Shown in pieces: positions 1-64,000 of a stretch of DNA of 64,000 bases. The DNA is taken from NCBI RefSeq assembly GCF_013415885.1, contig NZ_CP058910.1, forward strand, positions 3,038,001 through 3,102,000, written 5' to 3'. Under the pieces are notes generated by a model. It saw only the letters and a list, made by a program, of their open reading frames with translations, was not told the origin of the DNA and searched no databases. How positions within the stretch are numbered: the stretch's first letter is position 1; every line of letters begins with the position of its first letter. The DNA is from Halosimplex rubrum. GTDB taxonomy: Archaea > Halobacteriota > Halobacteria > Halobacteriales > Haloarculaceae. Position numbers and translations under genes: made by a program.

Positions 1-174
1 GGCGACTTTCCCGACTCCGAAGCACGTGCCCGGATCCTCGGCGCGGGCCTGGGTCACCGCGCCGCGGACCTCGTAGCCCGCGGCCTCTGTCAACGCTCGT
101 ATCTCCTCGGTGTCGACCGGTCGTTCGTCCGCTCGCGCCGCGATGATCGCCGTCGATCCCGTTCGTCGTCTCAT
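1..174 (-). CDS. hflX: GTPase HflX, N-terminal fragment (cut by window edge)
   Basis: Reading leftward from an ATG at 174, 58 codons stay open to the window edge. The peptide has the HflX N-terminal pattern: a short stretch naming the protein to itself (TAIIAARAD), then EIRALTEAAGYEV and a GVGKV segment, the region that in HflX precedes the coiled coil and the G domain. HflX is a ribosome-associated GTPase. The GTP-binding motifs lie outside the window, so the call rests on the N-terminus only. Confidence 0.7.
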   Translation of the reverse strand, partial: MRRRTGSTAIIAARADERPVDTEEIRALTEAAGYEVRGAVTQARAEDPGTCFGVGKVA

Positions 175-654
175 GTTCGTGTGGATGTCTCTATCGTGTC
201 GGTCTGCGTGCGATACCACCGCCCCGGCCGCCGGACCGCTGCCCGACAGCGGCCGGGCTATCGACCCGTCAGCAGTCGCCGGTCACGGCGACAGCGAACC
301 GTCACACCGTCGCGAGCGGGCCCGTACGCGGTCGCCTCTTCCGGAGACGACACGCCAGGGCCGATGACCGGTCAGCAGAAGTGTCTGATCTCCATCGCCG
401 TGTTCACACCGTCTCTCGCGTCCGTCAAGAGCGTTACCGTGGGGCGACACTCGTTCGCACACCTTCCAGAAAGCGCCCACTGTCGCTGGTCGGCGTCGAA
501 CGACCGTAGGGGGTCCACGGTTTCCGCCTCCATTCGACGTGAGTTTCGCGTATACTTTGTATGTTCCCGAATACACAGACGAAGGCACGGCCCTCCGCCA
601 CGGTCGGTCCGCGCCCGTAACGATTATGCGACCGACACCGGTAGCGAGCGGCCC
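175..654. other. Intergenic region between hflX and the NUDIX gene
   Basis: This 480-base stretch separates two divergent genes. I see no convincing protein: open frames crossing it are rich in Arg/Ser and lack the acidic composition of the neighbours. A TATA-like run (GATTATG, about 622-628) lies 27-33 nt before the NUDIX start. A near-dyad TATACTTTGTATG occurs around 550-562. No tRNA-like T-loop is visible. Confidence 0.5.
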
Positions 655-1083
655 GTGAGCTGGCGCGACATCCGGCCGGTAGCGGTCGGCGTTCCCCGAC
701 GCGAGGACGAGGTGCTCCTGAGTCGACTCCGCGAGGACGACGACGACATCGAGACGTTCTATCGCCCGATCGGCGGCGGGATCGAGTTCGGCGAGTCGAG
801 CGACGAGGCGCTGGCCCGGGAGTTCGACGAGGAACTCGACGTCGCGATCGCCGAGGCCGACCTGCTGGAGACCCTGGAGAACACGTTCACGTTCGACGGT
901 CAGCGGGGCCACGAGATCTGGTTCCTCTACGAGGTGACGCTCGCGGAGTCGTGGCCCTACGAGCGCGACGAGTTCGAGGGCAGAGAGCCCGAGGCCGACG
1001 AGACCTACAGGGCGGTCTGGACGTCGGTCGACGCGCTCGACGGCGTGACCGTCTACCCCGAACACCTCGCCTCGCTGCTCTGA
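655..1083 (+). CDS. NUDIX hydrolase
   Basis: A 142-residue protein with a Nudix box at residues 41-63: G41, E47, R55-E56 and E59-E60 match GX5EX7REUXEE, giving a Mg-binding helix that hydrolyses nucleoside-diphosphate-X compounds. The usual Gly near the end of the box is Asp62 here. GTG at 655 is chosen because the frame upstream is non-acidic and a TATA-like element sits about 28 nt before it, fitting a leaderless transcript. The substrate cannot be told from the sequence. Confidence 0.8.
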   Translation: MSWRDIRPVAVGVPRREDEVLLSRLREDDDDIETFYRPIGGGIEFGESSDEALAREFDEELDVAIAEADLLETLENTFTFDGQRGHEIWFLYEVTLAESWPYERDEFEGREPEADETYRAVWTSVDALDGVTVYPEHLASLL

Positions 1084-1216
1084 CTCGCCCGACGCGCCGC
1101 CCACGGCGCGCAACCAGCGATGTCCGGAATCGACAGGCGCAAATCGCCCGAGAGCGTGCCGATCGTACGGGGTACGTGCCGCCGAGAAACAACCAGGCAC
1201 GGCTTCGAACCCGACC

Positions 1217-1813
1217 ATGGCAGACCCAACCCTCGATCCGTCGAGAACCAACAGGATCGGCACGGCGATCGGACTCGTCCTCGAAGACCAGCGCACCGCC
1301 GAGCGACGGCAGGTGATCTACACCGACGCGCGGGTGGTGCTCCTGCGCGACGAATCCGGGGGCACGACGCTCGTCCGTCGCGACGCCTTCGACGCCGAAC
1401 TCGGGACGCGCTACCGGCCGCGACCGGGCGCCGAGACGCCGAGCGACGCCGGCCAGTACGACCGCCTCCGCGAACGGCTCGCCGCCTACGAGCGCGCGGA
1501 GGGCCGCAAGGCGAAACACAAGGCCGACGCCCTCCGCGAGGCGCTGGACCTGCTCGCCGCCCCGAGCGACGGGGACGCAGACGGTGGCAGCGGCGATACG
1601 GACGACGGCGACCCGGAGGAGAGCGGCGGCGACACCGACCCGGAGGTCCCCTTCGAGGAGGTGTCCGGGATCGGCCCGAAGACCGCCGGGAAGCTCCGGA
1701 CCGCCGGCTACGTCACCGAGAGCGACGTGCGCGGCGCGGCGGACGACGCGCTGCTGGCGGTCGCCGGGCTCGGCCCGGAGAGCCTGTCGAGCCTCCGCGA
1801 GTTCGTCGGCTGA
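1217..1813 (+). CDS. Helix-hairpin-helix domain protein
   Basis: A 198-residue acidic protein. Residues 1-70 form a compact domain of unknown type, 80-110 are a charged helix, 112-142 an Asp/Gly-rich linker, and 145-198 a pair of helix-hairpin-helix motifs (VSGIGPKTAGKL and VAGLGPESLSSL) of the kind that bind DNA without sequence specificity. It could be a DNA repair or recombination accessory factor, but no catalytic domain is visible. It converges with the SAM hydrolase gene. Confidence 0.7.
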   Translation: MADPTLDPSRTNRIGTAIGLVLEDQRTAERRQVIYTDARVVLLRDESGGTTLVRRDAFDAELGTRYRPRPGAETPSDAGQYDRLRERLAAYERAEGRKAKHKADALREALDLLAAPSDGDADGGSGDTDDGDPEESGGDTDPEVPFEEVSGIGPKTAGKLRTAGYVTESDVRGAADDALLAVAGLGPESLSSLREFVG

Positions 1814-1817
1814 GGCC

Positions 1818-1857
1818 CGGCTACCACTCCAGCAAGGCGCGGCTACCACTCCAGCAA
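1818..1857. repeat. Tandem 18-nt direct repeat at a gene end
   Basis: The 18-nt string CGGCTACCACTCCAGCAA occurs at 1818-1835 and again at 1840-1857. The right copy holds the last codons and the TAG stop of the minus-strand SAM hydrolase gene, so the gene end is duplicated, stop included, just downstream of itself. It lies in the gap after the stop of the helix-hairpin-helix gene. Confidence 0.85.
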
Positions 1858-2598
1858 CACGCTGTCGCCGACGGACAGGCCGAACGCCTCGTCGCCGCGG
1901 CCCCTGTTGACGGCGAGTTCGACGTTGCCGTGGCTGCCGACGGTGACGAGCCTGTCGCCGGGATCCCGGGCCGCGTAGGCGTCGCGGACCGGGATCAGTT
2001 CGTCGTCGACGCGGATCCCCTCACAGCCCTCGACGGGGCCGCCGGGGACGTTCGTGATGACGTTGCCGAACCCGTCGACGACGAGCACCTCGCCGCGGGC
2101 CCCCTTGGCGACCATATCCGGCTCCGGGAACGTCAGGTCCACCCAGTCGTCGGTCCGAGAGCAGCGGTCGAGCGCGGCCGGGCCGCCCTCGTCGTGTACG
2201 TCGGCGGCGGCGGGCGCGAACACGTCCCGGCCGTGGAACGTGGTGCTCGCCGTCGCCGCGTCGTCGTACTCGATCTCCCACACGTCGAAATCGTCCCCGC
2301 TCGCGAGTTCGCGGGCGACCGGGACCGCGACGCCGTTGTCGGGTGCGACGATGTGGTGGTCGCCGGCCTCGACGACGAGCGCGCTGCGGTCGGTCCCGAC
2401 GCCGGGGTCGACCACGACGCAGTGCGTGGCGGGCGGGAAGTACGGCAGCACCTCGCGCAGCCAGAAGGCCGCCGCTCGCACGTCCTGGCGCGGGAAGTCG
2501 TGAGCGACGTCCTCGATCCGGGCGTCCGAGCGCGAGCAGACCACGCCCCGCATCGCCGCGGGGTACGGGCTCGGGAAGTCCGAGGCGAGCGTTATCAT
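1843..2598 (-). CDS. S-adenosyl-L-methionine hydrolase (DUF62 / SAM hydroxide adenosyltransferase family)
   Basis: A 251-residue protein of the family that splits SAM into adenosine and methionine with water as nucleophile. Diagnostic motifs are visible: the N-terminal ASDFPSPY loop, DPGVGTDR near residue 64, APDNG, FHGRDVFAPAAA (the His/Arg of the water-activating set) and FGNVITN. The length fits the family. The ATG at 2598 has GTTAAC 25-30 nt upstream. The chlorinase/fluorinase branch is unlikely because their extra loop is not apparent. Confidence 0.85.
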   Translation of the reverse strand: MITLASDFPSPYPAAMRGVVCSRSDARIEDVAHDFPRQDVRAAAFWLREVLPYFPPATHCVVVDPGVGTDRSALVVEAGDHHIVAPDNGVAVPVARELASGDDFDVWEIEYDDAATASTTFHGRDVFAPAAADVHDEGGPAALDRCSRTDDWVDLTFPEPDMVAKGARGEVLVVDGFGNVITNVPGGPVEGCEGIRVDDELIPVRDAYAARDPGDRLVTVGSHGNVELAVNRGRGDEAFGLSVGDSVLLEW

Positions 2599-2622
2599 GT
2601 CCGACTACACGGCGATTCGTCG

Positions 2623-2628
2623 GTTAAC
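2623..2628 (-). promoter_or_regulatory. TATA-like element of the SAM hydrolase gene
   Basis: GTTAAC read on the minus strand, centred about 27 nt before the ATG at 2598. That is the spacing of a leaderless haloarchaeal transcript. Confidence 0.45.
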
Positions 2629-2681
2629 TCCCCCGATCCGGCTTCCGGATGGCGGTCCGCCACCCGAAACCCCTTTCACTT

Positions 2682-2700
2682 TTCCCACGGAAAGTGGGAA
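2682..2700. promoter_or_regulatory. Palindromic operator before the AbrB/PIN pair
   Basis: TTCCCAC (2682-2688) and GTGGGAA (2694-2700) form a perfect 7-bp inverted repeat with a 5-nt spacer. It ends one base before the ATG of the AbrB-type gene. Antitoxins of this fold bind their own promoter, so autoregulation through this site is inferred. Confidence 0.65.
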
Positions 2701-2701
2701 C

Positions 2702-2989
2702 ATGGCGAAGGTGGATTCGAAGGGCCGGATCGTCCTCCCGAAGGAGCTTCGGGACCGGCTCGGGATCGAGGCGGGGACGGAAGTCGAGGTCCGTGCGGAC
2801 GACGGGCGGGCGGTCATCGAGCCCGAACGAGAGCCGGACGAGATCGTCGATCGGCTGGAAGCACTCGTCGAAGACGCCGCGACGGACCGATCTGCGACAG
2901 AGGGGTCGGACATCGAAGACCCGTACGCCCGGGACCACGCCGAGACGATACGGCGAGGGGTCGACCGGGAGACCGGGAACGATGAGTGA
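2702..2989 (+). CDS. AbrB/SpoVT-type DNA-binding protein, probable antitoxin
   Basis: A 95-residue protein opening with the swapped-hairpin AbrB fold: KVDSKGRIVLPKELRDRLGI, then GTEVEV. The acidic C-terminal tail (residues 45-95) would be the toxin-binding part. Its stop codon overlaps the start of the PIN-domain gene by 8 nt, the classic antitoxin-toxin arrangement. The 19-nt palindrome just upstream is its likely operator. A stand-alone transcription factor is less likely given the overlap. Confidence 0.8.
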   Translation: MAKVDSKGRIVLPKELRDRLGIEAGTEVEVRADDGRAVIEPEREPDEIVDRLEALVEDAATDRSATEGSDIEDPYARDHAETIRRGVDRETGNDE

Positions 2990-3443
2990 GGGGCCGTATC
3001 TCTTCGACGTGGGCGTCGTCGCGCTCGCACACGCCGGCACACCGGTCAGCGAGGTGCCGTTGTCGTATCTCCGCGAAGCGATCAGGGGTGAGATCGAGGC
3101 GGTGCTCCCCTATCCCGCGCTCGTCGGTGCGCACCACATCCTGGTGTCCTATTACGGATTCTCGGGGGACGACGCGTCGCGGATGATGCGAAATCTCGCG
3201 GACGCGAAACGGATCGACTGGTACGACCGAGTGCCCGAACGAGTGGTCCGTTCGGGGTTCGACCTCGCCGCCGACCTGGGGATCGACGGCTGGGACGGCT
3301 ACTACGCGCAGGTGGCACTCGACGAAGGGGTCGAGACGATACTCACGCTCGACGACGACTTCGAAGCGGCGGACGGAGTCGAGTCGGAGGTGATCCTCTC
3401 GCCCGCCGAGTTCGCTACGCTGAACGACCACCTCGAGAACTGA
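2982..3443 (+). CDS. PIN-domain protein, probable VapC-like toxin
   Basis: A 153-residue PIN-like protein. Asp9 (YLFDVG) matches the first catalytic acid, and the C-terminal half carries DGWDGYYAQVALDEGVETILTLDDDF, with the late acidic residues of a PIN nuclease. Such enzymes cut RNA, often tRNA, when freed from the antitoxin. Translation is coupled to the AbrB-type gene by an 8-nt overlap. The first segment is more divergent than in classic VapC, so activity is inferred. Confidence 0.75.
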   Translation: MSEGPYLFDVGVVALAHAGTPVSEVPLSYLREAIRGEIEAVLPYPALVGAHHILVSYYGFSGDDASRMMRNLADAKRIDWYDRVPERVVRSGFDLAADLGIDGWDGYYAQVALDEGVETILTLDDDFEAADGVESEVILSPAEFATLNDHLEN

Positions 3444-3452
3444 CGACCGCGC

Positions 3453-4499
3453 TCACAGCACCCGGGCGTCTCCCGGGTCGAACCCGAGCGCCAGCGCGTC
3501 GCCGTCGTGGGCGTCGGGCGTCCGGAAGACCACGGTCCGGTCGCCCCAGTCGGCGTAGTAGCGGGTGGTCTCGCCGAGGAACTCCGCGGTGTCGACCGCG
3601 ACCTCGAAGCGGTTCGCGTCGGCGTCGACGGTCAGGTCCTCGGGACGGACGCAGAAGGTGAGGCGGTCGCCGGCGGTCGCGTCCCTGCCACTGACCTCGG
3701 CGGCGTCGACCCGGAACTCCGTCCCGTCGACCGACACCGCGGTCGCCTCGGCCTCACGGCCGACGACTTCGCCGCGGAACAGGTTGTTCTCGCCGACGAA
3801 CGAGGCGACGAACTCCGTCGCGGGGCGCTCGTACACCTCCCGGGGAGTGCCGACCTGTTCGACCCCGCCGTCGCTCATGACGGCGAGTCGGTCGGAGATG
3901 GCCAGCGCCTCCGCCTGGTCGTGGGTGACGTAGACGGTGGTCACTCCCAGGTCCGTCTGGATGCGCTTGACCTGCCGGCGCAGCGTCTCGCGCAGTCGGG
4001 CGTCCAGCGCCGACATCGGTTCGTCGAGCAGGAGCACGTCCGGCGCCGGCGCGAGCGCGCGGGCCAGCGCGACCCGCTGTTGCTGGCCGCCCGACAGCTG
4101 GTCGGGCTCGCGGTCGCCCATGCCCGAGAGATCCACCAGATCGAGCAGTTCGGACACGCGCCCGTCGGTCGACTGGCCGTCGGGCGGGTCGGCGAACTGC
4201 AGCCCGTAGGCGACGTTCTCGCGGACGCTCATGTGCGGAAACAGGGCGTAGTTCTGGAAGACGATGCCCACGTCGCGGTCCTCGGTGGGGACGCCGGCCA
4301 CGTCCTCGCCGCCGAAGCGCACGGTGCCCGCGGTGGGCGATTCGAGGCCGGCGATCGTCCGGAGCGTCGTCGTCTTGCCGCAACCGGAGGGACCGACGAG
4401 GGTGAAAAACTCACCCTCGTCGATGTCGAGGGTGACGTCGTCGAGCGCGACGGTGTCGTCGAAGGCCTTGCGGACGCCGTCCAGTTCGAGGTCAGCCAC
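3453..4499 (-). CDS. thiQ: ABC transporter ATP-binding protein, thiamine/iron type
   Basis: A 348-residue ATPase with Walker A (GPSGCGKTT), Q-loop (FQNYALFPHM), signature LSGGQQQR, Walker B (LLLDEPMSALD) and H-loop (VTHDQ), followed by a C-terminal TOBE-like domain. It is the third gene of an importer operon. GTG at 4499 overlaps the permease stop by 8 nt; an in-frame GTG at 4508 is an alternative. It is larger than bacterial ThiQ and resembles FbpC/PotA. The thiamine assignment comes from the binding protein. Confidence 0.8.
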   Translation of the reverse strand: MADLELDGVRKAFDDTVALDDVTLDIDEGEFFTLVGPSGCGKTTTLRTIAGLESPTAGTVRFGGEDVAGVPTEDRDVGIVFQNYALFPHMSVRENVAYGLQFADPPDGQSTDGRVSELLDLVDLSGMGDREPDQLSGGQQQRVALARALAPAPDVLLLDEPMSALDARLRETLRRQVKRIQTDLGVTTVYVTHDQAEALAISDRLAVMSDGGVEQVGTPREVYERPATEFVASFVGENNLFRGEVVGREAEATAVSVDGTEFRVDAAEVSGRDATAGDRLTFCVRPEDLTVDADANRFEVAVDTAEFLGETTRYYADWGDRTVVFRTPDAHDGDALALGFDPGDARVL

Positions 4500-6234
4500 C
4501 GAACCCACTCCCCTCGCCGAGCCTGTCGATTATCACGAAGCTCACGCTCGTCACGACCAGCAGGACCACGCCCATCGCGGTCGCGGGGCCGAGCCGTCGG
4601 CCGATGAACCGCTCGATGGCGACCGGCATGGTGTAACTTCCGTCGCCGGTGGCCAGTATAACCGTCGAATCGAACTCGCCGATGCTGATGGCGAAGGCGA
4701 AGGCCGTCCCCGCGAGGACGGCCGGAACCACCAGCGGCAGTTCGATGTCGAGCACGACGCGGGCGCGGGAGGCGCCGAGCGAGCGGGCCGACTCGACGAT
4801 CGAGTCGTCGATGCCGGCCAGCGCCGGCGCGACGTTGCGCGTGACGAACGGGTAGGCGCCGACGGCGTGGGCGGCGACGATAGCGAGCCCGCCGGTGACG
4901 GTGAACCGGTAGCCGAAGGCCTCGGTGCCGAAGACGAACCCGCGAAGCAGGCCGAGGCCGACGACGACGCCGCTCACCGCGAACGGCGCCATCGAGAGCG
5001 TGTCGATCAGCTTGCGCCCGCGGAACTGTCGTGTGCTGACGATGGCCAGGAACACGCCCATCGGAACCGCCAGCAGGAGCGTCCCCGCGCCGAATATCAG
5101 GGAGTTGGTGACGGCCGTCAGCGGCTTGATCTGGAAGGCGTAGGCGCTGGCCTGGCGCTCGACCAGGAAACGATAGTTGCGGAGCGTGAGTCCCTCCGGG
5201 CCGGTGACGCTGCTGTAGACCAGGCTGACGATGGGGACGACGAAGACGACGAGGGCGACGACGGCGTAGCCCCAGGCGAACAGGCGGCGTTTCGTCGCTG
5301 GCCCGAACAGGTCGGTCCGCTCGGCCGGGCGCGCGGCGCCGGTCGCCCGCTGGCGCGCCTCGTAGCGCAGGTAGGCGTAGGTGAGCGCCAGCGAGAACAG
5401 CATCTCCAGCGTCGCGAGCGTCGACGCCGTCCCGTAGTCGAGCTGGCCGATCCGGTGGTAGACCCACACCTCGACGGTCGCCAGCGAGAGCCCGCCGAGC
5501 GCGAGGACGATCGCGAACGACATAAAGGAGAAGATGAAGGTGAGCAGTGCGCCGGTCAGGATCGCGGGGAGTAGCTGGGGAACGACCACGTCCCGGAACG
5601 CTCGGAGCGGCGACGCGCCCAGCGAGCGGGCGGTCTCGGTCATCTCGGCGTCGATCCCCTCCCACGAGGCGGCGGTGATCCGCGCTATCAGCGGCGCGTC
5701 GTAGAACGCGTGGGCGAGGACGATGATCCCGAGCGTGCCGGTGAACGACGACACCTGCAGGCCGAGCGCTCCCAGCGCCCCGGTGACGACGCCGTCGGCG
5801 CCGAACGTGGCGACGAACCCGATCGCAACGAGGATCGTCGGCATCACGAACGGCAGCGCCGTCAGCGACCGGATCGTCTTCCGGCCGGGGAACTCGAAGC
5901 GGGCGAGGACGTACGCGCCGGGCAGCCCCAGCGCGATCGCGGCGACCGTCGACAGCAGCGCCTGGTAGGCGGTGAACCCGAACAGGCCCAGCCGGTAGTC
6001 CGGGAACGACCGCACGACGACCGCCGGGTCGTCGAGCGCCTGCGCGAACACGCCGAAGTAGAACGGGTCCCGGAGCACCTCGACGACGGTCGCGAGCGTG
6101 TAGACGCCGTCGACGCGGACCGCCTCGACGAGGACGATCCCGACCGGGTAGAAGAACAGCAGCGCGAGCAGCGCGAGCGTCGCGACTGCGAGGGCCGGGG
6201 CGGTGAGCCGTTCGGCGACCCGGGTGGGTCGCAT
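4492..6234 (-). CDS. thiP: ABC transporter permease, fused two-domain (ThiP/FbpB type)
   Basis: A 580-residue membrane protein with about 12 hydrophobic segments in two similar halves, each with a binding-protein-dependent transport loop (around residues 185-205 and 465-485, pattern E-x-ARSLGAS-R). Both halves of the channel are thus in one chain, as in ThiP and FbpB. Its ATG follows the stop of the substrate-binding gene without a gap, so the two are surely co-transcribed. It would move the substrate across the cytoplasmic membrane. Confidence 0.85.
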   Translation of the reverse strand: MRPTRVAERLTAPALAVATLALLALLFFYPVGIVLVEAVRVDGVYTLATVVEVLRDPFYFGVFAQALDDPAVVVRSFPDYRLGLFGFTAYQALLSTVAAIALGLPGAYVLARFEFPGRKTIRSLTALPFVMPTILVAIGFVATFGADGVVTGALGALGLQVSSFTGTLGIIVLAHAFYDAPLIARITAASWEGIDAEMTETARSLGASPLRAFRDVVVPQLLPAILTGALLTFIFSFMSFAIVLALGGLSLATVEVWVYHRIGQLDYGTASTLATLEMLFSLALTYAYLRYEARQRATGAARPAERTDLFGPATKRRLFAWGYAVVALVVFVVPIVSLVYSSVTGPEGLTLRNYRFLVERQASAYAFQIKPLTAVTNSLIFGAGTLLLAVPMGVFLAIVSTRQFRGRKLIDTLSMAPFAVSGVVVGLGLLRGFVFGTEAFGYRFTVTGGLAIVAAHAVGAYPFVTRNVAPALAGIDDSIVESARSLGASRARVVLDIELPLVVPAVLAGTAFAFAISIGEFDSTVILATGDGSYTMPVAIERFIGRRLGPATAMGVVLLVVTSVSFVIIDRLGEGSGFGG

Positions 6235-7428
6235 CTACTGGGTCGCGATCTGTCGCGACCAGTCGCTGAGCCACGGCTCGACGTTGCCCATCAGCTCGTC
6301 GTAGCCGAAGCTGACGATCTCCTCGGGCTCGTGGACGAGGTCGTAGTAGTCGTCGGGGAGCTCCGCGTTGTCGACCGCCGGGAGCGCGACGTTTCGCTGG
6401 GCGATCTCCGCCTGGACCTCCGGTTGCAGGACGAAGTCGATGAACTCCGTCGCCAGGCCCAGGTTGTCGGTGTCCGTGAACGGTGCCGCACCCTCCAGAT
6501 ACGCGTAGCCGGAGTTATTCAGGAACCCGACCTGATGGCGGGCCATGTCCTGGTCGTAGCGGTCGGCGTACACCTGGTCGGTCGAGAAGGAGACGACCAT
6601 CGGCGCCTCGTCGTTCGAGTAGGCGTCGTAGGCGGTCCCCCAGTCCTGCAGGATGCGCGTCCCGTTGTTCATCAGGTCGCTCCAGTAGTCGAGGTAGCCG
6701 TCCTCGCCGAACTGGTCGATCGTCCAGAACATGAACTCCAGCCCCGTCTCGCTGCTCTGGGGGTTCGGCACGAGCATCCCGTTCTCGTAGGGGGCGCTCG
6801 CCAGGTCGTCGAACGTCTCGGGCGCGGCGACGCCGCGCTCGTCGAGGGCGTTCTGGTTGTAGACGAGGCTGATGTAGGAGGCGCCGACGGGGATGGCCCG
6901 CTCCTGTGGGTCGAAGCGGTAGTCGTCGACGATGGCGCCCGCGTTCGAGAGGTCGGCCGTGTCGACGCCGGTGAACAGCGACTCGCCCTCGCCGACCGCG
7001 CGGTCGGCCTTGACGAGGTTCTCCGGCGCCAGCCCGAGGAACAGGTCGGTGTCGATGCTGACCCCCTGCTGGCGCCGCTGGAGGAAGTAGTCCATGCTGT
7101 TCTCGGGCGCGAACCACCGCAGCTCGGCATCGAACTCCGACTCGAAGCGCTCCTTGAGCCAGGGGCCGGGGCTGGAACTCGGCGCGTCGACGAACGACGG
7201 GTACGTGCCCACGCGCAGCAGCGGCGTCCCGCCCGAGGCCGTCCCGGTCACCGTGCCGTCGGCGGTGGCGGTCCCGTCGCCCCCCGTGGTCGTCCCCCCG
7301 CTCTCGGGCGTGTCCGTCGACCCGCCGTCCGTGTCGGTCGAGCCGTCGTCGGTCGGTTCGGCGCTACAGCCGGCCACCAGTCCAGCCACACCAGCACCCG
7401 CGGTTGTGAGGAAACGTCGTCGGTCCAT
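6235..7428 (-). CDS. thiB: Thiamine-type ABC transporter substrate-binding lipoprotein
   Basis: A 397-residue protein. The N-terminus MDRRRF followed by a hydrophobic run ending AGC (Cys21) is a Tat signal with lipobox. A Thr/Gly/Asp linker follows to about residue 75. The mature part resembles ThiB: LLRVGTYPSF, a PENSMDYFLQRRQ stretch and DLFLGLAPENL. The ATG at 7428 is chosen because the signal begins there; TATTTTATTC lies about 25-30 nt upstream. It is first in the thiB-thiP-thiQ operon. Another small ligand cannot be excluded. Confidence 0.8.
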   Translation of the reverse strand: MDRRRFLTTAGAGVAGLVAGCSAEPTDDGSTDTDGGSTDTPESGGTTTGGDGTATADGTVTGTASGGTPLLRVGTYPSFVDAPSSSPGPWLKERFESEFDAELRWFAPENSMDYFLQRRQQGVSIDTDLFLGLAPENLVKADRAVGEGESLFTGVDTADLSNAGAIVDDYRFDPQERAIPVGASYISLVYNQNALDERGVAAPETFDDLASAPYENGMLVPNPQSSETGLEFMFWTIDQFGEDGYLDYWSDLMNNGTRILQDWGTAYDAYSNDEAPMVVSFSTDQVYADRYDQDMARHQVGFLNNSGYAYLEGAAPFTDTDNLGLATEFIDFVLQPEVQAEIAQRNVALPAVDNAELPDDYYDLVHEPEEIVSFGYDELMGNVEPWLSDWSRQIATQ

Positions 7429-7597
7429 AACCGGGGAATATGGGTGGCGAATAAAATACCTCGCGATCCGGAGCCGCCGGTTCCGGACAAAATCTCCCGT
7501 TCTGGAACGTGAGTGTGCAGAATCGGACAACGAAACGGAACGAACTCGAACCGGAGTGGGGGTCCGGGCCCTCGTGGTCGGGGTCGGACGGTCGCTC

Positions 7598-8476
7598 TCA
7601 GATGTCGACCGTCGGCACGGGCGACTCCTCGGAGCGGCGCTCGTCGACCATCGCGGCCTGTTCGTCGTCGTCCATCGGCTCGAAGTCGGCCGCGGCGTCG
7701 AGGATGTCGTCGACGAGTCGCGGGTCGCCGGCGTTGGTCAGCGTCGTGACGCCGTCCTGGGCGAGCGTGAAGCGGAGACTCCGCCGCAGCTCGGCGGGGT
7801 CGTCGTAGGGCTCGTACCAGGTGTTGTACGGGCGTTCCTCGTCGGCCAGGTCGTCGGGCCACGGCTGCTTCGCGAAGGTCTTGATCGCCAGCACGCCCAT
7901 CCCCTGCTCGGAGAGTTCGCGGGCCAGCGCGGGGAACGCGTGGGCGTCGTCGTCCTTGGCGGCGACGGTGGCGTTGACCGGAAACATCGCCGTCTCCAGG
8001 TCGGGGATGCGATCGACGGCCTCGCGGATCACGTCCGGAGATCCGTGGCTCGTCAGGCCGATGTGGTCGATGATCCCCTCCTCCTGTGCCTCGCGGTAGG
8101 CCTTCAGAGCGCCGTCGTCGGCGGTGATATCGTCGATCTCGGAGGATTCGGTGACGGCGTGGAACTGGTAGAGGTCGATGTGGTCGACGCCCAGCCGGTC
8201 GAGCGAGGCTTCCAGTTTCTCCCAGGCGCCCTCGTAGCTCCGTTCGAGCGTCTTACAGCCGAGGAACACCTCCTCGCGGCGGTCGGCCAGGGTCGGCGCG
8301 AGTTTCACCTCGGCGGTGCCGTACTGCGGGGCCACGTCGACGTGGTTGACCCCGCGGTCGAGGACTTGCTCCGTGAGGTCGTCGGCGTCGTCCTGGTCGA
8401 GGAAGTCGAGCGCGATGGCGCCGAAGGTGAGGACCGTGCTCTCCTGACCGGTGTCGCCCAGCGGTCTGGTCTCCAT
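7598..8476 (-). CDS. Aldo/keto reductase
   Basis: A 292-residue TIM-barrel oxidoreductase. The family tetrad is visible: Asp and Tyr in NHVDVAPQYGTAE, Lys in FLGCKT and His in LYQFHAV. These enzymes reduce aldehydes or ketones with NAD(P)H. Near the C-terminus DPRLVDDILDAA follows the usual cofactor-binding strand. The gene stands alone, convergent with nothing and separated by about 170 bases from the transporter. The substrate is unknown. Confidence 0.85.
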   Translation of the reverse strand: METRPLGDTGQESTVLTFGAIALDFLDQDDADDLTEQVLDRGVNHVDVAPQYGTAEVKLAPTLADRREEVFLGCKTLERSYEGAWEKLEASLDRLGVDHIDLYQFHAVTESSEIDDITADDGALKAYREAQEEGIIDHIGLTSHGSPDVIREAVDRIPDLETAMFPVNATVAAKDDDAHAFPALARELSEQGMGVLAIKTFAKQPWPDDLADEERPYNTWYEPYDDPAELRRSLRFTLAQDGVTTLTNAGDPRLVDDILDAAADFEPMDDDEQAAMVDERRSEESPVPTVDI

Positions 8477-8640
8477 ACCCGCCGTTGGGCCGACGGAGAG
8501 AAAAACCCCGGTGGCCCCGGCGCGTGCGTCCGGGACGGCGACGCGTGCGACCGGTCGGCGGTGGCCGCCGCCGGTGTGTGTCCGGGACGGTCGGGACGAC
8601 GCCGGACCGGGCGCGGGCCGTGTGTCCCACTGGCGTATGC

Positions 8641-8646
8641 TTTATC
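8641..8646 (+). promoter_or_regulatory. TATA box of the aMBF1 gene
   Basis: TTTATC centred about 27 nt before the ATG at 8671, matching a leaderless haloarchaeal promoter. Confidence 0.55.
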
Positions 8647-8670
8647 ACCGGTGACCGGCAAGGGGCGATC

Positions 8671-9207
8671 ATGGTTCAGTGTGAGATGTGCGGGAGCGAG
8701 ACGAGTTCCCCCAACCGCGTCAAGGTCGAGGGGGCGGAGCTCGACGTCTGCGACGAGTGTACCGACTTCGGTACTGAGGTCAAACAGCAGTCCTCGTCGT
8801 CGGCCTCGACGAAGTACTCCACGTCGTCGTCGGGGTCGTCGAGCTCCTCGAGTGGGTCCTCGTCGTCCGGCTCGTCGTCGAGTTCGGGCGGCTCCTCGCG
8901 GCGCCGAGACATGTTCGACGAGATGGACGAACTCGCCCAGGACTACGACGAGACCGTCCGCTCGGCCCGGGAGGCCGCGGGCATGAGCCAGGAGGACCTC
9001 GCCCGCAAGCTCAACGAGAAGGCAAGTCTCATCCGGAAGATCGAGCGGGGCGACACGCTGCCCAGCGACGACGTGCAGCGCAAGTTAGAGAGCGCTCTGG
9101 ACGTGAACCTCTCCGCGGGCGGGACGGCCGACGAGTCCGAGTGGTCCGGCGGCGACTCGACCGGCGAGTACACGCTCGGCGACGTGGTCGAACGGAAAGA
9201 CTCCTGA
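8671..9207 (+). CDS. Multiprotein bridging factor aMBF1 (zinc ribbon + HTH)
   Basis: A 178-residue protein. An N-terminal zinc ribbon has two CxxC pairs (CEMC and CDEC). A linker of about 40 residues made almost only of Ser, Gly and Thr follows. From about residue 85 lies a Cro/C1-type HTH (AAGMSQEDLARKLNEKASL), then IERGDTLP. This is the archaeal homologue of MBF1, a ribosome- and transcription-associated factor. The Ser-rich linker is much longer than needed and is encoded by TCG/TCC runs prone to slippage. Confidence 0.9.
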   Translation: MVQCEMCGSETSSPNRVKVEGAELDVCDECTDFGTEVKQQSSSSASTKYSTSSSGSSSSSSGSSSSGSSSSSGGSSRRRDMFDEMDELAQDYDETVRSAREAAGMSQEDLARKLNEKASLIRKIERGDTLPSDDVQRKLESALDVNLSAGGTADESEWSGGDSTGEYTLGDVVERKDS

Positions 9208-9255
9208 GAACTCGCCGCGGAGCCGAGGTCGGCGACGGCGCCCGAGCGCGGCCGC

Positions 9256-9816
9256 TCAGTGTTTGTTGGCGACGTAGTCGTCGCCCAGGTCGTCGGCGAT
9301 CCCCTGGATGGTCTCCTCCATCTCGGCGATCTCCCGCTGGAGGCGCTGGAAGGTGTCGCTGTCGGCGAGTTCCGATTCGGTCTTCTCGACCTGCAGGACG
9401 TTCCGCTTGAGCTTCTTCGAGGTGAGATCGCGCTTGCGGTCGGTGTACTCCGAGAGCTTCAGCAGGCGGTCGACCACCTCGGTGAGCCGGTCCCTGGTCA
9501 CGGGCTTGACGACGTAGTCGTCACAGCCCATGTCGATGATGTCGAAGTCCGGGTCGACGGCGGTGACCATGGCGACCCGGCACTGGAGCCCGCGCTCCTC
9601 GATCTCCGCGAGGACTTCGTTGCCGGAGACGATGGGCATCCGCCGGTCGAGCAGGACCACGTCGAGATCCGAGGCGAGCATCTCCATGGCCTCGACGCCG
9701 CCGTAGGCGGTGCGCACGTCGTACTCGCCGTCGAGGTACTCCGTGTACAACTCGGCGAGGTGATCCTCGTCTTCGACGACCAGCACCGTCCCTCGATCGA
9801 CGGACCCCTGTGTCAC
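9256..9816 (-). CDS. HalX-type response regulator
   Basis: A 186-residue protein. The receiver domain (residues about 10-125) has the acidic pair E15-D16, phosphoacceptor Asp57 (VVLLDRRMP) and the late Lys in YVVKPV. The remaining 60 residues form a helical HalX domain ending in ANKH. HalX regulators are haloarchaeal and lack a DNA-binding domain. The start is taken as GTG at 9816 because the receiver begins there and GTTAAG lies about 26 nt upstream. No histidine kinase is adjacent. Confidence 0.85.
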   Translation of the reverse strand: MTQGSVDRGTVLVVEDEDHLAELYTEYLDGEYDVRTAYGGVEAMEMLASDLDVVLLDRRMPIVSGNEVLAEIEERGLQCRVAMVTAVDPDFDIIDMGCDDYVVKPVTRDRLTEVVDRLLKLSEYTDRKRDLTSKKLKRNVLQVEKTESELADSDTFQRLQREIAEMEETIQGIADDLGDDYVANKH

Positions 9817-9992
9817 AACGCTCTGATATTGCGAGTTGACTGCCTTAACTCTCACCCCTCGGCGCCCGGACCGGTTCCCCCGACCGACAGCCGACGACCG
9901 GCGGCCGGTTCGCGACCGTTCGTCCGGCTCCCGACCGGTCCGTCGTCGCCGCACTCGCAACCTATTTGCCCGTCGGGGTCCGCCACTCGGGT

Positions 9993-10640
9993 ATGTTCGT
10001 TCTGGTCAACCTGAAGGCCTACCCGTGTGACCCCGTCGAGATAGCCGAGGCGGCCGCCGACGTGAGCGACGAGACCGGCGTGCGGATCGCCGTCGCACCC
10101 CAGGCCGCCCACCTCTCGGCGGTCGCCGAGACGGGCGTCGAGACGTGGGCCCAGCACGTCAGCCCCGTCGAACACGGCAGCCACACCGGCAGCACGCTCG
10201 CCGAAGCGGTCGCCGACGCCGGCGCCGAGGGCACGCTGATCAACCACTCCGAGGCGCGGCGCAAGCTCGCCGACATCGACGCGAGCCTCGGCGCGGCCGA
10301 GCGAGCGGATCTGGAGACGGTGGTCTGCGCGAACAACCCCGACCAGGTCGGCGCCGCGGCCGCGCTCGGACCCGACGCCGTCGCCGTCGAACCGCCGGAG
10401 CTCATCGGGACGGGGACGCCCGTCAGCAAGGCCGACCCCGATATCGTCACCGACGCCGTCGAGGCGGCCGCGGCGGTCGACGAGTCGGTCGACGTGTTCT
10501 GCGGCGCCGGCATCTCGACCGGCGACGACCTCGACGCGGCCGCCGACCTGGGCGCGACCGGCGTCCTGCTCGCCAGCGGCGTCGCGAAGGCCGACGACCC
10601 GCGCGCCGCGCTCGAAGACCTCGTCGAACCGCTCGCCTGA
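9993..10640 (+). CDS. tpiA: Triosephosphate isomerase, archaeal type
   Basis: A 215-residue TIM barrel, the short archaeal form. Catalytic residues are seen: Lys8 (NLKAY), His in INHSEAR and Glu in [11 protein letters not shown], with the phosphate-gripping GAGIST and LLASGV near the end. It interconverts glyceraldehyde 3-phosphate and dihydroxyacetone phosphate. ATG at 9993 begins the first strand. Confidence 0.95.
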
Positions 10641-10900
10641 GCGGCCCGACCGATAGCCCGCAGTCGCGACGACATCCGCTGGGTCGGCGTCGAGATCGAC
10701 CACGCAGTTCCTCGACGACGGCGACCTCGCGACGGGGTCCGACCGCTGTCCGACTCGTCCCGCCCGACACTAGTATTGTAGCCGATACACAACTCTACGT
10801 GTGGGGGAAAGACAGTGAACGCGTCCTTTTGGATGTTTGAGTGAGACAAGGTAGGTGTCGGGCGAATCGTCCGCTCGTGTATTGCACATATTAACCAAAA

Positions 10901-10907
10901 CTATAAA
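10901..10907 (+). promoter_or_regulatory. TATA box of the thioredoxin gene
   Basis: CTATAAA centred 28 nt before the ATG at 10932, in an AT-rich stretch (10886-10910) that contrasts with the surrounding GC-rich DNA. Confidence 0.6.
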
Positions 10908-10931
10908 CCCATCGCGGCCGTAGATCCGGTG

Positions 10932-11288
10932 ATGGCAACCGAGACAGCAAGCGACTCCGACGGGTCGGCGGACGCGCCGGTCACCGTCGACGGCGAATCG
11001 GATCTGGACGAGCTGGTCGCGAGCGGCGGCGTCGTACTCGCGGACTTCTACGCGGACTGGTGTGGCCCGTGCAAGGCCCTCGAACCGGTGGTCGAGCGAC
11101 TCGCCGAGACGACCGCGGCGACGGTCGCGAAGGTCGACGTGGACGCCAACCAGCAGCTCGCCTCGACGTACGGAGTCCGCGGCGTCCCGACGCTGGTCCT
11201 GTTCGCCGGCGGGGAGCAGGTCGAACAGGTGGTCGGCGCACAGCCCGAGCCCCAACTGCGGGAACTGATCGGCGAGTACGCCGAGTAG
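10932..11288 (+). CDS. Thioredoxin
   Basis: A 118-residue thioredoxin. The active site WCGPC has Cys44 and Cys47, preceded by ADFYADW and followed later by the cis-Pro loop GVRGVPTL. An acidic 20-residue tail precedes the fold. It reduces protein disulfides in the cytoplasm. A GTG one codon earlier (10929) is an alternative start. A second thioredoxin gene lies at 56692. Confidence 0.93.
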   Translation: MATETASDSDGSADAPVTVDGESDLDELVASGGVVLADFYADWCGPCKALEPVVERLAETTAATVAKVDVDANQQLASTYGVRGVPTLVLFAGGEQVEQVVGAQPEPQLRELIGEYAE

Positions 11289-11335
11289 ATGACGGGCGAA
11301 GAGAGGCGGACGGACGACACTCCGGCGGCGAACCG

Positions 11336-11716
11336 ATGACGGGGACCGACCGCGCGGTGAACACCACCGACCCGTCGACCGTCGACGACGCCGCCGACCG
11401 GATCGTCGTCTCGTTCCGCTCGCCCGAGGTCGACGCCGACGGGGCGGACGGCTGGTGGGTCGCAGACAGCGCCTGGATCGTCGAGAAGATGGCCGAGCCG
11501 TCCTACCGGCGATACCTCCGCTGGGCCCACGCCGGCCCGGTCGCCGTCGGCGAGGAGTGGGAGGAGTTCGTCAACTGCGGCTGCGCCAACCCCGAAGACG
11601 TGATCCTCCGCGTCGAGACCGTCGAGGGCGGGAGCGCGATGGGCGGAGACACCGACGTCGAGGTCGTCCCGCGCAAGGCCGTCGTCGACGACGAGGTCGC
11701 CGGCGCGTCGGCCTGA
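11336..11716 (+). CDS. Conserved-looking acidic protein of unknown function
   Basis: A 126-residue acidic protein that I do not recognise. It shows haloarchaeal composition, an aromatic stretch around WWVADSAWIVEKM, LRWAHAGPVAVG, and a pair of cysteines in VNCGCANPED that could bind a metal. No signal or membrane segment is visible. It starts 48 nt after the thioredoxin gene on the same strand and may be co-transcribed with it. Confidence 0.65.
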   Translation: MTGTDRAVNTTDPSTVDDAADRIVVSFRSPEVDADGADGWWVADSAWIVEKMAEPSYRRYLRWAHAGPVAVGEEWEEFVNCGCANPEDVILRVETVEGGSAMGGDTDVEVVPRKAVVDDEVAGASA

Positions 11717-11791
11717 TTCCGACGGCTCCCCGACCCGTTTTTCGGCGTCCGCTGTCGGAGGGTATTTCCTCGGTTCGTCGCTAGGCGGGGC

Positions 11792-13057
11792 ATGGTCGAC
11801 GACGCGGGGCGCGACGGGACCGGCGACGAGACTGCCGGCGAGTCCCGGGACGCGGTGCCGCCGAGTTCCTACGCGCTGGTCGCCCTCGGCGCGGTGAGCT
11901 ATCTCCTCCTGATGGCTAACTGGTTCGCCCTGGCGGCCTTCCTCGAACCCATCGGCCGGGGGCTCGGCCTCTCGGACACCCAGGCCGGCGCGCTGGTCGG
12001 CGCGGTCCCGCTCACCTACGTCCCGCTCTCCCTGTTGTCGGGGCTCGCGCTCGACCGGATCGGCGCCCGTCGCGGCATCGCGCTCGCCGTCGGGATCTTC
12101 GGGGTCGCACAGTTGCTCCGGTCGGCGACGACCGGCTTCGCCGGGATGCTCGCGACGACCGTCCTGTTCGCCGTCGGCGCCACGGGGATCACCTTCGGCC
12201 TGCCGAAGCTCGTCGCGAGCGTCTTCCCCTCGCGACTCCTGGGGACGATGTCGACGGTGTACATCCTCGGCTCGTACGCCGGCACGGCCACGGCCTACAG
12301 CGTCGGCCGCGCGATACTTGGCCCGGCCCTGGGCGGCTGGCGTCCCACCTTCCGCGTCCTCGCCGCCGCGGCGCTGGCCTTCCTCGTCGTCTGGCTCCCG
12401 GTCGCCGCCTGGCACGCCCGTCGCCACGGGACGCCCTACGGCGGCGACGCCGAGAGTTCGTTCGCGCTGGGCTCACTTCGGGCGGACGTGGCCAGCGTGT
12501 TCTCCCACCGCGTGATGCGACTGCTCGTCGTCGTCGGCACCGTCTACCTCCTGCTGAGCCACAGTCTCCAGGGGTGGCTCCCGACGCTGGCCGGCGCCCG
12601 CGGCGCGACGACGGCGAGGGCCGCCACCGTCGCGACGCTGTTCGTCGTCGGCCAGGCCGCGGGCACGGTGGTCGTCCCGCCGCTCTCCGACCGTCTGGGA
12701 CGCCGCCGCGGCGCGGTCGTCGCCTGCGGCGGTGCGGCGCTCCTCGGGGTCGCCGGCCTTGCGCTCGGCGGGGGCGTCCTCGCGGCGAGCGTCGCCGCGG
12801 TCGTCGTCGGGACGGGTGTCGGCGGCGTCTCGCCGCTCGTCCGCGCCATCCCGACCGAGATCGACGAGATCGGCCCCGCGCTGACCGCGACCGCCGTGAG
12901 CCTCGTGTTCGCCGTCGGCGAGCTCGGCGGCTTCTTCGGGCCCTTGTTCGTCGGCGGTCTGCGGGACCTGACCGGCTCGTTCCTCCCCGGGCTCGCCGTG
13001 CTCGGGGTCGGCGCGCTGGCGATGGTCGCTGCCGGGTTGCGACTGCCCGAAATCTGA
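11792..13057 (+). CDS. MFS transporter
   Basis: A 421-residue membrane protein with about 12 hydrophobic segments and the MFS loop-2/3 signature LDRIGARRG, repeated in the second half as LSDRLGRRRG. The first segment is preceded by a 30-residue acidic tail. It belongs to the drug/anion-type families of the major facilitator superfamily. Substrate and direction are not evident from the sequence or the neighbours. Confidence 0.85.
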   Translation: MVDDAGRDGTGDETAGESRDAVPPSSYALVALGAVSYLLLMANWFALAAFLEPIGRGLGLSDTQAGALVGAVPLTYVPLSLLSGLALDRIGARRGIALAVGIFGVAQLLRSATTGFAGMLATTVLFAVGATGITFGLPKLVASVFPSRLLGTMSTVYILGSYAGTATAYSVGRAILGPALGGWRPTFRVLAAAALAFLVVWLPVAAWHARRHGTPYGGDAESSFALGSLRADVASVFSHRVMRLLVVVGTVYLLLSHSLQGWLPTLAGARGATTARAATVATLFVVGQAAGTVVVPPLSDRLGRRRGAVVACGGAALLGVAGLALGGGVLAASVAAVVVGTGVGGVSPLVRAIPTEIDEIGPALTATAVSLVFAVGELGGFFGPLFVGGLRDLTGSFLPGLAVLGVGALAMVAAGLRLPEI

Positions 13058-13080
13058 CGACGCTCGTCCGCCAGCAGAGT

Positions 13081-13119
13081 GGTGCCTGTCGGACTCTCCG
13101 ACGGAGAGCGGCTGGCACC
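13081..13119. repeat. Nested inverted repeat downstream of the MFS gene
   Basis: GGTGCC (13081-13086) pairs with GGCACC (13114-13119), and inside it CTCTCCG (13094-13100) pairs with CGGAGAG (13102-13108) around one base. It lies 24 nt after the MFS stop and could shape the 3' end of that transcript. No T-run follows, so terminator function is only a guess. Confidence 0.5.
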
Positions 13120-13124
13120 AAGCC

Positions 13125-13268
13125 TCACCCGGCGGAATCGCCGAGGATCGATCCCGCGGAAGTCGTCGCGCTGTACCCGAGCGACCAGTCGCCGTGCGGG
13201 ACGTAGGTCACCGTCGAGATATCGAGGCACGGCGCCTCAGCGGACAGGTTCTCACCCTGCAAAGACAC
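13125..13268 (-). CDS. Possible small protein or gene remnant (47 residues)
   Basis: A GTG-started frame of 47 residues in the same reading frame as, and downstream of, the HerA-like gene. Its peptide (containing LDISTVTYVPHGDWSLGY) is balanced and reads like coding sequence, not like a GC-skewed shadow. I do not recognise it. It may be a small gene, or the tail of a longer gene lost by deletion. No ribosome-binding site is visible. Confidence 0.3.
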   Translation of the reverse strand: MSLQGENLSAEAPCLDISTVTYVPHGDWSLGYSATTSAGSILGDSAG

Positions 13269-13316
13269 CGCAGCAAAGAGCGACAGCGTGAGCAGCCTCG
13301 ACGCCCGGTCGGCCAG

Positions 13317-15452
13317 TCAGTCGAGGAGTTCGACCTCGTCGTTGTCGGCTGCGACGGACAGGTAGTCGTCCGGGTCGTCGTCGGGCGTGTCGGAGTCGCC
13401 GGCTGCGTCGTCGGGAGTGCTGTCAGTGGCTTCGTTCGCGGTGGCGTCCTCGGTCGGCGCGTCCTCGGCTGGCGCGTCTTCGGCTGGCACGTCCGCGGCG
13501 TCCTCGTCCGCGGTCGGTGGGGCTTCGAGCGCGTCGCCGTCGAGCGCGCGCTCGACCTGCTGGACGAACGAGTCGACGGCGTCGCGGTCGGTGCGCTCGC
13601 GCAGGAGGGCGGGGACGCGGTAGTCGTAGCGGCCGCGGCCGACGTGTTCGACGAGGCCGTGGACGCGCAGCCGCCGGTTGCGGGCGTAAGCCTCGGTGCG
13701 GTCGTCCGAGCCACCGGCGGCGAACAGCGCGTCCGTCGCCGTCCCGGGCCCGTGGTCGCGGTAGTACCGCAGCATCTGCCGCGTCTCGGCGTCCAGATCC
13801 GCCAAGTCGTCGGCCAGCTCGCGGGCGAATTCGGCGGCGTCCTCGACCGCCCCGTCGTCGACGGCCGTCGAGGTGCCCGCCTCGAAGGCGTCGGTCGCGC
13901 GGTCGCCCAGCGGGTCGTCCTCGACGCCGTCGAACCCGCGGGTCATCTTCATCCCGTCGTCCGTGCCCGACTCGGTGTCGTCCGCCCGCGGGGCGGTCCC
14001 GCCGTCCGTCGCGGCGCTCTCGGCGGGCTCGGCGTCGTCGCCGAAGGCGTCGCCCATCCCGCCGAACATCTCGCCGTCGTCGGTCGGTGCGTCCGCGGTT
14101 GCGTCGGCGTCCGCGTCGGCCGCGTCGACGACCTCGGCGTTTTCCGTGGCCTCCTCAGCCTCGGGGCCGCCCTCCCAGGCTTCGGCGCGGGCGGCTTCGT
14201 CGCCCGGCCAGGTCATCGTCGAGTCGTCGTACCCGTCGTCCTCGCGGGCGGTCTCATCGGGCAGCGGCGGCTCGTCGCCGTCGGAGTCGAGCGCTTCCGA
14301 GCCGTCGGCCCACTCGTCGGCGTCGTCGAACGACGACTGGTCGCCGTTCGCGGCCGCGCGGCGGTCGCGCATCCGCGCCTGCTCGGTGCGGCCCGGATTC
14401 GCCCCCTTGACGTGGTCGACTAAGGCCTGCGTGAACTGGTCGGCCATCCGCTGCATGTCCCGCGCGTCCTGCAGCTCCGCTTCGAGCTCGGCGATCCGCG
14501 AGTTCTTCTCGTCGAGCTCCTCGCGCAGTTCGGCGATGCGGTCCTCGGTCTGTTCTTTCTCCTCGCTGATCTCCGCGAGTTCGGAGACCAGATCGTCGCT
14601 GACGGACTTGAGATCGGGGCGCTCGAAGTCGTCGAGGCCGGGCGTGGCGCCGGCGTCGAACGTCTGCTTGCGGCGGAACTGCACCCGCTGGATCTCCTCG
14701 GCCCAGTCGTTCATCATGAACGCCTCGCCGTCGTCCAGGTCCTCGACCGCGGAGGCGTAGTCGCCGTCGAGCACCCGTTTGACGACTTTCGTGTCGTTGT
14801 TCCAGGTGAGCCGGTGCCAGACGAGCCAGTCGCACTGGGTGATGAAGTCCTTCTTCACGTCGGCGGGGCGCTGGCTGATGCCGACGATGCCCAGGCCGTG
14901 CTTGCGGCCGCGCTTGGAGATCTTGATGAGCATCTTGCCGCACTCGCCGACGCTGCCCTTCTGTGGGATCCACTCGTGGACCTCCTCGACGAGCATGAGG
15001 AAGGGCTGTTTGAGCTTCTTGGCCTTCGCGAAGAGGCGCTTCGATACCTCCGTCAGGAGGTCTGCGGCCTCGTCCTCGTCGAGGAACGACGACACGTCGA
15101 GGATGATGGGGACGTTCTGTTCCAGCGCGAGGGTGGCGATCTTCTCGGCGTGCTCGACGGTGACCTGGATGTCGCACTCGTCGTCGGCGCCGGCGTGGAG
15201 GATCTCGTACTCCTCCTTGAGGCCGTAGTACTCGCCGTCGATGTCGACGATGAGCATGCCGAAGCCGTTGTCGAGCAGCTTCTCGACGACGACGCTGGCC
15301 GTGTTGGACTTGCCCGAGCCGGACTTGCCGGTGACGAACCCGCGCCCGGTCAGCAACTCGACGACCGGGAGGTCGACGGCTCGGCCCGGCTCGCCCGACC
15401 CGCACGGTCCGTCGCTCACGTCCGCGACGGTGATCGACTCTGTCTCTGCCAT
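13317..15452 (-). CDS. HerA-like ATPase (DUF87 family) with long acidic tail
   Basis: A 711-residue protein. The Walker A GKSGSGKS is at residues 42-49, and Walker B lies in LMLVEEVHEWIP; ISQRPADV and SKRGRKHGLG are typical of HerA/VirB4-like ring ATPases that translocate DNA. A coiled coil follows around residues 300-375. A very acidic low-complexity stretch of over 150 residues comes next, and a winged-helix-like region near the C-terminus. No NurA nuclease gene is adjacent, so a resection role is not supported by context. Confidence 0.8.
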   Translation of the reverse strand: MAETESITVADVSDGPCGSGEPGRAVDLPVVELLTGRGFVTGKSGSGKSNTASVVVEKLLDNGFGMLIVDIDGEYYGLKEEYEILHAGADDECDIQVTVEHAEKIATLALEQNVPIILDVSSFLDEDEAADLLTEVSKRLFAKAKKLKQPFLMLVEEVHEWIPQKGSVGECGKMLIKISKRGRKHGLGIVGISQRPADVKKDFITQCDWLVWHRLTWNNDTKVVKRVLDGDYASAVEDLDDGEAFMMNDWAEEIQRVQFRRKQTFDAGATPGLDDFERPDLKSVSDDLVSELAEISEEKEQTEDRIAELREELDEKNSRIAELEAELQDARDMQRMADQFTQALVDHVKGANPGRTEQARMRDRRAAANGDQSSFDDADEWADGSEALDSDGDEPPLPDETAREDDGYDDSTMTWPGDEAARAEAWEGGPEAEEATENAEVVDAADADADATADAPTDDGEMFGGMGDAFGDDAEPAESAATDGGTAPRADDTESGTDDGMKMTRGFDGVEDDPLGDRATDAFEAGTSTAVDDGAVEDAAEFARELADDLADLDAETRQMLRYYRDHGPGTATDALFAAGGSDDRTEAYARNRRLRVHGLVEHVGRGRYDYRVPALLRERTDRDAVDSFVQQVERALDGDALEAPPTADEDAADVPAEDAPAEDAPTEDATANEATDSTPDDAAGDSDTPDDDPDDYLSVAADNDEVELLD

Positions 15453-15609
15453 TACCGATCGGAACCCGCGGCCGAGCCATAAGCCCCCGTCAGACGGAGG
15501 TCTGACGCCGCGAACCGAACCGTTCGCTCGCCGTTCCCGGGCGCTGTCGGTCGCGGGCACCGTCGAGATGGTCAATACATTTACCAGCGGAGCCCGAATC
15601 GGGGGTAGA

Positions 15610-15987
15610 GTGGTGGCGACCGATGGAGTGGACGGGACCGTGACGCGCTACGAGACCCACGTCGAGGAGGGGACCGTCTACGTCGGCGGTCCCGACGGGC
15701 CGCTGGAGGTCGGCCCGCTCGACGCGGTGCTCGACGCGGTGGGCGGCCCCTCGTGGACGATCAGCTACTCGCCCGCCGAGCGCGAGCGCCACCCCGAGAT
15801 GGACACCTCCGACGCCGGCCTCACCGTCGACGTGGTCGACATGATGCACACCATGACCTTCGGCGAGCGCTTCGTCGAGACGATGGCCGCCCACCCCGTC
15901 GAGCCCCCCGAGAACGACGAGCTGTCCCCGCGGATGGGGCTGTTCGTCGGCAAGCTGCTGGACAACCTGGAGAACGGCGTGGACTGA
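15610..15987 (+). CDS. Conserved-looking haloarchaeal protein of unknown function
   Basis: A 125-residue acidic soluble protein, not recognised. The N-terminal half looks like a small beta domain (TVYVGGPDGPLEVGPLDAV), and the C-terminal half is helical and ends in a Leu-rich helix. GTG at 15610 is favoured because TACATTTAC lies about 28 nt upstream; GTG 15613 and an in-frame ATG at 15568 are alternatives. It is divergent from the HerA-like gene across a short shared promoter region. Confidence 0.65.
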   Translation: MVATDGVDGTVTRYETHVEEGTVYVGGPDGPLEVGPLDAVLDAVGGPSWTISYSPAERERHPEMDTSDAGLTVDVVDMMHTMTFGERFVETMAAHPVEPPENDELSPRMGLFVGKLLDNLENGVD

Positions 15988-16053
15988 CTCGGCCGGCGTG
16001 GTCCGCCGGCGTCGGCGACGAGGATTTCCGCACGCGCCGGCTAGGACCGTCCG

Positions 16054-16848
16054 ATGGACCGCAACCGGGGCGGCGATACTGTCCGGGCGCCCGGATCGAC
16101 CGCGCTCGCCAGCCGGAGCGCCGTCGCGGGCGTTCTCGTCGTTCTGGTCCTCGCCGTCGCCGCGGCGGTCGGACTGGGGGTCGTCGCACTCGACGGCGGA
16201 CCGGGTCCCGCGGTCGACGCGCCGAACGGGACCGCGACCGACGGCGGGTCCGCGGACGCGCACGCGACCGACCGGGAGGGGACGGTCGTCGGCGGTTCGG
16301 ACCCGGTCGCGCTGACCGACGACGGCGGCTCGTCCGCGACCGACGAGAGCGTGACCGCCGCCAGAGAGATCGACGTGGCCCGGATCGAGCGGGCGATCCA
16401 CGAGCGGGTCAACGAGATCCGCCGCGATCGGGACCTCCCGACGCTGGCCGCTGACGAGGACCTGACGGAGATCGCCACTTACTACAGCCGCCGGATGGCC
16501 GACAAGGAGTTCTTCTCGCACACCGGACCCGGCGGACAGACCCTGCTCGACCGCTACGACCGCTTCGGCTACGACTGCCGGGTCGACACCGGCGGACAGC
16601 GGTACGTGACCGGCGGCGAGAACCTCGCGTACACCTACGCCTACACCCCGGTGCGGACCGAGGGCGGCGTCGTCAGCTACGACGGCAACGAGACCGAAAT
16701 CGCCCGCGGTATCGTCGAGGGGTGGATGAACTCCTCCGGACACCGGCGGAACCTCCTGCGACCCTACTGGAACCGCGAGGGGATCGGCGTCGTCCTCGAC
16801 CCCGAGGACGGTCGGACACAGGTGATCGCCACGCAGAACTTCTGTTGA
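16054..16848 (+). CDS. CAP (SCP/PR1-like) domain protein, membrane-anchored
   Basis: A 264-residue protein. A hydrophobic segment at about 25-52 is a signal anchor, 55-110 is a Thr/Ser/Gly/Asp linker, and 112-264 is a CAP domain: IHERVNEIRRDRDLP, FFSHTGP, GGENLAYTY and WMNSSGHRRNLL. The conserved His and Glu residues of the CAP cavity are present. A Cys in YDCRV and the penultimate-region Cys (NFC) could pair outside the cell. The function of archaeal CAP proteins is unknown. Confidence 0.85.
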   Translation: MDRNRGGDTVRAPGSTALASRSAVAGVLVVLVLAVAAAVGLGVVALDGGPGPAVDAPNGTATDGGSADAHATDREGTVVGGSDPVALTDDGGSSATDESVTAAREIDVARIERAIHERVNEIRRDRDLPTLAADEDLTEIATYYSRRMADKEFFSHTGPGGQTLLDRYDRFGYDCRVDTGGQRYVTGGENLAYTYAYTPVRTEGGVVSYDGNETEIARGIVEGWMNSSGHRRNLLRPYWNREGIGVVLDPEDGRTQVIATQNFC

Positions 16849-16885
16849 CGGTCGACGCCGGCTCGCCGGGGCGCGGGCCGGTCGC

Positions 16886-18205
16886 TCAGTCGTCGGCTCG
16901 CCGGGCCAGTACGAGCCCGGTTATCGACCCGACCGCGGCGATGCCGGCGAGGGTGAGAAACAGCGCGGTCGCGTCCGCGACGGCGAGGATCCCGCCGGCG
17001 ATGGTGCCGCCGAGCGCGCCGACGCCGAACACGCCGAGGTAGGTGAACCCGTAGGAGAGCCCGCGCGTGCCCGACGGCGTGTACTCGGCGACGGTCGCCT
17101 GGTACATCGGCTGGACGACGAACAGGAAGGCCCCGAGCAGCGCGCCCAGGGCCATCAGCGGGGCGAGTCCCGCCTCGGAGACGGGGACGAACAGGAGCGC
17201 GAGGACCGCGAGCACGCCGAACGACCCCGCCAGTCCGTACTCGACGGGGATCCGGTCGGTGAGCTTCCCGCCGGCGTACTGGCCGAGGACGCCGACCAGC
17301 AGCAGGCCCGAGTAGAAGTAGTCCTGCGGTTTCAGGGTCTGTCCGCTCCCCGACTCGACGCCGAGCGTCGACCGCATCGACTCGGGCAGGAGCGTGTCGA
17401 CTGGGATCGGCTCGAACCCGGGCAGGCTCCGCAGTAGCTCCGGCAGGAAGGTGAGGACGCCGCGGTAGTACAGCCCCGAGCACATCACGACGACGAACAC
17501 GAGCGCGAACCCACTCACCAGAAGGCGGCGCGACTCCGTGAGGAACTCGCTCAGGTCGTCGACGCCGCTGGACGCTTTCGAGCCGCCGCCGTCGGTCGCG
17601 GCACCGCTGTCGGCCACCGCCGCGGTCTCGTCGAAGTCCGCGCGGGCGGCGTAGACGGCGGCGAGGACGGCTGGTGCGCCCAGCACGAGCGCGACGGTGC
17701 GCCACTCGACGAACAGCAGCATGACCGCGGCCGCGAGCGGTCCGAGGCCGATGCCGAGGTTGCCGGCCATGCCGTGGTAGGCGAGTCCGGTGCCGCGTTC
17801 CTCGACGCCCTTGCTGATGAGCGAGAGGCCCGCCGGGTGGTAGACGCTGGCGGCGATCCCCCACAGGACCAGCGCGAGCGCGACGACCACCATGTTCGGT
17901 GCGAGGCCGAGCAGGACGTAGGACAGTCCCATCCCGAGCAGGCAGGCGCTGATGAGCCGCCGCGACCCGATCCGGTCGACGAGGACCCCGCCGGGGAGCG
18001 CGCCGACGCCGAACAGCCCGTACCCGAGCGTGACGACCACGCCGACGGTCGCCGTCGTCACGTCGACACTGGCGACGCCGAGCGGAATGGTGTCGAACTC
18101 GGTGAGCCAGACGACGACGAACAGCGGGACCGTCATCTCGTAGGTGTGGACCGCCGCGTGGGCCAGCGACGCGATCCCCGTGATCGCCCTGTCGTTACCG
18201 TTCAC
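16886..18205 (-). CDS. MFS transporter
   Basis: A 439-residue membrane protein with about 12 segments and the MFS loop VDRIGSRRL. SVYHPAGLSL and GLGPLAAAV resemble the drug-efflux branch that includes fosmidomycin-resistance-like carriers. A charged loop of about 50 residues separates the halves. The start is GTG at 18205. It is unrelated in sequence to the MFS gene at 11792. Substrate unknown. Confidence 0.83.
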   Translation of the reverse strand: MNGNDRAITGIASLAHAAVHTYEMTVPLFVVVWLTEFDTIPLGVASVDVTTATVGVVVTLGYGLFGVGALPGGVLVDRIGSRRLISACLLGMGLSYVLLGLAPNMVVVALALVLWGIAASVYHPAGLSLISKGVEERGTGLAYHGMAGNLGIGLGPLAAAVMLLFVEWRTVALVLGAPAVLAAVYAARADFDETAAVADSGAATDGGGSKASSGVDDLSEFLTESRRLLVSGFALVFVVVMCSGLYYRGVLTFLPELLRSLPGFEPIPVDTLLPESMRSTLGVESGSGQTLKPQDYFYSGLLLVGVLGQYAGGKLTDRIPVEYGLAGSFGVLAVLALLFVPVSEAGLAPLMALGALLGAFLFVVQPMYQATVAEYTPSGTRGLSYGFTYLGVFGVGALGGTIAGGILAVADATALFLTLAGIAAVGSITGLVLARRADD

Positions 18206-18290
18206 TGGACGCCCGTACCGCGGCGACCGTCTTTACCCCGACGATAGCGGAACCCGACGCGCGCCCGCGGCGACCGTGTCATCGTACCCG

Positions 18291-19010
18291 TCACTCCGTC
18301 CCGACGACCTCGTTGCGCAAGGTCCCGACGCCCTCGTAGGTGATCTCGACGGTCTCGCCCGGTTCGACGGTGCCCGGATTCGCCGGGCTCCCGAACGCGA
18401 TGCAGTCGCCGGGGCGGAAGGTGAACCGCCGGGAGAGGAACGAAACGACCTCGTAGGGGTCGAACAGCATCAGCTCGGTGTTGGCGTCCTGGCGCCGCTC
18501 GCCGCCCACGGTGGTCTCGATGTCCAGCCCCGTCGGGTCCACGTCCGTCTCGATCCACGGCCCCAGCGGCGCCGAGGTGTCGAAGGCCTTCCGCGCGGTA
18601 CGACCCTGCTGGTCGAGCGCGTCCACGTCGTTCATAATCGTGTAGCCGCGGACGACTTCGGGCACCTCCTCCGGCGCCACGTCGCGACAGCGCTCGTCGA
18701 CGACGGCGACGAGTTCGCCGGCGTACGTGAGTTCGTCGGTCCACTCGGGGTAGCGCACCGGCTCGTCGGGCCCGACGAGCGCGGCCGGTGGCTTGACGAA
18801 GAAGTCGGGCTCGTCGGGGCGCTCGTAGTCCATCTGGTCGAGCGTCGCGGCGTAGTTGCGGCCGACGCAGTACAGCGCCGACGGCGAGCAGGGGTAGGTC
18901 AACTCGCCGTCGCGGCCGACGGCGTACTCGCCGTCGTCGGTGACGACCGTCCCGTCCTCGTAGCGGCCCTCGACGACGCCTTCGGGGGTCTGCAGCCGTG
19001 CCAGTCGCAT
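18291..19010 (-). CDS. Fumarylacetoacetate hydrolase family protein
   Basis: A 239-residue protein with the FAH pattern: CVGRNYA, DFFVKPPAALVG, a metal-binding region ELTYAGELVAVV, GYTIMNDVDALDQQGR and GDCIAFGSPANPG. Family members hydrolyse or decarboxylate 2-oxo/diketo acids with a divalent metal. The second Glu of the usual ExE pair is less clear here. ATG at 19010 is chosen because the family fold begins with RLARLQTPEG. It lies 50 nt upstream of, and is transcribed away from, dinB's 3' end. Confidence 0.85.
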   Translation of the reverse strand: MRLARLQTPEGVVEGRYEDGTVVTDDGEYAVGRDGELTYPCSPSALYCVGRNYAATLDQMDYERPDEPDFFVKPPAALVGPDEPVRYPEWTDELTYAGELVAVVDERCRDVAPEEVPEVVRGYTIMNDVDALDQQGRTARKAFDTSAPLGPWIETDVDPTGLDIETTVGGERRQDANTELMLFDPYEVVSFLSRRFTFRPGDCIAFGSPANPGTVEPGETVEITYEGVGTLRNEVVGTE

Positions 19011-19060
19011 GGCTCGCCGTTCGACGCTCTCCGATAACAATCCCCGGTATCGGTGCGACG

Positions 19061-20368
19061 CTACTCGTACTCCCGAAGCGAGCGCTGGCCCTCGGCGGCC
19101 GGATCGGCGCGCTCCCTCTCGTCCGTGTCCGGATCGTCGTCCGCGGACGCGACGGACGACTCGCCGTCCGCCGTTGCGCTATCCGTCGTCGCGCCGTCGG
19201 CCGCCCCCGACGACTGGCCCTCGAACCCGGCGAGGCTGGCCTGGTCGCTCTCCGCGAAGTCGAGCTTCGAGACGCGGACGCCCAGCTTGCGGACGCGGTC
19301 GTCGTCGAACTCTTCCAGTAGATCCAGCGCCGTGGACTCCAGCAGGTCGGGGTCGTCGACCGGTCCCGGGAGCGACTCGGCGCGCGTGTTCACGTCGTAG
19401 GGCGGGGTAACGACCTTGATCCCGATCGTCCGGTAGAGCGCCCCCTCCCGCTGGGCGCGGTCGGCGACATCGGCGGCCAGCGCCCGGACCTTCTCGCGCT
19501 TGCGCTCGCCGTCGTCGGTCGCCTGGGTGAACGCCGACTCCCGCGAGAGGCTCTTGGGCTCACCGACCGGCGTCACCTCCCGGGGGTCCTCGCCGCGGGC
19601 GTACCGCCGGACGGCCAGCCCGCGCTCGCCGAACCGCTCCCGGACGCGCTCGGGGTCGGCGGCGGCCAGGTCGCCGGCCGTCTCGATGCCCATGTCGCGT
19701 AGCTGTCGGGCGGTGACGGGGCCGACGTTGTGGATCTCGGCCACGTCCAGCGGCGCGAGAAACTCCCTGACCTCCCCCGGTTCGACGACGACGAGGCCGT
19801 CGGGTTTGTCGTAGTCGCTGGCGATCTTCGCCGCGCTCATCGTCGGTGCGACGCCGACGCTCGCGACGACCCCTACCTCGGCCTCGATGCGCTCTTTCAG
19901 ATCGCGGGCGAAGCGCTCGACCTCGTCCCAGTCGACCCGGTCGGTCACGTCGAGATACGCCTCGTCGATGCTGACCTCCCGGACCACCTCGGCGGCGTCG
20001 TGGAGGAGCGCCTTCACGTCCGCCGCGACCTCGCCGTAGTAGTCCAGGTCGACCGGCCGGTAGAACCCCGCCCGTTCGACGTCCAGATCCGGGTCACGCG
20101 CGGCCTCGACCTTCCGAGGGAGCCGTTCGAGGGCCTCGGAGATGGCCATCGCGCTCTCGACGCCGAACTCCCGGGCCTCGTAGCTGGCGGTGGCCACGGC
20201 GCCGTGGGTCTCCGCGGACTCGTAGCCCATCCCGACGACGAGCGGCTGGCCCTCCAGGGCGGGCTCGCGCAGGCGTTCGCAGGCCGCGTAGAAACAGTCC
20301 ATGTCGACGTGACAGACGACTCGATCGGGCGTCGCGTCGGTCCCGAGCGTCCCGAGGTCGCCGCTCAT
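19061..20368 (-). CDS. dinB: DNA polymerase IV (Y family)
   Basis: A 435-residue lesion-bypass polymerase. Catalytic acids are in HVDMDCFY (D22, D24) and SIDEAYLDV; helix-hairpin-helix motifs (NVGPVTARQL) and the little-finger domain follow. The last 80 residues are acidic and disordered. Two sliding-clamp-like motifs occur: QASLAGFE and, at the very end, QRSLREYE, both Q-x-x-L-x-x-aromatic. The full length fits the family. It likely acts with PCNA at stalled forks. Confidence 0.93.
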   Translation of the reverse strand: MSGDLGTLGTDATPDRVVCHVDMDCFYAACERLREPALEGQPLVVGMGYESAETHGAVATASYEAREFGVESAMAISEALERLPRKVEAARDPDLDVERAGFYRPVDLDYYGEVAADVKALLHDAAEVVREVSIDEAYLDVTDRVDWDEVERFARDLKERIEAEVGVVASVGVAPTMSAAKIASDYDKPDGLVVVEPGEVREFLAPLDVAEIHNVGPVTARQLRDMGIETAGDLAAADPERVRERFGERGLAVRRYARGEDPREVTPVGEPKSLSRESAFTQATDDGERKREKVRALAADVADRAQREGALYRTIGIKVVTPPYDVNTRAESLPGPVDDPDLLESTALDLLEEFDDDRVRKLGVRVSKLDFAESDQASLAGFEGQSSGAADGATTDSATADGESSVASADDDPDTDERERADPAAEGQRSLREYE

Positions 20369-20489
20369 CGGTCCCGGTACCTCCCGGTCGGCGTCGGTCG
20401 GCAGTCCGCGGTCCGGCGCTCGCTCGCGGCCATCGCTTCCGCTCGCTCCCTAGCGTCGCGGGGCGAGACCCTCTCGCCGGCGTCGTCGG

Positions 20490-21200
20490 TCATCCGCTTG
20501 CGCGAGCGAGCGCCGGCGCTTCGGAACCGGCCGGCGTCGCCGCGCCGGTCGGCGTACTCGTCCCGTTCGGTGCGGGTGTGCCCTCGGGTGCGGCGGTGCC
20601 GTTCGGTCCCGGCGTGAGCGTTCCGTTCGGCGCAACCGTCCCGTTGCCCGGCGTCGCGGTGCCGTTGGGCGGCGTTTCGGGGGTCTCCGCGCCCGGTGTC
20701 GGCGTCGGCGTGGGGGTCGGGGTCACAGTCGGCGTGGCCGTCGGCGTCGCAGTGGGCGTCGGCGTCGCGGTCGGCGTCGGCGAGGGCGTCGGGTCCGCGG
20801 GTCGGCGGTCGAGGACGAGCCGGTCGCCGCCCGAGCCGTTCCAGACGACGTAGAGCTGTTCGTAGACCGCGCCGGGGACCCGACACTCGCTGCCGCGGGT
20901 GATGTTCTCGACCGGCGTCGCACAGGCCCCGTCGTCGGTGCCGGCGAAGGTGCCGAGTCGTCCGCGAGTCGCCGACTCGACCGAGACGTGCGAGCCGTTG
21001 AGGCGGTCGCCGCCGAAGTGGGTGACGACCACGTCCGTCCCGTCGGACTCGAAGACGAAACTCGCCCGCGGGCGGTCCGGGTCGGTCGGCCCGCCCGAGA
21101 TGGACGTGACCAGCGACATCGCCAGCAGCACCGCCGCCAGCGCCATCGCCAGCAGGACGGCGTTCTCCGAGACCCCGCGAGCGCCCCAGCGTCCGTTCAC
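20490..21200 (-). CDS. Type IV pilin-like protein with Thr/Pro stalk
   Basis: A 236-residue protein. The N-terminus ARG followed by VSENAVLLAMALAA is an archaeal class III (prepilin peptidase) signal with hydrophobic helix. A small beta domain with a Cys pair (GACATP, SECRVPG) follows to about residue 128. Then comes a run of T-P repeats and at least six NGT glycosylation sequons to the end. It is probably assembled or anchored at the surface. No other pilus gene is adjacent. Confidence 0.8.
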   Translation of the reverse strand: MNGRWGARGVSENAVLLAMALAAVLLAMSLVTSISGGPTDPDRPRASFVFESDGTDVVVTHFGGDRLNGSHVSVESATRGRLGTFAGTDDGACATPVENITRGSECRVPGAVYEQLYVVWNGSGGDRLVLDRRPADPTPSPTPTATPTPTATPTATPTVTPTPTPTPTPGAETPETPPNGTATPGNGTVAPNGTLTPGPNGTAAPEGTPAPNGTSTPTGAATPAGSEAPALARASG

Positions 21201-21611
21201 ACACTCCCGTTTCCGTCCTCCCCAATAGAGTTACTGGCCGAGAGGTTCGAGGCGTTCGATCGGTCTCGGTCGTCACGAGTGCCGCCGAGGGTCGGTATCT
21301 GTCAGCTCTGACCGCTGACTGACTCCCGCTTGCGGTCGCGGTTCTCTGTTCGCCTGCGGTCGCCATTCGATACTCGTCCGCGGCCGAGGAGTTGCGACCG
21401 CTCGCGTCGTCATCGAACCCACTCCGCAGTAACACGCCAGTCGCTCTCACCGATTTACGTCGATAAAAGCCTCGAGGTGCGACGGGGTGGCCAGTCCCCG
21501 TCGCGAGTCGCCCGCTCGTTCGTGTACGGTGCCAATATTCCGGGAGTTCACGACGGTGGTTCACGTCGGGAGCCCCGTATGGCTCCATCTGTGTGTTAAT
21601 GCCACGCATAC
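21201..21611. other. Intergenic region with hairpins and promoter-like elements
   Basis: A 411-base gap between two minus-strand genes. I see no supported protein. It holds a 7-bp hairpin (GACGGGG 21481-21487 with CCCCGTC 21496-21502), a 6-bp hairpin (GGAGCC 21569-21574 with GGCTCC 21581-21586), a plus-strand GATAAAA at 21472-21478 and a minus-strand TTAAGTA at 21609-21615. A small non-coding transcript on either strand is possible but unproven. Confidence 0.4.
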
Positions 21612-21809
21612 TTAACCCTTCCCGTTGCGGTACGGTTTGCAGGAATCGATCCGTCTGTCGACCAGCTCGCGCGCGTGGTACGACTCGCGGCAGCTCCGGC
21701 AGTAGGCGCTGGGGGTGGTCGCGGCGGGTTTCAGCGCCGTGTGGCCGTTCGGGCAGGCCACCCGGTAGGGGTCCGCGAGCAGGCCGGCGAGGTCCTCAGG
21801 GTCCACCAT
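21612..21809 (-). CDS. Small zinc-finger protein (65 residues)
   Basis: A 65-residue protein with a zinc-ribbon pattern: CPNGHTALK, then YCRSCRESYHARE. It supplies three Cys and nearby His residues. It resembles the haloarchaeal zinc-finger micro-proteins whose roles are mostly unknown. It is the last of three overlapping genes, starting 14 nt before the stop of the preceding one. Confidence 0.7.
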   Translation of the reverse strand: MVDPEDLAGLLADPYRVACPNGHTALKPAATTPSAYCRSCRESYHARELVDRRIDSCKPYRNGKG

Positions 21810-21963
21810 CCGTCGCCTCCGCGAGCGCGCCCGTCCGCTCGTGGTCGCCGATGCAGCCACACCGCGGACACGGGGCCGCTCCGACGGCCCCGACGCCGAA
21901 CTCAAGCCCGCAGGCGCGACACCGGTAGCCCACTCGCGCGTCCGCTCTCGCCGCGTCAGCCAT
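21796..21963 (-). CDS. Small CPxCG-type zinc-ribbon protein (55 residues)
   Basis: A 55-residue protein with two Cys pairs, CRACG and CPRCG followed by C, giving a rubredoxin-like zinc ribbon. The tail is acidic. It overlaps its neighbours on both sides (8 nt upstream, 14 nt downstream), so the trio is one operon. It may act as a regulatory or adaptor protein; the sequence does not say which. Confidence 0.75.
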   Translation of the reverse strand: MADAARADARVGYRCRACGLEFGVGAVGAAPCPRCGCIGDHERTGALAEATDGGP

Positions 21964-22303
21964 CGCGGCCTCCCCGGCCGTTCGCCGTCGATTCCCCCTC
22001 GCCCGCGGGGTTGCGCTCCTCGCACTCGTCGCTCGCCCCGCCCGCACGCCGCTCGGCCGTCTCGGCGATCCGCCGGCAGTACGCCGCGGCGGCGTCGGCC
22101 GCGGTGTCGCCGTGGCCCTCCGCGGCGACGCCCGTCTGCGTCGCCCGCCAGCCGCCGCCGCACTCCTCCAGCACGATGGTCGTCCACCGCCGCCGATGCC
22201 ACGGCGCGTCCTCGTCGTCCGATCCCTCGGTCGGCGACGGCCGACGGTCGCCCGCCGTACCGTCACCTGCCCTGCCGTCGTCCGCGTACTCGCTCGCCGT
22301 CAC
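21956..22303 (-). CDS. Small acidic protein, possibly HicB-like fold
   Basis: A 115-residue protein starting at GTG 22303. The central part (WTTIVLEECGGGWRATQTGV, then a helix with an Ala-rich face) resembles the partial RNase-H fold of HicB-type proteins: strand, strand, then a helix after a Gly/Thr turn. Both ends are low complexity. This is a fold impression only. It is first in the overlapping three-gene cluster with two zinc-ribbon proteins. Confidence 0.55.
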   Translation of the reverse strand: MTASEYADDGRAGDGTAGDRRPSPTEGSDDEDAPWHRRRWTTIVLEECGGGWRATQTGVAAEGHGDTAADAAAAYCRRIAETAERRAGGASDECEERNPAGEGESTANGRGGRDG

Positions 22304-22352
22304 ACCTCCGACCAGCGACCCCCGTGCAAAAGCCGTTAGCCGCACCTCCGGA

Positions 22353-22431
22353 GTGAAAGTGGAGGCCGAATCTCGGAGGCGATCGCCGCGCCGTCCCGCG
22401 GGTGAAAGTGGTTTTTCCGCCGCGAAAGTAG
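22353..22431. repeat. Three spaced GTGAAAGTGG-like motifs
   Basis: GTGAAAGTGG occurs at 22353-22362 and 22402-22411, and GCGAAAGTAG at 22422-22431, all in the gap between the small-protein operon (starting leftward at 22303) and the end of the next gene. Spacings are 49 and 20 nt. They may be binding sites for a regulator of the small-protein operon. Confidence 0.4.
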
Positions 22432-22495
22432 TCCGCGTCGAACCGGGAGGGACCTGTCGGTCGCTGGGGAGCCGATGGCGACTACAGTCGTCCCC

Positions 22496-23104
22496 TCACA
22501 GCGCCTTCATCGCGTAGTAGAACCGCTGGAGCGCGGTGACGTGGCCGACGACGGCGAAGAAGACGAGCAGCCAGCCCACCACCGTGAGCCCCGAGAACGG
22601 TTCCGTGAGGAACGCGGCCGCCGCGCCGACGGCGACGACCAGCGCCAGGCGGTCGGCGCGGCCGACGAGCCCGCCGTAGACGCGGTCGAGGCCGACCGCC
22701 TGGGCCTGCGTGCCGAGGTAGGAGGTCATCAGGACGCCGGTGACGGCGGCCAGTCCCAGCGCGTAGGCTTCGAGGCCGGCGGCGAGTCCGGCTATCATCG
22801 CGATGTCGGCGTAGCGGTCGAGGACGTGGTCGAGCAGGTCGCCGGCGTCGCTGCCGGTGCCGGTCTCGTGGGCGAGTTCGCCGTCGACCAGGTCGAGCCA
22901 GCCGTTCAGCGCCACCGCGAGGGCACCGCCGAGGTAGAGCAACGGATCGCGACGCGGTGCGACGGCGAAGGCGGCGGCGCCGACGAGCGCGAGCGCGAGC
23001 GCGATGACGCTCACCCCGTTTGGCGTCAGCCCGACGCGCTTGGCCAGCGCCACCGACGGCGCGACGGCGCCTCTCACCGCGGGGCGGAACTGGTCCAGTG
23101 TCAT
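22496..23104 (-). CDS. CDP-alcohol phosphatidyltransferase family protein
   Basis: A 202-residue membrane enzyme with about six segments. The CDP-alcohol motif is visible as DLVDGELAHETG, then GDLLDHVLDRYAD, with all four Asp. The usual Arg after the conserved Ala is His here. These enzymes join a CDP-lipid to a polar alcohol; in archaea they make head groups such as archaetidylinositol phosphate. It is third in a hisC / kinase / transferase gene set on one strand. Confidence 0.82.
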   Translation of the reverse strand: MTLDQFRPAVRGAVAPSVALAKRVGLTPNGVSVIALALALVGAAAFAVAPRRDPLLYLGGALAVALNGWLDLVDGELAHETGTGSDAGDLLDHVLDRYADIAMIAGLAAGLEAYALGLAAVTGVLMTSYLGTQAQAVGLDRVYGGLVGRADRLALVVAVGAAAAFLTEPFSGLTVVGWLLVFFAVVGHVTALQRFYYAMKAL

Positions 23105-23117
23105 CTGCTCGGACCGG

Positions 23118-23624
23118 TCATAGATAGTCGAGGAACGAAACTGTACCGGCCTGGGGATCGCGCTCGCCCGCGACGACCGCCTCGATCGCCCCCGCGACCG
23201 CCTCGGGGTCCATCTCCGTCGCGTCGACCTCGTAGACGCTCCCCTCGCCGTGGCGCTCGACGGCTTCCGTGAGGATCACGTCCAGCGCCTCCGACTCGGC
23301 GTTCTCCTCGGCCTTGGCGGCGGGTTCGCCCCGGTCGGTGAGCCGACGCTCCAGCTCCTCGGGGTGGGTCCGGAGGACGACCACGCGGTCGGCGTCGAAG
23401 TGGTGGGCGAGATGGGACTCGAAGAGCACGTCGTCGCGACCGTCGAGGTAGTCGGCGACCGCCTCGATGTCCGCGACCGCCGAGTCGCGCTCGTCGTCGT
23501 GCTCGACGACGAACTCCTCCTCGTGGATCACGTCGTTGAGATGCTCGACGGCCAGGTCGGTGTCGAGGTGCTCGACGGCGGTCGTCTTCCCCGTTCCCGG
23601 CGTTCCGGTGACCGCGACGCGCAT
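23118..23624 (-). CDS. Adenylate kinase family protein (AK6/Fap7 type)
   Basis: A 168-residue P-loop kinase. The P-loop GTPGTGKTT is at residues 7-15. The short NMP-binding region and VVLRTHPEELERRLTDRG lid resemble AK6/Fap7, which in eukaryotes takes part in small-subunit ribosome maturation as well as adenylate kinase activity. The gene lies between hisC and the CDP-alcohol transferase with short gaps, so it is probably in one transcript. Confidence 0.85.
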   Translation of the reverse strand: MRVAVTGTPGTGKTTAVEHLDTDLAVEHLNDVIHEEEFVVEHDDERDSAVADIEAVADYLDGRDDVLFESHLAHHFDADRVVVLRTHPEELERRLTDRGEPAAKAEENAESEALDVILTEAVERHGEGSVYEVDATEMDPEAVAGAIEAVVAGERDPQAGTVSFLDYL

Positions 23625-23658
23625 CAGACGGACACCGCCTGCATCCGCGGCGACGGCC

Positions 23659-24741
23659 TCACGCCGACACCTCCGCGACGATCTCGTTGATCGTCTCGAC
23701 GGCGCGGCGCGTCTCGGCTTCGGTGCCGCAGGTGATCCGGATGCACTCCGGGAGGCCGAAACTGGTGCAGTCGCGGACGATGACCCCCTCGCGCTGGGCG
23801 GCGTCGGCGACCGCGCTCGCGTCGCCCACCTCGACGAGGACGAAATTGCCGCCGCTCTCCCAGGTCTTCGCGTCCAGGGTTTCGTGCATGTACTCGCGGG
23901 CCCACTTGGCGGTCTCGACGGTCTTCTCGACGTGGTCGTCGTCGTCGAGCGCGGCGAGGCCGGCCCGACACGTGAGTTCGGTCACGCCGAAGGGGGTGGT
24001 CACGCGGGCGTACGCGTCGGCCCACTCGGACGGCGCGACGGCGTAGCCCAGCCGCATCCCCGCGAGGCCGTACGCCTTCGAGAACGTCCGTATCACGGCC
24101 ACGTCCTCGCGCTCCTCGACGAGGTCGATCCCCGACGGGGAGTCGGTGAACTCGGTGTAGGCCTCGTCGTAGACGATCAGGGTCTCCTCGTCGGTCTCCT
24201 CGGCGACCGTCCGCACGTCGCCCAGGCTCATCTCCGAGCCGGTCGGGTTGTGCGGGCTGGTGACGTAGACGATGCGGTGGCCGTCGTAGGCGTCGAGGAC
24301 GGTCTCGGGCCGCTGGGCGAAGTTCTCGGACTTCTCCAGTCGGTACTCGTCGACCTCGCCGTGGTGGTAGCGCGCGGACATCGGGTAGTAGGCGAAGCCC
24401 GGCGTCGGGACGAGCACGCGGTCGCCCGGTTCGATGAACGCCCGGGCGAGGTTGTCCAGCGCGGTGTCGCCGCTGGGGGTCAGCCAGATCTGCTCGGGGT
24501 CGAGGCCGTGGCGGTCGGCGACCTTCTCGGTGAGGTCGGTGTGTGAAGACTTGGGGTAGCTCGAGACGCGGTCGGCGTGTTCGCGGACGGCCTCGACGGC
24601 CTTCGGGCTGGCGCCGAAGGGGTTCTCGTTCGAGGAGAGCTTGACGAGGTCGTCGGGGTCGAGCCCGAGCTCGCGGGCCACCTCCTCGATGCCCCTCCCG
24701 GCGCGGTAGACGGTGTGGTCGGAGAGGTCCCGTGGTTCCAT
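23659..24741 (-). CDS. hisC: Histidinol-phosphate aminotransferase
   Basis: A 360-residue fold-type I PLP enzyme. KLSSNENPFG at residues 35-44, TSPHNPTG and VYDEAYTEF (PLP-ring Asp) are HisC marks. The Schiff-base Lys is in RTFSKAYGLAGMRLGY, and the substrate Arg comes late (IRITCGT). It turns imidazole acetol phosphate into histidinol phosphate. hisD is 9 kb away, so the histidine genes are scattered as is usual in haloarchaea. Confidence 0.92.
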   Translation of the reverse strand: MEPRDLSDHTVYRAGRGIEEVARELGLDPDDLVKLSSNENPFGASPKAVEAVREHADRVSSYPKSSHTDLTEKVADRHGLDPEQIWLTPSGDTALDNLARAFIEPGDRVLVPTPGFAYYPMSARYHHGEVDEYRLEKSENFAQRPETVLDAYDGHRIVYVTSPHNPTGSEMSLGDVRTVAEETDEETLIVYDEAYTEFTDSPSGIDLVEEREDVAVIRTFSKAYGLAGMRLGYAVAPSEWADAYARVTTPFGVTELTCRAGLAALDDDDHVEKTVETAKWAREYMHETLDAKTWESGGNFVLVEVGDASAVADAAQREGVIVRDCTSFGLPECIRITCGTEAETRRAVETINEIVAEVSA

Positions 24742-24920
24742 ACCCGTTCGAAGCGGTCGCCGGGTCTTAAGGGTGCTCGTCGCGCGTCGCGGCCCGCCCG
24801 CTCGGTCGGCCCCGAGTCGGTTCGACCGGACCGCGCCGAACTACCCGCGTCCCTGTCGAATTTCGAATTTGATACGCCGGGGGAAACGGCTAACACGCCG
24901 GTCCGGAAACGGAGTGGCAG

Positions 24921-25577
24921 ATGCCGATCCTGATCGACATCCGAAAACTCCGGATCATCAATCGTCTGATCAAAGACGGCGCCGGCAACGTCGCCGCCGC
25001 GCTGGAGACGATGGCCGGGGTGGAGTCGACGGTGAAGATCAAGAGCCTCGCGTTCGTCGACCCGTCGGACATCCCCGACGAGATCGGCCCGAATCCCCGG
25101 TACAGCGCGCAGGTCCGACTCCGAGAGCCACCCTACGGCACGTTCTTCCTCACCTTCGCGGACGCGACGGCGGACGAGCTCGCGGGCCTGCTGACGGGCG
25201 TCGACCCGACCGACGGGTTCAACGAGATGCACGAGAGCGCGCTCCAGGAGATCTGTAACATCATGACGTCGGGGTTCATCGACGGTATCGCCAACACGCT
25301 CGGGACGACCATCGATATCGGGACCCCCGACGTCTACCGGGGGACCGGTGCGGAGATCGCCGAGAAGTCGCTCTCGCACGTCCACACCGACTCGCTGTCG
25401 ATCGTCCTCGACGCGGTGGTCGACATGGCCGAACGCGACACCGACTTCGAGGTCCGGATCTTCCTCGTCCCCGACCCCGGCGCGTTCGTCAACCTCATCG
25501 ACAAGATCGAACTCGACGAACTCTCCTCCGCCGTCGACGGGAAGTACGTCGACGACCTCGAGACGAGCGATCTGTAG
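24921..25577 (+). CDS. cheC: CheC-like chemotaxis phosphatase
   Basis: A 218-residue protein of the CheC/CheX family, which removes phosphate from CheY. One active-site helix is intact: S106-x3-E110-x2-N113 in ESALQEICNI. The first helix (around residues 11-30, KDGAGNVAAAL) has lost the Glu and Asn, so only one site should work. No other chemotaxis gene is adjacent, though a CheY-like receiver protein is encoded at 9256. Confidence 0.85.
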   Translation: MPILIDIRKLRIINRLIKDGAGNVAAALETMAGVESTVKIKSLAFVDPSDIPDEIGPNPRYSAQVRLREPPYGTFFLTFADATADELAGLLTGVDPTDGFNEMHESALQEICNIMTSGFIDGIANTLGTTIDIGTPDVYRGTGAEIAEKSLSHVHTDSLSIVLDAVVDMAERDTDFEVRIFLVPDPGAFVNLIDKIELDELSSAVDGKYVDDLETSDL

Positions 25578-25677
25578 ATCGACGGGGCGTTTCCCCGCGC
25601 TGGGTCCGCCGGGGTGACGTCGGACGGTCGGTCCGGACTTGGGTACGTTCAAGTGGGTCGCGTCCTCCCGAACGCAC

Positions 25678-26157
25678 ATGTCAGCGCTGGACACGGCGAT
25701 GTACGTCCTGCACCTCGTCTTCGGCGGGGTGTGGACCGGCAGCGTCGTCTTCGTCACTCTGGGTGTCCTGCCCACCGCGCAGGACGGCACCGCCAACGCC
25801 GAACCGCTCCGGGCCGTCGTCGAACGACTGCGGTGGGTCTCGCGGGCGAGCGCGCTTGTGCTGCTCGCGTCCGGCGGCCACATGGCCGGCGGCACCGGAA
25901 GGTACACGGTCGAGTCGCTGACCGGGACGCCCCGCGGCCACCTCGTCCTCTCGATGGTCGCGCTGTGGTTCCTCCTCGCCGGCCTCGTCGAGGTCGGGTC
26001 GAGCAAGCTCGCCGACGGCTTCGATCAGAAGAAGGTCCGCCAGCCGGCCCGGGAGGCCCGTCCGTTCTTCCTCGCCGCGTCGGTCGTCGCCGCCCTGCTG
26101 TTGGTCGTCGGCGGCGTCCTCGCCTCCGGGTTCGTTTCGGTCGACTCGCTCCTCTGA
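25678..26157 (+). CDS. CopD-like membrane protein
   Basis: A 159-residue protein with four hydrophobic segments. The first contains LHLVFGGVWTGSVVF, the G-x-W-x-G pattern of CopD-family proteins, with a His that could bind metal or heme. The loop after the third segment is basic and cytoplasmic. ATG at 25678 is chosen because the first helix follows at once. It is the last ordinary chromosomal gene before the low-GC island. Copper transport is not shown. Confidence 0.65.
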   Translation: MSALDTAMYVLHLVFGGVWTGSVVFVTLGVLPTAQDGTANAEPLRAVVERLRWVSRASALVLLASGGHMAGGTGRYTVESLTGTPRGHLVLSMVALWFLLAGLVEVGSSKLADGFDQKKVRQPAREARPFFLAASVVAALLLVVGGVLASGFVSVDSLL

Positions 26158-26454
26158 CCGCCGCGGACGCCCCGGTCTCCGGTGCGGAGCGTTTAATCGT
26201 GCCGGCCGACTACCTCGAGTGCGTGCCTTTAGTCCCCGCCCGAGCGCACCCAGACGGGAGCGATGACCGCGCGGCGAACCCGGGCACGCGACACCGAGTG
26301 GCGCCGCAAGCGCCGGCCCGCCGAGGGGCCGCGGTCGCCTCGGCAACCGCTTCGACGGCTCACGCCGTCTGGCAATCGGGCTCCTCACGGAGCCTCGCCC
26401 GGCACGAGGGTTTCCCGGCTGACCCGGCACGCCGCCAGGGATGATGTCGGTCGT
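26158..26454. other. Structured non-coding region left of the cassette island
   Basis: No supported protein. Four hairpins lie in a row: 26300-26314 (5-bp stem), 26321-26343 (6-bp stem), 26354-26369 and 26379-26394. The last two each have a perfect 6-bp stem and the same TCAC loop. TTTAAT at 26192-26197 and CTTTAG at 26227-26232 are TATA-like on the plus strand. It could be a structured small RNA; it does not match SRP or RNase P RNA features that I can recall. Confidence 0.4.
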
Positions 26455-26473
26455 TAGTGTTCCGGGCGTACAT
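26455..26473 (+). repeat. Junction repeat A (core only)
   Basis: The 19-nt core TAGTGTTCCGGGCGTACAT, identical to the other three copies. The 35 nt to its left do not match the longer repeat well, so this copy is a half-site at the island's left end. Confidence 0.85.
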
Positions 26474-26577
26474 CCTTCGATACGATGGTTCCACTCACGA
26501 ACGATCTGCAGAGTCCTCCCGAGAGTCGTCAGTCGTAGAGAGAAAACAATAGGTCCGTTCGGCGTGAGACTCCGACG

Positions 26578-27066
26578 ATGACCGACCCGTTCTGGTATCC
26601 GTCGGTCGAAGATGTCCTCGGCATCCACGAGGATATCGTCTCGGAGTACCCCGACACCAGCCCGGGAATCCAGAGTCGTGGCGACATCGAATTCGCGCTG
26701 GAGTACGTCAGTGAGGGAAGCTTTGGGTCAGTTCCGGAGACGGTTCATGAGAAGGCGTTTCATCTGCTTCGGCTCCTCGTCGCCAATCACCCGTTCGTGG
26801 ACGGCAACAAGCGCACTGCGCTCAACGCGACGACTGTGTTCTATCTACTCAACGGGTATCGATTCGATTACGACGACGAGGTCAGGGAGATACTGAAGCA
26901 GTTCGGGACTGACGAGACGACGGTCGATGAGGACTTCGTGCTCGAATATCTCCAAATGCAGACGACAGAAGTTAATTTGAACGAAGTGGTCGAGCGATGG
27001 CGCGGCGACCTTGTCGAAGACGGACTCAATCAGCTGTCCGACGAATCATCGGACCCGAACGATTAA
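26578..27066 (+). CDS. doc: Doc-type (Fic fold) toxin
   Basis: A 162-residue Fic/Doc protein. The core motif HPFVDGNKR is at residues 71-79, the Doc form with Lys before Arg; Doc of phage P1 phosphorylates EF-Tu. The N-terminus (WYPSVEDVLGIHEDIV) and SRGDIEFALEYV also fit the family. A C-terminal extension of about 35 residues follows the fold. No Phd-type gene precedes it; a 46-residue acidic protein follows after 25 nt and is the likely partner. Confidence 0.88.
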   Translation: MTDPFWYPSVEDVLGIHEDIVSEYPDTSPGIQSRGDIEFALEYVSEGSFGSVPETVHEKAFHLLRLLVANHPFVDGNKRTALNATTVFYLLNGYRFDYDDEVREILKQFGTDETTVDEDFVLEYLQMQTTEVNLNEVVERWRGDLVEDGLNQLSDESSDPND

Positions 27067-27091
27067 CCGGACCGACGGACAAGAAGAAGTC

Positions 27092-27232
27092 ATGGCGACA
27101 GAAGAGGAAACAGGCGAACGCACCCCTCTCGACGACGTGATGGAGGATATCCGTCGAGAACTCGTAATGCGCGTCGCCGAGGCTGACCGAGACGAACACC
27201 GCGAGATTTACGACGCTCTCGAACACGAGTAA
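27092..27232 (+). CDS. Small acidic protein, candidate Doc antitoxin
   Basis: A 46-residue protein, mostly helical and acidic, with no known domain that I recognise. Its place 25 nt after the doc stop, inside the same repeat-bounded cassette, suggests a partner role. It is too short to hold a Phd DNA-binding domain plus toxin-binding tail, so any neutralising action would be by the helix alone. Toxin-first order is the reverse of phd-doc. Confidence 0.55.
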   Translation: MATEEETGERTPLDDVMEDIRRELVMRVAEADRDEHREIYDALEHE

Positions 27233-27278
27233 AACACTCACATCCGCCGGTTTCCGACTCACAGATTTCGAGTGTTCC

Positions 27279-27333
27279 AGTTCCGTTGAGTCTACTGGTA
27301 GATTTTCTCCCGGTAGTGTTCCGGGCGTACATT
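27279..27333 (+). repeat. Junction repeat B (55 nt)
   Basis: It holds the shared 19-nt core at 27314-27332 and, to its left, a diverged copy of the conserved arm with the imperfect palindrome CTACTGGTAG. Copies B, C and D have the same length and direction. It lies between the Doc cassette and the first HTH-PemK cassette. Confidence 0.85.
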
Positions 27334-27387
27334 TTGAGTACGTCTACGGCCACAGATAGACGCAAAAGAGCACCCAGCAAACTCTTT

Positions 27388-27412
27388 AGTACATCTAATA
27401 CAAAACAGTACA
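27388..27412 (+). promoter_or_regulatory. AGTACA operator pair at the first HTH-PemK promoter
   Basis: AGTACA occurs at 27388-27393 and 27407-27412, the second ending one base before the ATG at 27414. The first overlaps the expected TATA position. The same hexamer is clustered before the other HTH-PemK pair, so it is the likely binding site of these HTH proteins. Confidence 0.6.
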
Positions 27413-27413
27413 T

Positions 27414-27776
27414 ATGCCAATCAGTGCTGATCGGTTCGAGGAGATCGATACCGATGAGGAACAACCGAAGCCCGAGACGAATGCTGCCAAGATACTCGAA
27501 TTTCTCGAAGAGCATACAATCGAGGCGTTCACTCAGACCGAGATCGCACAGGCGACCGAGGTCAAGCGTGGCTCGGTCGGACCGACGCTGGTACGGCTTC
27601 GGGAACGCGGGCAAGTAGACCACAGAGGGCAGTACTGGCGGATAAGTGACCACGATCGGAGTATCGACGCTGCAACGGCCCACGCTAGTGAAGTCGCAGC
27701 AAGTCACGAAGAAGCACCGTTCGAGTACGGCGAGTGGCAGGAGTACGCGGTCGATCCGCGTGAACAGCGTGAGTGA
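27414..27776 (+). CDS. Winged-helix HTH protein, probable antitoxin of PemK-like toxin
   Basis: A 120-residue protein. Residues about 22-80 are a winged helix (AAKILEFLEE, then FTQTEIAQAT, VRLRERGQVDHRGQYWRI). The 40-residue C-terminal tail would meet the toxin. Its last codons overlap the toxin start by 8 nt. It is a diverged paralogue of the HTH protein at 28629-28991, sharing the pattern AFT-x2-EIA, VG-x2-L-x-RL and H-x-G-x-YW-x-I. AGTACA motifs at its promoter suggest autoregulation. Confidence 0.75.
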   Translation: MPISADRFEEIDTDEEQPKPETNAAKILEFLEEHTIEAFTQTEIAQATEVKRGSVGPTLVRLRERGQVDHRGQYWRISDHDRSIDAATAHASEVAASHEEAPFEYGEWQEYAVDPREQRE

Positions 27777-28122
27777 CGCCTATCGAAAAGGGGATGTATT
27801 CTGGGCACCCGATCCCTTCAGACAGGGCTCAAACCCTCGACTTTGGTTAGTTTTGGTCGCAGAACCGCTACCGTATCCCGATGAGGAGTACGTTTGTGCT
27901 GCACTCACGACGAGCGATCTCCCGGCAAATTACGAGGTCGGAGATGCGTGGATTACAGGCCAAAATCCCGATAAGAAATCATACTGCTCTCCGTGGGTTA
28001 TCGGAACGGTCAAACATCGTGCAGTAGCGGATCCACAGGGACGTATCACGACGGAGTTCACCAACCAAATAATCGAACAGAGTACAGCAGTTCTTGACGG
28101 ATCTTGGGAGCTGGCGGAGTAG
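27769..28122 (+). CDS. PemK/MazF-like toxin
   Basis: A 117-residue protein. KGDVFWAPDPF, then NPRLWLVLV, SPWVIGTVKH and an end helix follow the PemK/MazF order: beta barrel loop, central strand, late strand. MazF-like proteins are RNA endonucleases. GTG at 27769 overlaps the HTH gene by 8 nt; GTG 27760 is an alternative. It is homologous to the protein at 28299-28628 (shared GDV, ADPF or PDPF, and SPW). Divergence from bacterial MazF is large, so nuclease activity is inferred. Confidence 0.72.
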   Translation: MSDAYRKGDVFWAPDPFRQGSNPRLWLVLVAEPLPYPDEEYVCAALTTSDLPANYEVGDAWITGQNPDKKSYCSPWVIGTVKHRAVADPQGRITTEFTNQIIEQSTAVLDGSWELAE

Positions 28123-28137
28123 ATCGGGGCGTCCGTG

Positions 28138-28223
28138 CTATAGTAGAAGTTGAAACCGTTTGCACAGTCGATCGAACGATTGCGTGCGATCGTCCGGGCG
28201 ATGTCTTTCAAATTCTACGATAG
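28138..28223. repeat. 86-nt element with 18-nt imperfect terminal inverted repeats
   Basis: CTATAGTAGAAGTTGAAA at 28138-28155 is the reverse complement of 28206-28223 with two mismatches, around a 50-nt centre that itself has CGATCG pairs. It lies between the first PemK-like gene and repeat C. It may be a MITE-like insertion or a large transcript hairpin. No clear target duplication is seen. Confidence 0.6.
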
Positions 28224-28238
28224 TGAGCTGATCGTTAC

Positions 28239-28293
28239 ACTTCCACCGAGCCTACTAGTAAATTCTCGCTCGGTAGTGTTCCGGGCGTACATT
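28239..28293 (+). repeat. Junction repeat C (55 nt)
   Basis: It matches repeat D at 50 of 55 positions, with the common core at 28274-28292. It ends five bases before the stop codon of the minus-strand PemK-like gene, so it sits at the 3' end of that operon. It is in the same direction as B and D although the adjoining genes run the other way. Confidence 0.88.
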
Positions 28294-28298
28294 TCGGG

Positions 28299-28628
28299 CT
28301 ACCGTAGATACTTCTCCAACGCAGTAACGACATCCTCGACGATCTCGTCCGCGACTCGTCCCTGCCACGCGACGAGATCTTCGATGCGAGGTGAATGAAC
28401 TGCCCACGGGGAGACGAACGATTCTTGTGGTACTCCGCCAACCGTCCATACGTCCGGATTCAGTGCGATCGAGTCCTCGTACTCTTTGGTCGAGATAGCG
28501 ACTGCGACGAACTGTTCGTCACTGAACGGATGCGAATCGTTGTTGACAATTAGCCACGGTCGCTGGGTATCATCACCCAGTTTGAATGGGTCCGCGCTTC
28601 GCACCACGTCGCCTTGCTCCGGCCGCAT
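28299..28628 (-). CDS. PemK/MazF-like toxin (second, opposite orientation)
   Basis: A 109-residue protein of the same family as the product of 27769-28122: QGDVVRSADPFKLG, RPWLIVNN, FVSPWAVHS. Its ATG follows the stop of the HTH gene with no gap. It is shorter at the C-terminus than its paralogue. An RNA-cleaving toxin role is inferred from family and partner. Confidence 0.75.
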   Translation of the reverse strand: MRPEQGDVVRSADPFKLGDDTQRPWLIVNNDSHPFSDEQFVAVAISTKEYEDSIALNPDVWTVGGVPQESFVSPWAVHSPRIEDLVAWQGRVADEIVEDVVTALEKYLR

Positions 28629-28991
28629 TTATCTGTCTCGCTCGCTGGGATGTGGTTCGTCGGGGGCAACAGCGTCCCACTCGTCCGGATCGATCCCCTC
28701 GTCTTCCTCATTCAGTCGTTCCGTGATAGCGTGAAGATCGTAGGCGTCTCTCACCCGATCCAGATCCCCTGTTATCGCCCAGTACTCTCCTTTATGTCGG
28801 ACGAGATCGCGCTGTTTCAGTCGAGAGAGAGAAGTCCCGACTGTGTTCGGATCTTCGTCGATTCCGGTCGCAATCTCGGAACGAGTGAATGCGTTATCTC
28901 TGTTCGTGTACAGATAGGTGAGCACCTGCTCGGGAACGCTCGGGCCGTTGGGCAGATCTCCGGTTTCGAACTCTTCGATACGTACTGGCAT
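28629..28991 (-). CDS. Winged-helix HTH protein, probable antitoxin (second pair)
   Basis: A 120-residue protein, first in the leftward pair. Residues about 20-70 form the winged helix (PEQVLTYLY, FTRSEIATGI, LSRLKQRDLVRHKGEYWAI); the last 40 are very acidic and probably bind the toxin. Three TGTACT sites (AGTACA in its own sense) lie within 45 nt upstream. It is homologous to the HTH protein of the first pair but clearly diverged, so this is not a recent duplication. Confidence 0.75.
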   Translation of the reverse strand: MPVRIEEFETGDLPNGPSVPEQVLTYLYTNRDNAFTRSEIATGIDEDPNTVGTSLSRLKQRDLVRHKGEYWAITGDLDRVRDAYDLHAITERLNEEDEGIDPDEWDAVAPDEPHPSERDR

Positions 28992-28996
28992 ATACC

Positions 28997-29035
28997 GTAC
29001 TTAGTGTACTGACGTAATTAATGTACTGCTGTACT
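28997..29035 (-). promoter_or_regulatory. AGTACA operator cluster at the second HTH-PemK promoter
   Basis: Read on the minus strand, AGTACA lies at 29005-29010, 29022-29027 and 29030-29035, with a related AAGTAC at 28997-29002. TTAATTAC between them is the likely TATA region. The hexamer is shared with the promoter of the first pair. Confidence 0.6.
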
Positions 29036-29082
29036 GGATCTGTCGTCGTCCTCGGATTCGACCCCGGAAATGGTGGCGCTTT

Positions 29083-29137
29083 ACTTCCACCGAGCCTACT
29101 AGTAGAAACTCGTCCGGTAGTGTTCCGGGCGTACATT
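29083..29137 (+). repeat. Junction repeat D (55 nt), right end of island
   Basis: It contains the common core at 29118-29136 and a perfect palindrome CTACTAGTAG at 29096-29105. It closes the island; GC-rich ordinary sequence resumes directly to its right. Confidence 0.88.
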
Positions 29138-29213
29138 CGACACCCGGAGCGACGGCGCCGGCTCCGCCACGAGTGATCCACCGTTAAGACGGGGTGTTTC
29201 GAACGATGTGACT

Positions 29214-29606
29214 ATGCCAGTCGACCCGGAGACCGCGACGATCGCGCTCGTCTCGCTGTGCGGTGCGGTCGCGGTCGCGGTCGTCACGCGCCGCCACTAC
29301 GAGCCGCCGCCGCGGGACGGCGAGGACGAACCCCCCGAGCCCGTCTTTGAGGCGGTCGTGTTCTTCGTCCTGGCGGGAGGGCTGTTCGCCGGGCTCGGGT
29401 ACGCTATCGCGACCGTCGGTCGCTGGGGGACGCTGGGACGGGTCGCGACGCTCCTGTTCTCGCTCGTCGGCTGCTACTCGGCGTACGCGACCTACACCGG
29501 CCGGATCGCCGACGACGCCGACCCGGCGAGCGCGCTCATGGGCGTGGTCAGCGCGACGGTGCTCGGTGTGTATCCGCCGATCCTCTTCGCGCTCGCGCAG
29601 CTGTAG
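29214..29606 (+). CDS. Small membrane protein of unknown function
   Basis: A 130-residue protein with four hydrophobic segments and no known motif that I recognise. GTTAAG lies 25-30 nt before the ATG at 29214; a GTG at 29208 is an alternative start. It is the first gene right of the cassette island and has the high GC of the core genome. Confidence 0.65.
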   Translation: MPVDPETATIALVSLCGAVAVAVVTRRHYEPPPRDGEDEPPEPVFEAVVFFVLAGGLFAGLGYAIATVGRWGTLGRVATLLFSLVGCYSAYATYTGRIADDADPASALMGVVSATVLGVYPPILFALAQL

Positions 29607-29618
29607 CGCGGAGCGCGG

Positions 29619-30458
29619 TCAGAGGAGCGCGAGCGCCGCCGCGGTCGCGTTCTGGGGGTCGGGGAGCTGGTCGCTGAAGGCGATCACGACGTACAGGAGC
29701 GTGAACAGCGTCGCGTTGTAGATCCCGTGGATCAGCGACGGGACGACGATGTTGTCCGTGAGTTCGTAGGCCGCGCCGAAGACGAGCGAGGGGCCGACGA
29801 GGACGCCCAGTGCGACGAAGTTACCGGCCGCGGAGCCGCCGGTCAGCGCGAACCAGTGGAGGCCGGCGAAGACGGTGCTGGCGAGGAGGATGCCGGCGAC
29901 CGGGCCGAGCACCTCGCGGAGTCGCCCCTGGACGACGCCGCGGAAGAGCAACTCCTCGCCCGGTCCGATGATCAGGATCGACGCGGGGATCAGTATCAGC
30001 AGGACCTCGGGGTTTTCCATCCCGATCTCGGCGGCCTGGTTGGTGCCGGTGTCGACCTGGAGGAGGGTGACGAGGATCGACCCGCCGAAGGCGGCGCCGA
30101 GCGCGAGGACGTAGCCGCCGACGACGACGGCGACCGCGCGAAGATCCGGGAGGTCGGCGTCGATGTCGAACGGGCCGGGGACGCCCTCGAACCCGAGGAG
30201 CGACCTGATCTTCGGCCCGACGGTCGGGCGGAGTTCGAGGTACGCGAGCGCGACGCCGGCACAGCCCACCCCCTGGACGAAGACGAGACTCAGGACGATC
30301 ACCGCCGCCGGCGAGATCTCGATACCCAGACCGAGAGTCAGTACGGCGGCCGCGACGGAAGCGAGGACGAACCCGAACGCCAGCCCGCCGCCGCCGAGGC
30401 CGAGGGCGGAGACCAGCGCGACGACTGTTCGAAGCGGAGACCAGTCACTCGTTGCCAT
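29619..30458 (-). CDS. CPBP-family intramembrane metalloprotease
   Basis: A 279-residue membrane protein with about seven segments. The CPBP (Abi) motifs are present: EELLFRGVVQ (EExxxR), FAGLHWFAL (FxxxH) and a later N in the segment following SLIHGIYNATLF. Members cleave prenylated or membrane proteins, or act in bacteriocin immunity. Convergent with the small membrane protein gene at 29214. Substrate unknown. Confidence 0.85.
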   Translation of the reverse strand: MATSDWSPLRTVVALVSALGLGGGGLAFGFVLASVAAAVLTLGLGIEISPAAVIVLSLVFVQGVGCAGVALAYLELRPTVGPKIRSLLGFEGVPGPFDIDADLPDLRAVAVVVGGYVLALGAAFGGSILVTLLQVDTGTNQAAEIGMENPEVLLILIPASILIIGPGEELLFRGVVQGRLREVLGPVAGILLASTVFAGLHWFALTGGSAAGNFVALGVLVGPSLVFGAAYELTDNIVVPSLIHGIYNATLFTLLYVVIAFSDQLPDPQNATAAALALL

Positions 30459-30653
30459 TCTCGTCCGTCCGTACGCCCGTCCGCGTCAAAAGCGATCCCC
30501 TCTCGCGGACGGCCTCTCGACGGTCGACGGCCTCCAGCCGCCGGCGACCGACGACTCACTCCGGACCGTATAAGGACATCTTACGACTTCCCGGGCGTCC
30601 ATACTCGTTTCAGGGCAAGCTATATGTGAACGTCTGTCACACTGTGAGATACG

Positions 30654-30845
30654 ATGGTAGAATGTGACCACTGCGGCGACGACGTATTCCGAGCGTGGCG
30701 GCGACGCGAGCGGACGGAGACGATGACCCACCGGACGGTCGCGTGGGTCTGCGAGGACTGCCACCCCGAACTGGGCGAGACCGGTCGGACGAGCGCGCCG
30801 GAGCGCCGCGCGGTGGCCGACGGCGGCCGACGGACCGAGTCGTAG
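30654..30845 (+). CDS. Small zinc-ribbon protein (63 residues)
   Basis: A 63-residue protein with two Cys pairs: CDHCGDDV near the start and WVCEDCHPEL. It is rich in Arg in between. CTATATG lies about 28-34 nt upstream of the ATG. One of several micro-zinc-finger genes in the window; the role is unknown. Confidence 0.7.
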   Translation: MVECDHCGDDVFRAWRRRERTETMTHRTVAWVCEDCHPELGETGRTSAPERRAVADGGRRTES

Positions 30846-30971
30846 CGTTCCGGTGTCCCGGGCGCGAGTGGGGGTTCGTACTCGCGGAATTTCGGGTCCT
30901 CGCCCGTGTCTCCGGTAGCAACTTACTTGTAGGTGAAGCCGAAAGAAGGGGGCGAAACAGTCACTGGGCGT

Positions 30972-32105
30972 ATGAGCAGGACGTTCTACGGCGTCCTCGG
31001 GGTGAGACCCGGCGCCGACGAGGAAGCGATCCGCGCCGCCTACCGCGAGCGCGTCAAGGAGCACCACCCGGACGTGAGTTCGGATCCCGACGCCGCCGAC
31101 CGGTTCAAGCGGCTGACTGCCGCGAAGGAGACGCTCCTCGACGCGGCCGAGCGCGCCAGGTACGACCGGCTCGGACATCGAGCGTACGTCGGGTCGCACG
31201 CCGACTCGTCGCTCTGGACCACCGACTCCGCGACGGGAGCGAGCGCGCCGCCCGACGACGGACCGACGACAGGGGGGACTGGCTCCCGCGGCGCGGCGAG
31301 CGACGGCGGCGACGCGGCGGCCGGCCGGCGCCGGACTCGCGACCCGGGGGCCGGTCGGAGTCGGACCCGCGACGGGACCGGCCGTTCGTCCCGGTCGACG
31401 AACGCCACGGCCTCGAAGCCCGACGACGATGCCGACGGGGCGACGGGCGGGACCGCGCGCGCCCGTTCGACGGGTTCGGGCGTCGGTCCCGGTTCGTCGG
31501 GTTCGACCGGACCCCGCGACAGCGAACCGTCGAACGGCGGCGAACGATCGGCGGGTGGTGAACCGTCGAACGGCGACCAGTCACCGAGCGGTGACGACAC
31601 CGAGACGGCCGGTTCCGGCGCGACGGCGTCCGAGCGGGCGAACGACGGGTCGGCGTCGAGGGCGACGAAGAGCGCGACAGCGTCGGGGACGACGAAGAGC
31701 GAGACGGCGCGGGCGGACGTAGCGGATCGGGGGACGGACTCCGGGAACCGACGGCGTCGTCGCGCGAGCGTCGGGACGGCGACCGACGGGACGCGGCGGC
31801 GTGAGCGGTCGTCGGGCTCGTACGCCACGACCAGCTTCTGGGATGTCACCGAGGAGCGCCCGAGCCCAGGGCGGTCGTCGCGGTCGGTGACTCGCCGCGC
31901 GCTCGCCGCGCTCCGCCGGCTCGGCCCGTGGGTTCTGGTCCACGTCCTGTTCCTCTCGCTGGCGGTCGGGACCGGCTGGTACGTCTACACCGTCGTCCTG
32001 CCGCCGGCCGAGCGGTCGGTCGCGCTGCTGTTCGTACTGATCGGCGAAGTGGGGGTCGCGGCGGTTCTGTCGTCGTTGCACATACTCTCGCGGCTCTACC
32101 GATAA
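30972..32105 (+). CDS. Membrane-anchored DnaJ-domain protein
   Basis: A 377-residue protein. Residues 1-65 are a J domain with HPD at 32-34, which stimulates an Hsp70 ATPase. Then come over 200 residues rich in Ser, Gly, Asp, Arg and Thr. Two transmembrane helices follow at the C-terminus (about 318-375). It lacks the Gly/Phe, zinc and substrate domains of DnaJ, so it would recruit DnaK to the membrane. ATG 30972 starts the J domain. A T-rich stretch at 32150-32160 may end its transcript. Confidence 0.82.
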   Translation: MSRTFYGVLGVRPGADEEAIRAAYRERVKEHHPDVSSDPDAADRFKRLTAAKETLLDAAERARYDRLGHRAYVGSHADSSLWTTDSATGASAPPDDGPTTGGTGSRGAASDGGDAAAGRRRTRDPGAGRSRTRDGTGRSSRSTNATASKPDDDADGATGGTARARSTGSGVGPGSSGSTGPRDSEPSNGGERSAGGEPSNGDQSPSGDDTETAGSGATASERANDGSASRATKSATASGTTKSETARADVADRGTDSGNRRRRRASVGTATDGTRRRERSSGSYATTSFWDVTEERPSPGRSSRSVTRRALAALRRLGPWVLVHVLFLSLAVGTGWYVYTVVLPPAERSVALLFVLIGEVGVAAVLSSLHILSRLYR

Positions 32106-32198
32106 CGGACGCTGGGCGGTCCTACGCGCGATCCGAGCTTCAAACGAGTTTTTGTCTTTTGGGAAAGCCCATTATGGTCGGCCATCTGTGCTAGGGCA

Positions 32199-33353
32199 AT
32201 GGGTCGTCTGCTGCCGTTCAAGTCGGAGCCGACGCGGACGCCCGACGAGCCGCGAGTCCTCGACCTCGACGACGATGCGACCGAGGAGGCGCTGTCCGCG
32301 CTCTCGTCGGACACCGCGCGGAAGATCCTGGCGACGCTGTACGAGGAGCCGAAGACGCCGCCGGAGATCCGCGACGAGGTGGGCACGTCGCTGCAGAACG
32401 TCCACTACCACGTCGAGCGTCTGGAAGCGGCCGAGCTGATCCAGCCCGCCGGCGAGGGGTACTCCGAGAAGGGCACGGAGATGACCATCTACGCGCCGGC
32501 CAGCGAGGCGCTCGTCCTCTTCGCCGGTCGGGAACACGACCGATCGCGCCTGAAGACCGCGCTGACGCGCCTGCTCGGCTCCGTCGGCCTGCTCGCCGTC
32601 GCGAGCCTCGCGGTTCGACGGCTGTTCGGCGGGTCCGGGGCGAACCTCGGCGACTACGGCGTCTCGTTCGGGATGGGTTCGCAGTCCGGCGCCGAGCGCG
32701 GCGCCGACGACGGCGGTGACGGCGGGGGAGCGGGCGGTGGCGACGGCGCTAGCGATGCTGGCGGTGGCGACGGCGGCGACGCCGGTGCCTCGGGCGGCGA
32801 CGGCGGCGGAGCCGGTCCGGAACCGGAAGACGACGCGGTGACGTCGACGACGACCGACGGCGGCGACATCGGTATCTTCGGCGGCGAGGACACGGCGACG
32901 GACACTGCCGGGGCCACCCCGAGCCCGACGCCCGACCCCGCGACCGCGACGCAGTCGACGCCGGCCGCGACGGAGGTGCCGTCCGCCACGCCGACGCCCG
33001 CGGGCACTCCGTCACCGACGCCGGCCGGGACGCCCACGCCCGCAGCGACGCCGAGCCCGACCGTGACGGCCACGCCGACGGCGACGACGACGCCCACCGC
33101 GACGCAGACGGCGACGCCCCAGCCGACCCCCACGACGACGGAGCCGCCCTCGCCGACGCCGACCGAGACGGGCATGGACTCGGGGACGATCACCCTCGAC
33201 ACCGCCACGCAGGTCCCTGCGGAGACGGTCGACGGCGCCCGTCGTGTCGCCGGGAGCGGCGACTCGCTGCTGGCCGACCCCGCGGTCGCCTTCTTCCTCG
33301 GCGGGCTGTTCATGCTCCTCGTCGTCACCGCCTGGTGGTACGTCCAGAGCTGA
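32199..33353 (+). CDS. Membrane-anchored winged-helix regulator with Thr/Pro stalk
   Basis: A 384-residue protein. Residues 25-110 are an ArsR-like winged helix (SSDTARKILATLYEE, TSLQNVHYHVERLEAAELI). A hydrophobic helix follows at about 122-139. Then come a Gly/Asp stretch, a long Thr/Pro repeat (about 245-327), and a last membrane helix (362-382). The HTH faces the cytoplasm and the stalk probably lies outside. CATTATG about 26 nt upstream fits a TATA box. It may pass a surface signal to DNA. Confidence 0.78.
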   Translation: MGRLLPFKSEPTRTPDEPRVLDLDDDATEEALSALSSDTARKILATLYEEPKTPPEIRDEVGTSLQNVHYHVERLEAAELIQPAGEGYSEKGTEMTIYAPASEALVLFAGREHDRSRLKTALTRLLGSVGLLAVASLAVRRLFGGSGANLGDYGVSFGMGSQSGAERGADDGGDGGGAGGGDGASDAGGGDGGDAGASGGDGGGAGPEPEDDAVTSTTTDGGDIGIFGGEDTATDTAGATPSPTPDPATATQSTPAATEVPSATPTPAGTPSPTPAGTPTPAATPSPTVTATPTATTTPTATQTATPQPTPTTTEPPSPTPTETGMDSGTITLDTATQVPAETVDGARRVAGSGDSLLADPAVAFFLGGLFMLLVVTAWWYVQS

Positions 33354-33473
33354 CGGCCCGACGCGGTTCGATCGAGCGGTCGCGCTCCCGGCGACCGCTT
33401 CGGCGGCACCGGTCGGCGGTGCCGGCCGGCCGCGATAGCAAGTCGTATGGGCCAGTCGCGGCAAGGGCTCGGT

Positions 33474-34793
33474 ATGAACGTGCGACGAGTGGACGCGCTG
33501 GACCCCGGCGAGCGGGCCGCGCTGTTCGACCGCGACGCGGGGGTCGACGCCGTCCGCGACGACGCCCGCGACATCGTCGACCGCGTGCGGTCCGAGGGCG
33601 ATGTCGCGATCAGGGACCTCTCGCGTGAGATCGACGGCGTCGAGGTCGGGAACGTCGACGTGACCGACCGCGTCGAACGCGCCGCCGAGGCGATCGACGA
33701 GGAGACCCGCGCGGCCATCGAGGACGCGGCAGCCAACATCCGCGAGTTCCACGAGCGTCAGCTGCCCGAGGACTGGACCGAGGACTTCGGCGGTCGCGAA
33801 CTCGGCCGACGCTTTCGGCCGCTGGACACGGTCGGCGTCTACGCCCCCGGCGGAACGGCCGCCTACCCCTCCAGCGTGCTGATGGGCGTGATCCCGGCGG
33901 TCGTCGCTGGCGTCGAGCACGTCGCCGTCGCGACCCCGCCGGCCGAGGAGATCAACCCGGTGACGCTGGCGGCCGCCGACATCGCCGGCGCTGACGCCGT
34001 CTACCAGGTCGGCGGCGCCCAGGCCGTCGCCGCGCTCGCCTACGGCACCGAGACGATAAACGCCGTCCAGAAGGTCGTCGGTCCCGGCAACCAGTGGGTC
34101 ACCGCCGCCAAGGCCGAAGTCCGGGGCGACGTGGAGATCGACTTCCTCGCGGGGCCGAGCGAGGTACTGGTCATCGCCGACGGGACGGCCGACCCGTCGC
34201 TCGTGGCGGCGGATCTGGTCGCCCAGGCCGAACACGGCGAGACGAGCTCCGTCGTCGCCGTCACCGACGACGAGGCGACCGCCGAGGCCGTCGCCGCGGC
34301 CGTCGACGACCACGCGACGGGCCGCGACCGCGAGGAGACGATCCGCGCGGCGCTCGACAACGACGCCAGCGGCGTCTTCCTCGCGCGGTCGATGCCCGAG
34401 GCGGTGCTGTTCGCCGAGGAGTACGCCCCCGAGCACCTCTCGATCCAGGCCGACGACGCCGAGGCGCTGCTCGACCGCATCCCGAGCGCCGGCAGCGCCT
34501 TCCTCGGCCCCTACAGCCCGGTCGCGGCCGGCGACTACGCGACCGGGACCAACCACGTCCTCCCGACAAACGGCAAGGCCCGTGTGACCGGCGGGCTCTC
34601 CGTCGACACCTTCCTGCGGTCCACCACCGTGCAGCGACTCTCCGAGGACGCGTTGGGCGACCTGCGCGACACCGTCACGACCTTGGCCAACGCCGAGGGG
34701 CTGGAGGCCCACGCCCACAGCGTCGACGCGCGCCTCGAGGCGGGCGCCGTCGACGGGGACGAGGACTCCGACGCAGACGGTACCGGCGAGTAG
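33474..34793 (+). CDS. hisD: Histidinol dehydrogenase
   Basis: A 439-residue enzyme oxidising histidinol to histidine in two NAD steps with zinc. Marks are VGVYAPGGTAAYPS, VGPGNQWVTAAK, DFLAGPSEVLV and the catalytic Glu-His in EEYAPEHLSI. ATG 33474 is chosen over an upstream ATG at 33447 because the family begins with the NVRRVDAL segment. A 15-residue acidic tail ends the protein. It stands alone. Confidence 0.95.
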   Translation: MNVRRVDALDPGERAALFDRDAGVDAVRDDARDIVDRVRSEGDVAIRDLSREIDGVEVGNVDVTDRVERAAEAIDEETRAAIEDAAANIREFHERQLPEDWTEDFGGRELGRRFRPLDTVGVYAPGGTAAYPSSVLMGVIPAVVAGVEHVAVATPPAEEINPVTLAAADIAGADAVYQVGGAQAVAALAYGTETINAVQKVVGPGNQWVTAAKAEVRGDVEIDFLAGPSEVLVIADGTADPSLVAADLVAQAEHGETSSVVAVTDDEATAEAVAAAVDDHATGRDREETIRAALDNDASGVFLARSMPEAVLFAEEYAPEHLSIQADDAEALLDRIPSAGSAFLGPYSPVAAGDYATGTNHVLPTNGKARVTGGLSVDTFLRSTTVQRLSEDALGDLRDTVTTLANAEGLEAHAHSVDARLEAGAVDGDEDSDADGTGE

Positions 34794-34875
34794 CGCCGGA
34801 TTACCCCTCGGGGTCGCGGGCGCGGCGGCGACGCGGGTCGTCAGGTCTTTCTGCGATAGCGCCGTTCGGTCGTGC

Positions 34876-35379
34876 ATGACAGCGGACGTACGCTATCGAC
34901 CGGCGAACGCCGGCGACGTGGCCGGCATCCAGCGAGTCGCCGACGACGCGTGGCACGCGGCCTACGAGGACGTCCTCGGCGAGGACGTGGTCGAGACGAT
35001 GCTCGACGAGTGGTACGGGGACGACGCCATCGAGGCCGGCGTCGAACACGAGGCCCAGGACTTCTTCGTCGCCGCCGTCGACGGCGAGGTGGTCGGCTAC
35101 GCCCACGCCGGCCCGCACCCGCCCCGGCGGGTCCACCAGGTGTATCGGCTCTACGTCGACCCCGACCACTGGCGCGAGGGGATCGCCCGGAACCTCCTCG
35201 CGGAGGTCGAACAGGCGCTGTACGACCGCGACGTGACCGCCTACGAGGCGGAGGTGCTGGCGGACAACGAGCGCGGGATCGCCTTCTACGAGGCCATCGG
35301 CTTCGAGCGCGTCGACGAGCAGGAGACCGACTTCGATGGCACCACCGCGACCGAGTACGTCTTCCAGAAGCGGCTGTAG
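34876..35379 (+). CDS. GNAT-family N-acetyltransferase
   Basis: A 167-residue GNAT. YRPANAGDVAGIQRVADDAW starts the fold, VYRLYVDPDHWREGIARNLL is motif A binding acetyl-CoA, and NERGIAFYEAIGFERV is motif B. The substrate is not evident. It lies after hisD with an 80-nt gap. Confidence 0.85.
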   Translation: MTADVRYRPANAGDVAGIQRVADDAWHAAYEDVLGEDVVETMLDEWYGDDAIEAGVEHEAQDFFVAAVDGEVVGYAHAGPHPPRRVHQVYRLYVDPDHWREGIARNLLAEVEQALYDRDVTAYEAEVLADNERGIAFYEAIGFERVDEQETDFDGTTATEYVFQKRL

Positions 35380-35472
35380 CCCGAGGCGCCGGGACGGGCG
35401 TTCCCGACGGAGACCGTGAGCCTCGGTTCGCCCGCCGTCAGGGTTAACACGTTCGGGACGGAACTGATGGGT

Positions 35473-35844
35473 ATGAGTTCCACGACGGAGGCCGACCCCG
35501 ACCCGGGCGGAGCGGGCATCGAGGTGACGGAGGCGGCCGCCGAGGAGGCCGTCTCGCTGCTCGACGACGAGGACATGGACACCGACGTGTCTGGACTGCG
35601 ACTGTTCGTCCAGCAGGGCGGCTGTGCGGGGCTGTCCTACGGGATGCGCTTCGAACTCGAGCCCGACGACGACGACACCGTCCACGAACACCACGGGCTG
35701 CGCGTGTTCGTCGACCCGGCGAGCATCGACTACGTGGAGGGCTCGGTGCTGGACTTCGAGGGCGGGCTGCAGGGCGAGGGGTTCCACGTCGAGAACCCCA
35801 ACGTGGTCAGCGAGTGCGGCTGCGGCGAGAGCTTCCGGACCTAG
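35473..35844 (+). CDS. HesB/IscA-family iron-sulfur carrier
   Basis: A 123-residue A-type carrier. The three conserved Cys are in QQGGCAG and SECGCGESF, and the fold runs through [20 protein letters not shown]. It delivers Fe-S clusters or iron. An ATG two codons earlier (35467) is an alternative start. Its TAG stop overlaps the dodecin stop of the opposite strand within one CTAG. Confidence 0.9.
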
Positions 35845-36041
35845 TCCTCGAGTTCGAACGCCACCTCGACCTCGGCCTGGTACTCCCGGTCTTCGACGCT
35901 GGCGACTTCGACGCCCATCTCCTCGACCTCGATCCACTTGACGTTCTGGAGCGTCGCTTCGGCGCGGTCGACGGCGTCGTCGACCGCCTCGTCGAAGCTC
36001 TCGGTGCTGGTCCCGATCAGCGTTATCTTCTTGAAAACCAT
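35841..36041 (-). CDS. Dodecin (flavin-binding)
   Basis: A 66-residue dodecin: [14 protein letters not shown], then a helix and NVKWIEVEE with Trp36, the residue that stacks on flavin in the Halobacterium protein, and a final edge strand. It forms a dodecamer that stores riboflavin-type molecules. ATG 36041 starts the first strand. Convergent with the HesB gene, sharing CTAG. Confidence 0.93.
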
Positions 36042-36144
36042 CGCAGTGTGCGATACGGCCCCACGGTACAAAAGGTTCGGCCGACCGACGGAGCCGGTGG
36101 GATCTGACGGCCGTCGCCGACGTGCGGTGCTCGGGGGCGACCGC

Positions 36145-36798
36145 TCAGGCCGCCCGCTGGTCGAGCCGGTTCTGGATGTACTGGGAGATGCCGTTGAGGT
36201 GGGCGGTGCCCCAGGTGGCGACGACGACGGCGCCGAGGGTGTTGTAGACGAGGTCCCACAGCGAGTCCTCCAGCCCGTACTGGGTGAGGATGGTATCGGT
36301 TCCCAGCAGGGTCGCGACGTACCCGATGGTGAACTCGATGATCTCCCAGAAGACGCCGTAGGCGAGGACGAACAGGAGGATGAAGACGAAGACGAACCTG
36401 GGCGGCAGGTTGATCTGGTCGGAGTGTTCGTCGAGCGCGCGGACGGTGGCGTAGCCGACGCCCGCGATCACGGACGACGACAGCGCGTGGGTCATGTGGT
36501 CCCACCACCAGACGCTCTGGTAGAAGCTCTCTCCGCCGGTGCCGATCGTCCCGAGCGCGTGGAGGAACACGGCGCTGGTGATCCACAGCGTCAGGCCGGC
36601 GTCCAGCGGAACGCCGTAGTCGCGTTCGAGCACCGGCACGAGCTGTGCGATCAGCAGCGCGATGCCCGCGTTGGCCATGATCTTCACGTTCAGCTTCCAG
36701 ACGCCGTAGAGGAAGACGCCGAGCATGACCAACTCCATCAGCCAGGTGAGCTGGCGCTGGCGGCGCGCGGTGATGCCGAGCCGGTCGCGGAGCCTCAT
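36145..36798 (-). CDS. YjdF/DUF2238-like integral membrane protein
   Basis: A 217-residue protein with about six membrane segments. [27 protein letters not shown] and DLVYNTLGA match the pattern of the DUF2238/YjdF family: conserved Asp-His, Trp-Glu and Asp-Asn within helices. The function is unknown. Its start overlaps the stop of the preceding gene by 4 nt (ATGA). Confidence 0.78.
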
Positions 36799-37433
36799 GC
36801 GACGCCTCCCTCGACCCGCTCGGAGACGGTCGCTCGCCGGCGGACGTACACCTGGAAGACGAGCCCGGCGACGAGCCCGGCAACGCCCGAGCCGACGAAC
36901 TCGACCATGAGTTCGTGTTCGATCTGGTCGAGATCGGCGTCACTGAGCAGGCCGTCGGGGCCGGGTTCGAGCAGCAGCGTCGTCCCGAGGTGGACGTCCG
37001 AGCCCCAGCGGGCGAGCGCCCACAGCCCCGCCGCGGCCAGTGTCGTGACGACGACGAACAGGACGGCGAAGCCGACGCTCATCTCGATCGGTGTGAACAG
37101 GTGGAGATTCACGGCCACCAGCAGTGCGAAGGCGGCGATCGAGAGGTACACCGCGATAGTACTGGTCATCCGAACGGTCACGAGCGCGCGGGCGACGACC
37201 GGGAGCCCCGCGAGCAGGACGACCTCCGCGGGCGCCATCGCCCGCGGGTTGCGCCGCACCAGCGCCGGAAGCGCGGCGACGGTACCGACGGTCACGGCGA
37301 AGGCCGCCCACAGCAGGTCGCCGTCCAGCAGGCTCTCGACAGTCACGAGGCCGAACACGCCGACGAGCACCCAGCCGATGGCGGCGTTGAGCCGCGTGTC
37401 CGTCAGCAGTTCACCGAGGTCCCTCTGTGCCAT
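36795..37433 (-). CDS. Integral membrane protein, partner of YjdF-like gene
   Basis: A 212-residue protein with about six hydrophobic segments, not recognised. An acidic loop around residues 155-175 lies before the last segment. The 4-nt ATGA overlap shows translational coupling with the YjdF-like gene, so the two products probably work together in the membrane. Confidence 0.7.
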   Translation of the reverse strand: MAQRDLGELLTDTRLNAAIGWVLVGVFGLVTVESLLDGDLLWAAFAVTVGTVAALPALVRRNPRAMAPAEVVLLAGLPVVARALVTVRMTSTIAVYLSIAAFALLVAVNLHLFTPIEMSVGFAVLFVVVTTLAAAGLWALARWGSDVHLGTTLLLEPGPDGLLSDADLDQIEHELMVEFVGSGVAGLVAGLVFQVYVRRRATVSERVEGGVA

Positions 37434-37515
37434 CTATACCCTCAGGGATTCGGCTCCACCAATGAAACGCTACCGGCTCGCCGGGTTCGGCCGACGCGGA
37501 GAAACCCGCGGCCGG

Positions 37516-37824
37516 TCAGGCCGCGTTACGGTGACAGGCGACCTCGTACTCCCCGTCTTCGTCGACGCCCATGATCGCCCACTCGTAGTCCGGGTCGGCG
37601 GCTTCGAGGCGTCGTTCGAGTTCGGGTACGTCCTCGGACCAGGCGACGAAACACCGGTACTCGCCCGAGTCGGGCGTCTCGTCGAACTCCTCGGCCGGTG
37701 TGACGTGGACGCTCCGCCACTTGCGCTCGGCCAGGTACTCGCCGCCGCTGTCGGTCACCGTGTATCCGAGGTCTGCGAAGATCGACCGGGCCTTCTCGTC
37801 GAGGTGCTTGGTAACAGCCCTCAT
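37516..37824 (-). CDS. Small conserved-looking protein of unknown function
   Basis: A 102-residue acidic protein. An N-terminal helix (TKHLDEKARSIFADLG) resembles the opening of haloarchaeal conserved proteins; strands follow to FVAWSEDVPELERRL. No metal or catalytic motif is apparent. ATG 37824 is favoured over longer frames because the upstream residues are basic and low in acidic residues. Confidence 0.68.
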   Translation of the reverse strand: MRAVTKHLDEKARSIFADLGYTVTDSGGEYLAERKWRSVHVTPAEEFDETPDSGEYRCFVAWSEDVPELERRLEAADPDYEWAIMGVDEDGEYEVACHRNAA

Positions 37825-37986
37825 TCGTGTCACGATACCGCGGGACCCGGTATAAACCTTCCTACGGTTCACGGGATCCGGGGGCGCGGACGCGCCCCTG
37901 CGAGTCGGTAGCGGCGTATTACGCGGGGTCGGCGGCCGCCAGGTGCGGACGCCGGACGGCGTCCGGGAGGAAACGGTCGGTCGCCG

Positions 37987-38226
37987 TCACTCGTGGGCCG
38001 CGTCCCACTCGTCGGGTTTCTTGAGGTTGCCGCAGTCGTTGCACTTGATCCGTCCCATCGAGTCCATCGCGGTGCGGAAGGAGTCGCAGTTGCCGCAGAA
38101 GTAGCCCCAGCGACGCTCCCGGTCGGGCGTCCGGTAGACGACGAAGAAGGGGCCCTCCGCCCCTCGCTCGGCGTCCTCGGTGTCGACGTACAGCGTCTCC
38201 GCGTCGGGACCGGTCTTCGTCTCCAT
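37987..38226 (-). CDS. Small zinc-ribbon protein, probably DUF5816 type
   Basis: A 79-residue protein. FFVVYRTPDRERRWGYFCG leads into two Cys pairs, FCGNC and KCNDCG, a zinc ribbon. I believe it is the haloarchaeal DUF5816 family, from memory of its sequence. The function is unknown. Confidence 0.72.
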   Translation of the reverse strand: METKTGPDAETLYVDTEDAERGAEGPFFVVYRTPDRERRWGYFCGNCDSFRTAMDSMGRIKCNDCGNLKKPDEWDAAHE

Positions 38227-38403
38227 GTGCCCAGAGAGGGCCACGCGGCCCAAAGTCCTTCCGTCCGTGGCAGGTGCGACCGGACGGGCGACCGGACCCC
38301 TCTCAGCGGCTGACCGGCATCCGCGGCGCGCCCATCGCGGGGTCGGCCTGCGACCGACCGGCCACCGAAGACGATATGCCCCGTGGAGGCCTCGATCCGA
38401 CGG

Positions 38404-39759
38404 ATGTCGCCCCGCCTCCTCCACTACTCCGACATCGAGAACGCCTACAACACGCCCGAACGGGTCGCCCGCGTCGCGGGCCTGCTGGCCGACCGCCGTG
38501 GACCCGACGCGCTCGTCGCGGGTTCGGGCGACGACACGGGTCCCGGCGTCCTCTCGCTGGTCAGCGACGGCCGCCAGTCGCTGGACTTCTTCGAGGCGGT
38601 CGAACCCCACGTCGAGACGGTCGGCAACCACGACTTCGACCACGGCTTCGACGCGCTGCGGCGCGTGGTCGCCGACTCCCCCCAGCGGTGGTCGCTCGCC
38701 AACGTCGAGCTGGACGGCGAGCGCTTCGGCGCCGACGCGGGCATCGAGGCCGGCGTCCTCGTCGACCTGTCTGACGCGACGGTCGGCGTCGTCGGCGTCC
38801 TCGACCCCGCGACGACGGAGATGACACCCGGCACCGACGCGCTGGACTTTTCGGACCCGGTCGACGCGGTGGCTCGGGCGGAACCACGGCTTCGCGAGGC
38901 GGGCGCCGACCGCGTGGTCGCGCTCGCGCACACGAACGACGACGACGCCCGCGCGGTCGCCGCGGACACGGGCGTCGACGCCGTGCTCGCGGGCCACTCG
39001 CACCACCAGCACGCGACCGCTATCGACGGCACGCCGCTCACCCGACCGGGCGCGACCGGGGGGTACGTCTACGAGGTCGACCTCGACACCGGCGGCGTGA
39101 CCTGCCACGACACCGCGACGGCCGACCCCGACCCCGCCGTCGCGGCCGCGCTCCGCGAGCGGGTCGCCGCCAACGACCTGGACGAGGTGGTCGCCCACGT
39201 CGAGGACCCCCTCTCGCGGGACCGCGAGCGCCGCCTCGGCGGGGAGTGGCGACTGGGCAACTTCGTCGCCGACGCCTACCGCTGGAAGACCGGCGCCGAC
39301 GTGGCGCTCCAGAACGGCGGCGGGATCCGCGAGGGACCGCCCCTGTCGGGCGAGGTGACCGTCGCCGACCTGATCAGCGTCAGCCCGTTCGAGGAGCCGG
39401 TCGTCGTCGCCTCGGTCACCGGCGCGGAACTGCGGTCGGTCGTCGCCGAGGCGGACGGTCGCGCCGTCGACGGGCTGAACGACTACTGGTACGGGCACGT
39501 CAGCGGCATGCGCGTCGCCGCCGAGAACGGCGGTTACGAGCCGTACGTCGGCGGCGAACCCGTCGAGACCGGCGAGCGCTACACCGTCGCGGTCCCGAAC
39601 TACGTCCTGATCACCGACCTGGAGTTCCCGACGCTGACCGAAGCCCACGCGGTCGAGCGCTACGCCCTCCAGTACGAGGTCGTCGTCGAGTACGCCCGCG
39701 AGTCCGGCGTCGACGCGCCGCTGGAGGGGCGGATCCCGGACGCGGTCGCCGCGGAGTGA
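38404..39759 (+). CDS. 5'-nucleotidase / calcineurin-like phosphatase family protein
   Basis: A 451-residue two-domain protein. The N-terminal metallophosphatase domain has GSGDDTGPG, GNHDFDHG and GHSHH metal motifs. The C-terminal UshA-type substrate domain has NGGGIREG and LISVSPFEE. No signal peptide is visible, so it acts in the cytoplasm. The first metal motif, usually DxH, reads DIE (HYSDIENAY), so the usual His ligand is missing. ATG 38404 begins the first strand. Confidence 0.85.
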   Translation: MSPRLLHYSDIENAYNTPERVARVAGLLADRRGPDALVAGSGDDTGPGVLSLVSDGRQSLDFFEAVEPHVETVGNHDFDHGFDALRRVVADSPQRWSLANVELDGERFGADAGIEAGVLVDLSDATVGVVGVLDPATTEMTPGTDALDFSDPVDAVARAEPRLREAGADRVVALAHTNDDDARAVAADTGVDAVLAGHSHHQHATAIDGTPLTRPGATGGYVYEVDLDTGGVTCHDTATADPDPAVAAALRERVAANDLDEVVAHVEDPLSRDRERRLGGEWRLGNFVADAYRWKTGADVALQNGGGIREGPPLSGEVTVADLISVSPFEEPVVVASVTGAELRSVVAEADGRAVDGLNDYWYGHVSGMRVAAENGGYEPYVGGEPVETGERYTVAVPNYVLITDLEFPTLTEAHAVERYALQYEVVVEYARESGVDAPLEGRIPDAVAAE

Positions 39760-39839
39760 GCGGTGGCGCGCGACCGGAACGATCGGCCCGGCGAGCCCAA
39801 TGGAAAGCTTCAGGCGGTGGGGCCGAGTACCCTCCGGCG

Positions 39840-40241
39840 ATGACGCAGGTCGTCGTCCCGGTCCGCTACCCGCTCTCGGAACACTCCAGGGCGACGCTCG
39901 CCCGGGCCATCGAGATCGTCGAGGAGCGCGGCGGCCAGCTCACCGTGCTCCACGTCAACCAGTACCAGGACAACCACCAGCCCACGCGGCGCGACCTGAA
40001 AGATGCCGTCGAGCGCGAGTTCGGCCGGGTGCCCGACACCCGCTACGTCGTCCGCCAGGGGCTGCTCGTCGAGGAGACGCTGCTCGACGAGATCGTCGCC
40101 GAGGACGCAGACATCGTCGTCATCGGCAAGAAACAGGCCGGTCGCTGGCGGCGGATGATCCGCCGGCTGGTCGACGACCCCGACATCGAGACGTTCCTGC
40201 GCGAGGAACTGGACTGCGACGTGGTCACCGCCGAGCGCTGA
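39840..40241 (+). CDS. Universal stress protein family
   Basis: A 133-residue UspA-like protein: VVVPVRYPLSEHSRATLARA, TVLHVNQYQ and IVVIGKKQAGRWRRMI. The usual ATP loop G-x2-G-x9-G-(S/T) is altered, with Lys/Arg in place of Ser, so nucleotide binding is uncertain. It lies 80 nt after the phosphatase gene on the same strand. Confidence 0.8.
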   Translation: MTQVVVPVRYPLSEHSRATLARAIEIVEERGGQLTVLHVNQYQDNHQPTRRDLKDAVEREFGRVPDTRYVVRQGLLVEETLLDEIVAEDADIVVIGKKQAGRWRRMIRRLVDDPDIETFLREELDCDVVTAER

Positions 40242-40262
40242 CCGCCACCCGCCGAATCCACT

Positions 40263-41408
40263 TCAGGGCCGCTCGTCGTCGTCCGCCGACGGGTCGTGCG
40301 GTCGGTCGGACGGTCGATCGACCGCGTCGACGGTGTCGTCCGCGTTCGGCCGCTCGCGGTTCGGTCGTTTCGGCCGGCCGTCCGCCGGTCGGTCAGCGAC
40401 GTCGACCTGCATCTCGCCGCTGGTCTCGTCGAAGACGTGGTGTTGGTGGGGGTAGGCGATCTCCACGTCCTCGTCGACGATGGCCTCGTCGACCGCGGTC
40501 TGGATCTTCGACCGGACGCGCAGCAGCCAGTACGGTTCTTCCACCCAGTAGCGCAGCCGGAGGTTGATCCCGTGGTCGCCGAAGGCGTCGATGTAGCAGG
40601 TCGGCCCCGCGGGGTAGCGGGCGGCGCCGACCCGGATCGCCGGGCCGCCGCTCACGACGCCGTCCAGGTCGCGGGCCGCGTCCTCGATCAGCTGTCGGGC
40701 GCGGGGCACGTCGCTCTCGTAGGTGACCAGGATGTCCAGCGACTGTCGGGTCCGGGTGTCCTCGGCGGAGTAGTTGACCACGTCGCGCTCGCGCATCGTC
40801 CCGTTCGGGATGACGATGAACGTGTTGTCGAGCGTGAACACCTTGGTGTAGCGGAGCGTGATGTCCTCGACGAACGCCCGCTGGTTGCGGTCGGCGAGTT
40901 CGATCATGTCGCCGATCTCGTAGGGCTGGTCGGCCAGCAGGAAGACGCCGCCGATGACGCTGCCGACGATCGGCGCGAGGATGACACCGATCACCGCCGA
41001 GAAGACGGCGACCGACAGCGTCAGGTCGGCCAGTTCGTAGCCGTAGACGCCCATGATCGTCAGCGCCGCGAAGACGAAGACGAGCGCGCGGATCCCGCGG
41101 AGCGCGGTCCGGGTGAGGCTCGGTCGACGGAAGCGACGGGCGATCCGCCGGCCGAGCAGCTGGACGAGCAGCTGCGAGACCGCGTAGGCGAGTGCGAGGA
41201 CGACCACCGACTGGGCGAGCTGGATCACTGGCGTCGGCGTCGCGTCGAGGATCTGCACCATCCAGTCGGGGAGCCACGAGAGGGCCGTCGCCGTGCCGGG
41301 GACGCTCGAATTCCCGGCGGTCGTCGCCGTGCCGCCGGACGCTGCGGTCCCGTCCGGTGCCGCCGTCTGGCCGATGGCGACCGACAGCGCTCGCGCCCAC
41401 TGGACCAT
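40263..41408 (-). CDS. MscS-family mechanosensitive channel
   Basis: A 381-residue membrane protein. Three or four helices at about 60-175 end in the pore-lining helix and GSVIGGVFLLADQPYEIGD, the MscS signature. The beta domain VEDITLRYTKVFTLDNTFIVIPNG and the C-terminal alpha/beta domain follow. An acidic tail of about 60 residues is added. It would release solutes during osmotic downshock. Confidence 0.9.
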   Translation of the reverse strand: MVQWARALSVAIGQTAAPDGTAASGGTATTAGNSSVPGTATALSWLPDWMVQILDATPTPVIQLAQSVVVLALAYAVSQLLVQLLGRRIARRFRRPSLTRTALRGIRALVFVFAALTIMGVYGYELADLTLSVAVFSAVIGVILAPIVGSVIGGVFLLADQPYEIGDMIELADRNQRAFVEDITLRYTKVFTLDNTFIVIPNGTMRERDVVNYSAEDTRTRQSLDILVTYESDVPRARQLIEDAARDLDGVVSGGPAIRVGAARYPAGPTCYIDAFGDHGINLRLRYWVEEPYWLLRVRSKIQTAVDEAIVDEDVEIAYPHQHHVFDETSGEMQVDVADRPADGRPKRPNRERPNADDTVDAVDRPSDRPHDPSADDDERP

Positions 41409-41602
41409 GGCATGGTGTCCATCGCACCCAGCAAAAAGGGTTGTGTCACAGGCAGTCCGGGCGACGGCGGCCCGGTCGTTCGTCGCCGCTATCCACCGCC
41501 GCTACCGGGTCCTGCCCGAGCGCATCGAGCGGGCCCGCGCGGTGCGACAGACCGAAGACAACGCGTCGACGGTCACTCTCCCGCGGTCGCCCCCGGCCGC
41601 GA

Positions 41603-41839
41603 TCACTCGGTTTCACCGCCGGTGCCGGCCAGCGGCGACGCGCCGGCGACGATCGCGCCCGCGGCCAGGATGGCCGCCGACAGCGCGACGAAGTCACCGC
41701 TCGGCGTGTACCCCGCCAGTCCGGCCCCCACGTCGACGATGAACACCGTGACGAAGAAGCTGAGGATGGCGAACACCAGCAGTACGAGCGACGCGACGAT
41801 ACTCCCGACGAGCGCTCCGAACGAATCGAGGATTCCCAT
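41603..41839 (-). CDS. Small membrane protein (78 residues)
   Basis: A 78-residue protein with two hydrophobic helices (about 8-32 and 48-68) joined by a short loop. It resembles the DUF1328-like class of tiny membrane proteins only in layout. Not recognised. Confidence 0.6.
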   Translation of the reverse strand: MGILDSFGALVGSIVASLVLLVFAILSFFVTVFIVDVGAGLAGYTPSGDFVALSAAILAAGAIVAGASPLAGTGGETE

Positions 41840-41906
41840 ACACTTGCCTCCGGCTCCCGTTCTCCGACCGGACACTAATGGGTTGGGCTCGAAGCGAGCC
41901 GTGGAC

Positions 41907-42758
41907 TCAGAACTCGTGGACCCGCTCGTCGGTGATGGCCGCGTCGAGCAGGCGGGTGGGCGTCGCGTCGTAGGCGGGGTTCTCGACGGCGAAGCCGTCG
42001 GCGGGTTCGCGGATGACCTCGCTGGCCGAGCGGTGTTCGTTCTCGAAGGCGAACCCGCCGGTGACGACCTTCGCCTCGGCGCCGACGACTCGGACGGGTA
42101 CGCCCGCGTCGCTCGCGGTCGCCGCCAGCGGGTAGGTGCCGATGCGGTTGTACAGCGTGTCCTCGACGATGCAGTCCATCCCGACGACGACCTGGTCGAT
42201 CTCCGGGAGGAAGTGGCCGGCCGCACCGTCGACGACGAGGTGCGCCTCGACGCCGTCCAGCTCGGCCAGGGTGCGGACCATCTTGCGCCCCAGATAGCGC
42301 GGGCGCGCCTCGGTGCAGTACACTTCCAGCTGGGCGCCCGCGTCGACGGTCCGTTCGATGGCTTCGAGGACGGTCGATGAGTAGTCGTGCGTGAGCAGCG
42401 TCGTCCCGTCTTCGAGGTACTCGACGGCCCGCTCGGCGGCCCGTTCCTTGGCCGACTCCACGCGGTCGACGACCGACTCGACGGCGTCGCGAGTCGTCTC
42501 CTTCGCCGATTCGACGGCGTCGGCGTCGGCGTCCTCGACGGTCGAGATGATCTCCCGCTGGGTGGTCTGTAGGGAGGCGTGAGAGGGGTTGGCCCGCCGG
42601 AGGGCGTGACTGTTGCGTTCGAGCGTCCGGACGTACTCCTCGACGGTCGGGTACTCCCGCTCGGTGAGCGCGAGCAGCGCCTCGGCCGCCTTCACCGCGA
42701 CGACGGACGAACTGTGCGTCTGCATGTCCGCGATCTCCTCGACCGTCTCGTCTATCAT
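41907..42758 (-). CDS. eIF2B-alpha / ribose-1,5-bisphosphate isomerase-like protein
   Basis: A 283-residue protein. The first 125 residues are helical; the rest is a Rossmann-like domain with LLTHDYSSTVLEAI, VYCTEARPRYLGRKM, VVVGMDCIVEDTLYNRIGTY and a late Phe-Glu-Asn region. It belongs to the IF2B family, whose archaeal members include ribose-1,5-bisphosphate isomerase of the AMP pathway. The helical extension is longer and more acidic than usual. No Rubisco or AMP phosphorylase gene is in the window. Confidence 0.8.
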   Translation of the reverse strand: MIDETVEEIADMQTHSSSVVAVKAAEALLALTEREYPTVEEYVRTLERNSHALRRANPSHASLQTTQREIISTVEDADADAVESAKETTRDAVESVVDRVESAKERAAERAVEYLEDGTTLLTHDYSSTVLEAIERTVDAGAQLEVYCTEARPRYLGRKMVRTLAELDGVEAHLVVDGAAGHFLPEIDQVVVGMDCIVEDTLYNRIGTYPLAATASDAGVPVRVVGAEAKVVTGGFAFENEHRSASEVIREPADGFAVENPAYDATPTRLLDAAITDERVHEF

Positions 42759-42939
42759 GCTAGAGCCGTCGCCGCTCGCGCTCAAAGGCTTTCCCCCTGC
42801 CGATCGCGGCCGATGCGGTCGCCCTCCCCGGACACCGTTCGGCGACCGCCTCTCGGGCCGCGAACGCCCGCCCCAGTTCTATCGATTCTGATACTCCCGC
42901 CGAAGCTGGTTTAGTCCCGGCTCGCGCTACCACGGGTAC

Positions 42940-43410
42940 ATGACCGGTGGCGACGGGCGACACGAGCGATTCGAACGCGGCGGCCGCGGGGAGAGCGACC
43001 GCGGCGTCTCGGAGTTCGCCGGTGTCGCGATCCTGATCGCCATCACGCTGCTCGTGACCGGCTCGGTCGGGCTGTTCGTCCTCGTCGACCCCGGGTCGGA
43101 GAACCCGGGCCCGAATGCGAACTTCACCTTCGAGTACATCGATAGCTCCTCGGTCCTCGTCGTCACCCACGAGCGGGGCGACAACTTCACGGCGGGCAAC
43201 CTCACGTTCCGGAGCGGCGAGACGGCGGTGCGGTGGAGCGCGCTCGCCAACTCGGATGCCAACCGGACGGTTTCACCGGGGGCGACCGTCCAGCTCAGCC
43301 GCCGCAACGCCTACGGCAACCCGGTCAACCCGAACGACCGGATCGCCGTCGTCTACGCGCCGCCGGTGGGCAACGAGACGGTCCTCGACAACTGGAACGG
43401 CACCGGGTGA
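42940..43410 (+). CDS. Type IV pilin-like protein
   Basis: A 156-residue protein. After a 22-residue charged leader, RGVSEFAGVAILIAITLLV is the archaeal pilin signal, cut after Gly, with a hydrophobic assembly helix. The exposed part is a small beta domain with several N-x-S/T sequons (for example NFT, NLT, NRT, NGT). It is a haloarchaeal pilin candidate without pilus assembly genes nearby, and shares layout with the protein at 20490-21200 but lacks its stalk. Confidence 0.82.
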   Translation: MTGGDGRHERFERGGRGESDRGVSEFAGVAILIAITLLVTGSVGLFVLVDPGSENPGPNANFTFEYIDSSSVLVVTHERGDNFTAGNLTFRSGETAVRWSALANSDANRTVSPGATVQLSRRNAYGNPVNPNDRIAVVYAPPVGNETVLDNWNGTG

Positions 43411-43449
43411 CCGGGGCGTCGCCGGGTCCGCGCCGCCGTCCCCTCTCGG

Positions 43450-44913
43450 TCACCCCTTGATGTTGCAGACCGGGTAGGTGCGAGCGACCCGGTCGCCGAT
43501 GCCCAGCGCGTCGGAGACCCGCACGACCTCGTCGACGTCCTTGTAGACCCCCGGCGCCTCCTCGGCGACCGTCGCGCCGCTCTGGGCCTTGACGTAGATC
43601 TGCTCCCCCTCGCGCAGGTCGTCTTGCACGTCGCCGCCCCAGAACTCCTGTTTGGCCTGCGTCCGACTCATCAGTCGGCCCGCGCCGTGAGCGGTCGACC
43701 CGAACGTCTCCGTCAGCGACTGCTCGCCCCCGCGCAGGACGTAACTCCCGGCGCCCATGCTCCCCGGGATCAGGATCGGCTGTCCCACGTCGCGGTAGGC
43801 GGGCGGCACCTCCGGTCGCCCGGCGGGAAACGCGCGCGTCGCGCCCTTCCGGTGGACATACACCTCGCGTTCCTCGCCGTTCTCGACCTCGTGTGTCTCC
43901 TTTTTCGCGATGTTGTGGGCCACGTCGTACAGCAGGTCCATCTCCATGTCCTCCCACGAGCGGTCGAACACCTTCTCGAAGACCTGCCTCGTCTGGTGCA
44001 TGATGAGCTGGCGGTTCACCCACGCGAAGTTGATCGCCGCGCACATCGCGCCGTAGTAGTCCTCGGCCAGCTGCGACCCCGCGGGCGCCGCCGCCAGTTC
44101 CTTGTCCGGCAACTGCGAGAGCAGTCCGCTGTGGGCCTGCTCGATCTCGCGCAGATAGTCGGTACACACCTGGTGGCCCAGCCCCCGGGACCCGCAGTGG
44201 ATCAGCACGACGACCTGGTCGGCTTCGAGGCCGAAGTCGGCGGCCACGTCCTCGCGGTAGATGTCCGTCACGCGCTGGACTTCGAGGAAGTGGTTGCCGC
44301 TGCCGAGGCTCCCGACCTGGTTCTTCCCACGGTCTTTGGCCTTCTTCGAGACCTTGCTCGGGTCCGAATCCTGGCGGACGCCCTCGTCCTCGCAGTGTTC
44401 CAGATCCTCGGGGACGGCGAAGTCGTTCTCCAGCGCCCACTCCATCCCGCGGTCGAGGATCGCCTCCACGTCGTCCATCGACCCCTCGTAGACGCCGCCG
44501 CCGCCCAGCCCCGAGGGGACGTTCGCGAACAGCGCGTCGACCAGTTCCTCCTCGCGACCCCGAAGGTCGTCGTAGGTGAGGTTCGTCGTCAGCATCCTGA
44601 CGCCGCAATTCACGTCGTAGCCCACCGCTCCGGGCGAAATACAGCCGTTTTCGGCGTCGATGCCGGCGACGCCCCCCACGGGGAAGCCGTAGCCCTGGTG
44701 GCCGTCGGGCATGCAGAGAGCGTGCTTCCGGACGCCCGGCAGATGGGTCGCGTTCTTGAGCTGCTGGAGCGTCTTGTCCTCGCTGATCTCGTCGAGCAAC
44801 TCCTCGCTGGCGAGCACGCGAGCGGGGACGTTCATGTCGCCCTCTTTCGGGATCTCCCAGACGTAGTCCCGGACCTTCTCCAGGGTGATGCCGTCGGCGT
44901 CGTACGTAGTCAT
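43450..44913 (-). CDS. rtcB: tRNA-splicing ligase RtcB
   Basis: A 487-residue RNA ligase joining 2',3'-cyclic phosphate or 3'-phosphate to 5'-OH ends with GTP and Mn. Metal ligands are in PDGHQGYGFPVGG, GYDVNCGVR, GSGNHFLEVQ and IHCGSRGLGHQ; the guanylylated His is in STAHGAGRLMSR. No intein is present. The archease gene, its activator, lies about 1.6 kb away on the same strand (46477-46908). Confidence 0.95.
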   Translation of the reverse strand: MTTYDADGITLEKVRDYVWEIPKEGDMNVPARVLASEELLDEISEDKTLQQLKNATHLPGVRKHALCMPDGHQGYGFPVGGVAGIDAENGCISPGAVGYDVNCGVRMLTTNLTYDDLRGREEELVDALFANVPSGLGGGGVYEGSMDDVEAILDRGMEWALENDFAVPEDLEHCEDEGVRQDSDPSKVSKKAKDRGKNQVGSLGSGNHFLEVQRVTDIYREDVAADFGLEADQVVVLIHCGSRGLGHQVCTDYLREIEQAHSGLLSQLPDKELAAAPAGSQLAEDYYGAMCAAINFAWVNRQLIMHQTRQVFEKVFDRSWEDMEMDLLYDVAHNIAKKETHEVENGEEREVYVHRKGATRAFPAGRPEVPPAYRDVGQPILIPGSMGAGSYVLRGGEQSLTETFGSTAHGAGRLMSRTQAKQEFWGGDVQDDLREGEQIYVKAQSGATVAEEAPGVYKDVDEVVRVSDALGIGDRVARTYPVCNIKG

Positions 44914-45075
44914 ACGCGATGGTCCGCCCGGCGCGCCGAAAGCGGTTTCGCTGTCCGCCGGAGGCGCGGTCCGTCCCGGAGTCACCCGAGCCGACACCGA
45001 CACGTGTCACGCCGAGGGGCGGCGGGCCGACCGGATTGCAGCGAACTTATCCGAGAGAGCCTCCACCGACCGCAC

Positions 45076-45252
45076 GTGACGGACGCTATCAAGCGCCGCC
45101 TAAACGCCCTCATCCTCCTCTGTTCGGCGATTCTCGGCCTCGCCGTGACGCTCGTCGTCCTAGGGGGTCGGACGTCGGCGACGCTCCTGGTGTTCGCTCT
45201 CCTGCCGTCGGGCGCGATCGCGCTGGCGGCCTTCGTCTACGCTGGAGAGTAG
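45076..45252 (+). CDS. Small membrane protein (58 residues)
   Basis: A 58-residue protein from GTG 45076 with two hydrophobic helices and a basic N-terminus (DAIKRRLNAL). It is divergent from rtcB. Not recognised; the start and expression are uncertain. Confidence 0.5.
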   Translation: MTDAIKRRLNALILLCSAILGLAVTLVVLGGRTSATLLVFALLPSGAIALAAFVYAGE

Positions 45253-45318
45253 CGGGGCCGGTTCGACGCCGGCCGTTCCCTCCCTGGGTGCCGGACCGAA
45301 CGGGATCCACAGCGCGGA

Positions 45319-46410
45319 TCAGTCGGCGGTCGGAACGGCGTCACGGTCCCGGTCGCGTTCCTCCGAGGCGCTCAGCCAGGCGTCGAGCGAGAGCGGCCCG
45401 CCGCCGAGCGTGAAGATGGCCGAGATCATGCCGAACAGCGTGATGTGGGCGAGCACGGGGTCGTCGGGCAGGCCGAACAGGGTCATGACGAGCATGGTGA
45501 ACGCGACGGCGGCGGCGCCGCGGGTGTAGTAGCCGACGACCAGCAACAGTCCGACGCCGATCTCGGTGAGGCCGGCGCCGAGCACCCAGAGTCCGGGGTC
45601 GACGGGGACGACGGCCGTCAGATCGTACTTGTCGACCACCTGGACGGCGCGGGAGGGGTCGGCGAGCTTCTCGACGAGCCCCAGGTAGGCGAAGGCGAGG
45701 CCGACACCCACGCGGAGGACGGTCGCGACGTAGCGCTCGTGGGGACCGAACCGCTCGTCGAACCGCGCGGCGACGGCTCCGACGGGGTCGACCCGGCCGT
45801 AGTAGGTCCCGGCGGTGCCGGCGACCACGCTCAGCATGTGGTCGGCACTGGGGCGGCCGCCCCCGACGAGGACGATGGCGACGAACCCGGGGACGTACTC
45901 GATCGCGAGCACGAGCCCGGGGTTCAGCGCGAACGCCGCGAGATACGCCAGGAGGCCGGCGGCGGCGACCGCCCGCGTCGCCAGCCCGAACAGGAGGAGG
46001 AAGCCGAGACCGACCTGGAGGACTCGGGCCTCGGCGGGGACGGCCGGGCTGAAGAGATAGCCCGCGAACCCGGCGCCGACGAGCGGCAGTCCGAGACTCA
46101 GCCGCAGCATCCACGGGACGTACTCCCGGTAGGACGCCAGCGCGCTCCGCAGCGCGTCGATATCCGGAATCGTCGGTCGGACCACGAACAGGGCCGTCAG
46201 GAGGCCGACGACGCCGACCGTCCCGCCCGCGACGAGCGCGAGGTTCGGCGGCTCGGAGAGGACCTCGACGGCGAACTCGACCGCGTCCCGCGTCGCCGTC
46301 GGTGGGTCGGTGACGTAGTCGACGTGCGCGCTCGCTCGACCGGCGAACGCCGCGAGCGCGGCCGCGAAGAACACGGTATCCACCGTCGTCCGCCGCTCCG
46401 TGGCTCTCAT
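45319..46410 (-). CDS. DoxX-like membrane protein
   Basis: A 363-residue protein with about nine or ten hydrophobic segments. The C-terminal part (LRVGVGLAFAYLGLVEKLADP, then GAGLTEIGVGLLLVVGYY and FGLPDDPVLAHITLFG) follows the DoxX pattern, and the first half has a similar arrangement, suggesting a duplicated unit. An N-terminal hydrophobic signal includes HVDYVTDPP outside. The role is unknown. Confidence 0.72.
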   Translation of the reverse strand: MRATERRTTVDTVFFAAALAAFAGRASAHVDYVTDPPTATRDAVEFAVEVLSEPPNLALVAGGTVGVVGLLTALFVVRPTIPDIDALRSALASYREYVPWMLRLSLGLPLVGAGFAGYLFSPAVPAEARVLQVGLGFLLLFGLATRAVAAAGLLAYLAAFALNPGLVLAIEYVPGFVAIVLVGGGRPSADHMLSVVAGTAGTYYGRVDPVGAVAARFDERFGPHERYVATVLRVGVGLAFAYLGLVEKLADPSRAVQVVDKYDLTAVVPVDPGLWVLGAGLTEIGVGLLLVVGYYTRGAAAVAFTMLVMTLFGLPDDPVLAHITLFGMISAIFTLGGGPLSLDAWLSASEERDRDRDAVPTAD

Positions 46411-46476
46411 ACCGAACGATAGTGTCCTGTTGCGGATAAAGCCACACAAACCGGGCCGGCGAACCGGTCGACCGCC

Positions 46477-46908
46477 TCACACGTCGAAGACGACGTAGGC
46501 GTGCCAGCCGTCGGCGGTCTCCGAGAGGTCCATCTCGGAGTAGGTGACCGCTTTCAGGTCCCGCGCCTCGACGCTGCCGAGGGCGATTCCGCGGGCCGAC
46601 CCGGAGAGCGTCCACTCGCCCGTTCGCTCGCCGTCGGACGACGGGGCGGACACCGCGGCCTCGTTGTCGACCGGGAGGACCCCGCGCACGTCCCGCTCGT
46701 AGATGAGTTCGTCGAGGTAGTCGAACAGCAGCGCCTCGCCGCTCTCGGCGGCGACGGTGAAGTCGAAGCGCTCGCCGTCCGCCTCGGGGATATCGTCGCA
46801 CATCGCCGCGGCCATGCCGTCGGCGACGGCGCCGAAGACGGCGTCGAGCGACTCGCCGGTGGCCTCGACGGCCACGTCGGCGGTGTGTTCGCGCAGCGCG
46901 AAGCTCAC
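46477..46908 (-). CDS. Archease
   Basis: A 143-residue archease: REHTADVAVEATGESLDAVF, LLFDYLDELIYERDV and LKAVTYSEMDL match the family, including the acidic metal residues near the N- and C-termini. It speeds RtcB guanylylation and turnover. It overlaps the stop of the DUF502 gene by 4 nt (ATGA). Confidence 0.92.
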   Translation of the reverse strand: MSFALREHTADVAVEATGESLDAVFGAVADGMAAAMCDDIPEADGERFDFTVAAESGEALLFDYLDELIYERDVRGVLPVDNEAAVSAPSSDGERTGEWTLSGSARGIALGSVEARDLKAVTYSEMDLSETADGWHAYVVFDV

Positions 46909-47921
46909 GCGTCGCCTCCCGCGGCGTCGCCGTCCGGCGGCACGTCCCCGGCTCCGTCGTTCGGGGCGTCCTCGTCGGCCGAGTCGTCGGTGCCGTCGCC
47001 GGTCTGTTCGAGCATGTAGTGGCGGACCGCCTCCTCCTCGTCGACCTCGGACTCGTCGATGTCGGGGTGGATCGCGGCGAACTCCCGGCGGGCCTGTTCG
47101 CGGAGGTCGTCGGCCGTGTCGCCGGTCAGGTCGCTCAGGTCGTCGACGGTGCGGGTGCCCCAGGCGCTCAGGTCGTCGACGCCGTCGCGGGCCTGCTCGC
47201 GGATCCTCTCCATGTCGAACAGTTCCTCGGGCGATTCGTCCTCGCCCCGCTCGCCGGTCGCGACGCCGCTTGTGACGATCGAGCGGATGCCCTGCTCGAC
47301 GGTCAGGTCCACGTCGTACACCCGGTCGGTCGAGACGTGGACGACGTACCCGCCCATCACGGGGTTGGGCGCGAGCGGCATGAACAGCGTCGTCACGTCG
47401 TCGTGGCCGGTGGTATCGCCGATGGTCGGTGGCGCGTCGGCGGTGACGAACGCCAGCGAGTACGACCCCTCGCGTGGGAACTCAACGAGTTTCACCTCGC
47501 GGAAGCTCTCGGCGTCGTTCGACATGAGGAGTTCGGTCATCTCGTTGAAACTCGTGTAGAGGGAGCCGATACCCGGGATCCGGGCCATGAGCGTGTCGAA
47601 CACGCGCTCGAAGCCGTTGCCCGACCGAGCCTCGGCGACGAGCCCGATGGCGAAGATCAGCGCGACGAACGTCAGGACCGCGAGCAGTTCCATCACGAGC
47701 GGCGAGAGGTCCGAGCCGACTCCGTAGCTCTCGCTGAGGAAGGCGACCACCGGGCTGATCGCCTGGAGGATGAAGTTGACGACGAACGCGAGGATCATCA
47801 CCGTGATCAGGATGGGGATGGTCAGCGCCGCGCCGGTGATGAACACCTGCCGGACCGTCTCGGAGACCGTCGCCTCCGACCCCGCCACGTCGGGGGCCAG
47901 CCCGGACGAGAGCAACACCAT
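46905..47921 (-). CDS. DUF502 family membrane protein
   Basis: A 338-residue protein. Two membrane helices (about 27-55 and 75-97) come first, then PGIGSLYTSFNEMTELL and a soluble domain with VKLVEFPREGSYSLAFVT, and MPLAPNPVMGGYVVHVS, the hallmarks of DUF502. The last 100 residues are acidic and disordered. It is translationally coupled to archease, an unexpected partner. Confidence 0.85.
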   Translation of the reverse strand: MVLLSSGLAPDVAGSEATVSETVRQVFITGAALTIPILITVMILAFVVNFILQAISPVVAFLSESYGVGSDLSPLVMELLAVLTFVALIFAIGLVAEARSGNGFERVFDTLMARIPGIGSLYTSFNEMTELLMSNDAESFREVKLVEFPREGSYSLAFVTADAPPTIGDTTGHDDVTTLFMPLAPNPVMGGYVVHVSTDRVYDVDLTVEQGIRSIVTSGVATGERGEDESPEELFDMERIREQARDGVDDLSAWGTRTVDDLSDLTGDTADDLREQARREFAAIHPDIDESEVDEEEAVRHYMLEQTGDGTDDSADEDAPNDGAGDVPPDGDAAGGDA

Positions 47922-48026
47922 ATCTCCACCTGCGCGCGACCCGCCGAAAGGTTTGCGGCCGTGGGACGCCCGTCACCGTGCCTGCGCCGATGGAATTATA
48001 GTGGCTTACCCGCTACACCCCGGTTA

Positions 48027-48512
48027 GTGAGCGTCAACGTCGAGCGACGGGTTGTCGACCCGGGGGACGCCGACTACGTCGAGCAGGCCTGGCAACTCAA
48101 AGAGCGCATCCGCTCCCGGGACGGTGTGCTCCGTCAGCGGCGCGGGTTCTTCGAGAACGCCTACGAGCGCTCGACGGTCTACCTGTTCGTCGACCGCGCC
48201 GACCGCAACGCGATGGTCGGCTTCGCCGCCGTCCGCCGCGACGGCTACATCCTCTTTCTCGCCGTCGACTCGGCCTATCAGGGCGAGGGCTTCGGCGAAG
48301 CGCTGGTCGCCCGCGTCGCCGAGGACTACAGCTCCGTGACCTGCCACGCCCGGACGACCAACCGCGACGCCCTCCGGTTTTACCAGCACATCGGCTTCTC
48401 CATCGAACGCCGCATCGACAACTACTACGAGGACGGCGGCGACGCCTACTACCTCAAACTCGGCGAGGAGGAGGGGCTGGCCGACCGGCTCTCGAAACTT
48501 CTGGGCGGGTAG
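48027..48512 (+). CDS. GNAT-family N-acetyltransferase
   Basis: A 161-residue GNAT from GTG 48027. ILFLAVDSAYQGEGFGEALV is the acetyl-CoA motif, and NRDALRFYQHIGFSIERRI is motif B, as in RimI-like protein acetyltransferases. The C-terminal ADRLSKLLGG is a short extra helix. Substrate not evident. Confidence 0.85.
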   Translation: MSVNVERRVVDPGDADYVEQAWQLKERIRSRDGVLRQRRGFFENAYERSTVYLFVDRADRNAMVGFAAVRRDGYILFLAVDSAYQGEGFGEALVARVAEDYSSVTCHARTTNRDALRFYQHIGFSIERRIDNYYEDGGDAYYLKLGEEEGLADRLSKLLGG

Positions 48513-48515
48513 CGA

Positions 48516-48667
48516 GGCGCGAGCGAAGCGAGCGCCTCGGAGACGCGAGCGGCGAACGGAGTGAGCCGCGAGCGGTGCGGTCGCCGGGCGGTGTGGGCGC
48601 GAGCGAAGCGAGCGCCTCGGACACGCGAGCGGCGAGCAGAGTGAGCCGCGAGCGGTACGGTCGCCGG
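48516..48667. repeat. Tandem repeat of an about 71-nt hairpin-rich unit
   Basis: Two units (48517-48587 and 48597-48667), 80 nt apart, differ at about five positions. Each carries GAGCGAAGCGAGCGCCTCGG and GAGTGAGCCGCGAGCGG. The first unit can form CGAGGCGC / GCGCCTCG pairing. It fills the gap between the acetyltransferase and priS. Confidence 0.8.
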
Positions 48668-48721
48668 ACACGCAGTCGGTGAGCGAAACCGCTTTCACGC
48701 CCGGTCCGAAACCGGGTAGCC

Positions 48722-49882
48722 GTGCAGGAACAGACGCGGGCGTACCTCCAGGGGCGGTTCGGCGACCACTACCGTCGGTCGGACCTGTCGCCGCCGCCTG
48801 AGGCCAACGAGCGCGAGTGGGGGTACATCCCCTGGACCGACGGTCCCGGCGAGACGATGATCCGCCACCGCTCGCTGCTCGATGTGGGCAACCTCGAAGA
48901 CTTTCTCGCCCGCGAGAAGCCGAAACACGTCTACTTCTCGGCCGGCCGGTACGACGACCCCGGCGCGAGTTCGATGGGCGAGAAGACCTGGCGCTCCTCG
49001 GACCTGGTCTTCGACCTCGACGCCGACCACCTCCCGTCGGTGACGCTGGGCGAGGACAGCTACGCCGAGATGCTCGCAAAGTGCAAGGACGCGCTCTTTC
49101 GCCTGCTGGACTTCCTCGACGAGGACTTCGGCTTCGAGGAGACGACGGTCGTCTTCTCGGGCGGACGGGGGTACCACGTCCACGTCCGCGACGAGACGGT
49201 TCAGCAACTGGGGAGCGACGCCCGCCGCGAGATCGTCGACTACGTGCGCGGGATCGGGCTGGACGACGAGTACATCCGGACGAGCGAGATGCGCGGCGGC
49301 GTCAGCCGGCGAGTCGTCGAGACGGGGGGCGGCTGGGGCCGGCGCGTCCACGAACACCTCCTCGAGTTCGTCGACGAACTGCTCGCGATGGACGACGACG
49401 AGGCGACGGCGCGACTGCAGGAACTCGACGGCATCGGCGAGGGTCGGGCCGACACCGTCTACGGCGCCCTGCAGTCCAACGCGGAGGCGCTGGAGGCGGG
49501 CAACGTCGAGCTCGGCGGCGTCGGGCTACGGACGCTGCTCGACGCGTTCGCCGCCGAAGTGGTCGACGGCCAGAACGCCCCAATCGACGAGCCGGTGACG
49601 ACGGACGTGAACCGCCTCATTCGTCTGCCGGGGAGCCTCCACGGCGGGAGCGCGCTGGAGGTACAGCGGATCGACCGCGCGGATCTGGAGGCGTTCGACC
49701 CGCTGGTCGACGCCGTCCCGGAGACGTTCGTGGGCCACGAGATCAACGTCGAGGTGACCACGCCCGGGGAGGTGCAGTTGCGTGGCGATAGCTTTAATCT
49801 CCAGGCGGGAGTCCGTTCCGTTCCGGAGTACCTCGGCGCGTTCCTGATGGCCAGAGGTCGCGCCGAGAAGGCACCAGAATGA
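48722..49882 (+). CDS. priS: DNA primase small (catalytic) subunit
   Basis: A 386-residue archaeal primase. Catalytic acids are in LVFDLDADHL, with FSGGRGYHVHV as the nucleotide motif and RLIRLPGSLHGGSALEV late in the fold. It starts at GTG 48722. It makes RNA primers with PriL, whose gene is not here. It lies 16 nt before the GINS gene, the usual archaeal pairing. Confidence 0.95.
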   Translation: MQEQTRAYLQGRFGDHYRRSDLSPPPEANEREWGYIPWTDGPGETMIRHRSLLDVGNLEDFLAREKPKHVYFSAGRYDDPGASSMGEKTWRSSDLVFDLDADHLPSVTLGEDSYAEMLAKCKDALFRLLDFLDEDFGFEETTVVFSGGRGYHVHVRDETVQQLGSDARREIVDYVRGIGLDDEYIRTSEMRGGVSRRVVETGGGWGRRVHEHLLEFVDELLAMDDDEATARLQELDGIGEGRADTVYGALQSNAEALEAGNVELGGVGLRTLLDAFAAEVVDGQNAPIDEPVTTDVNRLIRLPGSLHGGSALEVQRIDRADLEAFDPLVDAVPETFVGHEINVEVTTPGEVQLRGDSFNLQAGVRSVPEYLGAFLMARGRAEKAPE

Positions 49883-49898
49883 GAGTGTACCGACCGCG

Positions 49899-50972
49899 AT
49901 GATGGACCTGAACGAACTACAGTCGGCCCAGAGCCGCGAACGGCAGACCGACAGCCTCCAGCAGCTGCGCGAGTCGTTCTACAAGGACGCCGGCGAGTTC
50001 ATCCAGCAGCTCCACCGCGAGCGCGAGCGCGCCGCCGAGGAGGCCGACGACCCGTGGGACGCCCCGGAGATCAACCGCCTCAGCGACGACATCGACACCG
50101 CGGAGGGGACCGTCGAGGCCATCTACGAGCGCCGCGTCGGCAAGATCGTCAAGATGGCGTCCCTCGCCGCCGCGGACATGCCCACCGAGGACGAGGGGCT
50201 CACCACGGAGGAGCGGTCGCTGTTCGAGACGCTGGTCGGTGCCATCGAGGAGAACCGCGCGCGGGTCGAGGCCGTCATCGACGGGGAGAACCCCGCCGCG
50301 GCGGCCGCCGACGTGGATACCCCCGAATCCGCGGCCGGAGCGGACGCGGACCCGACGGCAGACACCGGCGCCGCGGACGCCTCGGACGCGGGTCCGGCCA
50401 CGGGGCCGTCGTCCGCCGACGGCGACCGGCGCGACGTACCGAGCGACCCCGACGAGCTGGGTGACGCTCCCGGGGCGGCGCCACCGGCGGACGCGCCCTC
50501 TGGGGACGTGCCGGCGGACGACTCGGCGGCTCCGAGCCCCCCGACGGACGCACCCGCCGAAGCGTCCGGCGTCGATGCGGCCGACCTGATGGGCGACGGC
50601 TCGGAGACGGCCGGATCGGTCGACTCGGGCGAGCGGTCGTCGGAGGACGACGCCCGCGACCGGCCGCCCCAGGCCGACGGCGGGTCGAGCGCGGTCGGTC
50701 CACAGGGCGGGGCCGAGTCCGGCTCGGATGCCGGTCCGACGCCTCCGTCGGGGGACGGCCCCGGGGGGGGCGGGGCCGACCCGTCGGCCGACGCGGGCGC
50801 CGAGGCGGAGCCGTCGGTCGACCGCGCGACGGTGAAGATCACGAGCGACGTGGGCGAGATCTTCGGCGTCGACCAGCGGGCCTACGACCTCACCGCCGAG
50901 GACGTGGTGACGCTGCCCGAGGCCAACGCCGGGCCGCTCGTCGAGCGCGACGCGGCCGAGCGGCTGGACTGA
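49899..50972 (+). CDS. GINS complex subunit (archaeal Gins51-like)
   Basis: A 357-residue protein. Residues 1-130 are the helical A domain (QLRESFYKDAGEFIQQLHRE, VGKIVKMASLAAADM). About 175 disordered residues rich in Asp, Ala, Pro and Gly follow. The small B domain ends the chain (VKITSDVGEIFGVDQRAYDL). GINS activates MCM at the fork. The linker makes it nearly twice the size of typical archaeal Gins51. A second ATG lies one codon in. Confidence 0.88.
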   Translation: MMDLNELQSAQSRERQTDSLQQLRESFYKDAGEFIQQLHRERERAAEEADDPWDAPEINRLSDDIDTAEGTVEAIYERRVGKIVKMASLAAADMPTEDEGLTTEERSLFETLVGAIEENRARVEAVIDGENPAAAAADVDTPESAAGADADPTADTGAADASDAGPATGPSSADGDRRDVPSDPDELGDAPGAAPPADAPSGDVPADDSAAPSPPTDAPAEASGVDAADLMGDGSETAGSVDSGERSSEDDARDRPPQADGGSSAVGPQGGAESGSDAGPTPPSGDGPGGGGADPSADAGAEAEPSVDRATVKITSDVGEIFGVDQRAYDLTAEDVVTLPEANAGPLVERDAAERLD

Positions 50973-51046
50973 GGGCGTTCTCCCCGAGTAACGACCGCGA
51001 GAATCGACCGCCGAGCCGCGGCTGGCGCGGTCCGACTCGCGACCGG

Positions 51047-52216
51047 TCAGGTCGGGTCGGGACGGGACCCGAGCGTGAGTTCGACCGTCCGCTCCTCGCC
51101 GTCGCGGAGGACGGTCACGTCGATGGTGTCGCCGGGGCTGGTCTCCAGCGCGAGGAAGCTCGCGAGGGCCTCCCTGGTGGGGATCGAGGTCCCGTCCATC
51201 GAGACGACGACGTCGCCGCCGGTCCCGACCCCGGACTGGCCGGCCACGGTCGTCTCGCCGGTCGACCCCCGGAGGACGCCGTCGGCGGGGCCGTCCTCGC
51301 GGACGAGGTCGATGTAGACGCCGACCCGCTCGTCCACGTCGTTGGCCTCGGCGTGCAGCGGGTCGACCGTCCGGAGGCGAACGCCCATGTAGGCGTGCTC
51401 GAACTCGCCGTCTTCGAGCAGTGCGGGGACCACTCGTCGCACCAGCGGCGCGGAGATGCCGAAGCCGATGTTGTCGCCGCCGCCGGAGTTGATGACGCCG
51501 GCCACGGTCCCGTCGAGGGTGACCAGCGGCCCGCCGGAGTTCCCGGGGTTGACCGGGGCGTCCGTCTGGATCGCGTCGGGGATCGAGAAGTCGTTCGGCG
51601 CCGGCAGCGTCCGGTTGACGCCGCTGACGATCCCCGCCGACACCGAGCCGGAGTAGCCGAAGGGGTTGCCGATGGCGATGACCTCCGTCCCCACGTCGGG
51701 GTCGGACTCCCGGAGCGCCAGCGGCTCGGCGCTCTCGGGCAGTTCCTCGACCGAGAGGACCGCCAGGTCGCTGTACACGTCGGTCCCCTCGACGGTCGCG
51801 TCGAGCCAGCCGCCGTCGCTGAACCGGAGGTAGATGCGCTCGGCGCCCTCGACGACGTGCTGGTTCGTGACGACGTGGCCGTCGCTGTAGACGAAGCCGG
51901 TGCCCTGGGAGGGGGTCGGCCCGCCGGTGTACACCTGGATCTGGGCGACCGAGGGGACGGTCGAGCGGTACACGTCGGTGTAGGTGCTCCCCTGCTCTGC
52001 GTCGAACTGCTCGAAGTCGCCGGCGGCGCCGTCCGAGCCGCCGGGGCTGCCGTCGCCGCCCGAGTCGGGTGACGGCGTCGACGGTTCGGGGTCGACGGGC
52101 GTCGTGTCCTCGGTCTCGCCGCCGAGGATCGAATCGGAGCAGCCGGCGATCCCGGCCGACAGCGCCGTCCCGCAGACGGCGAGGAACCGTCGCCGCGACG
52201 AGTCGGAGTCTTCCAT
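51047..52216 (-). CDS. HtrA/DegP-like serine protease, Tat lipoprotein
   Basis: A 389-residue protein. SRRRFLAVCG with a hydrophobic run to AGC (Cys26) is a Tat signal with lipobox. The trypsin-like domain has His in VTNQHVV, Asp in YSDLAVL and Ser in NPGNSGGPL. A C-terminal PDZ domain follows from about residue 290 (YMGVRLRTV). It acts on misfolded proteins outside the membrane. ATG 52216 starts the signal. Confidence 0.92.
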   Translation of the reverse strand: MEDSDSSRRRFLAVCGTALSAGIAGCSDSILGGETEDTTPVDPEPSTPSPDSGGDGSPGGSDGAAGDFEQFDAEQGSTYTDVYRSTVPSVAQIQVYTGGPTPSQGTGFVYSDGHVVTNQHVVEGAERIYLRFSDGGWLDATVEGTDVYSDLAVLSVEELPESAEPLALRESDPDVGTEVIAIGNPFGYSGSVSAGIVSGVNRTLPAPNDFSIPDAIQTDAPVNPGNSGGPLVTLDGTVAGVINSGGGDNIGFGISAPLVRRVVPALLEDGEFEHAYMGVRLRTVDPLHAEANDVDERVGVYIDLVREDGPADGVLRGSTGETTVAGQSGVGTGGDVVVSMDGTSIPTREALASFLALETSPGDTIDVTVLRDGEERTVELTLGSRPDPT

Positions 52217-52359
52217 ACCGGCACGTAGGACACCAGCGGAATAAAACCGCGGACGCGGTGGGGCGGGACGGACCGGGGCCGGGGTCGACGACAGGTTCCA
52301 GAGATTCTCTCCCCCTGAGCGGGGTTTTTGCGCGCGAGCGGTCAAGCGGTGGCGACCGA

Positions 52360-54291
52360 ATGGCGCGTCCCGATCCACACGGCAGTTTCGACGAGATCCG
52401 CGAGGAAGCCGACGGCCGCCCGATGCTCAGCCTGTTCCGCTACGCGACCCCCTACTGGGTTCCCCTGGTATTGGGCGTCGTCTCGACGATGGTCAACCGC
52501 GTCGCGCGGCTGTTTCCGGCGCTGCTCATCGCGGCGGCCATCGACCTGGCGGTCAACCCCTCCGGCACCGCCAGCAGCGTCCTCTCGGCGGTCGGCATCG
52601 TCCCCGCCGAACCCGTCCCGCTCGACGACACCGCCGCGCGCCTCAACCTGCTGTACTACCTCGGTGCGCTCGCCGCGGGGGCCTACGTCGTCCAGTCGAT
52701 CAGCCACTTCGGCTCCCGGTATTTCTTCCAGACGACCGCCCAGCGCATCCAACACGACCTGCGGCTGGACACCTACGACCACATGCAGCGCCTGTCGCTG
52801 GACTTCTTCAACAACCACCAGACCGGCGGCATGATGTCCATCCTCAACAGCGACATCAACCGGCTGGAGGACTTCTTCAACGCCGAGATCCGCGAGATCA
52901 CGCGGGCGATCATGATCTTCACGCTGGTCGGCGGGTGGATGATCTACACGGCGCCGTGGCTCGGTCTCCTCGTGCTCGTCCCGGTGCCGATCATCGCGCT
53001 GATCACCGCGAAGTTCATCATCTGGATCGAGCCGAAGTACAAGCGGATCCGCGAGCTGGTCGCGCGGATGAACACCCGGCTGTCGAACAATCTCGGCGGC
53101 GCGGCCATCGTGAAATCCTTCGACCGCTACGACGTGGAACGCGAGCGCGTCGCCGAGCAGTCGGGCGGCTACCGCGACGAGAAGATCGACGCCATCACCG
53201 TCCGCAAGGCCTTCTTCGCCTCGCTGCGGCTGCTCGTCGGCGCGATGTTCGTGACCATCCTCGTCCTCGGCGGCCGCGACGCCGTCACCGCGAGCGGCCT
53301 GACCGCCGGCGCCTTCGTCACCTACTTCATGTTCCTGCGGTACCTCGACGGCCCGATGACCCGCATCGGGAAGACCGCCAACAACTACCAGAAGGCCAAG
53401 TCCAGCGCCGAGCGCGTCTTCGGCGTCCTCGGCTACACCGCCGACGTGACGACCGCAGAGGACGGCCACACCCCCGACTCGGTCGACGGCCGCGTCGCGT
53501 TCGACGACGTGGACTTCAGCTACTCCGAGGGCGGCGAGCAGATCCTCGACGGCGTCGACCTCGAAGTGGAGGCCGGCGAGACGGTCGGCTTCGCCGGGAC
53601 GAGCGGCTCGGGCAAGTCCACCCTGCTCAAACTCCCCCCGCGGTTCTACGACGTGGACTCCGGGGCAGTCCGGATCGACGGGACGGACGTTCGCGAGTTC
53701 GACCTGCAGACGCTTCGCAACCGGATCGGCGTCGTCGAGCAGGACCCGTATATGTTCTCCGGGACGATCCGCGAGAACATCGCGTACGGCGACGCCGAGC
53801 TGTTCCGGTCGGTGCTGGCGAACTACGACGACATCCCCGCCGAGGTCGACGAGCGAGTCCGCGAGGCCGCGGAGGCGGCCGGCGCCCACGAGTTTGTGGT
53901 CGACCTGCCCGGCGGCTACGATACGATGGTCGGCGAGCGCGGCGTGAAGCTGTCGGGCGGCCAGCGCCAGCGCGTCTCCATCGCCCGCACGCTGCTCAAC
54001 GACCCGGACGTGATAATCCTCGACGAGGCGACGTCCGACGTCGACACGGAGACGGAGGAACTCATCCAGCGCAACCTGGAGGCGCTGACGGCCGACCGGA
54101 CGGCGTTCGTCATCGCCCACCGTCTGTCGACCATCCAGGACGCGGACCGCATCGTCGTCATGGACGACGGCGAGGTCATCGAGACGGGCACCCACGAGGA
54201 ACTCGTCGACGAAGGCGGCGCCTACGCGGGCCTGTGGGCCTCCCAGACCGACGAGAGCGTCGCTCCGAGCGCCGCCGGGGCGGACGACTGA
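52360..54291 (+). CDS. ABC exporter, fused permease-ATPase
   Basis: A 643-residue half-transporter. Six membrane helices lie in residues about 25-330. The ATPase has GTSGSGKST, EQDPYMFSG (Q-loop region), LSGGQRQR, VIILDEATSDVD and IAHRLS. After Walker A the text reads LKLPPRFYDVDSG, where Leu is usual for the first Pro. It would act as a homodimer exporting lipids, drugs or peptides. Divergent from the protease gene. Confidence 0.9.
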   Translation: MARPDPHGSFDEIREEADGRPMLSLFRYATPYWVPLVLGVVSTMVNRVARLFPALLIAAAIDLAVNPSGTASSVLSAVGIVPAEPVPLDDTAARLNLLYYLGALAAGAYVVQSISHFGSRYFFQTTAQRIQHDLRLDTYDHMQRLSLDFFNNHQTGGMMSILNSDINRLEDFFNAEIREITRAIMIFTLVGGWMIYTAPWLGLLVLVPVPIIALITAKFIIWIEPKYKRIRELVARMNTRLSNNLGGAAIVKSFDRYDVERERVAEQSGGYRDEKIDAITVRKAFFASLRLLVGAMFVTILVLGGRDAVTASGLTAGAFVTYFMFLRYLDGPMTRIGKTANNYQKAKSSAERVFGVLGYTADVTTAEDGHTPDSVDGRVAFDDVDFSYSEGGEQILDGVDLEVEAGETVGFAGTSGSGKSTLLKLPPRFYDVDSGAVRIDGTDVREFDLQTLRNRIGVVEQDPYMFSGTIRENIAYGDAELFRSVLANYDDIPAEVDERVREAAEAAGAHEFVVDLPGGYDTMVGERGVKLSGGQRQRVSIARTLLNDPDVIILDEATSDVDTETEELIQRNLEALTADRTAFVIAHRLSTIQDADRIVVMDDGEVIETGTHEELVDEGGAYAGLWASQTDESVAPSAAGADD

Positions 54292-54349
54292 GACGCGTGA
54301 CCGCCCGGAGGGGACAAACTACAACACGGAGTTCCCCAAATGGAGCATC

Positions 54350-54694
54350 ATGAGCCGATGGGTCGCGACGGACGAGTCGGGACGGCCGGACTGGCGCCGC
54401 CCGGCGCTGCGGGTCGGCCTGGAGATCAGCCTCGTCGCGCTCGTCGCGGCCTACGTCGCGGTCCACCTCTCCTCGCCGCTGGTCGTCGCCGTGCTCGTCG
54501 TCGCCGCCGTCGTCGGGTCGGCCGCGCTGCTCTTTCGCGCGCTCGACCGCCAGGCCTACGCGTGGGTCCGGTACGCGAGCAACCGGGCCCAGGAGAGCCA
54601 GCGGAAGCAACGACGGGAGCGCGAGAAGCGGCGGCGCCGCCAACAGGGGGGCGACGGGGACGGACAGCGACGGCGGTCGGACGCCGAAGAGTGA
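54350..54694 (+). CDS. Small membrane protein with basic tail
   Basis: A 114-residue protein with two hydrophobic helices (about 22-60) and a strongly Arg/Gln-rich C-terminus, unusual in this acidic proteome. It follows the ABC exporter by 58 nt. Not recognised. Confidence 0.6.
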   Translation: MSRWVATDESGRPDWRRPALRVGLEISLVALVAAYVAVHLSSPLVVAVLVVAAVVGSAALLFRALDRQAYAWVRYASNRAQESQRKQRREREKRRRRQQGGDGDGQRRRSDAEE

Positions 54695-54769
54695 CCGACG
54701 ACGGCCTCGGTCGAGGACCTGCCGGTGGTCGTGCCATTAAGTGCGTCTGCCACGTATCCCAGAGCGACT

Positions 54770-55501
54770 ATGGAACTGACCTGGTACGGCCACTCGACGT
54801 GGCACGTGACGGTGGGAAGCACCGATCTGCTGATCGACCCGTTCTTCGAGAACCCGAAGACGGACGCGGATCCCGGGGAGCTCGACCCGGACTACGTCCT
54901 GCTGACCCACGGGCACGACGACCACGTCGCCGACGCGGGGGCGTTCACGGACGCGACGCTCGTCGGCACGCCCGAGGTGACCAACCACGTCGCCGGCGAG
55001 GCGGGCTTCGACGAGGACGACGTCGTCGGGATGAACCTCGGCGGGACCGTCGAGGCGGGCGACGCGTTCGTGACGATGCACCGCGCCGACCACACGAACG
55101 GGGTCGGCGCCGGCTTCGAGGTGCCCAGCGCCGGGTCGGCCGCCGGATACGTCATCTCCGACACGAAGCCGACGCAGGTCGAAGACGAGGAGAGCGAGAC
55201 GTTCTACCACGCCGGCGACACTGGCCTGATGACGGAGATGCGCGACGTGATCGGCCCGTTCCTCGAACCGGACGCCGCGGCGCTACCGGTCGGCGACCAC
55301 TTCACGATGGGGCCGATGCAGGCCGCGATCGCCGCCGACTGGCTGAACGTCGACCACGTCTTCCCGATGCACTACGACACGTTCCCCCCGATCGAGATCG
55401 ACCCGCAGGACTTCGTCGACGAGGTGGCCGCCAGCGGGAGCGACGCCGAGGTACACGTCCTCGACGGCGACGAGACGTTCGACCTCACGGAAGGCTACTG
55501 A
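54770..55501 (+). CDS. MBL-fold metal-dependent hydrolase (UPF0173-like)
   Basis: A 243-residue metallo-beta-lactamase-fold protein: YGHSTWHV, the motif [29 protein letters not shown] and MHYDTFPP give two metal sites. It belongs to the small YtkL/UPF0173 type. ATTAAG at 54736-54741 lies about 30 nt before the ATG, a leaderless promoter. The substrate is unknown. Confidence 0.88.
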
Positions 55502-55627
55502 CGCTCCGGCGTCGCCGCGTGTCGCCGCTCGCCCGCGGCCGTTCGCCCATACCGTTCCCGGGCCGTCTCGGAGCCGCTCGCCTCGCTTGGGCACCTTTTA
55601 GAAGGGGGCGGTCGAACGTCTTCGCGT

Positions 55628-56026
55628 ATGTCCGACATCGAAGTCACGAGCGTCTGTGAGGAAGGGTACACGACCGAAAGCGAGATCGACGGCGAGTGGT
55701 CGCTGGTCGTCGACGCGCTCTCGGAGGACGGCCCGTCGCCAAACCAGGTCCTCGCCGCCGACTACGCCTCCTGTTACATTCCGGCGCTGCGCGTCGCCGC
55801 AGACCAGACCGGCTACGACGACATCGGCCACGTGGAGGTCGAAGTCGAGGCCGACCTCGACGAGGACGACGACCTCGAAGCCATCGCGTTCACCGTCAAG
55901 ACCGAGGCCGCGCTCGGCGAGGACGCCCAGGAGATCGTCGAACTCGGCGAGGACATCTGCCACGTCCACTCCGCGCTGACGGAGTCGCTCCACGCCGACA
56001 TCTCGATCGAAGACGACGCCTTCTGA
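55628..56026 (+). CDS. OsmC-family protein
   Basis: A 132-residue OsmC-like protein. The two reactive Cys are in DYASCYIPAL and DICHVHSAL, as in peroxide-reducing Ohr/OsmC enzymes. CTTTTAG at 55595-55601 is a TATA candidate 27-33 nt before the ATG. It probably protects against hydroperoxides. Confidence 0.88.
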   Translation: MSDIEVTSVCEEGYTTESEIDGEWSLVVDALSEDGPSPNQVLAADYASCYIPALRVAADQTGYDDIGHVEVEVEADLDEDDDLEAIAFTVKTEAALGEDAQEIVELGEDICHVHSALTESLHADISIEDDAF

Positions 56027-56247
56027 GACAGCGGCCCCGCGGTTCCGCCGCGTTTCGATCCCCGTTTCGGACGAAAATTCTTGCAAGAGGGGGTCGAGGT
56101 CGTCTATACGGCCGGAATCAGGTGGTCGCTGACCGAGAAGCCGCTCGCGGAGCGGGGGCTGTAAGCGGTGTCGGTCATGTTCGGACTCGCGCTTCTGGCG
56201 CGGCGATGGCGCGAGACGGGGAACGGTCGTCAGAAGTGAGAACTGAG

Positions 56248-56547
56248 TCAGGCCGCGACCTCTTCCTCGTCGCTCTCGTCGCTGTGGACGCGCTCGACGA
56301 CGTCGTTGACGATGACGATGTCGCCGACGGCCTGCACCCAGCGGTAAGGGACGATGACGCCGCGGGACCCGGAGACGTCCGGGCCGAACAGCTCCGTGTT
56401 GATCTGGTGGAGCGCGAGGCCGGTCACCTGCTCGACGTTCAGGTCCAGCCGCAGGTCCTCGACCTCGCCGACGAACACGCCGTTTTTGGTGTAGACTTCC
56501 CGCCCCACGAGCGTCGTGATCTCCTGTGGCGCCGTCTCGGGATTCAT
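56248..56547 (-). CDS. PRC-barrel domain protein
   Basis: A 99-residue protein with a PRC barrel: LVGREVYTKNGVFVGEVEDL and PYRWVQAVGDIVIV. In archaea such proteins are linked to RNA handling and to cell division (CdpB-type). Short acidic tail. Alone, convergent with osmC. Confidence 0.85.
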   Translation of the reverse strand: MNPETAPQEITTLVGREVYTKNGVFVGEVEDLRLDLNVEQVTGLALHQINTELFGPDVSGSRGVIVPYRWVQAVGDIVIVNDVVERVHSDESDEEEVAA

Positions 56548-56691
56548 ATGCCGTAACTCGGCTGGCGGGGTCTTAAATTCTTGTTCTGTGTCTGACGCGG
56601 TCCCCGAATTTCCGTCCGTCGGGCGTCGTCCGTGCGTCCGACGGACGCGACGCCGTGGCGGTTAAACGGGAGCGACCCCTACGGAACGGCG

Positions 56692-57156
56692 ATGAGCGAA
56701 GCCAGCGACGACGCGACCGACGAGGAACTCGAACGGATCCGCGAGCGGAAACGGGAACGACTCGAAGCGGGAGCGAGTTCGACGCTCTCGGACGACGGGA
56801 CCGAGGGCGATTCCGCGACCGACGACGGGGACGCGATCACCCCCGACGAGCCGGTCCACGTCGAGACCGAGGCCGACTTCGAGGACGTCGTGTCCGAGGG
56901 CGTCGTGCTGGTCGACTTCTACGCCGACTGGTGTGGCCCCTGCAAGATGCTCGAACCGATCGTCGCGGACATCGCCGAGACGACCGACGCGACCGTCGCG
57001 AAAGTCGACGTGGACGCCCACCAGGGGCTGGCCCGCGAGTACGGCGTCCGGGGCGTCCCCACGCTGCTCCTGTTCGTCGACGGCGAACCGGCCGAACGGC
57101 GCGTCGGCGTCCAGGACGAGGGCGCGCTGCGAGAAATCGTCGGTCAGCACGTCTGA
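56692..57156 (+). CDS. Thioredoxin with acidic N-terminal extension
   Basis: A 154-residue thioredoxin. Cys81 and Cys84 lie in WCGPC, and GVRGVPTLLLF is the cis-Pro loop. The first 55 residues hold an alpha helix (EEELERIRERKRERL pattern) and a disordered acidic part. GTTAAAC about 25-30 nt upstream is a TATA candidate. It is a paralogue of the protein at 10932-11288. Confidence 0.92.
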   Translation: MSEASDDATDEELERIRERKRERLEAGASSTLSDDGTEGDSATDDGDAITPDEPVHVETEADFEDVVSEGVVLVDFYADWCGPCKMLEPIVADIAETTDATVAKVDVDAHQGLAREYGVRGVPTLLLFVDGEPAERRVGVQDEGALREIVGQHV

Positions 57157-57199
57157 CGGCGGCGGACCGCACAAGACGTGACGGCGGCGGTCGGGGGAG

Positions 57200-58339
57200 T
57201 CAGTCGATCGTCGCGTCGCCGGTGTCGATCGGGTCCTCGATGTCGCCGGTGACCGATTCGAGCAGGTCGGTGACGGTGACCATCCCGACCACCTCGCCGT
57301 CCTCGATGACGAGGGCGAGTTCCTGGTTCTCGGCCTGGAACTGGTCGATGGCGTCGCTCACGTCCACGTCCGGCGAGAGCGTCATCGGCGGCGCCGCCAG
57401 GTTCTCGAAGTCGATCGCCTCGTCGTTCGCGAGGTCCTCGCGGTGGCCCGCGAGCACGGGGAGATAGAGGATCCCCTTGAAGTCGGAGAGGTCCCCGCCG
57501 ACCAGCGGGTATCGCGTGTGGGGGTTCGCCTCCATGCGGCGGAAGTTCTCCTCGGCGTCGGCCGTCGTCGAGAGCGCGACGACGTTTTCGGCGTCGACCA
57601 TCACCTCGCGAACGGGACGCTCGCCGATGGTGAGCGCGTTCATCACCTCGTCGCGGCGCTCCTCGGAGAGGTCGCCCTCGTCGAGGACCGACCCCATCTT
57701 GTTGCGCAGGTCGGCGCGCGATTCGATGACGTCCTCCTCGGTCTCGAGCCACGCGCCGGTCATCTCGATGCCGAACAGCCCCAGCGTCGCCTTGGCGATC
57801 CAGTCGCCCAGGGTGATCAGCGGCGAGATGGCCCAGTTGAACCAGTACAGCGGCCCCGCGCCGTACCGACAGACCATCCGCGAGCGCTCGACGCCCAGGT
57901 ACGTCGGCGTCTGCTCGCCGTGGGTGAGGTGGACGAGGTTGATGATCAGGAACGCGATGATGGCGCCGGCGCCGACCGTCGCCAGCCGCGTCCCCTCGAA
58001 CAGCGGGAAGAAGATCGCCGCCAGCGCCGGTTCGGCGACGATCCCGACCGCGATACTGGAGGCGGTGATTCCCACCTGACAGGTCGTCAGATAGATCTCC
58101 AGGTTGTTCGTCATCTCCCAGGCCCGTTCGAGCGCCGCGCTGCCGTCCACGAACTCCTCCTCGGTGAACTGTCGCGCCCGCGTCAGCGCGAACTCGATCG
58201 CGACGAAGAAGCCGTTGGCGAGGATCAACCCGACCCCTGCGATCAGTCGGCCCCAGACCTCGAGAGAGGTCATCGAACTGTGCGCCTGCGCTACGCCGAC
58301 GCCCGCGATCAACCGGATCCAGGGCTCCAGGGCGGTCAT
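57200..58339 (-). CDS. CNNM/CorC-type membrane protein with CBS pair
   Basis: A 379-residue protein. A DUF21 membrane domain (about 25-190, FFVAIEFALTRAR, GEQTPTYLG) is followed by two CBS domains (REVMVDAENVVAL and LVIEDGEVVGMVTVTDLL). The terminal CorC domain is absent. Members export Mg or other divalent cations. Confidence 0.88.
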   Translation of the reverse strand: MTALEPWIRLIAGVGVAQAHSSMTSLEVWGRLIAGVGLILANGFFVAIEFALTRARQFTEEEFVDGSAALERAWEMTNNLEIYLTTCQVGITASSIAVGIVAEPALAAIFFPLFEGTRLATVGAGAIIAFLIINLVHLTHGEQTPTYLGVERSRMVCRYGAGPLYWFNWAISPLITLGDWIAKATLGLFGIEMTGAWLETEEDVIESRADLRNKMGSVLDEGDLSEERRDEVMNALTIGERPVREVMVDAENVVALSTTADAEENFRRMEANPHTRYPLVGGDLSDFKGILYLPVLAGHREDLANDEAIDFENLAAPPMTLSPDVDVSDAIDQFQAENQELALVIEDGEVVGMVTVTDLLESVTGDIEDPIDTGDATID

Positions 58340-58485
58340 CGCCGCCGGCTTCTCCTCCGAGGGTTATAGAAGCGGCGGAACGGCCGATACCGCCGACGAG
58401 CGGCGCTGCGCGTCCGCTCCGCTCGATTTCGGCGGTCGCCGGGGCGCCCTGAAAGGTTATGCCATTGCATCCCACAGCCACGGGT

Positions 58486-59160
58486 ATGCCTTCGACGCTG
58501 GTGCATCTCGCCTTCGGCGGGACGATCGCCGCCGCGCTGCTGGGGTCGGCCTTCGACCGTCGGTCGCTGCTGGTCGTCCTCGCCGTCGTCGCCGCGCCGG
58601 ACCTGGACTCGTTTCTGGCCCTCGTGTTCGTCGCCGGCCACCGGACGCTCCTGCACACCTACCTCGTCCCGATCGCCGCGAGCGCGCTGCTGTACGTCGA
58701 CCTGCGCGTGCGCGACCGCTCGTTCGTCCGGGGGCGCTGGGGGCCGGAGGGGGTTCGCCTCGCGTGGGTCAGCGTCGTCGCGCTCGCCTTCGCGGGCGTC
58801 GGCCTCGACTTCGTCGACCACGGCGTCAACCCGCTGTGGCCGCTTCACGACCAGTTCTACGTCCTCGACGGCCGCTTGGAGGTGTCCGACCAGCGCGGGA
58901 TCGTCCAGAGCTACGTCGACCTGAGCCCCGAGACCGAGCAGACCGGGCCGCGCAGCCGCGGCTCCTCCCAGGAGGTCAACATCTCGACGGGCGTCGACCC
59001 CAACCCGGGCGGGGAGGGCGGCGGCCCCGACCCGGACACCGTCGAGGACCCCGAGCGGATGTTCCCGGTCGTCCGCCACGGCTGGCAACTGGCCATCCTC
59101 GTCAGCGGGACCGTCGTGACGGCCGCGCGGCTCCGGCTCGGCGAGGTCGACGAGAACTGA
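58486..59160 (+). CDS. Membrane-bound metal-dependent hydrolase (YdjM-like)
   Basis: A 224-residue protein with four hydrophobic segments. TLVHLAFGG, APDLDSF and HRTLLHTYLVP carry the His and Asp of the YdjM/DUF457 family. A Gly/Asp-rich loop precedes the last helix. ATG 58486 begins the first motif; GGTTATG about 28 nt upstream is a TATA candidate. Confidence 0.78.
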   Translation: MPSTLVHLAFGGTIAAALLGSAFDRRSLLVVLAVVAAPDLDSFLALVFVAGHRTLLHTYLVPIAASALLYVDLRVRDRSFVRGRWGPEGVRLAWVSVVALAFAGVGLDFVDHGVNPLWPLHDQFYVLDGRLEVSDQRGIVQSYVDLSPETEQTGPRSRGSSQEVNISTGVDPNPGGEGGGPDPDTVEDPERMFPVVRHGWQLAILVSGTVVTAARLRLGEVDEN

Positions 59161-59174
59161 GCGAGCGGAACGGC

Positions 59175-60413
59175 TCAGAGGTCCTCGGGCAGGCCCTGTC
59201 CCGCGGCGTCGACCGAGATCACGTCGTCGACGGCCTCGCGGGCGCTGGCCGAGTCCTTGAGTCCCGTCCCCGTCGCAACGGTGACGACGCGCTCGCCGGG
59301 CGCGATAGTGCCGCGCTCGACCGCGGCGTGGATCCCCGCGACCGCCGCGGCGCTCGCGGGCTCGGCGAAGACGCCCTCGCACTCCCCGAGCAGTCGCTGG
59401 GCGTCGAGGATCGCTTCGTCGGAGACGACGACGGCGTCGCCGCCGCTCTCGGCGAGCGCGCGGCAGGCCTTGCCCGCGTTGTGCGGGACGCCCACGTCGA
59501 TGCTGTCGGCGGTCGTGTCCTCGCCGTCGCCCCTCTCCTCGCTCCGGGACCCGGCGGCGTCGCTGTCGTCCGATTCGGCGACGAAGCGGTCGTAGATGGC
59601 GGTCGCGCCGGCGGCCTGGACGCCGAGCAGTCTCGGTGTGTCGTCGACGACGCCGAGCCGTTCGAACTCCCGGAGTCCCTTCCAGACGCCGGCCAGCGAG
59701 CAGCCGTTGCCCATCGGCATCGCGACCCAGTCGGCGTCGGGGGCCTCCTCGGCGAGTTCGAACCCGAGCGTGCGCTTGCCCTCGACGGCGTAGGGGTTCA
59801 TCGCGGCGTTGCGGTTGTACCAGCCCCGCTCGGCCGAGACTTCCCGGCAGAGCTCGTAGGCGTCGGCGTAGGTGCCGTCCACGCCCAGCACGGTCGCGCC
59901 GTAGAGACGCGGCTGGACGGCCTTGGCTTCGGGGAGGTCGGCGGGAACGAAGATGCGGCAGTCCAGATCGGCGCGGGCGGCGTAGCCGGCGAGCGACGCG
60001 GCGGCGTTGCCGGTCGAGGCGCAGGCGACCGTGTCGTGGCCCTGCTGGCGCGCCCGCGAGACGGCGACGGCGCTGCCGCGGTCCTTGTTCGAGCCCGTGG
60101 GGTTGGTCGTCTCGTTCTTCACGAGGGCATCGACGCCCAGCGCGTCGCCGAGCGCGGGCGCGTCGAGGAGGTCGGTGCCGCCGGCGCCCAATCTCACGGG
60201 ATCGCCGTCGACGGGCAACAGCGGTTCGTAGGTCCACAGGTCCCCGGTGGGTCCGTCGAGGACGCCGGCGAGTTCGTCGCTGACGGCGTCGTAATCGTAG
60301 CGTACGTCGAGGATGCCGCCCACGCCGTCGTGTTCGGGGCAGGTGTACTCGACGTCGGCGGGCGCGTACCGGCGCCCGCATCGTTCGCAGGCCAGGGCCT
60401 CGACGGGTGTCAT
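59175..60413 (-). CDS. thrC: Threonine synthase
   Basis: A 412-residue PLP enzyme. A zinc-ribbon-like start (CERCGRRY, CPEH) is followed by the PLP Lys in NPTGSNKDRGS, then CASTGNAAASLAGYA and MGNGCSLAG. It turns O-phosphohomoserine into threonine. An acidic insertion of about 25 residues lies near position 290. Confidence 0.9.
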   Translation of the reverse strand: MTPVEALACERCGRRYAPADVEYTCPEHDGVGGILDVRYDYDAVSDELAGVLDGPTGDLWTYEPLLPVDGDPVRLGAGGTDLLDAPALGDALGVDALVKNETTNPTGSNKDRGSAVAVSRARQQGHDTVACASTGNAAASLAGYAARADLDCRIFVPADLPEAKAVQPRLYGATVLGVDGTYADAYELCREVSAERGWYNRNAAMNPYAVEGKRTLGFELAEEAPDADWVAMPMGNGCSLAGVWKGLREFERLGVVDDTPRLLGVQAAGATAIYDRFVAESDDSDAAGSRSEERGDGEDTTADSIDVGVPHNAGKACRALAESGGDAVVVSDEAILDAQRLLGECEGVFAEPASAAAVAGIHAAVERGTIAPGERVVTVATGTGLKDSASAREAVDDVISVDAAGQGLPEDL

Positions 60414-60563
60414 GTGGTTGCCTTGCTCTACGTGTCTGCCCGAGCGTCACAAATGCCTTCTGGCTTTCCGACGGCCGACCGGCGCTCCACCGGTGGCTCC
60501 CGGGAGCGCGACGACGACCGCGCTTCCCCGTGATTGATGTACCCGCTCACCGACCGGACTGGT

Positions 60564-61268
60564 ATGAACGAGGGGCTGCGCGTGCGCGAGCGCCTCGGCG
60601 TCGCCGACGCCATCACGCTCGGCAACGCCGTCGTCGGGTTCGCCGCCGGCGTCGTCGCGCTCTCGGACCCCCGCCTCGCCGCCCGGCTCGTCCTGCTGGC
60701 CGCCATCGCCGACGCGCTCGACGGGATCGCGGCCCGAACCTTCGGCGGCACCGAGGTCGGCCCCCTGCTCGACTCGGTGACTGACGTGGTGTCGTTCGGT
60801 GCGACCCCCGCGCTGCTCGTCGTCGGGATCGCCGGCGCCGAGTGGGGGTGGCTGGGCGGGGGGATCGGAGCCGCACCGCCCGCCCAGGCCGTCGCGGCCG
60901 TCGGCGTCGGGGCCGCATTCGTCGTCTTCTCGGTCCTGCGGACCAGCCTCTACAGCGAGTTCGTCGGCGAGGGGGAGAACCGCCCGGGCATCCAGAACAC
61001 GCTCGGCGCGACCATCCTGGCCGCCGCCTACCTCGCCGGGCTGACCTGGGTCCCGGGCCTGCTCGTCGTCGCCGCCGTCCTCTCGGTGGCGATGGTCGCA
61101 CCGGTTCCCTACCCGAAACTGCTGGCCCGCGACGCCGGAGTCCTCGGCGTCGTCCAGGCCGCCGCCATCGCCGCGCCGCTGGCGTACGGGCGCGTCCTCC
61201 CCCGCTTCCTCCTCGTCGCGGCGCTGGGGTACATGTTCCTCGCGCCGCGGTTCTACTGGGGAGAGTGA
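60564..61268 (+). CDS. CDP-alcohol phosphotransferase, PssA-like (archaetidylserine synthase)
   Basis: A 234-residue membrane protein with about eight segments. The motif D-x2-DG-x2-AR-x8-G-x3-D-x3-D is complete (IADALDGIAARTFGG, then GPLLDSVTDVVSFG). FSVLRTSLYSEF matches the PssA branch. It likely makes archaetidylserine. It has the canonical Arg that the transferase at 22496 lacks. Confidence 0.85.
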   Translation: MNEGLRVRERLGVADAITLGNAVVGFAAGVVALSDPRLAARLVLLAAIADALDGIAARTFGGTEVGPLLDSVTDVVSFGATPALLVVGIAGAEWGWLGGGIGAAPPAQAVAAVGVGAAFVVFSVLRTSLYSEFVGEGENRPGIQNTLGATILAAAYLAGLTWVPGLLVVAAVLSVAMVAPVPYPKLLARDAGVLGVVQAAAIAAPLAYGRVLPRFLLVAALGYMFLAPRFYWGE

Positions 61269-61301
61269 CGCCGCCGACCGCCGGCCGCCCGCTCGCTGGG
61301 G

Positions 61302-61310
61302 AACTTTTTT
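61302..61310 (+). promoter_or_regulatory. T-rich promoter or terminator element before bioB
   Basis: AACTTTTTT lies 26-34 nt before the bioB GTG and 34 nt after the preceding stop. It could be the TATA region of bioB, or a T-run ending the upstream transcript, or both. Confidence 0.45.
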
Positions 61311-61335
61311 GCAGCCGTCAACCGATACACCGATC

Positions 61336-62484
61336 GTGGTTTACGAGACCGGCAACCGAACGATAGACGACGCCGTCGAGCGCGTGCTGGCGGGCGAGCG
61401 CCTCGACCGCCGCGACGGACTGGCACTGATCGCACAGCCGGTCGACGAGCTGGCGGCGGCGGCCGACGCCGTCCGCGCGGAGTTCGGCGACGGCACGGTC
61501 GACGCCTGCTCGATCGTCAACGCCAAGGCCGGCGACTGCGCCGAGGACTGCGGCTTCTGCGCCCAGTCGGTCCACTTCGACACCGGCATCGACAACTACG
61601 GCTTCCTCGGTCCCGAGAAGATCCTCGACGCCGCCGAGCGGGCCGAACGCGACGGTGCCCAGCGCTTCGGCATCGTCGTCGCCGAGAAGGGCGTCTCGAA
61701 GGAACACCGCCCGGAGGAGTGGGAGGAAGTCCTCGAAGCCATCCGTCTGGTCCGCGACGAGACCGACGTAGAGGTCGACGCCTCGCTCGGCATCCTCACC
61801 GAGGAGGAGGCGGCGATCCTCGCTGCGGAGGGACTCAACCACTACAATCACAACATCGAGACCTCGCCGGACTTCTTCCCGGAGATCGTCGACAGCCACG
61901 CCTTCGAGGACCGCGTGCAGACGCTAGAGGTCGCCAAAGAGGCCGGCATGGACCTCTGTGCCGGCGTCATCCTCGGCATGGGCGAGAGCCCGACCGACCG
62001 GGTCGAGGCCGCGGTCGCCCTGCAGGAGGTCGGCGTCTCCTCGCTCCCGGTGAACGTCCTCAATCCGGTCGCGGGGACGCCGCTGGGCGAGCGGTTCGAC
62101 GACGGCGCCGACATCACCACGGAGGAGATCGTCGCGACCGTCGCGGTCTACCGGCTGCTGCACCCCGAGGCGCGGGTACGGCTGACCGGCGGTCGCGAGG
62201 CCAACCTCGACGAGGACGAACAGCACCTCCCGTTCGAGGCCGGCGCCGACGGGGTGCTCACCGGGGACTACCTGACGACCGAGGGCCAGTCCCCCGCCGA
62301 CGACATCGAGGTCGTCGAGCGCGCCGGCCTAGAACCCAACACCGAGGCCAACGACTTCGACCCGGCGGCGGTCAAGGCTCGCCACGACGAGAGCGGGGCG
62401 GACGTACCGGCCGAACCCGACGGCGGCGACGCGGCCGACGCGGAGACCGCCGCGGGCAGCGCGACCAGCAACGTTTCGGACTGA
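61336..62484 (+). CDS. bioB: Biotin synthase
   Basis: A 382-residue radical-SAM enzyme. Cys68, Cys72 and Cys75 (CAEDCGFC) hold the 4Fe-4S cluster; NHYNHNIETS, GMGES and VRLTGGREANL are BioB motifs. It inserts sulfur into dethiobiotin. GTG 61336 is chosen by spacing to the T-rich element. A 50-residue acidic tail is added. It is followed after 30 nt by the reductase-like gene. Confidence 0.95.
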   Translation: MVYETGNRTIDDAVERVLAGERLDRRDGLALIAQPVDELAAAADAVRAEFGDGTVDACSIVNAKAGDCAEDCGFCAQSVHFDTGIDNYGFLGPEKILDAAERAERDGAQRFGIVVAEKGVSKEHRPEEWEEVLEAIRLVRDETDVEVDASLGILTEEEAAILAAEGLNHYNHNIETSPDFFPEIVDSHAFEDRVQTLEVAKEAGMDLCAGVILGMGESPTDRVEAAVALQEVGVSSLPVNVLNPVAGTPLGERFDDGADITTEEIVATVAVYRLLHPEARVRLTGGREANLDEDEQHLPFEAGADGVLTGDYLTTEGQSPADDIEVVERAGLEPNTEANDFDPAAVKARHDESGADVPAEPDGGDAADAETAAGSATSNVSD

Positions 62485-62514
62485 CGACGCGGTTTCAGGA
62501 CTCACCTCAGACAC

Positions 62515-63696
62515 ATGGACGACGACGTGACATTCGCGGTGCTCGGCACCGGTGGCATCGGCAGACGAGCGCTCGACGTGGCGCGACACAAGGGCGGCCT
62601 GACGCCCGTCGCGGCCTGCGACCGCAACGGCGTCGCGGTCGACCATTCGGGTCTGGACGTGGACGAACTCCTCGACGCGACCGAGGGGAACATCGCCTCC
62701 GGCCCCGAAGCGGACGGCGACACGCCCGCGACCCCGGAGAGCGACTACGCGTCGGACGGCGGTCTCGCGAGCCACGCGAGCGAGACCTCGTCAGAGCCGC
62801 GCTCTGACGGTGGAGCGACGGCCGCGGAGGGCGGCTCAGTCGGCGACGACGGGACCGCCAGCGACGGCGTCAAACAGGCCGGCGAGGACGCCGGCATCGT
62901 CGCCAGCGCGCAGGGCGAACCCACCGAGACGCCGATCGACGACGTGATCGCCGAGAGCGATGCCATCGACGCGGTCCTGCTGGCGCTCCCGAACCTCGAA
63001 CACGACTTCATCCCGCGGGTCGCCGAGCGGTTCGCCGACGCCGACTACGGGGGCGTCCTCGTCGACGTGCTCAAGCGCTCGCGAGTCATCGGGATGCTCG
63101 ACGACCGCACCGACCGTCTGGAGGACAGCGGCATCACCTTCGTCTGCGGCGCGGGCGCGACACCCGGCTTCCTCACCGGCGCCGCGGCGCTGGCGGCCCA
63201 GTCGTTCGTCGAAGTCGACAGCGTCGAGATCTGGTGGGGCGTCGGCCTCAAGTCGGGATACGAAGACAACCGCGGGACCGTCCGCGAGGACATCGCCCAC
63301 CTCGACGGCTACGACATCGAGCGCGCTCGGGAGATGAGCGAGTCCGAGATCGAGGCGCTTATCGACGAGCACGGCGGCCGGCTGGAGTTCCGCGACATGG
63401 AACACGCCGACGACGTGCTCCTGGAGCGGGCGGGTATCTGCGACGCCGAGGACGTGTCCGTCGGCGGCGTCCTCGACGTGCGCTCCGACGAGAAGCCGAC
63501 GACGACGACCGTCCGCGTGACCGGGACCACCTTCGACGGCGAGCGCGGCACCAACACCTTCGAACTCGACGACGCGACGAGCATGGCGGCCAACGTCAAC
63601 GGCCCCGCGCTGGGCTACCTGAAAGCGGCCGTCCTCCGGAACCGCGCGGGCGACTACGGCGTCTACGGCCCCGCGGACGTCATGCCGAGCTTCTGA
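62515..63696 (+). CDS. Saccharopine-reductase-like NAD(P)-binding protein, BioU candidate
   Basis: A 393-residue protein. Residues 1-60 start a Rossmann fold with GTGGIGR; about 62-135 are an acidic low-complexity insertion; the fold resumes at DAVLLALPNLEHDF, and CGAGATPGFLTGAAAL begins the second domain. Its place 30 nt after bioB suggests the biotin enzyme BioU, a reductase-like protein replacing BioA in cyanobacteria and some haloarchaea. Lys187 (VDVLKRSR) is a conspicuous conserved-looking lysine. The function is inferred. Confidence 0.65.
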   Translation: MDDDVTFAVLGTGGIGRRALDVARHKGGLTPVAACDRNGVAVDHSGLDVDELLDATEGNIASGPEADGDTPATPESDYASDGGLASHASETSSEPRSDGGATAAEGGSVGDDGTASDGVKQAGEDAGIVASAQGEPTETPIDDVIAESDAIDAVLLALPNLEHDFIPRVAERFADADYGGVLVDVLKRSRVIGMLDDRTDRLEDSGITFVCGAGATPGFLTGAAALAAQSFVEVDSVEIWWGVGLKSGYEDNRGTVREDIAHLDGYDIERAREMSESEIEALIDEHGGRLEFRDMEHADDVLLERAGICDAEDVSVGGVLDVRSDEKPTTTTVRVTGTTFDGERGTNTFELDDATSMAANVNGPALGYLKAAVLRNRAGDYGVYGPADVMPSF

Positions 63697-63780
63697 GCCG
63701 CGGGTCGCGTCCCCGCAGCACTTCGTTCACCGTTCGCACGCTTCGACCAGCGTTTAGTCCCCTGCCCGCCCAGGACCGCT

Positions 63781-64000
63781 ATGGTCGACACGGAGCCGTT
63801 CGGCGAGTACTGCGAGTTCGGCGGCGACCGGGTGTACCTGCTCGTGGCGCTCGCGCGGGCCAAGGAGAACGAGGGGACGACGAGCAACACCGCACCGGCG
63901 ATCCGGAAGGTCGTCGAGGACGAGTCGGATCTCGACCGGAAGGCCGCCGAGCTGGACCACGCGGCGAGCCGGTTCGACGAGCGATTCAGGCTCTACCTGA
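63781..64000 (+). CDS. Conserved-looking haloarchaeal protein, 5' fragment
   Basis: 73 codons of an acidic protein that continues past the window edge. FGEYCEFGGDRVYLLVALAR and then a helical region are seen; the pattern reminds me of a haloarchaeal protein of unknown function. TTTAGTCC about 25-30 nt upstream is a TATA candidate. Confidence 0.6.
   Translation, partial: MVDTEPFGEYCEFGGDRVYLLVALARAKENEGTTSNTAPAIRKVVEDESDLDRKAAELDHAASRFDERFRLYL

Follow-up and report, generated by a model that had tools for sequence, protein, structure and literature searches.

Transcription regulators that join a DNA-binding domain to at least one membrane segment in a single chain are widespread, one survey counting 1,384 of these transmembrane transcription regulators (TTRs) in 367 archaeal species (PMC10269533). 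Archaeal membrane regulators acting on surface structures are represented by ArnR and ArnR1 of Sulfolobus acidocaldarius, which have a helix-turn-helix at the N-terminus and two membrane helices at the C-terminus, with palindromic boxes and surface structures as targets (PMC6396743). Little is known of the means by which archaea monitor their envelope. The literature that we searched, with most subscription papers outside its scope, contained no haloarchaeal envelope-stress transcription factor, and searches on haloarchaeal membrane-anchored regulators, on SIMPL proteins and on the site reported below yielded no account of the present system, which is not proof of absence; HVO_1552 of Haloferax was named nowhere in that same literature and has no function on record there. 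Further, in the TTR survey (PMC10269533) the terms 'Halobacter', 'haloarchaea' and 'ArsR' have no match in the main text, and no targets or site for the HVO_1552_C family were seen there. A SIMPL-domain protein of Haloferax volcanii is listed with positive fold changes in an oxidative-stress response table (PMC12482152).

We analyzed a 64-kb stretch of the Halosimplex rubrum genome (hereinafter the window), in which an ORF with an ATG start codes for a 384-aa product comprising, in order, a winged helix, a membrane helix, a 218-residue disordered loop that is first Gly/Asp-rich and then Thr/Pro-rich, and a last membrane helix. Our preferred reading, with a probability of roughly 0.7, is that this protein is an autoregulated, membrane-tethered one-component regulator that binds TCAAA-N6-TTTGA and controls a small envelope regulon; the binding, the dimeric state, the sign of control, the signal and the outer position of the loop are the parts of this picture that we infer. 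A role in the cell envelope is suggested by a DNA signature common to the regulator's own promoter and to surface genes. The features of the window that bear on this reading are the following:

20490-21200, minus strand: pilin-like protein with a Thr/Pro-rich tail and 8 N-glycosylation sequons (Pilin_N 18.5, below the Pfam cutoff of 25.2)
30933..32105, plus strand: J-domain protein with C-terminal hydrophobic segments, the conserved upstream neighbor (16 of the 48 rows of clade A, delineated below)
32140..32155, no strand assigned: operator-like palindrome TCAAACGAGTTTTTGT, one mismatch to TCAAA-N6-TTTGA, centered about 51 nt before the start codon
32162..32176, plus strand: probable BRE/TATA region in the promoter of the regulator gene, an aligned CCCTTT-type element deduced from composites of aligned sites
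32199..33353, plus strand: membrane-tethered winged-helix regulator of the HVO_1552_C family, 384 aa (ORF, Pfam, relatives, AlphaFold2)
32271..32498, plus strand: winged helix, residues about 25-100 (Pfam, AlphaFold2)
32403-32405, plus strand: codon of the recognition-helix His69 (residue alignment)
32541..32639, plus strand: predicted membrane helix 1, AlphaFold helix 115-147 with hydrophobic core 121-139 (hydropathy, AlphaFold2)
32634..33203, plus strand: predicted outer low-complexity part, Gly/Asp-rich at 146-232 and Thr/Pro-rich at 233-335 (composition, relatives)
33270..33347, plus strand: predicted membrane helix 2, residues 358-383, inside the best HVO_1552_C stretch (Pfam, hydropathy, AlphaFold2)
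33447..34793, plus strand: hisD, histidinol dehydrogenase, the conserved downstream neighbor (clade A rows)

The regulator matches, above their cutoffs, the two Pfam domains of the Haloferax HVO_1552-type proteins: HTH_20 at residues 35-81 (E 4.9e-11, 42.9 bits, gathering cutoff 27) and PF24267 HVO_1552_C (36.6 bits, gathering cutoff 27), with the best stretch of the latter at residues 341-382. It differs from the 98-position HVO_1552_C model in having its two membrane segments 218 residues apart. Of the 19 aligned relatives, 16 match HVO_1552_C too, at E ≤ 0.001. The gene belongs to a curated family of a known kind to which no function is attached, and the predicted envelope regulon, site and specificity residue appear to be new. 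The first-pass annotation had described an ArsR-like DNA-binding domain; this holds at the level of the fold, the best Foldseek matches of the winged helix being PH1932, an ArsR homolog of P. horikoshii, and the Pyrococcus furiosus heat-shock regulator, but not at the level of the ArsR family itself, since the Pfam HTH_5 match is weak (E 0.23). The ArsR/SmtB metalloregulators, which share the winged-helix fold, possess a metal-binding cysteine motif. A metalloregulator was rejected for the H. rubrum protein, which has no cysteine and scores 23.5 bits against the NCBIfam HTH_metalloreg cutoff of 55, though it might have non-thiol metal sites.

With regard to the membrane-associated parts, hydropathy (Kyte-Doolittle, 19-residue window) peaks at residues 121 (1.84) and 358 (2.18), the maxima elsewhere being -0.005 in the loop and 0.81 in residues 1-110. 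The AlphaFold2 model features a confident winged helix at about residues 25-100, separated by 14 residues (from the last wing strand) from a helix at 115-147, and a second helix at 361-383; residues 148-353 lack structure except for one turn at 349-351 and mostly have a pLDDT below 50; the mean pLDDT is only 56, in keeping with a protein over half of which is disordered, from an input alignment of 19 sequences. Hydropathy, conservation and the model together point to the insertion of helix 1 in the membrane. The loop spans residues 140-357 and is strongly biased in composition, with 33 Gly and 14 Asp in 146-232 and 36 Thr and 24 Pro in 233-335. Its coding is genuine, because GC at codon position 3 is high (0.84-0.96) and the gene is kept in all 8 genomes of the genus. 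An antisense ORF at 32654-33739 was dismissed as a shadow ORF, given the high third-position GC and the conservation of the plus frame.

A survey of the domain layout among relatives, as the first-pass annotation had proposed, gave 151 distinct proteins from 164 loci. Past residue 100, at least two membrane segments are predicted in 127 of these, one in 7 and none in 17. In relatives that have at least two such segments, Lys and Arg make up 9.0% of the N-terminal part and 2.7% of the loop. Charges were counted in the 126 relatives with exactly two membrane segments (one of the 127 has three and was left out): net charge is zero or below in 125 of the 126 loops, and in 113 of 126 proteins the segment preceding helix 1 has a higher Lys/Arg content than the loop ends. 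Being poor in Lys/Arg and without net positive charge, the loop fits a location outside the cell. The earlier description of a membrane helix, a Gly/Asp and Thr/Pro stretch and a final membrane helix was borne out, and the charge distribution in the relatives supports its one-component layout, in which the DNA-binding domain would face the cytoplasm and the linker the exterior.

The H. rubrum regulator, with its predicted membrane insertion, therefore has the parts that define the TTR class (PMC10269533). It shares two C-terminal membrane helices with ArnR and ArnR1, but these lie 218 residues apart; ArnR has HAMP and sensor domains before its membrane helices, for which the H. rubrum regulator has no Pfam match; and the ArnR boxes are of the form TCGAC-N5-GTCGA rather than TCAAA-N6-TTTGA (PMC6396743). 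The targets that would correspond to the surface targets of ArnR are predicted ones.

The family is prevalent across the haloarchaea: a match at E 1e-25 or better was found in 367 of 391 genomes drawn from the class, and at E 1e-15 in 33 of 38 genomes of a chosen subset, with several members in the H. rubrum genome itself (4.48 Mb, single contig). In a quick tree, the window gene falls in clade A (48 rows, support 98), apart from the paralog groups L002 and L003; the rows of clade A include four short copies without membrane helices. Also counted as they stand in this clade are two metagenome copies, L070 and L074, in which the frame appears to shift after the Gly/Asp-rich part, likely through assembly or sequencing errors in GC-rich repeats. 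Within the genus Halosimplex (the label used here for the eight genomes of group g1, H. rubrum included, since the named close relatives of the protein are Halosimplex species), all eight genomes keep the gene.

These comparisons bear on the question of what is sensed. The first-pass annotation had proposed that this layout could sense the cell surface; in one form of this idea the outer stalk itself would do so, by glycosylation, S-layer contact or tension. The loops of all eight Halosimplex proteins are 193-230 residues long with the same composition, and the predicted lipoprotein targets described below bear similar Thr/Pro or Gly/Asp tethers, both of which would suit a sensing stalk. However, the loop ranges from 13 to 230 residues across relatives and is the fastest-changing part of the regulator within Halosimplex. 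Its composition also differs between groups, being rich in Thr/Pro/Ser/Gly in Halosimplex and in Asp/Glu in much of family f3. Moreover, inside clade A itself five proteins (L057, L075, L039, L046 and L071) have loops of just 13-16 residues while still retaining the palindrome upstream. The winged helix and both membrane helices are conserved in this clade while loop length varies; thus, the conserved signaling parts are more likely the two membrane helices, and we consider the stalk as the sensor doubtful. A stalk forming the conserved core of the protein was rejected on the loop lengths, whereas a link to the surface is supported by the predicted targets. The likeness of the stalk to the pilin-like protein at 20490 proved to be one of composition (Thr plus Pro fractions of 0.58 versus 0.53), and homology was rejected; that protein has 8 N-glycosylation sequons and the regulator has none.

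Upstream of the regulator gene, we identified a palindrome whose copy at 32140-32155 is the only match to TCAAA-N6-TTTGA with at most one mismatch in the 64 kb of the window, against 0.13 expected. This relationship between gene and palindrome extends across clade A. First, a match with at most one mismatch lies within 200 nt upstream of 43 of the 48 genes (mean of 0.3 in shuffles), and an exact one upstream of 20 (0.05 in shuffles). Second, the spacing of the half-sites is specific: gaps of 4, 5, 7 and 8 gave 0, 0, 1 and 0 genes, against the 43 at a gap of 6. Third, in most of these genes 48-52 nt separate the center of the palindrome from the start codon. Four of the five genes without the palindrome are the short copies without membrane helices. 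This last pattern bears on a version of the mechanism in which a signal would trigger proteolysis in or near helix 1, leaving the winged helix free to act in the cytoplasm. The family does include short soluble copies (L004, L082, L083, L086 and L087), and a disordered outer loop would be a plausible protease target; yet the palindrome is absent from four soluble copies, and we judge release by proteolysis to be rather improbable.

The conserved gene neighborhood suggests a different candidate target. The hisD gene follows on the same strand within 200 nt in 31 of the 48 rows of clade A (and is in the fetched stretch of 36), a neighbor confined to this clade and seen beside no row outside it, which might point to control of hisD and histidine synthesis by the adjacent regulator. 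In the window, however, no palindrome with at most one mismatch precedes hisD, and the sites elsewhere precede envelope genes with no his gene among them; hisD was therefore rejected as a target, and we hold this explanation to be very improbable. On the other side of the regulator, the adjoining J-domain protein, with its hydrophobic segments, would likewise be a membrane protein, and the two may be functionally linked.

We then turn to the sites genome-wide. The H. rubrum genome has 5 exact sites versus 1 for the reversed control pattern, each of the 5 followed at 50-53 nt by an ORF whose product is exported or a membrane protein:

L170: small membrane protein
L171: SIMPL/DUF541 protein (E 6e-39)
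L172: vWA-domain lipoprotein
L173: lipoprotein
L174: GT87 membrane protein

Sites with one mismatch in this genome include those of the regulator itself, L003, the lipoproteins L175, L233 (DUF4349) and L235, and others; allowing one mismatch gives 38 sites versus 22 for the control, a modest excess with many sites outside promoters. Exact sites are in clear excess in relatives, with 40 versus 3 in the genus Halosimplex and 104 versus 18 in 20 further clade-A genomes. All 40 genus sites, and 60 of the 104 others, were examined for ORFs. In Halosimplex, a coding-like ORF starts 47-56 nt from the center of 33 of the 40 sites, 28 of these coding for exported or membrane proteins and 8 having a lipobox; in the other genera the corresponding numbers are 35 of 60, 24 and 11, and 25 of the 60 sites lack a fitting ORF. 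At random positions in the same loci, ORFs were found at 110 of 1000 (30 exported, 0 with a lipobox) and 160 of 1500 (27 and 0). The gene-based background in the window is 3 lipobox and 20 exported genes of 56; beside the sites it is 5 and 34 of 145. The spacing is likewise constrained: of the 51 exported ORFs found 30-100 nt from a site in the clade genera, 46 begin at 49-53 nt as against 18 of 225 at random positions, with start codons of target ORFs chosen by rule and, for this count, the start nearest 51 nt taken at sites and random positions alike.

Homology searches place the same genes behind the site repeatedly: among the 8 genus genomes, SIMPL in 7, GT87 in all 8 and the small membrane protein in 6, with SIMPL and the small membrane protein recurring there in other genera too. 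The predicted target set is dominated by exported, lipid-anchored or membrane proteins, and the genes behind exact sites also include six clade-A regulators from other genera. In one further genome (L245, G380), two nearby SIMPL-type lipoprotein genes each have an exact palindrome at 49-52 nt. At 7 site loci without a convincing ORF, no RNA family was detected at gathering score.

The palindrome could instead be read by another protein, such as the L003 paralog or a soluble copy, with the tethered regulator merely one of the genes controlled. Several family members coexist in the H. rubrum genome, and L003 has the same His69 and a site of its own, TCAAAGCGGGATTTAA, 57 nt before its start codon and near-identical to the clade-A palindrome; the regulon may thus be shared with, or belong to, L003. 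More generally, TCAAA-N6-TTTAA or its complement is present at 55-58 nt upstream in 6 of 6 genes of the L003 group, while no such upstream site was found in any of the 8 genes of the L002 group. Genomes without a recognized clade-A gene (those whose best family matches, where placed, fall outside clade A in the quick tree) still have 38 sites versus 11 for the control, and 7 of the 16 examined precede exported proteins, SIMPL among them; accordingly, other family members or a further factor must use similar sites. Against a different reader stand three observations: the palindrome precedes 43 of the 48 clade-A genes over many genera; in a g34 genome, the gene of a family member with a similar site of its own directly precedes a lipoprotein gene that has an exact site; and residue 69 and the site change together in the f3 clade. 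We therefore regard another reader as unlikely, though less so than proteolytic release.

The last of these observations concerns the recognition helix. Residue 69 is His in 44 of 44 clade-A proteins (the four soluble copies left out) and 6 of 6 L003-group proteins, and Arg in 21 of 21 f3 proteins. It covaries with the site, His going with TCAAA and Arg mostly with TRAAA-N6-TTTCA, which in the f3 clade lies mostly at 55-59 nt upstream. The TGAAA-N6-TTTCA version occurs 58 times versus 6 for the control in f3 genomes, where 9 of 19 examined sites have an ORF at 47-56 nt, all 9 coding for exported proteins and 4 having a lipobox; in the 20 clade-A genomes it occurs 35 times versus 9, and among 19 examined sites an ORF lies behind just 1, with no lipobox, so that in genomes with His69 this version shows no link to promoters. 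Such a pattern would be expected if residue 69 read the second base directly, although the independent contrasts are few and His69 and Arg69 amount in effect to two phylogenetic contrasts.

Returning to the autoregulated, membrane-tethered regulator, we propose that its winged helix would reside in the cytoplasm, carried on membrane helix 1, with the disordered acidic and Thr/Pro-rich loop outside the cell and helix 2 returning the C-terminus. The fixed 16-bp palindrome suggests a dimer, which would probably be the form that binds TCAAA-N6-TTTGA and regulates its own gene along with those of the SIMPL/DUF541 protein, the lipoproteins, the GT87-type membrane protein and the small membrane proteins. 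In this picture, a change in the membrane or at the surface would affect how the membrane helices pair and thereby the spacing of the two winged helices of the dimer, and the long stalk may tune or add to this input. As to the sign of control, composites of the site-linked promoters show a T-rich element some 15 nt beyond the site, which places it about 28 nt ahead of the start codon. In archaeal promoters, a position upstream of the BRE/TATA region suits activators rather than TATA-blocking repressors. Since the site lies directly upstream of this region in leaderless-looking promoters, activation is favored, and the regulator probably acts as an activator.

If this reading is correct, it provides a named regulator family, the DNA site and target genes that go with it, and a specificity prediction that turns on one residue. 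It would also add an archaeal regulator that acts on surface genes while seated in the membrane, with a role comparable to that of ArnR and a different layout. A broader version, which we put forward tentatively, is a class-wide haloarchaeal envelope response run by the tethered family from TCAAA-N6-TTTGA (His69) or TGAAA-N6-TTTCA (Arg69) sites, in which the Halosimplex stalk might imitate the tethers of the target lipoproteins, undergo the same export, glycosylation or proteolysis, and so report the load of these lipoproteins at the surface.

Two further sets of family-linked sequences were observed. Just behind the L002-type paralog in 7 of 8 Halosimplex genomes (L017-L022; C1:711336-711351 in the H. 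rubrum genome), T(C/G)AAA-N6-TTTGA occurs with a TATA-like element and points into DNA that has no convincing ORF and lies antisense to a phosphoesterase-like gene; this DNA perhaps encodes a small RNA or leader. Outside clade A, the family members L334, L336, L337 and L338 have different shared upstream sequences, CGCAAATACGTTTCG and ACAATAGGGGTTTCGC, which are possibly operators of their own.
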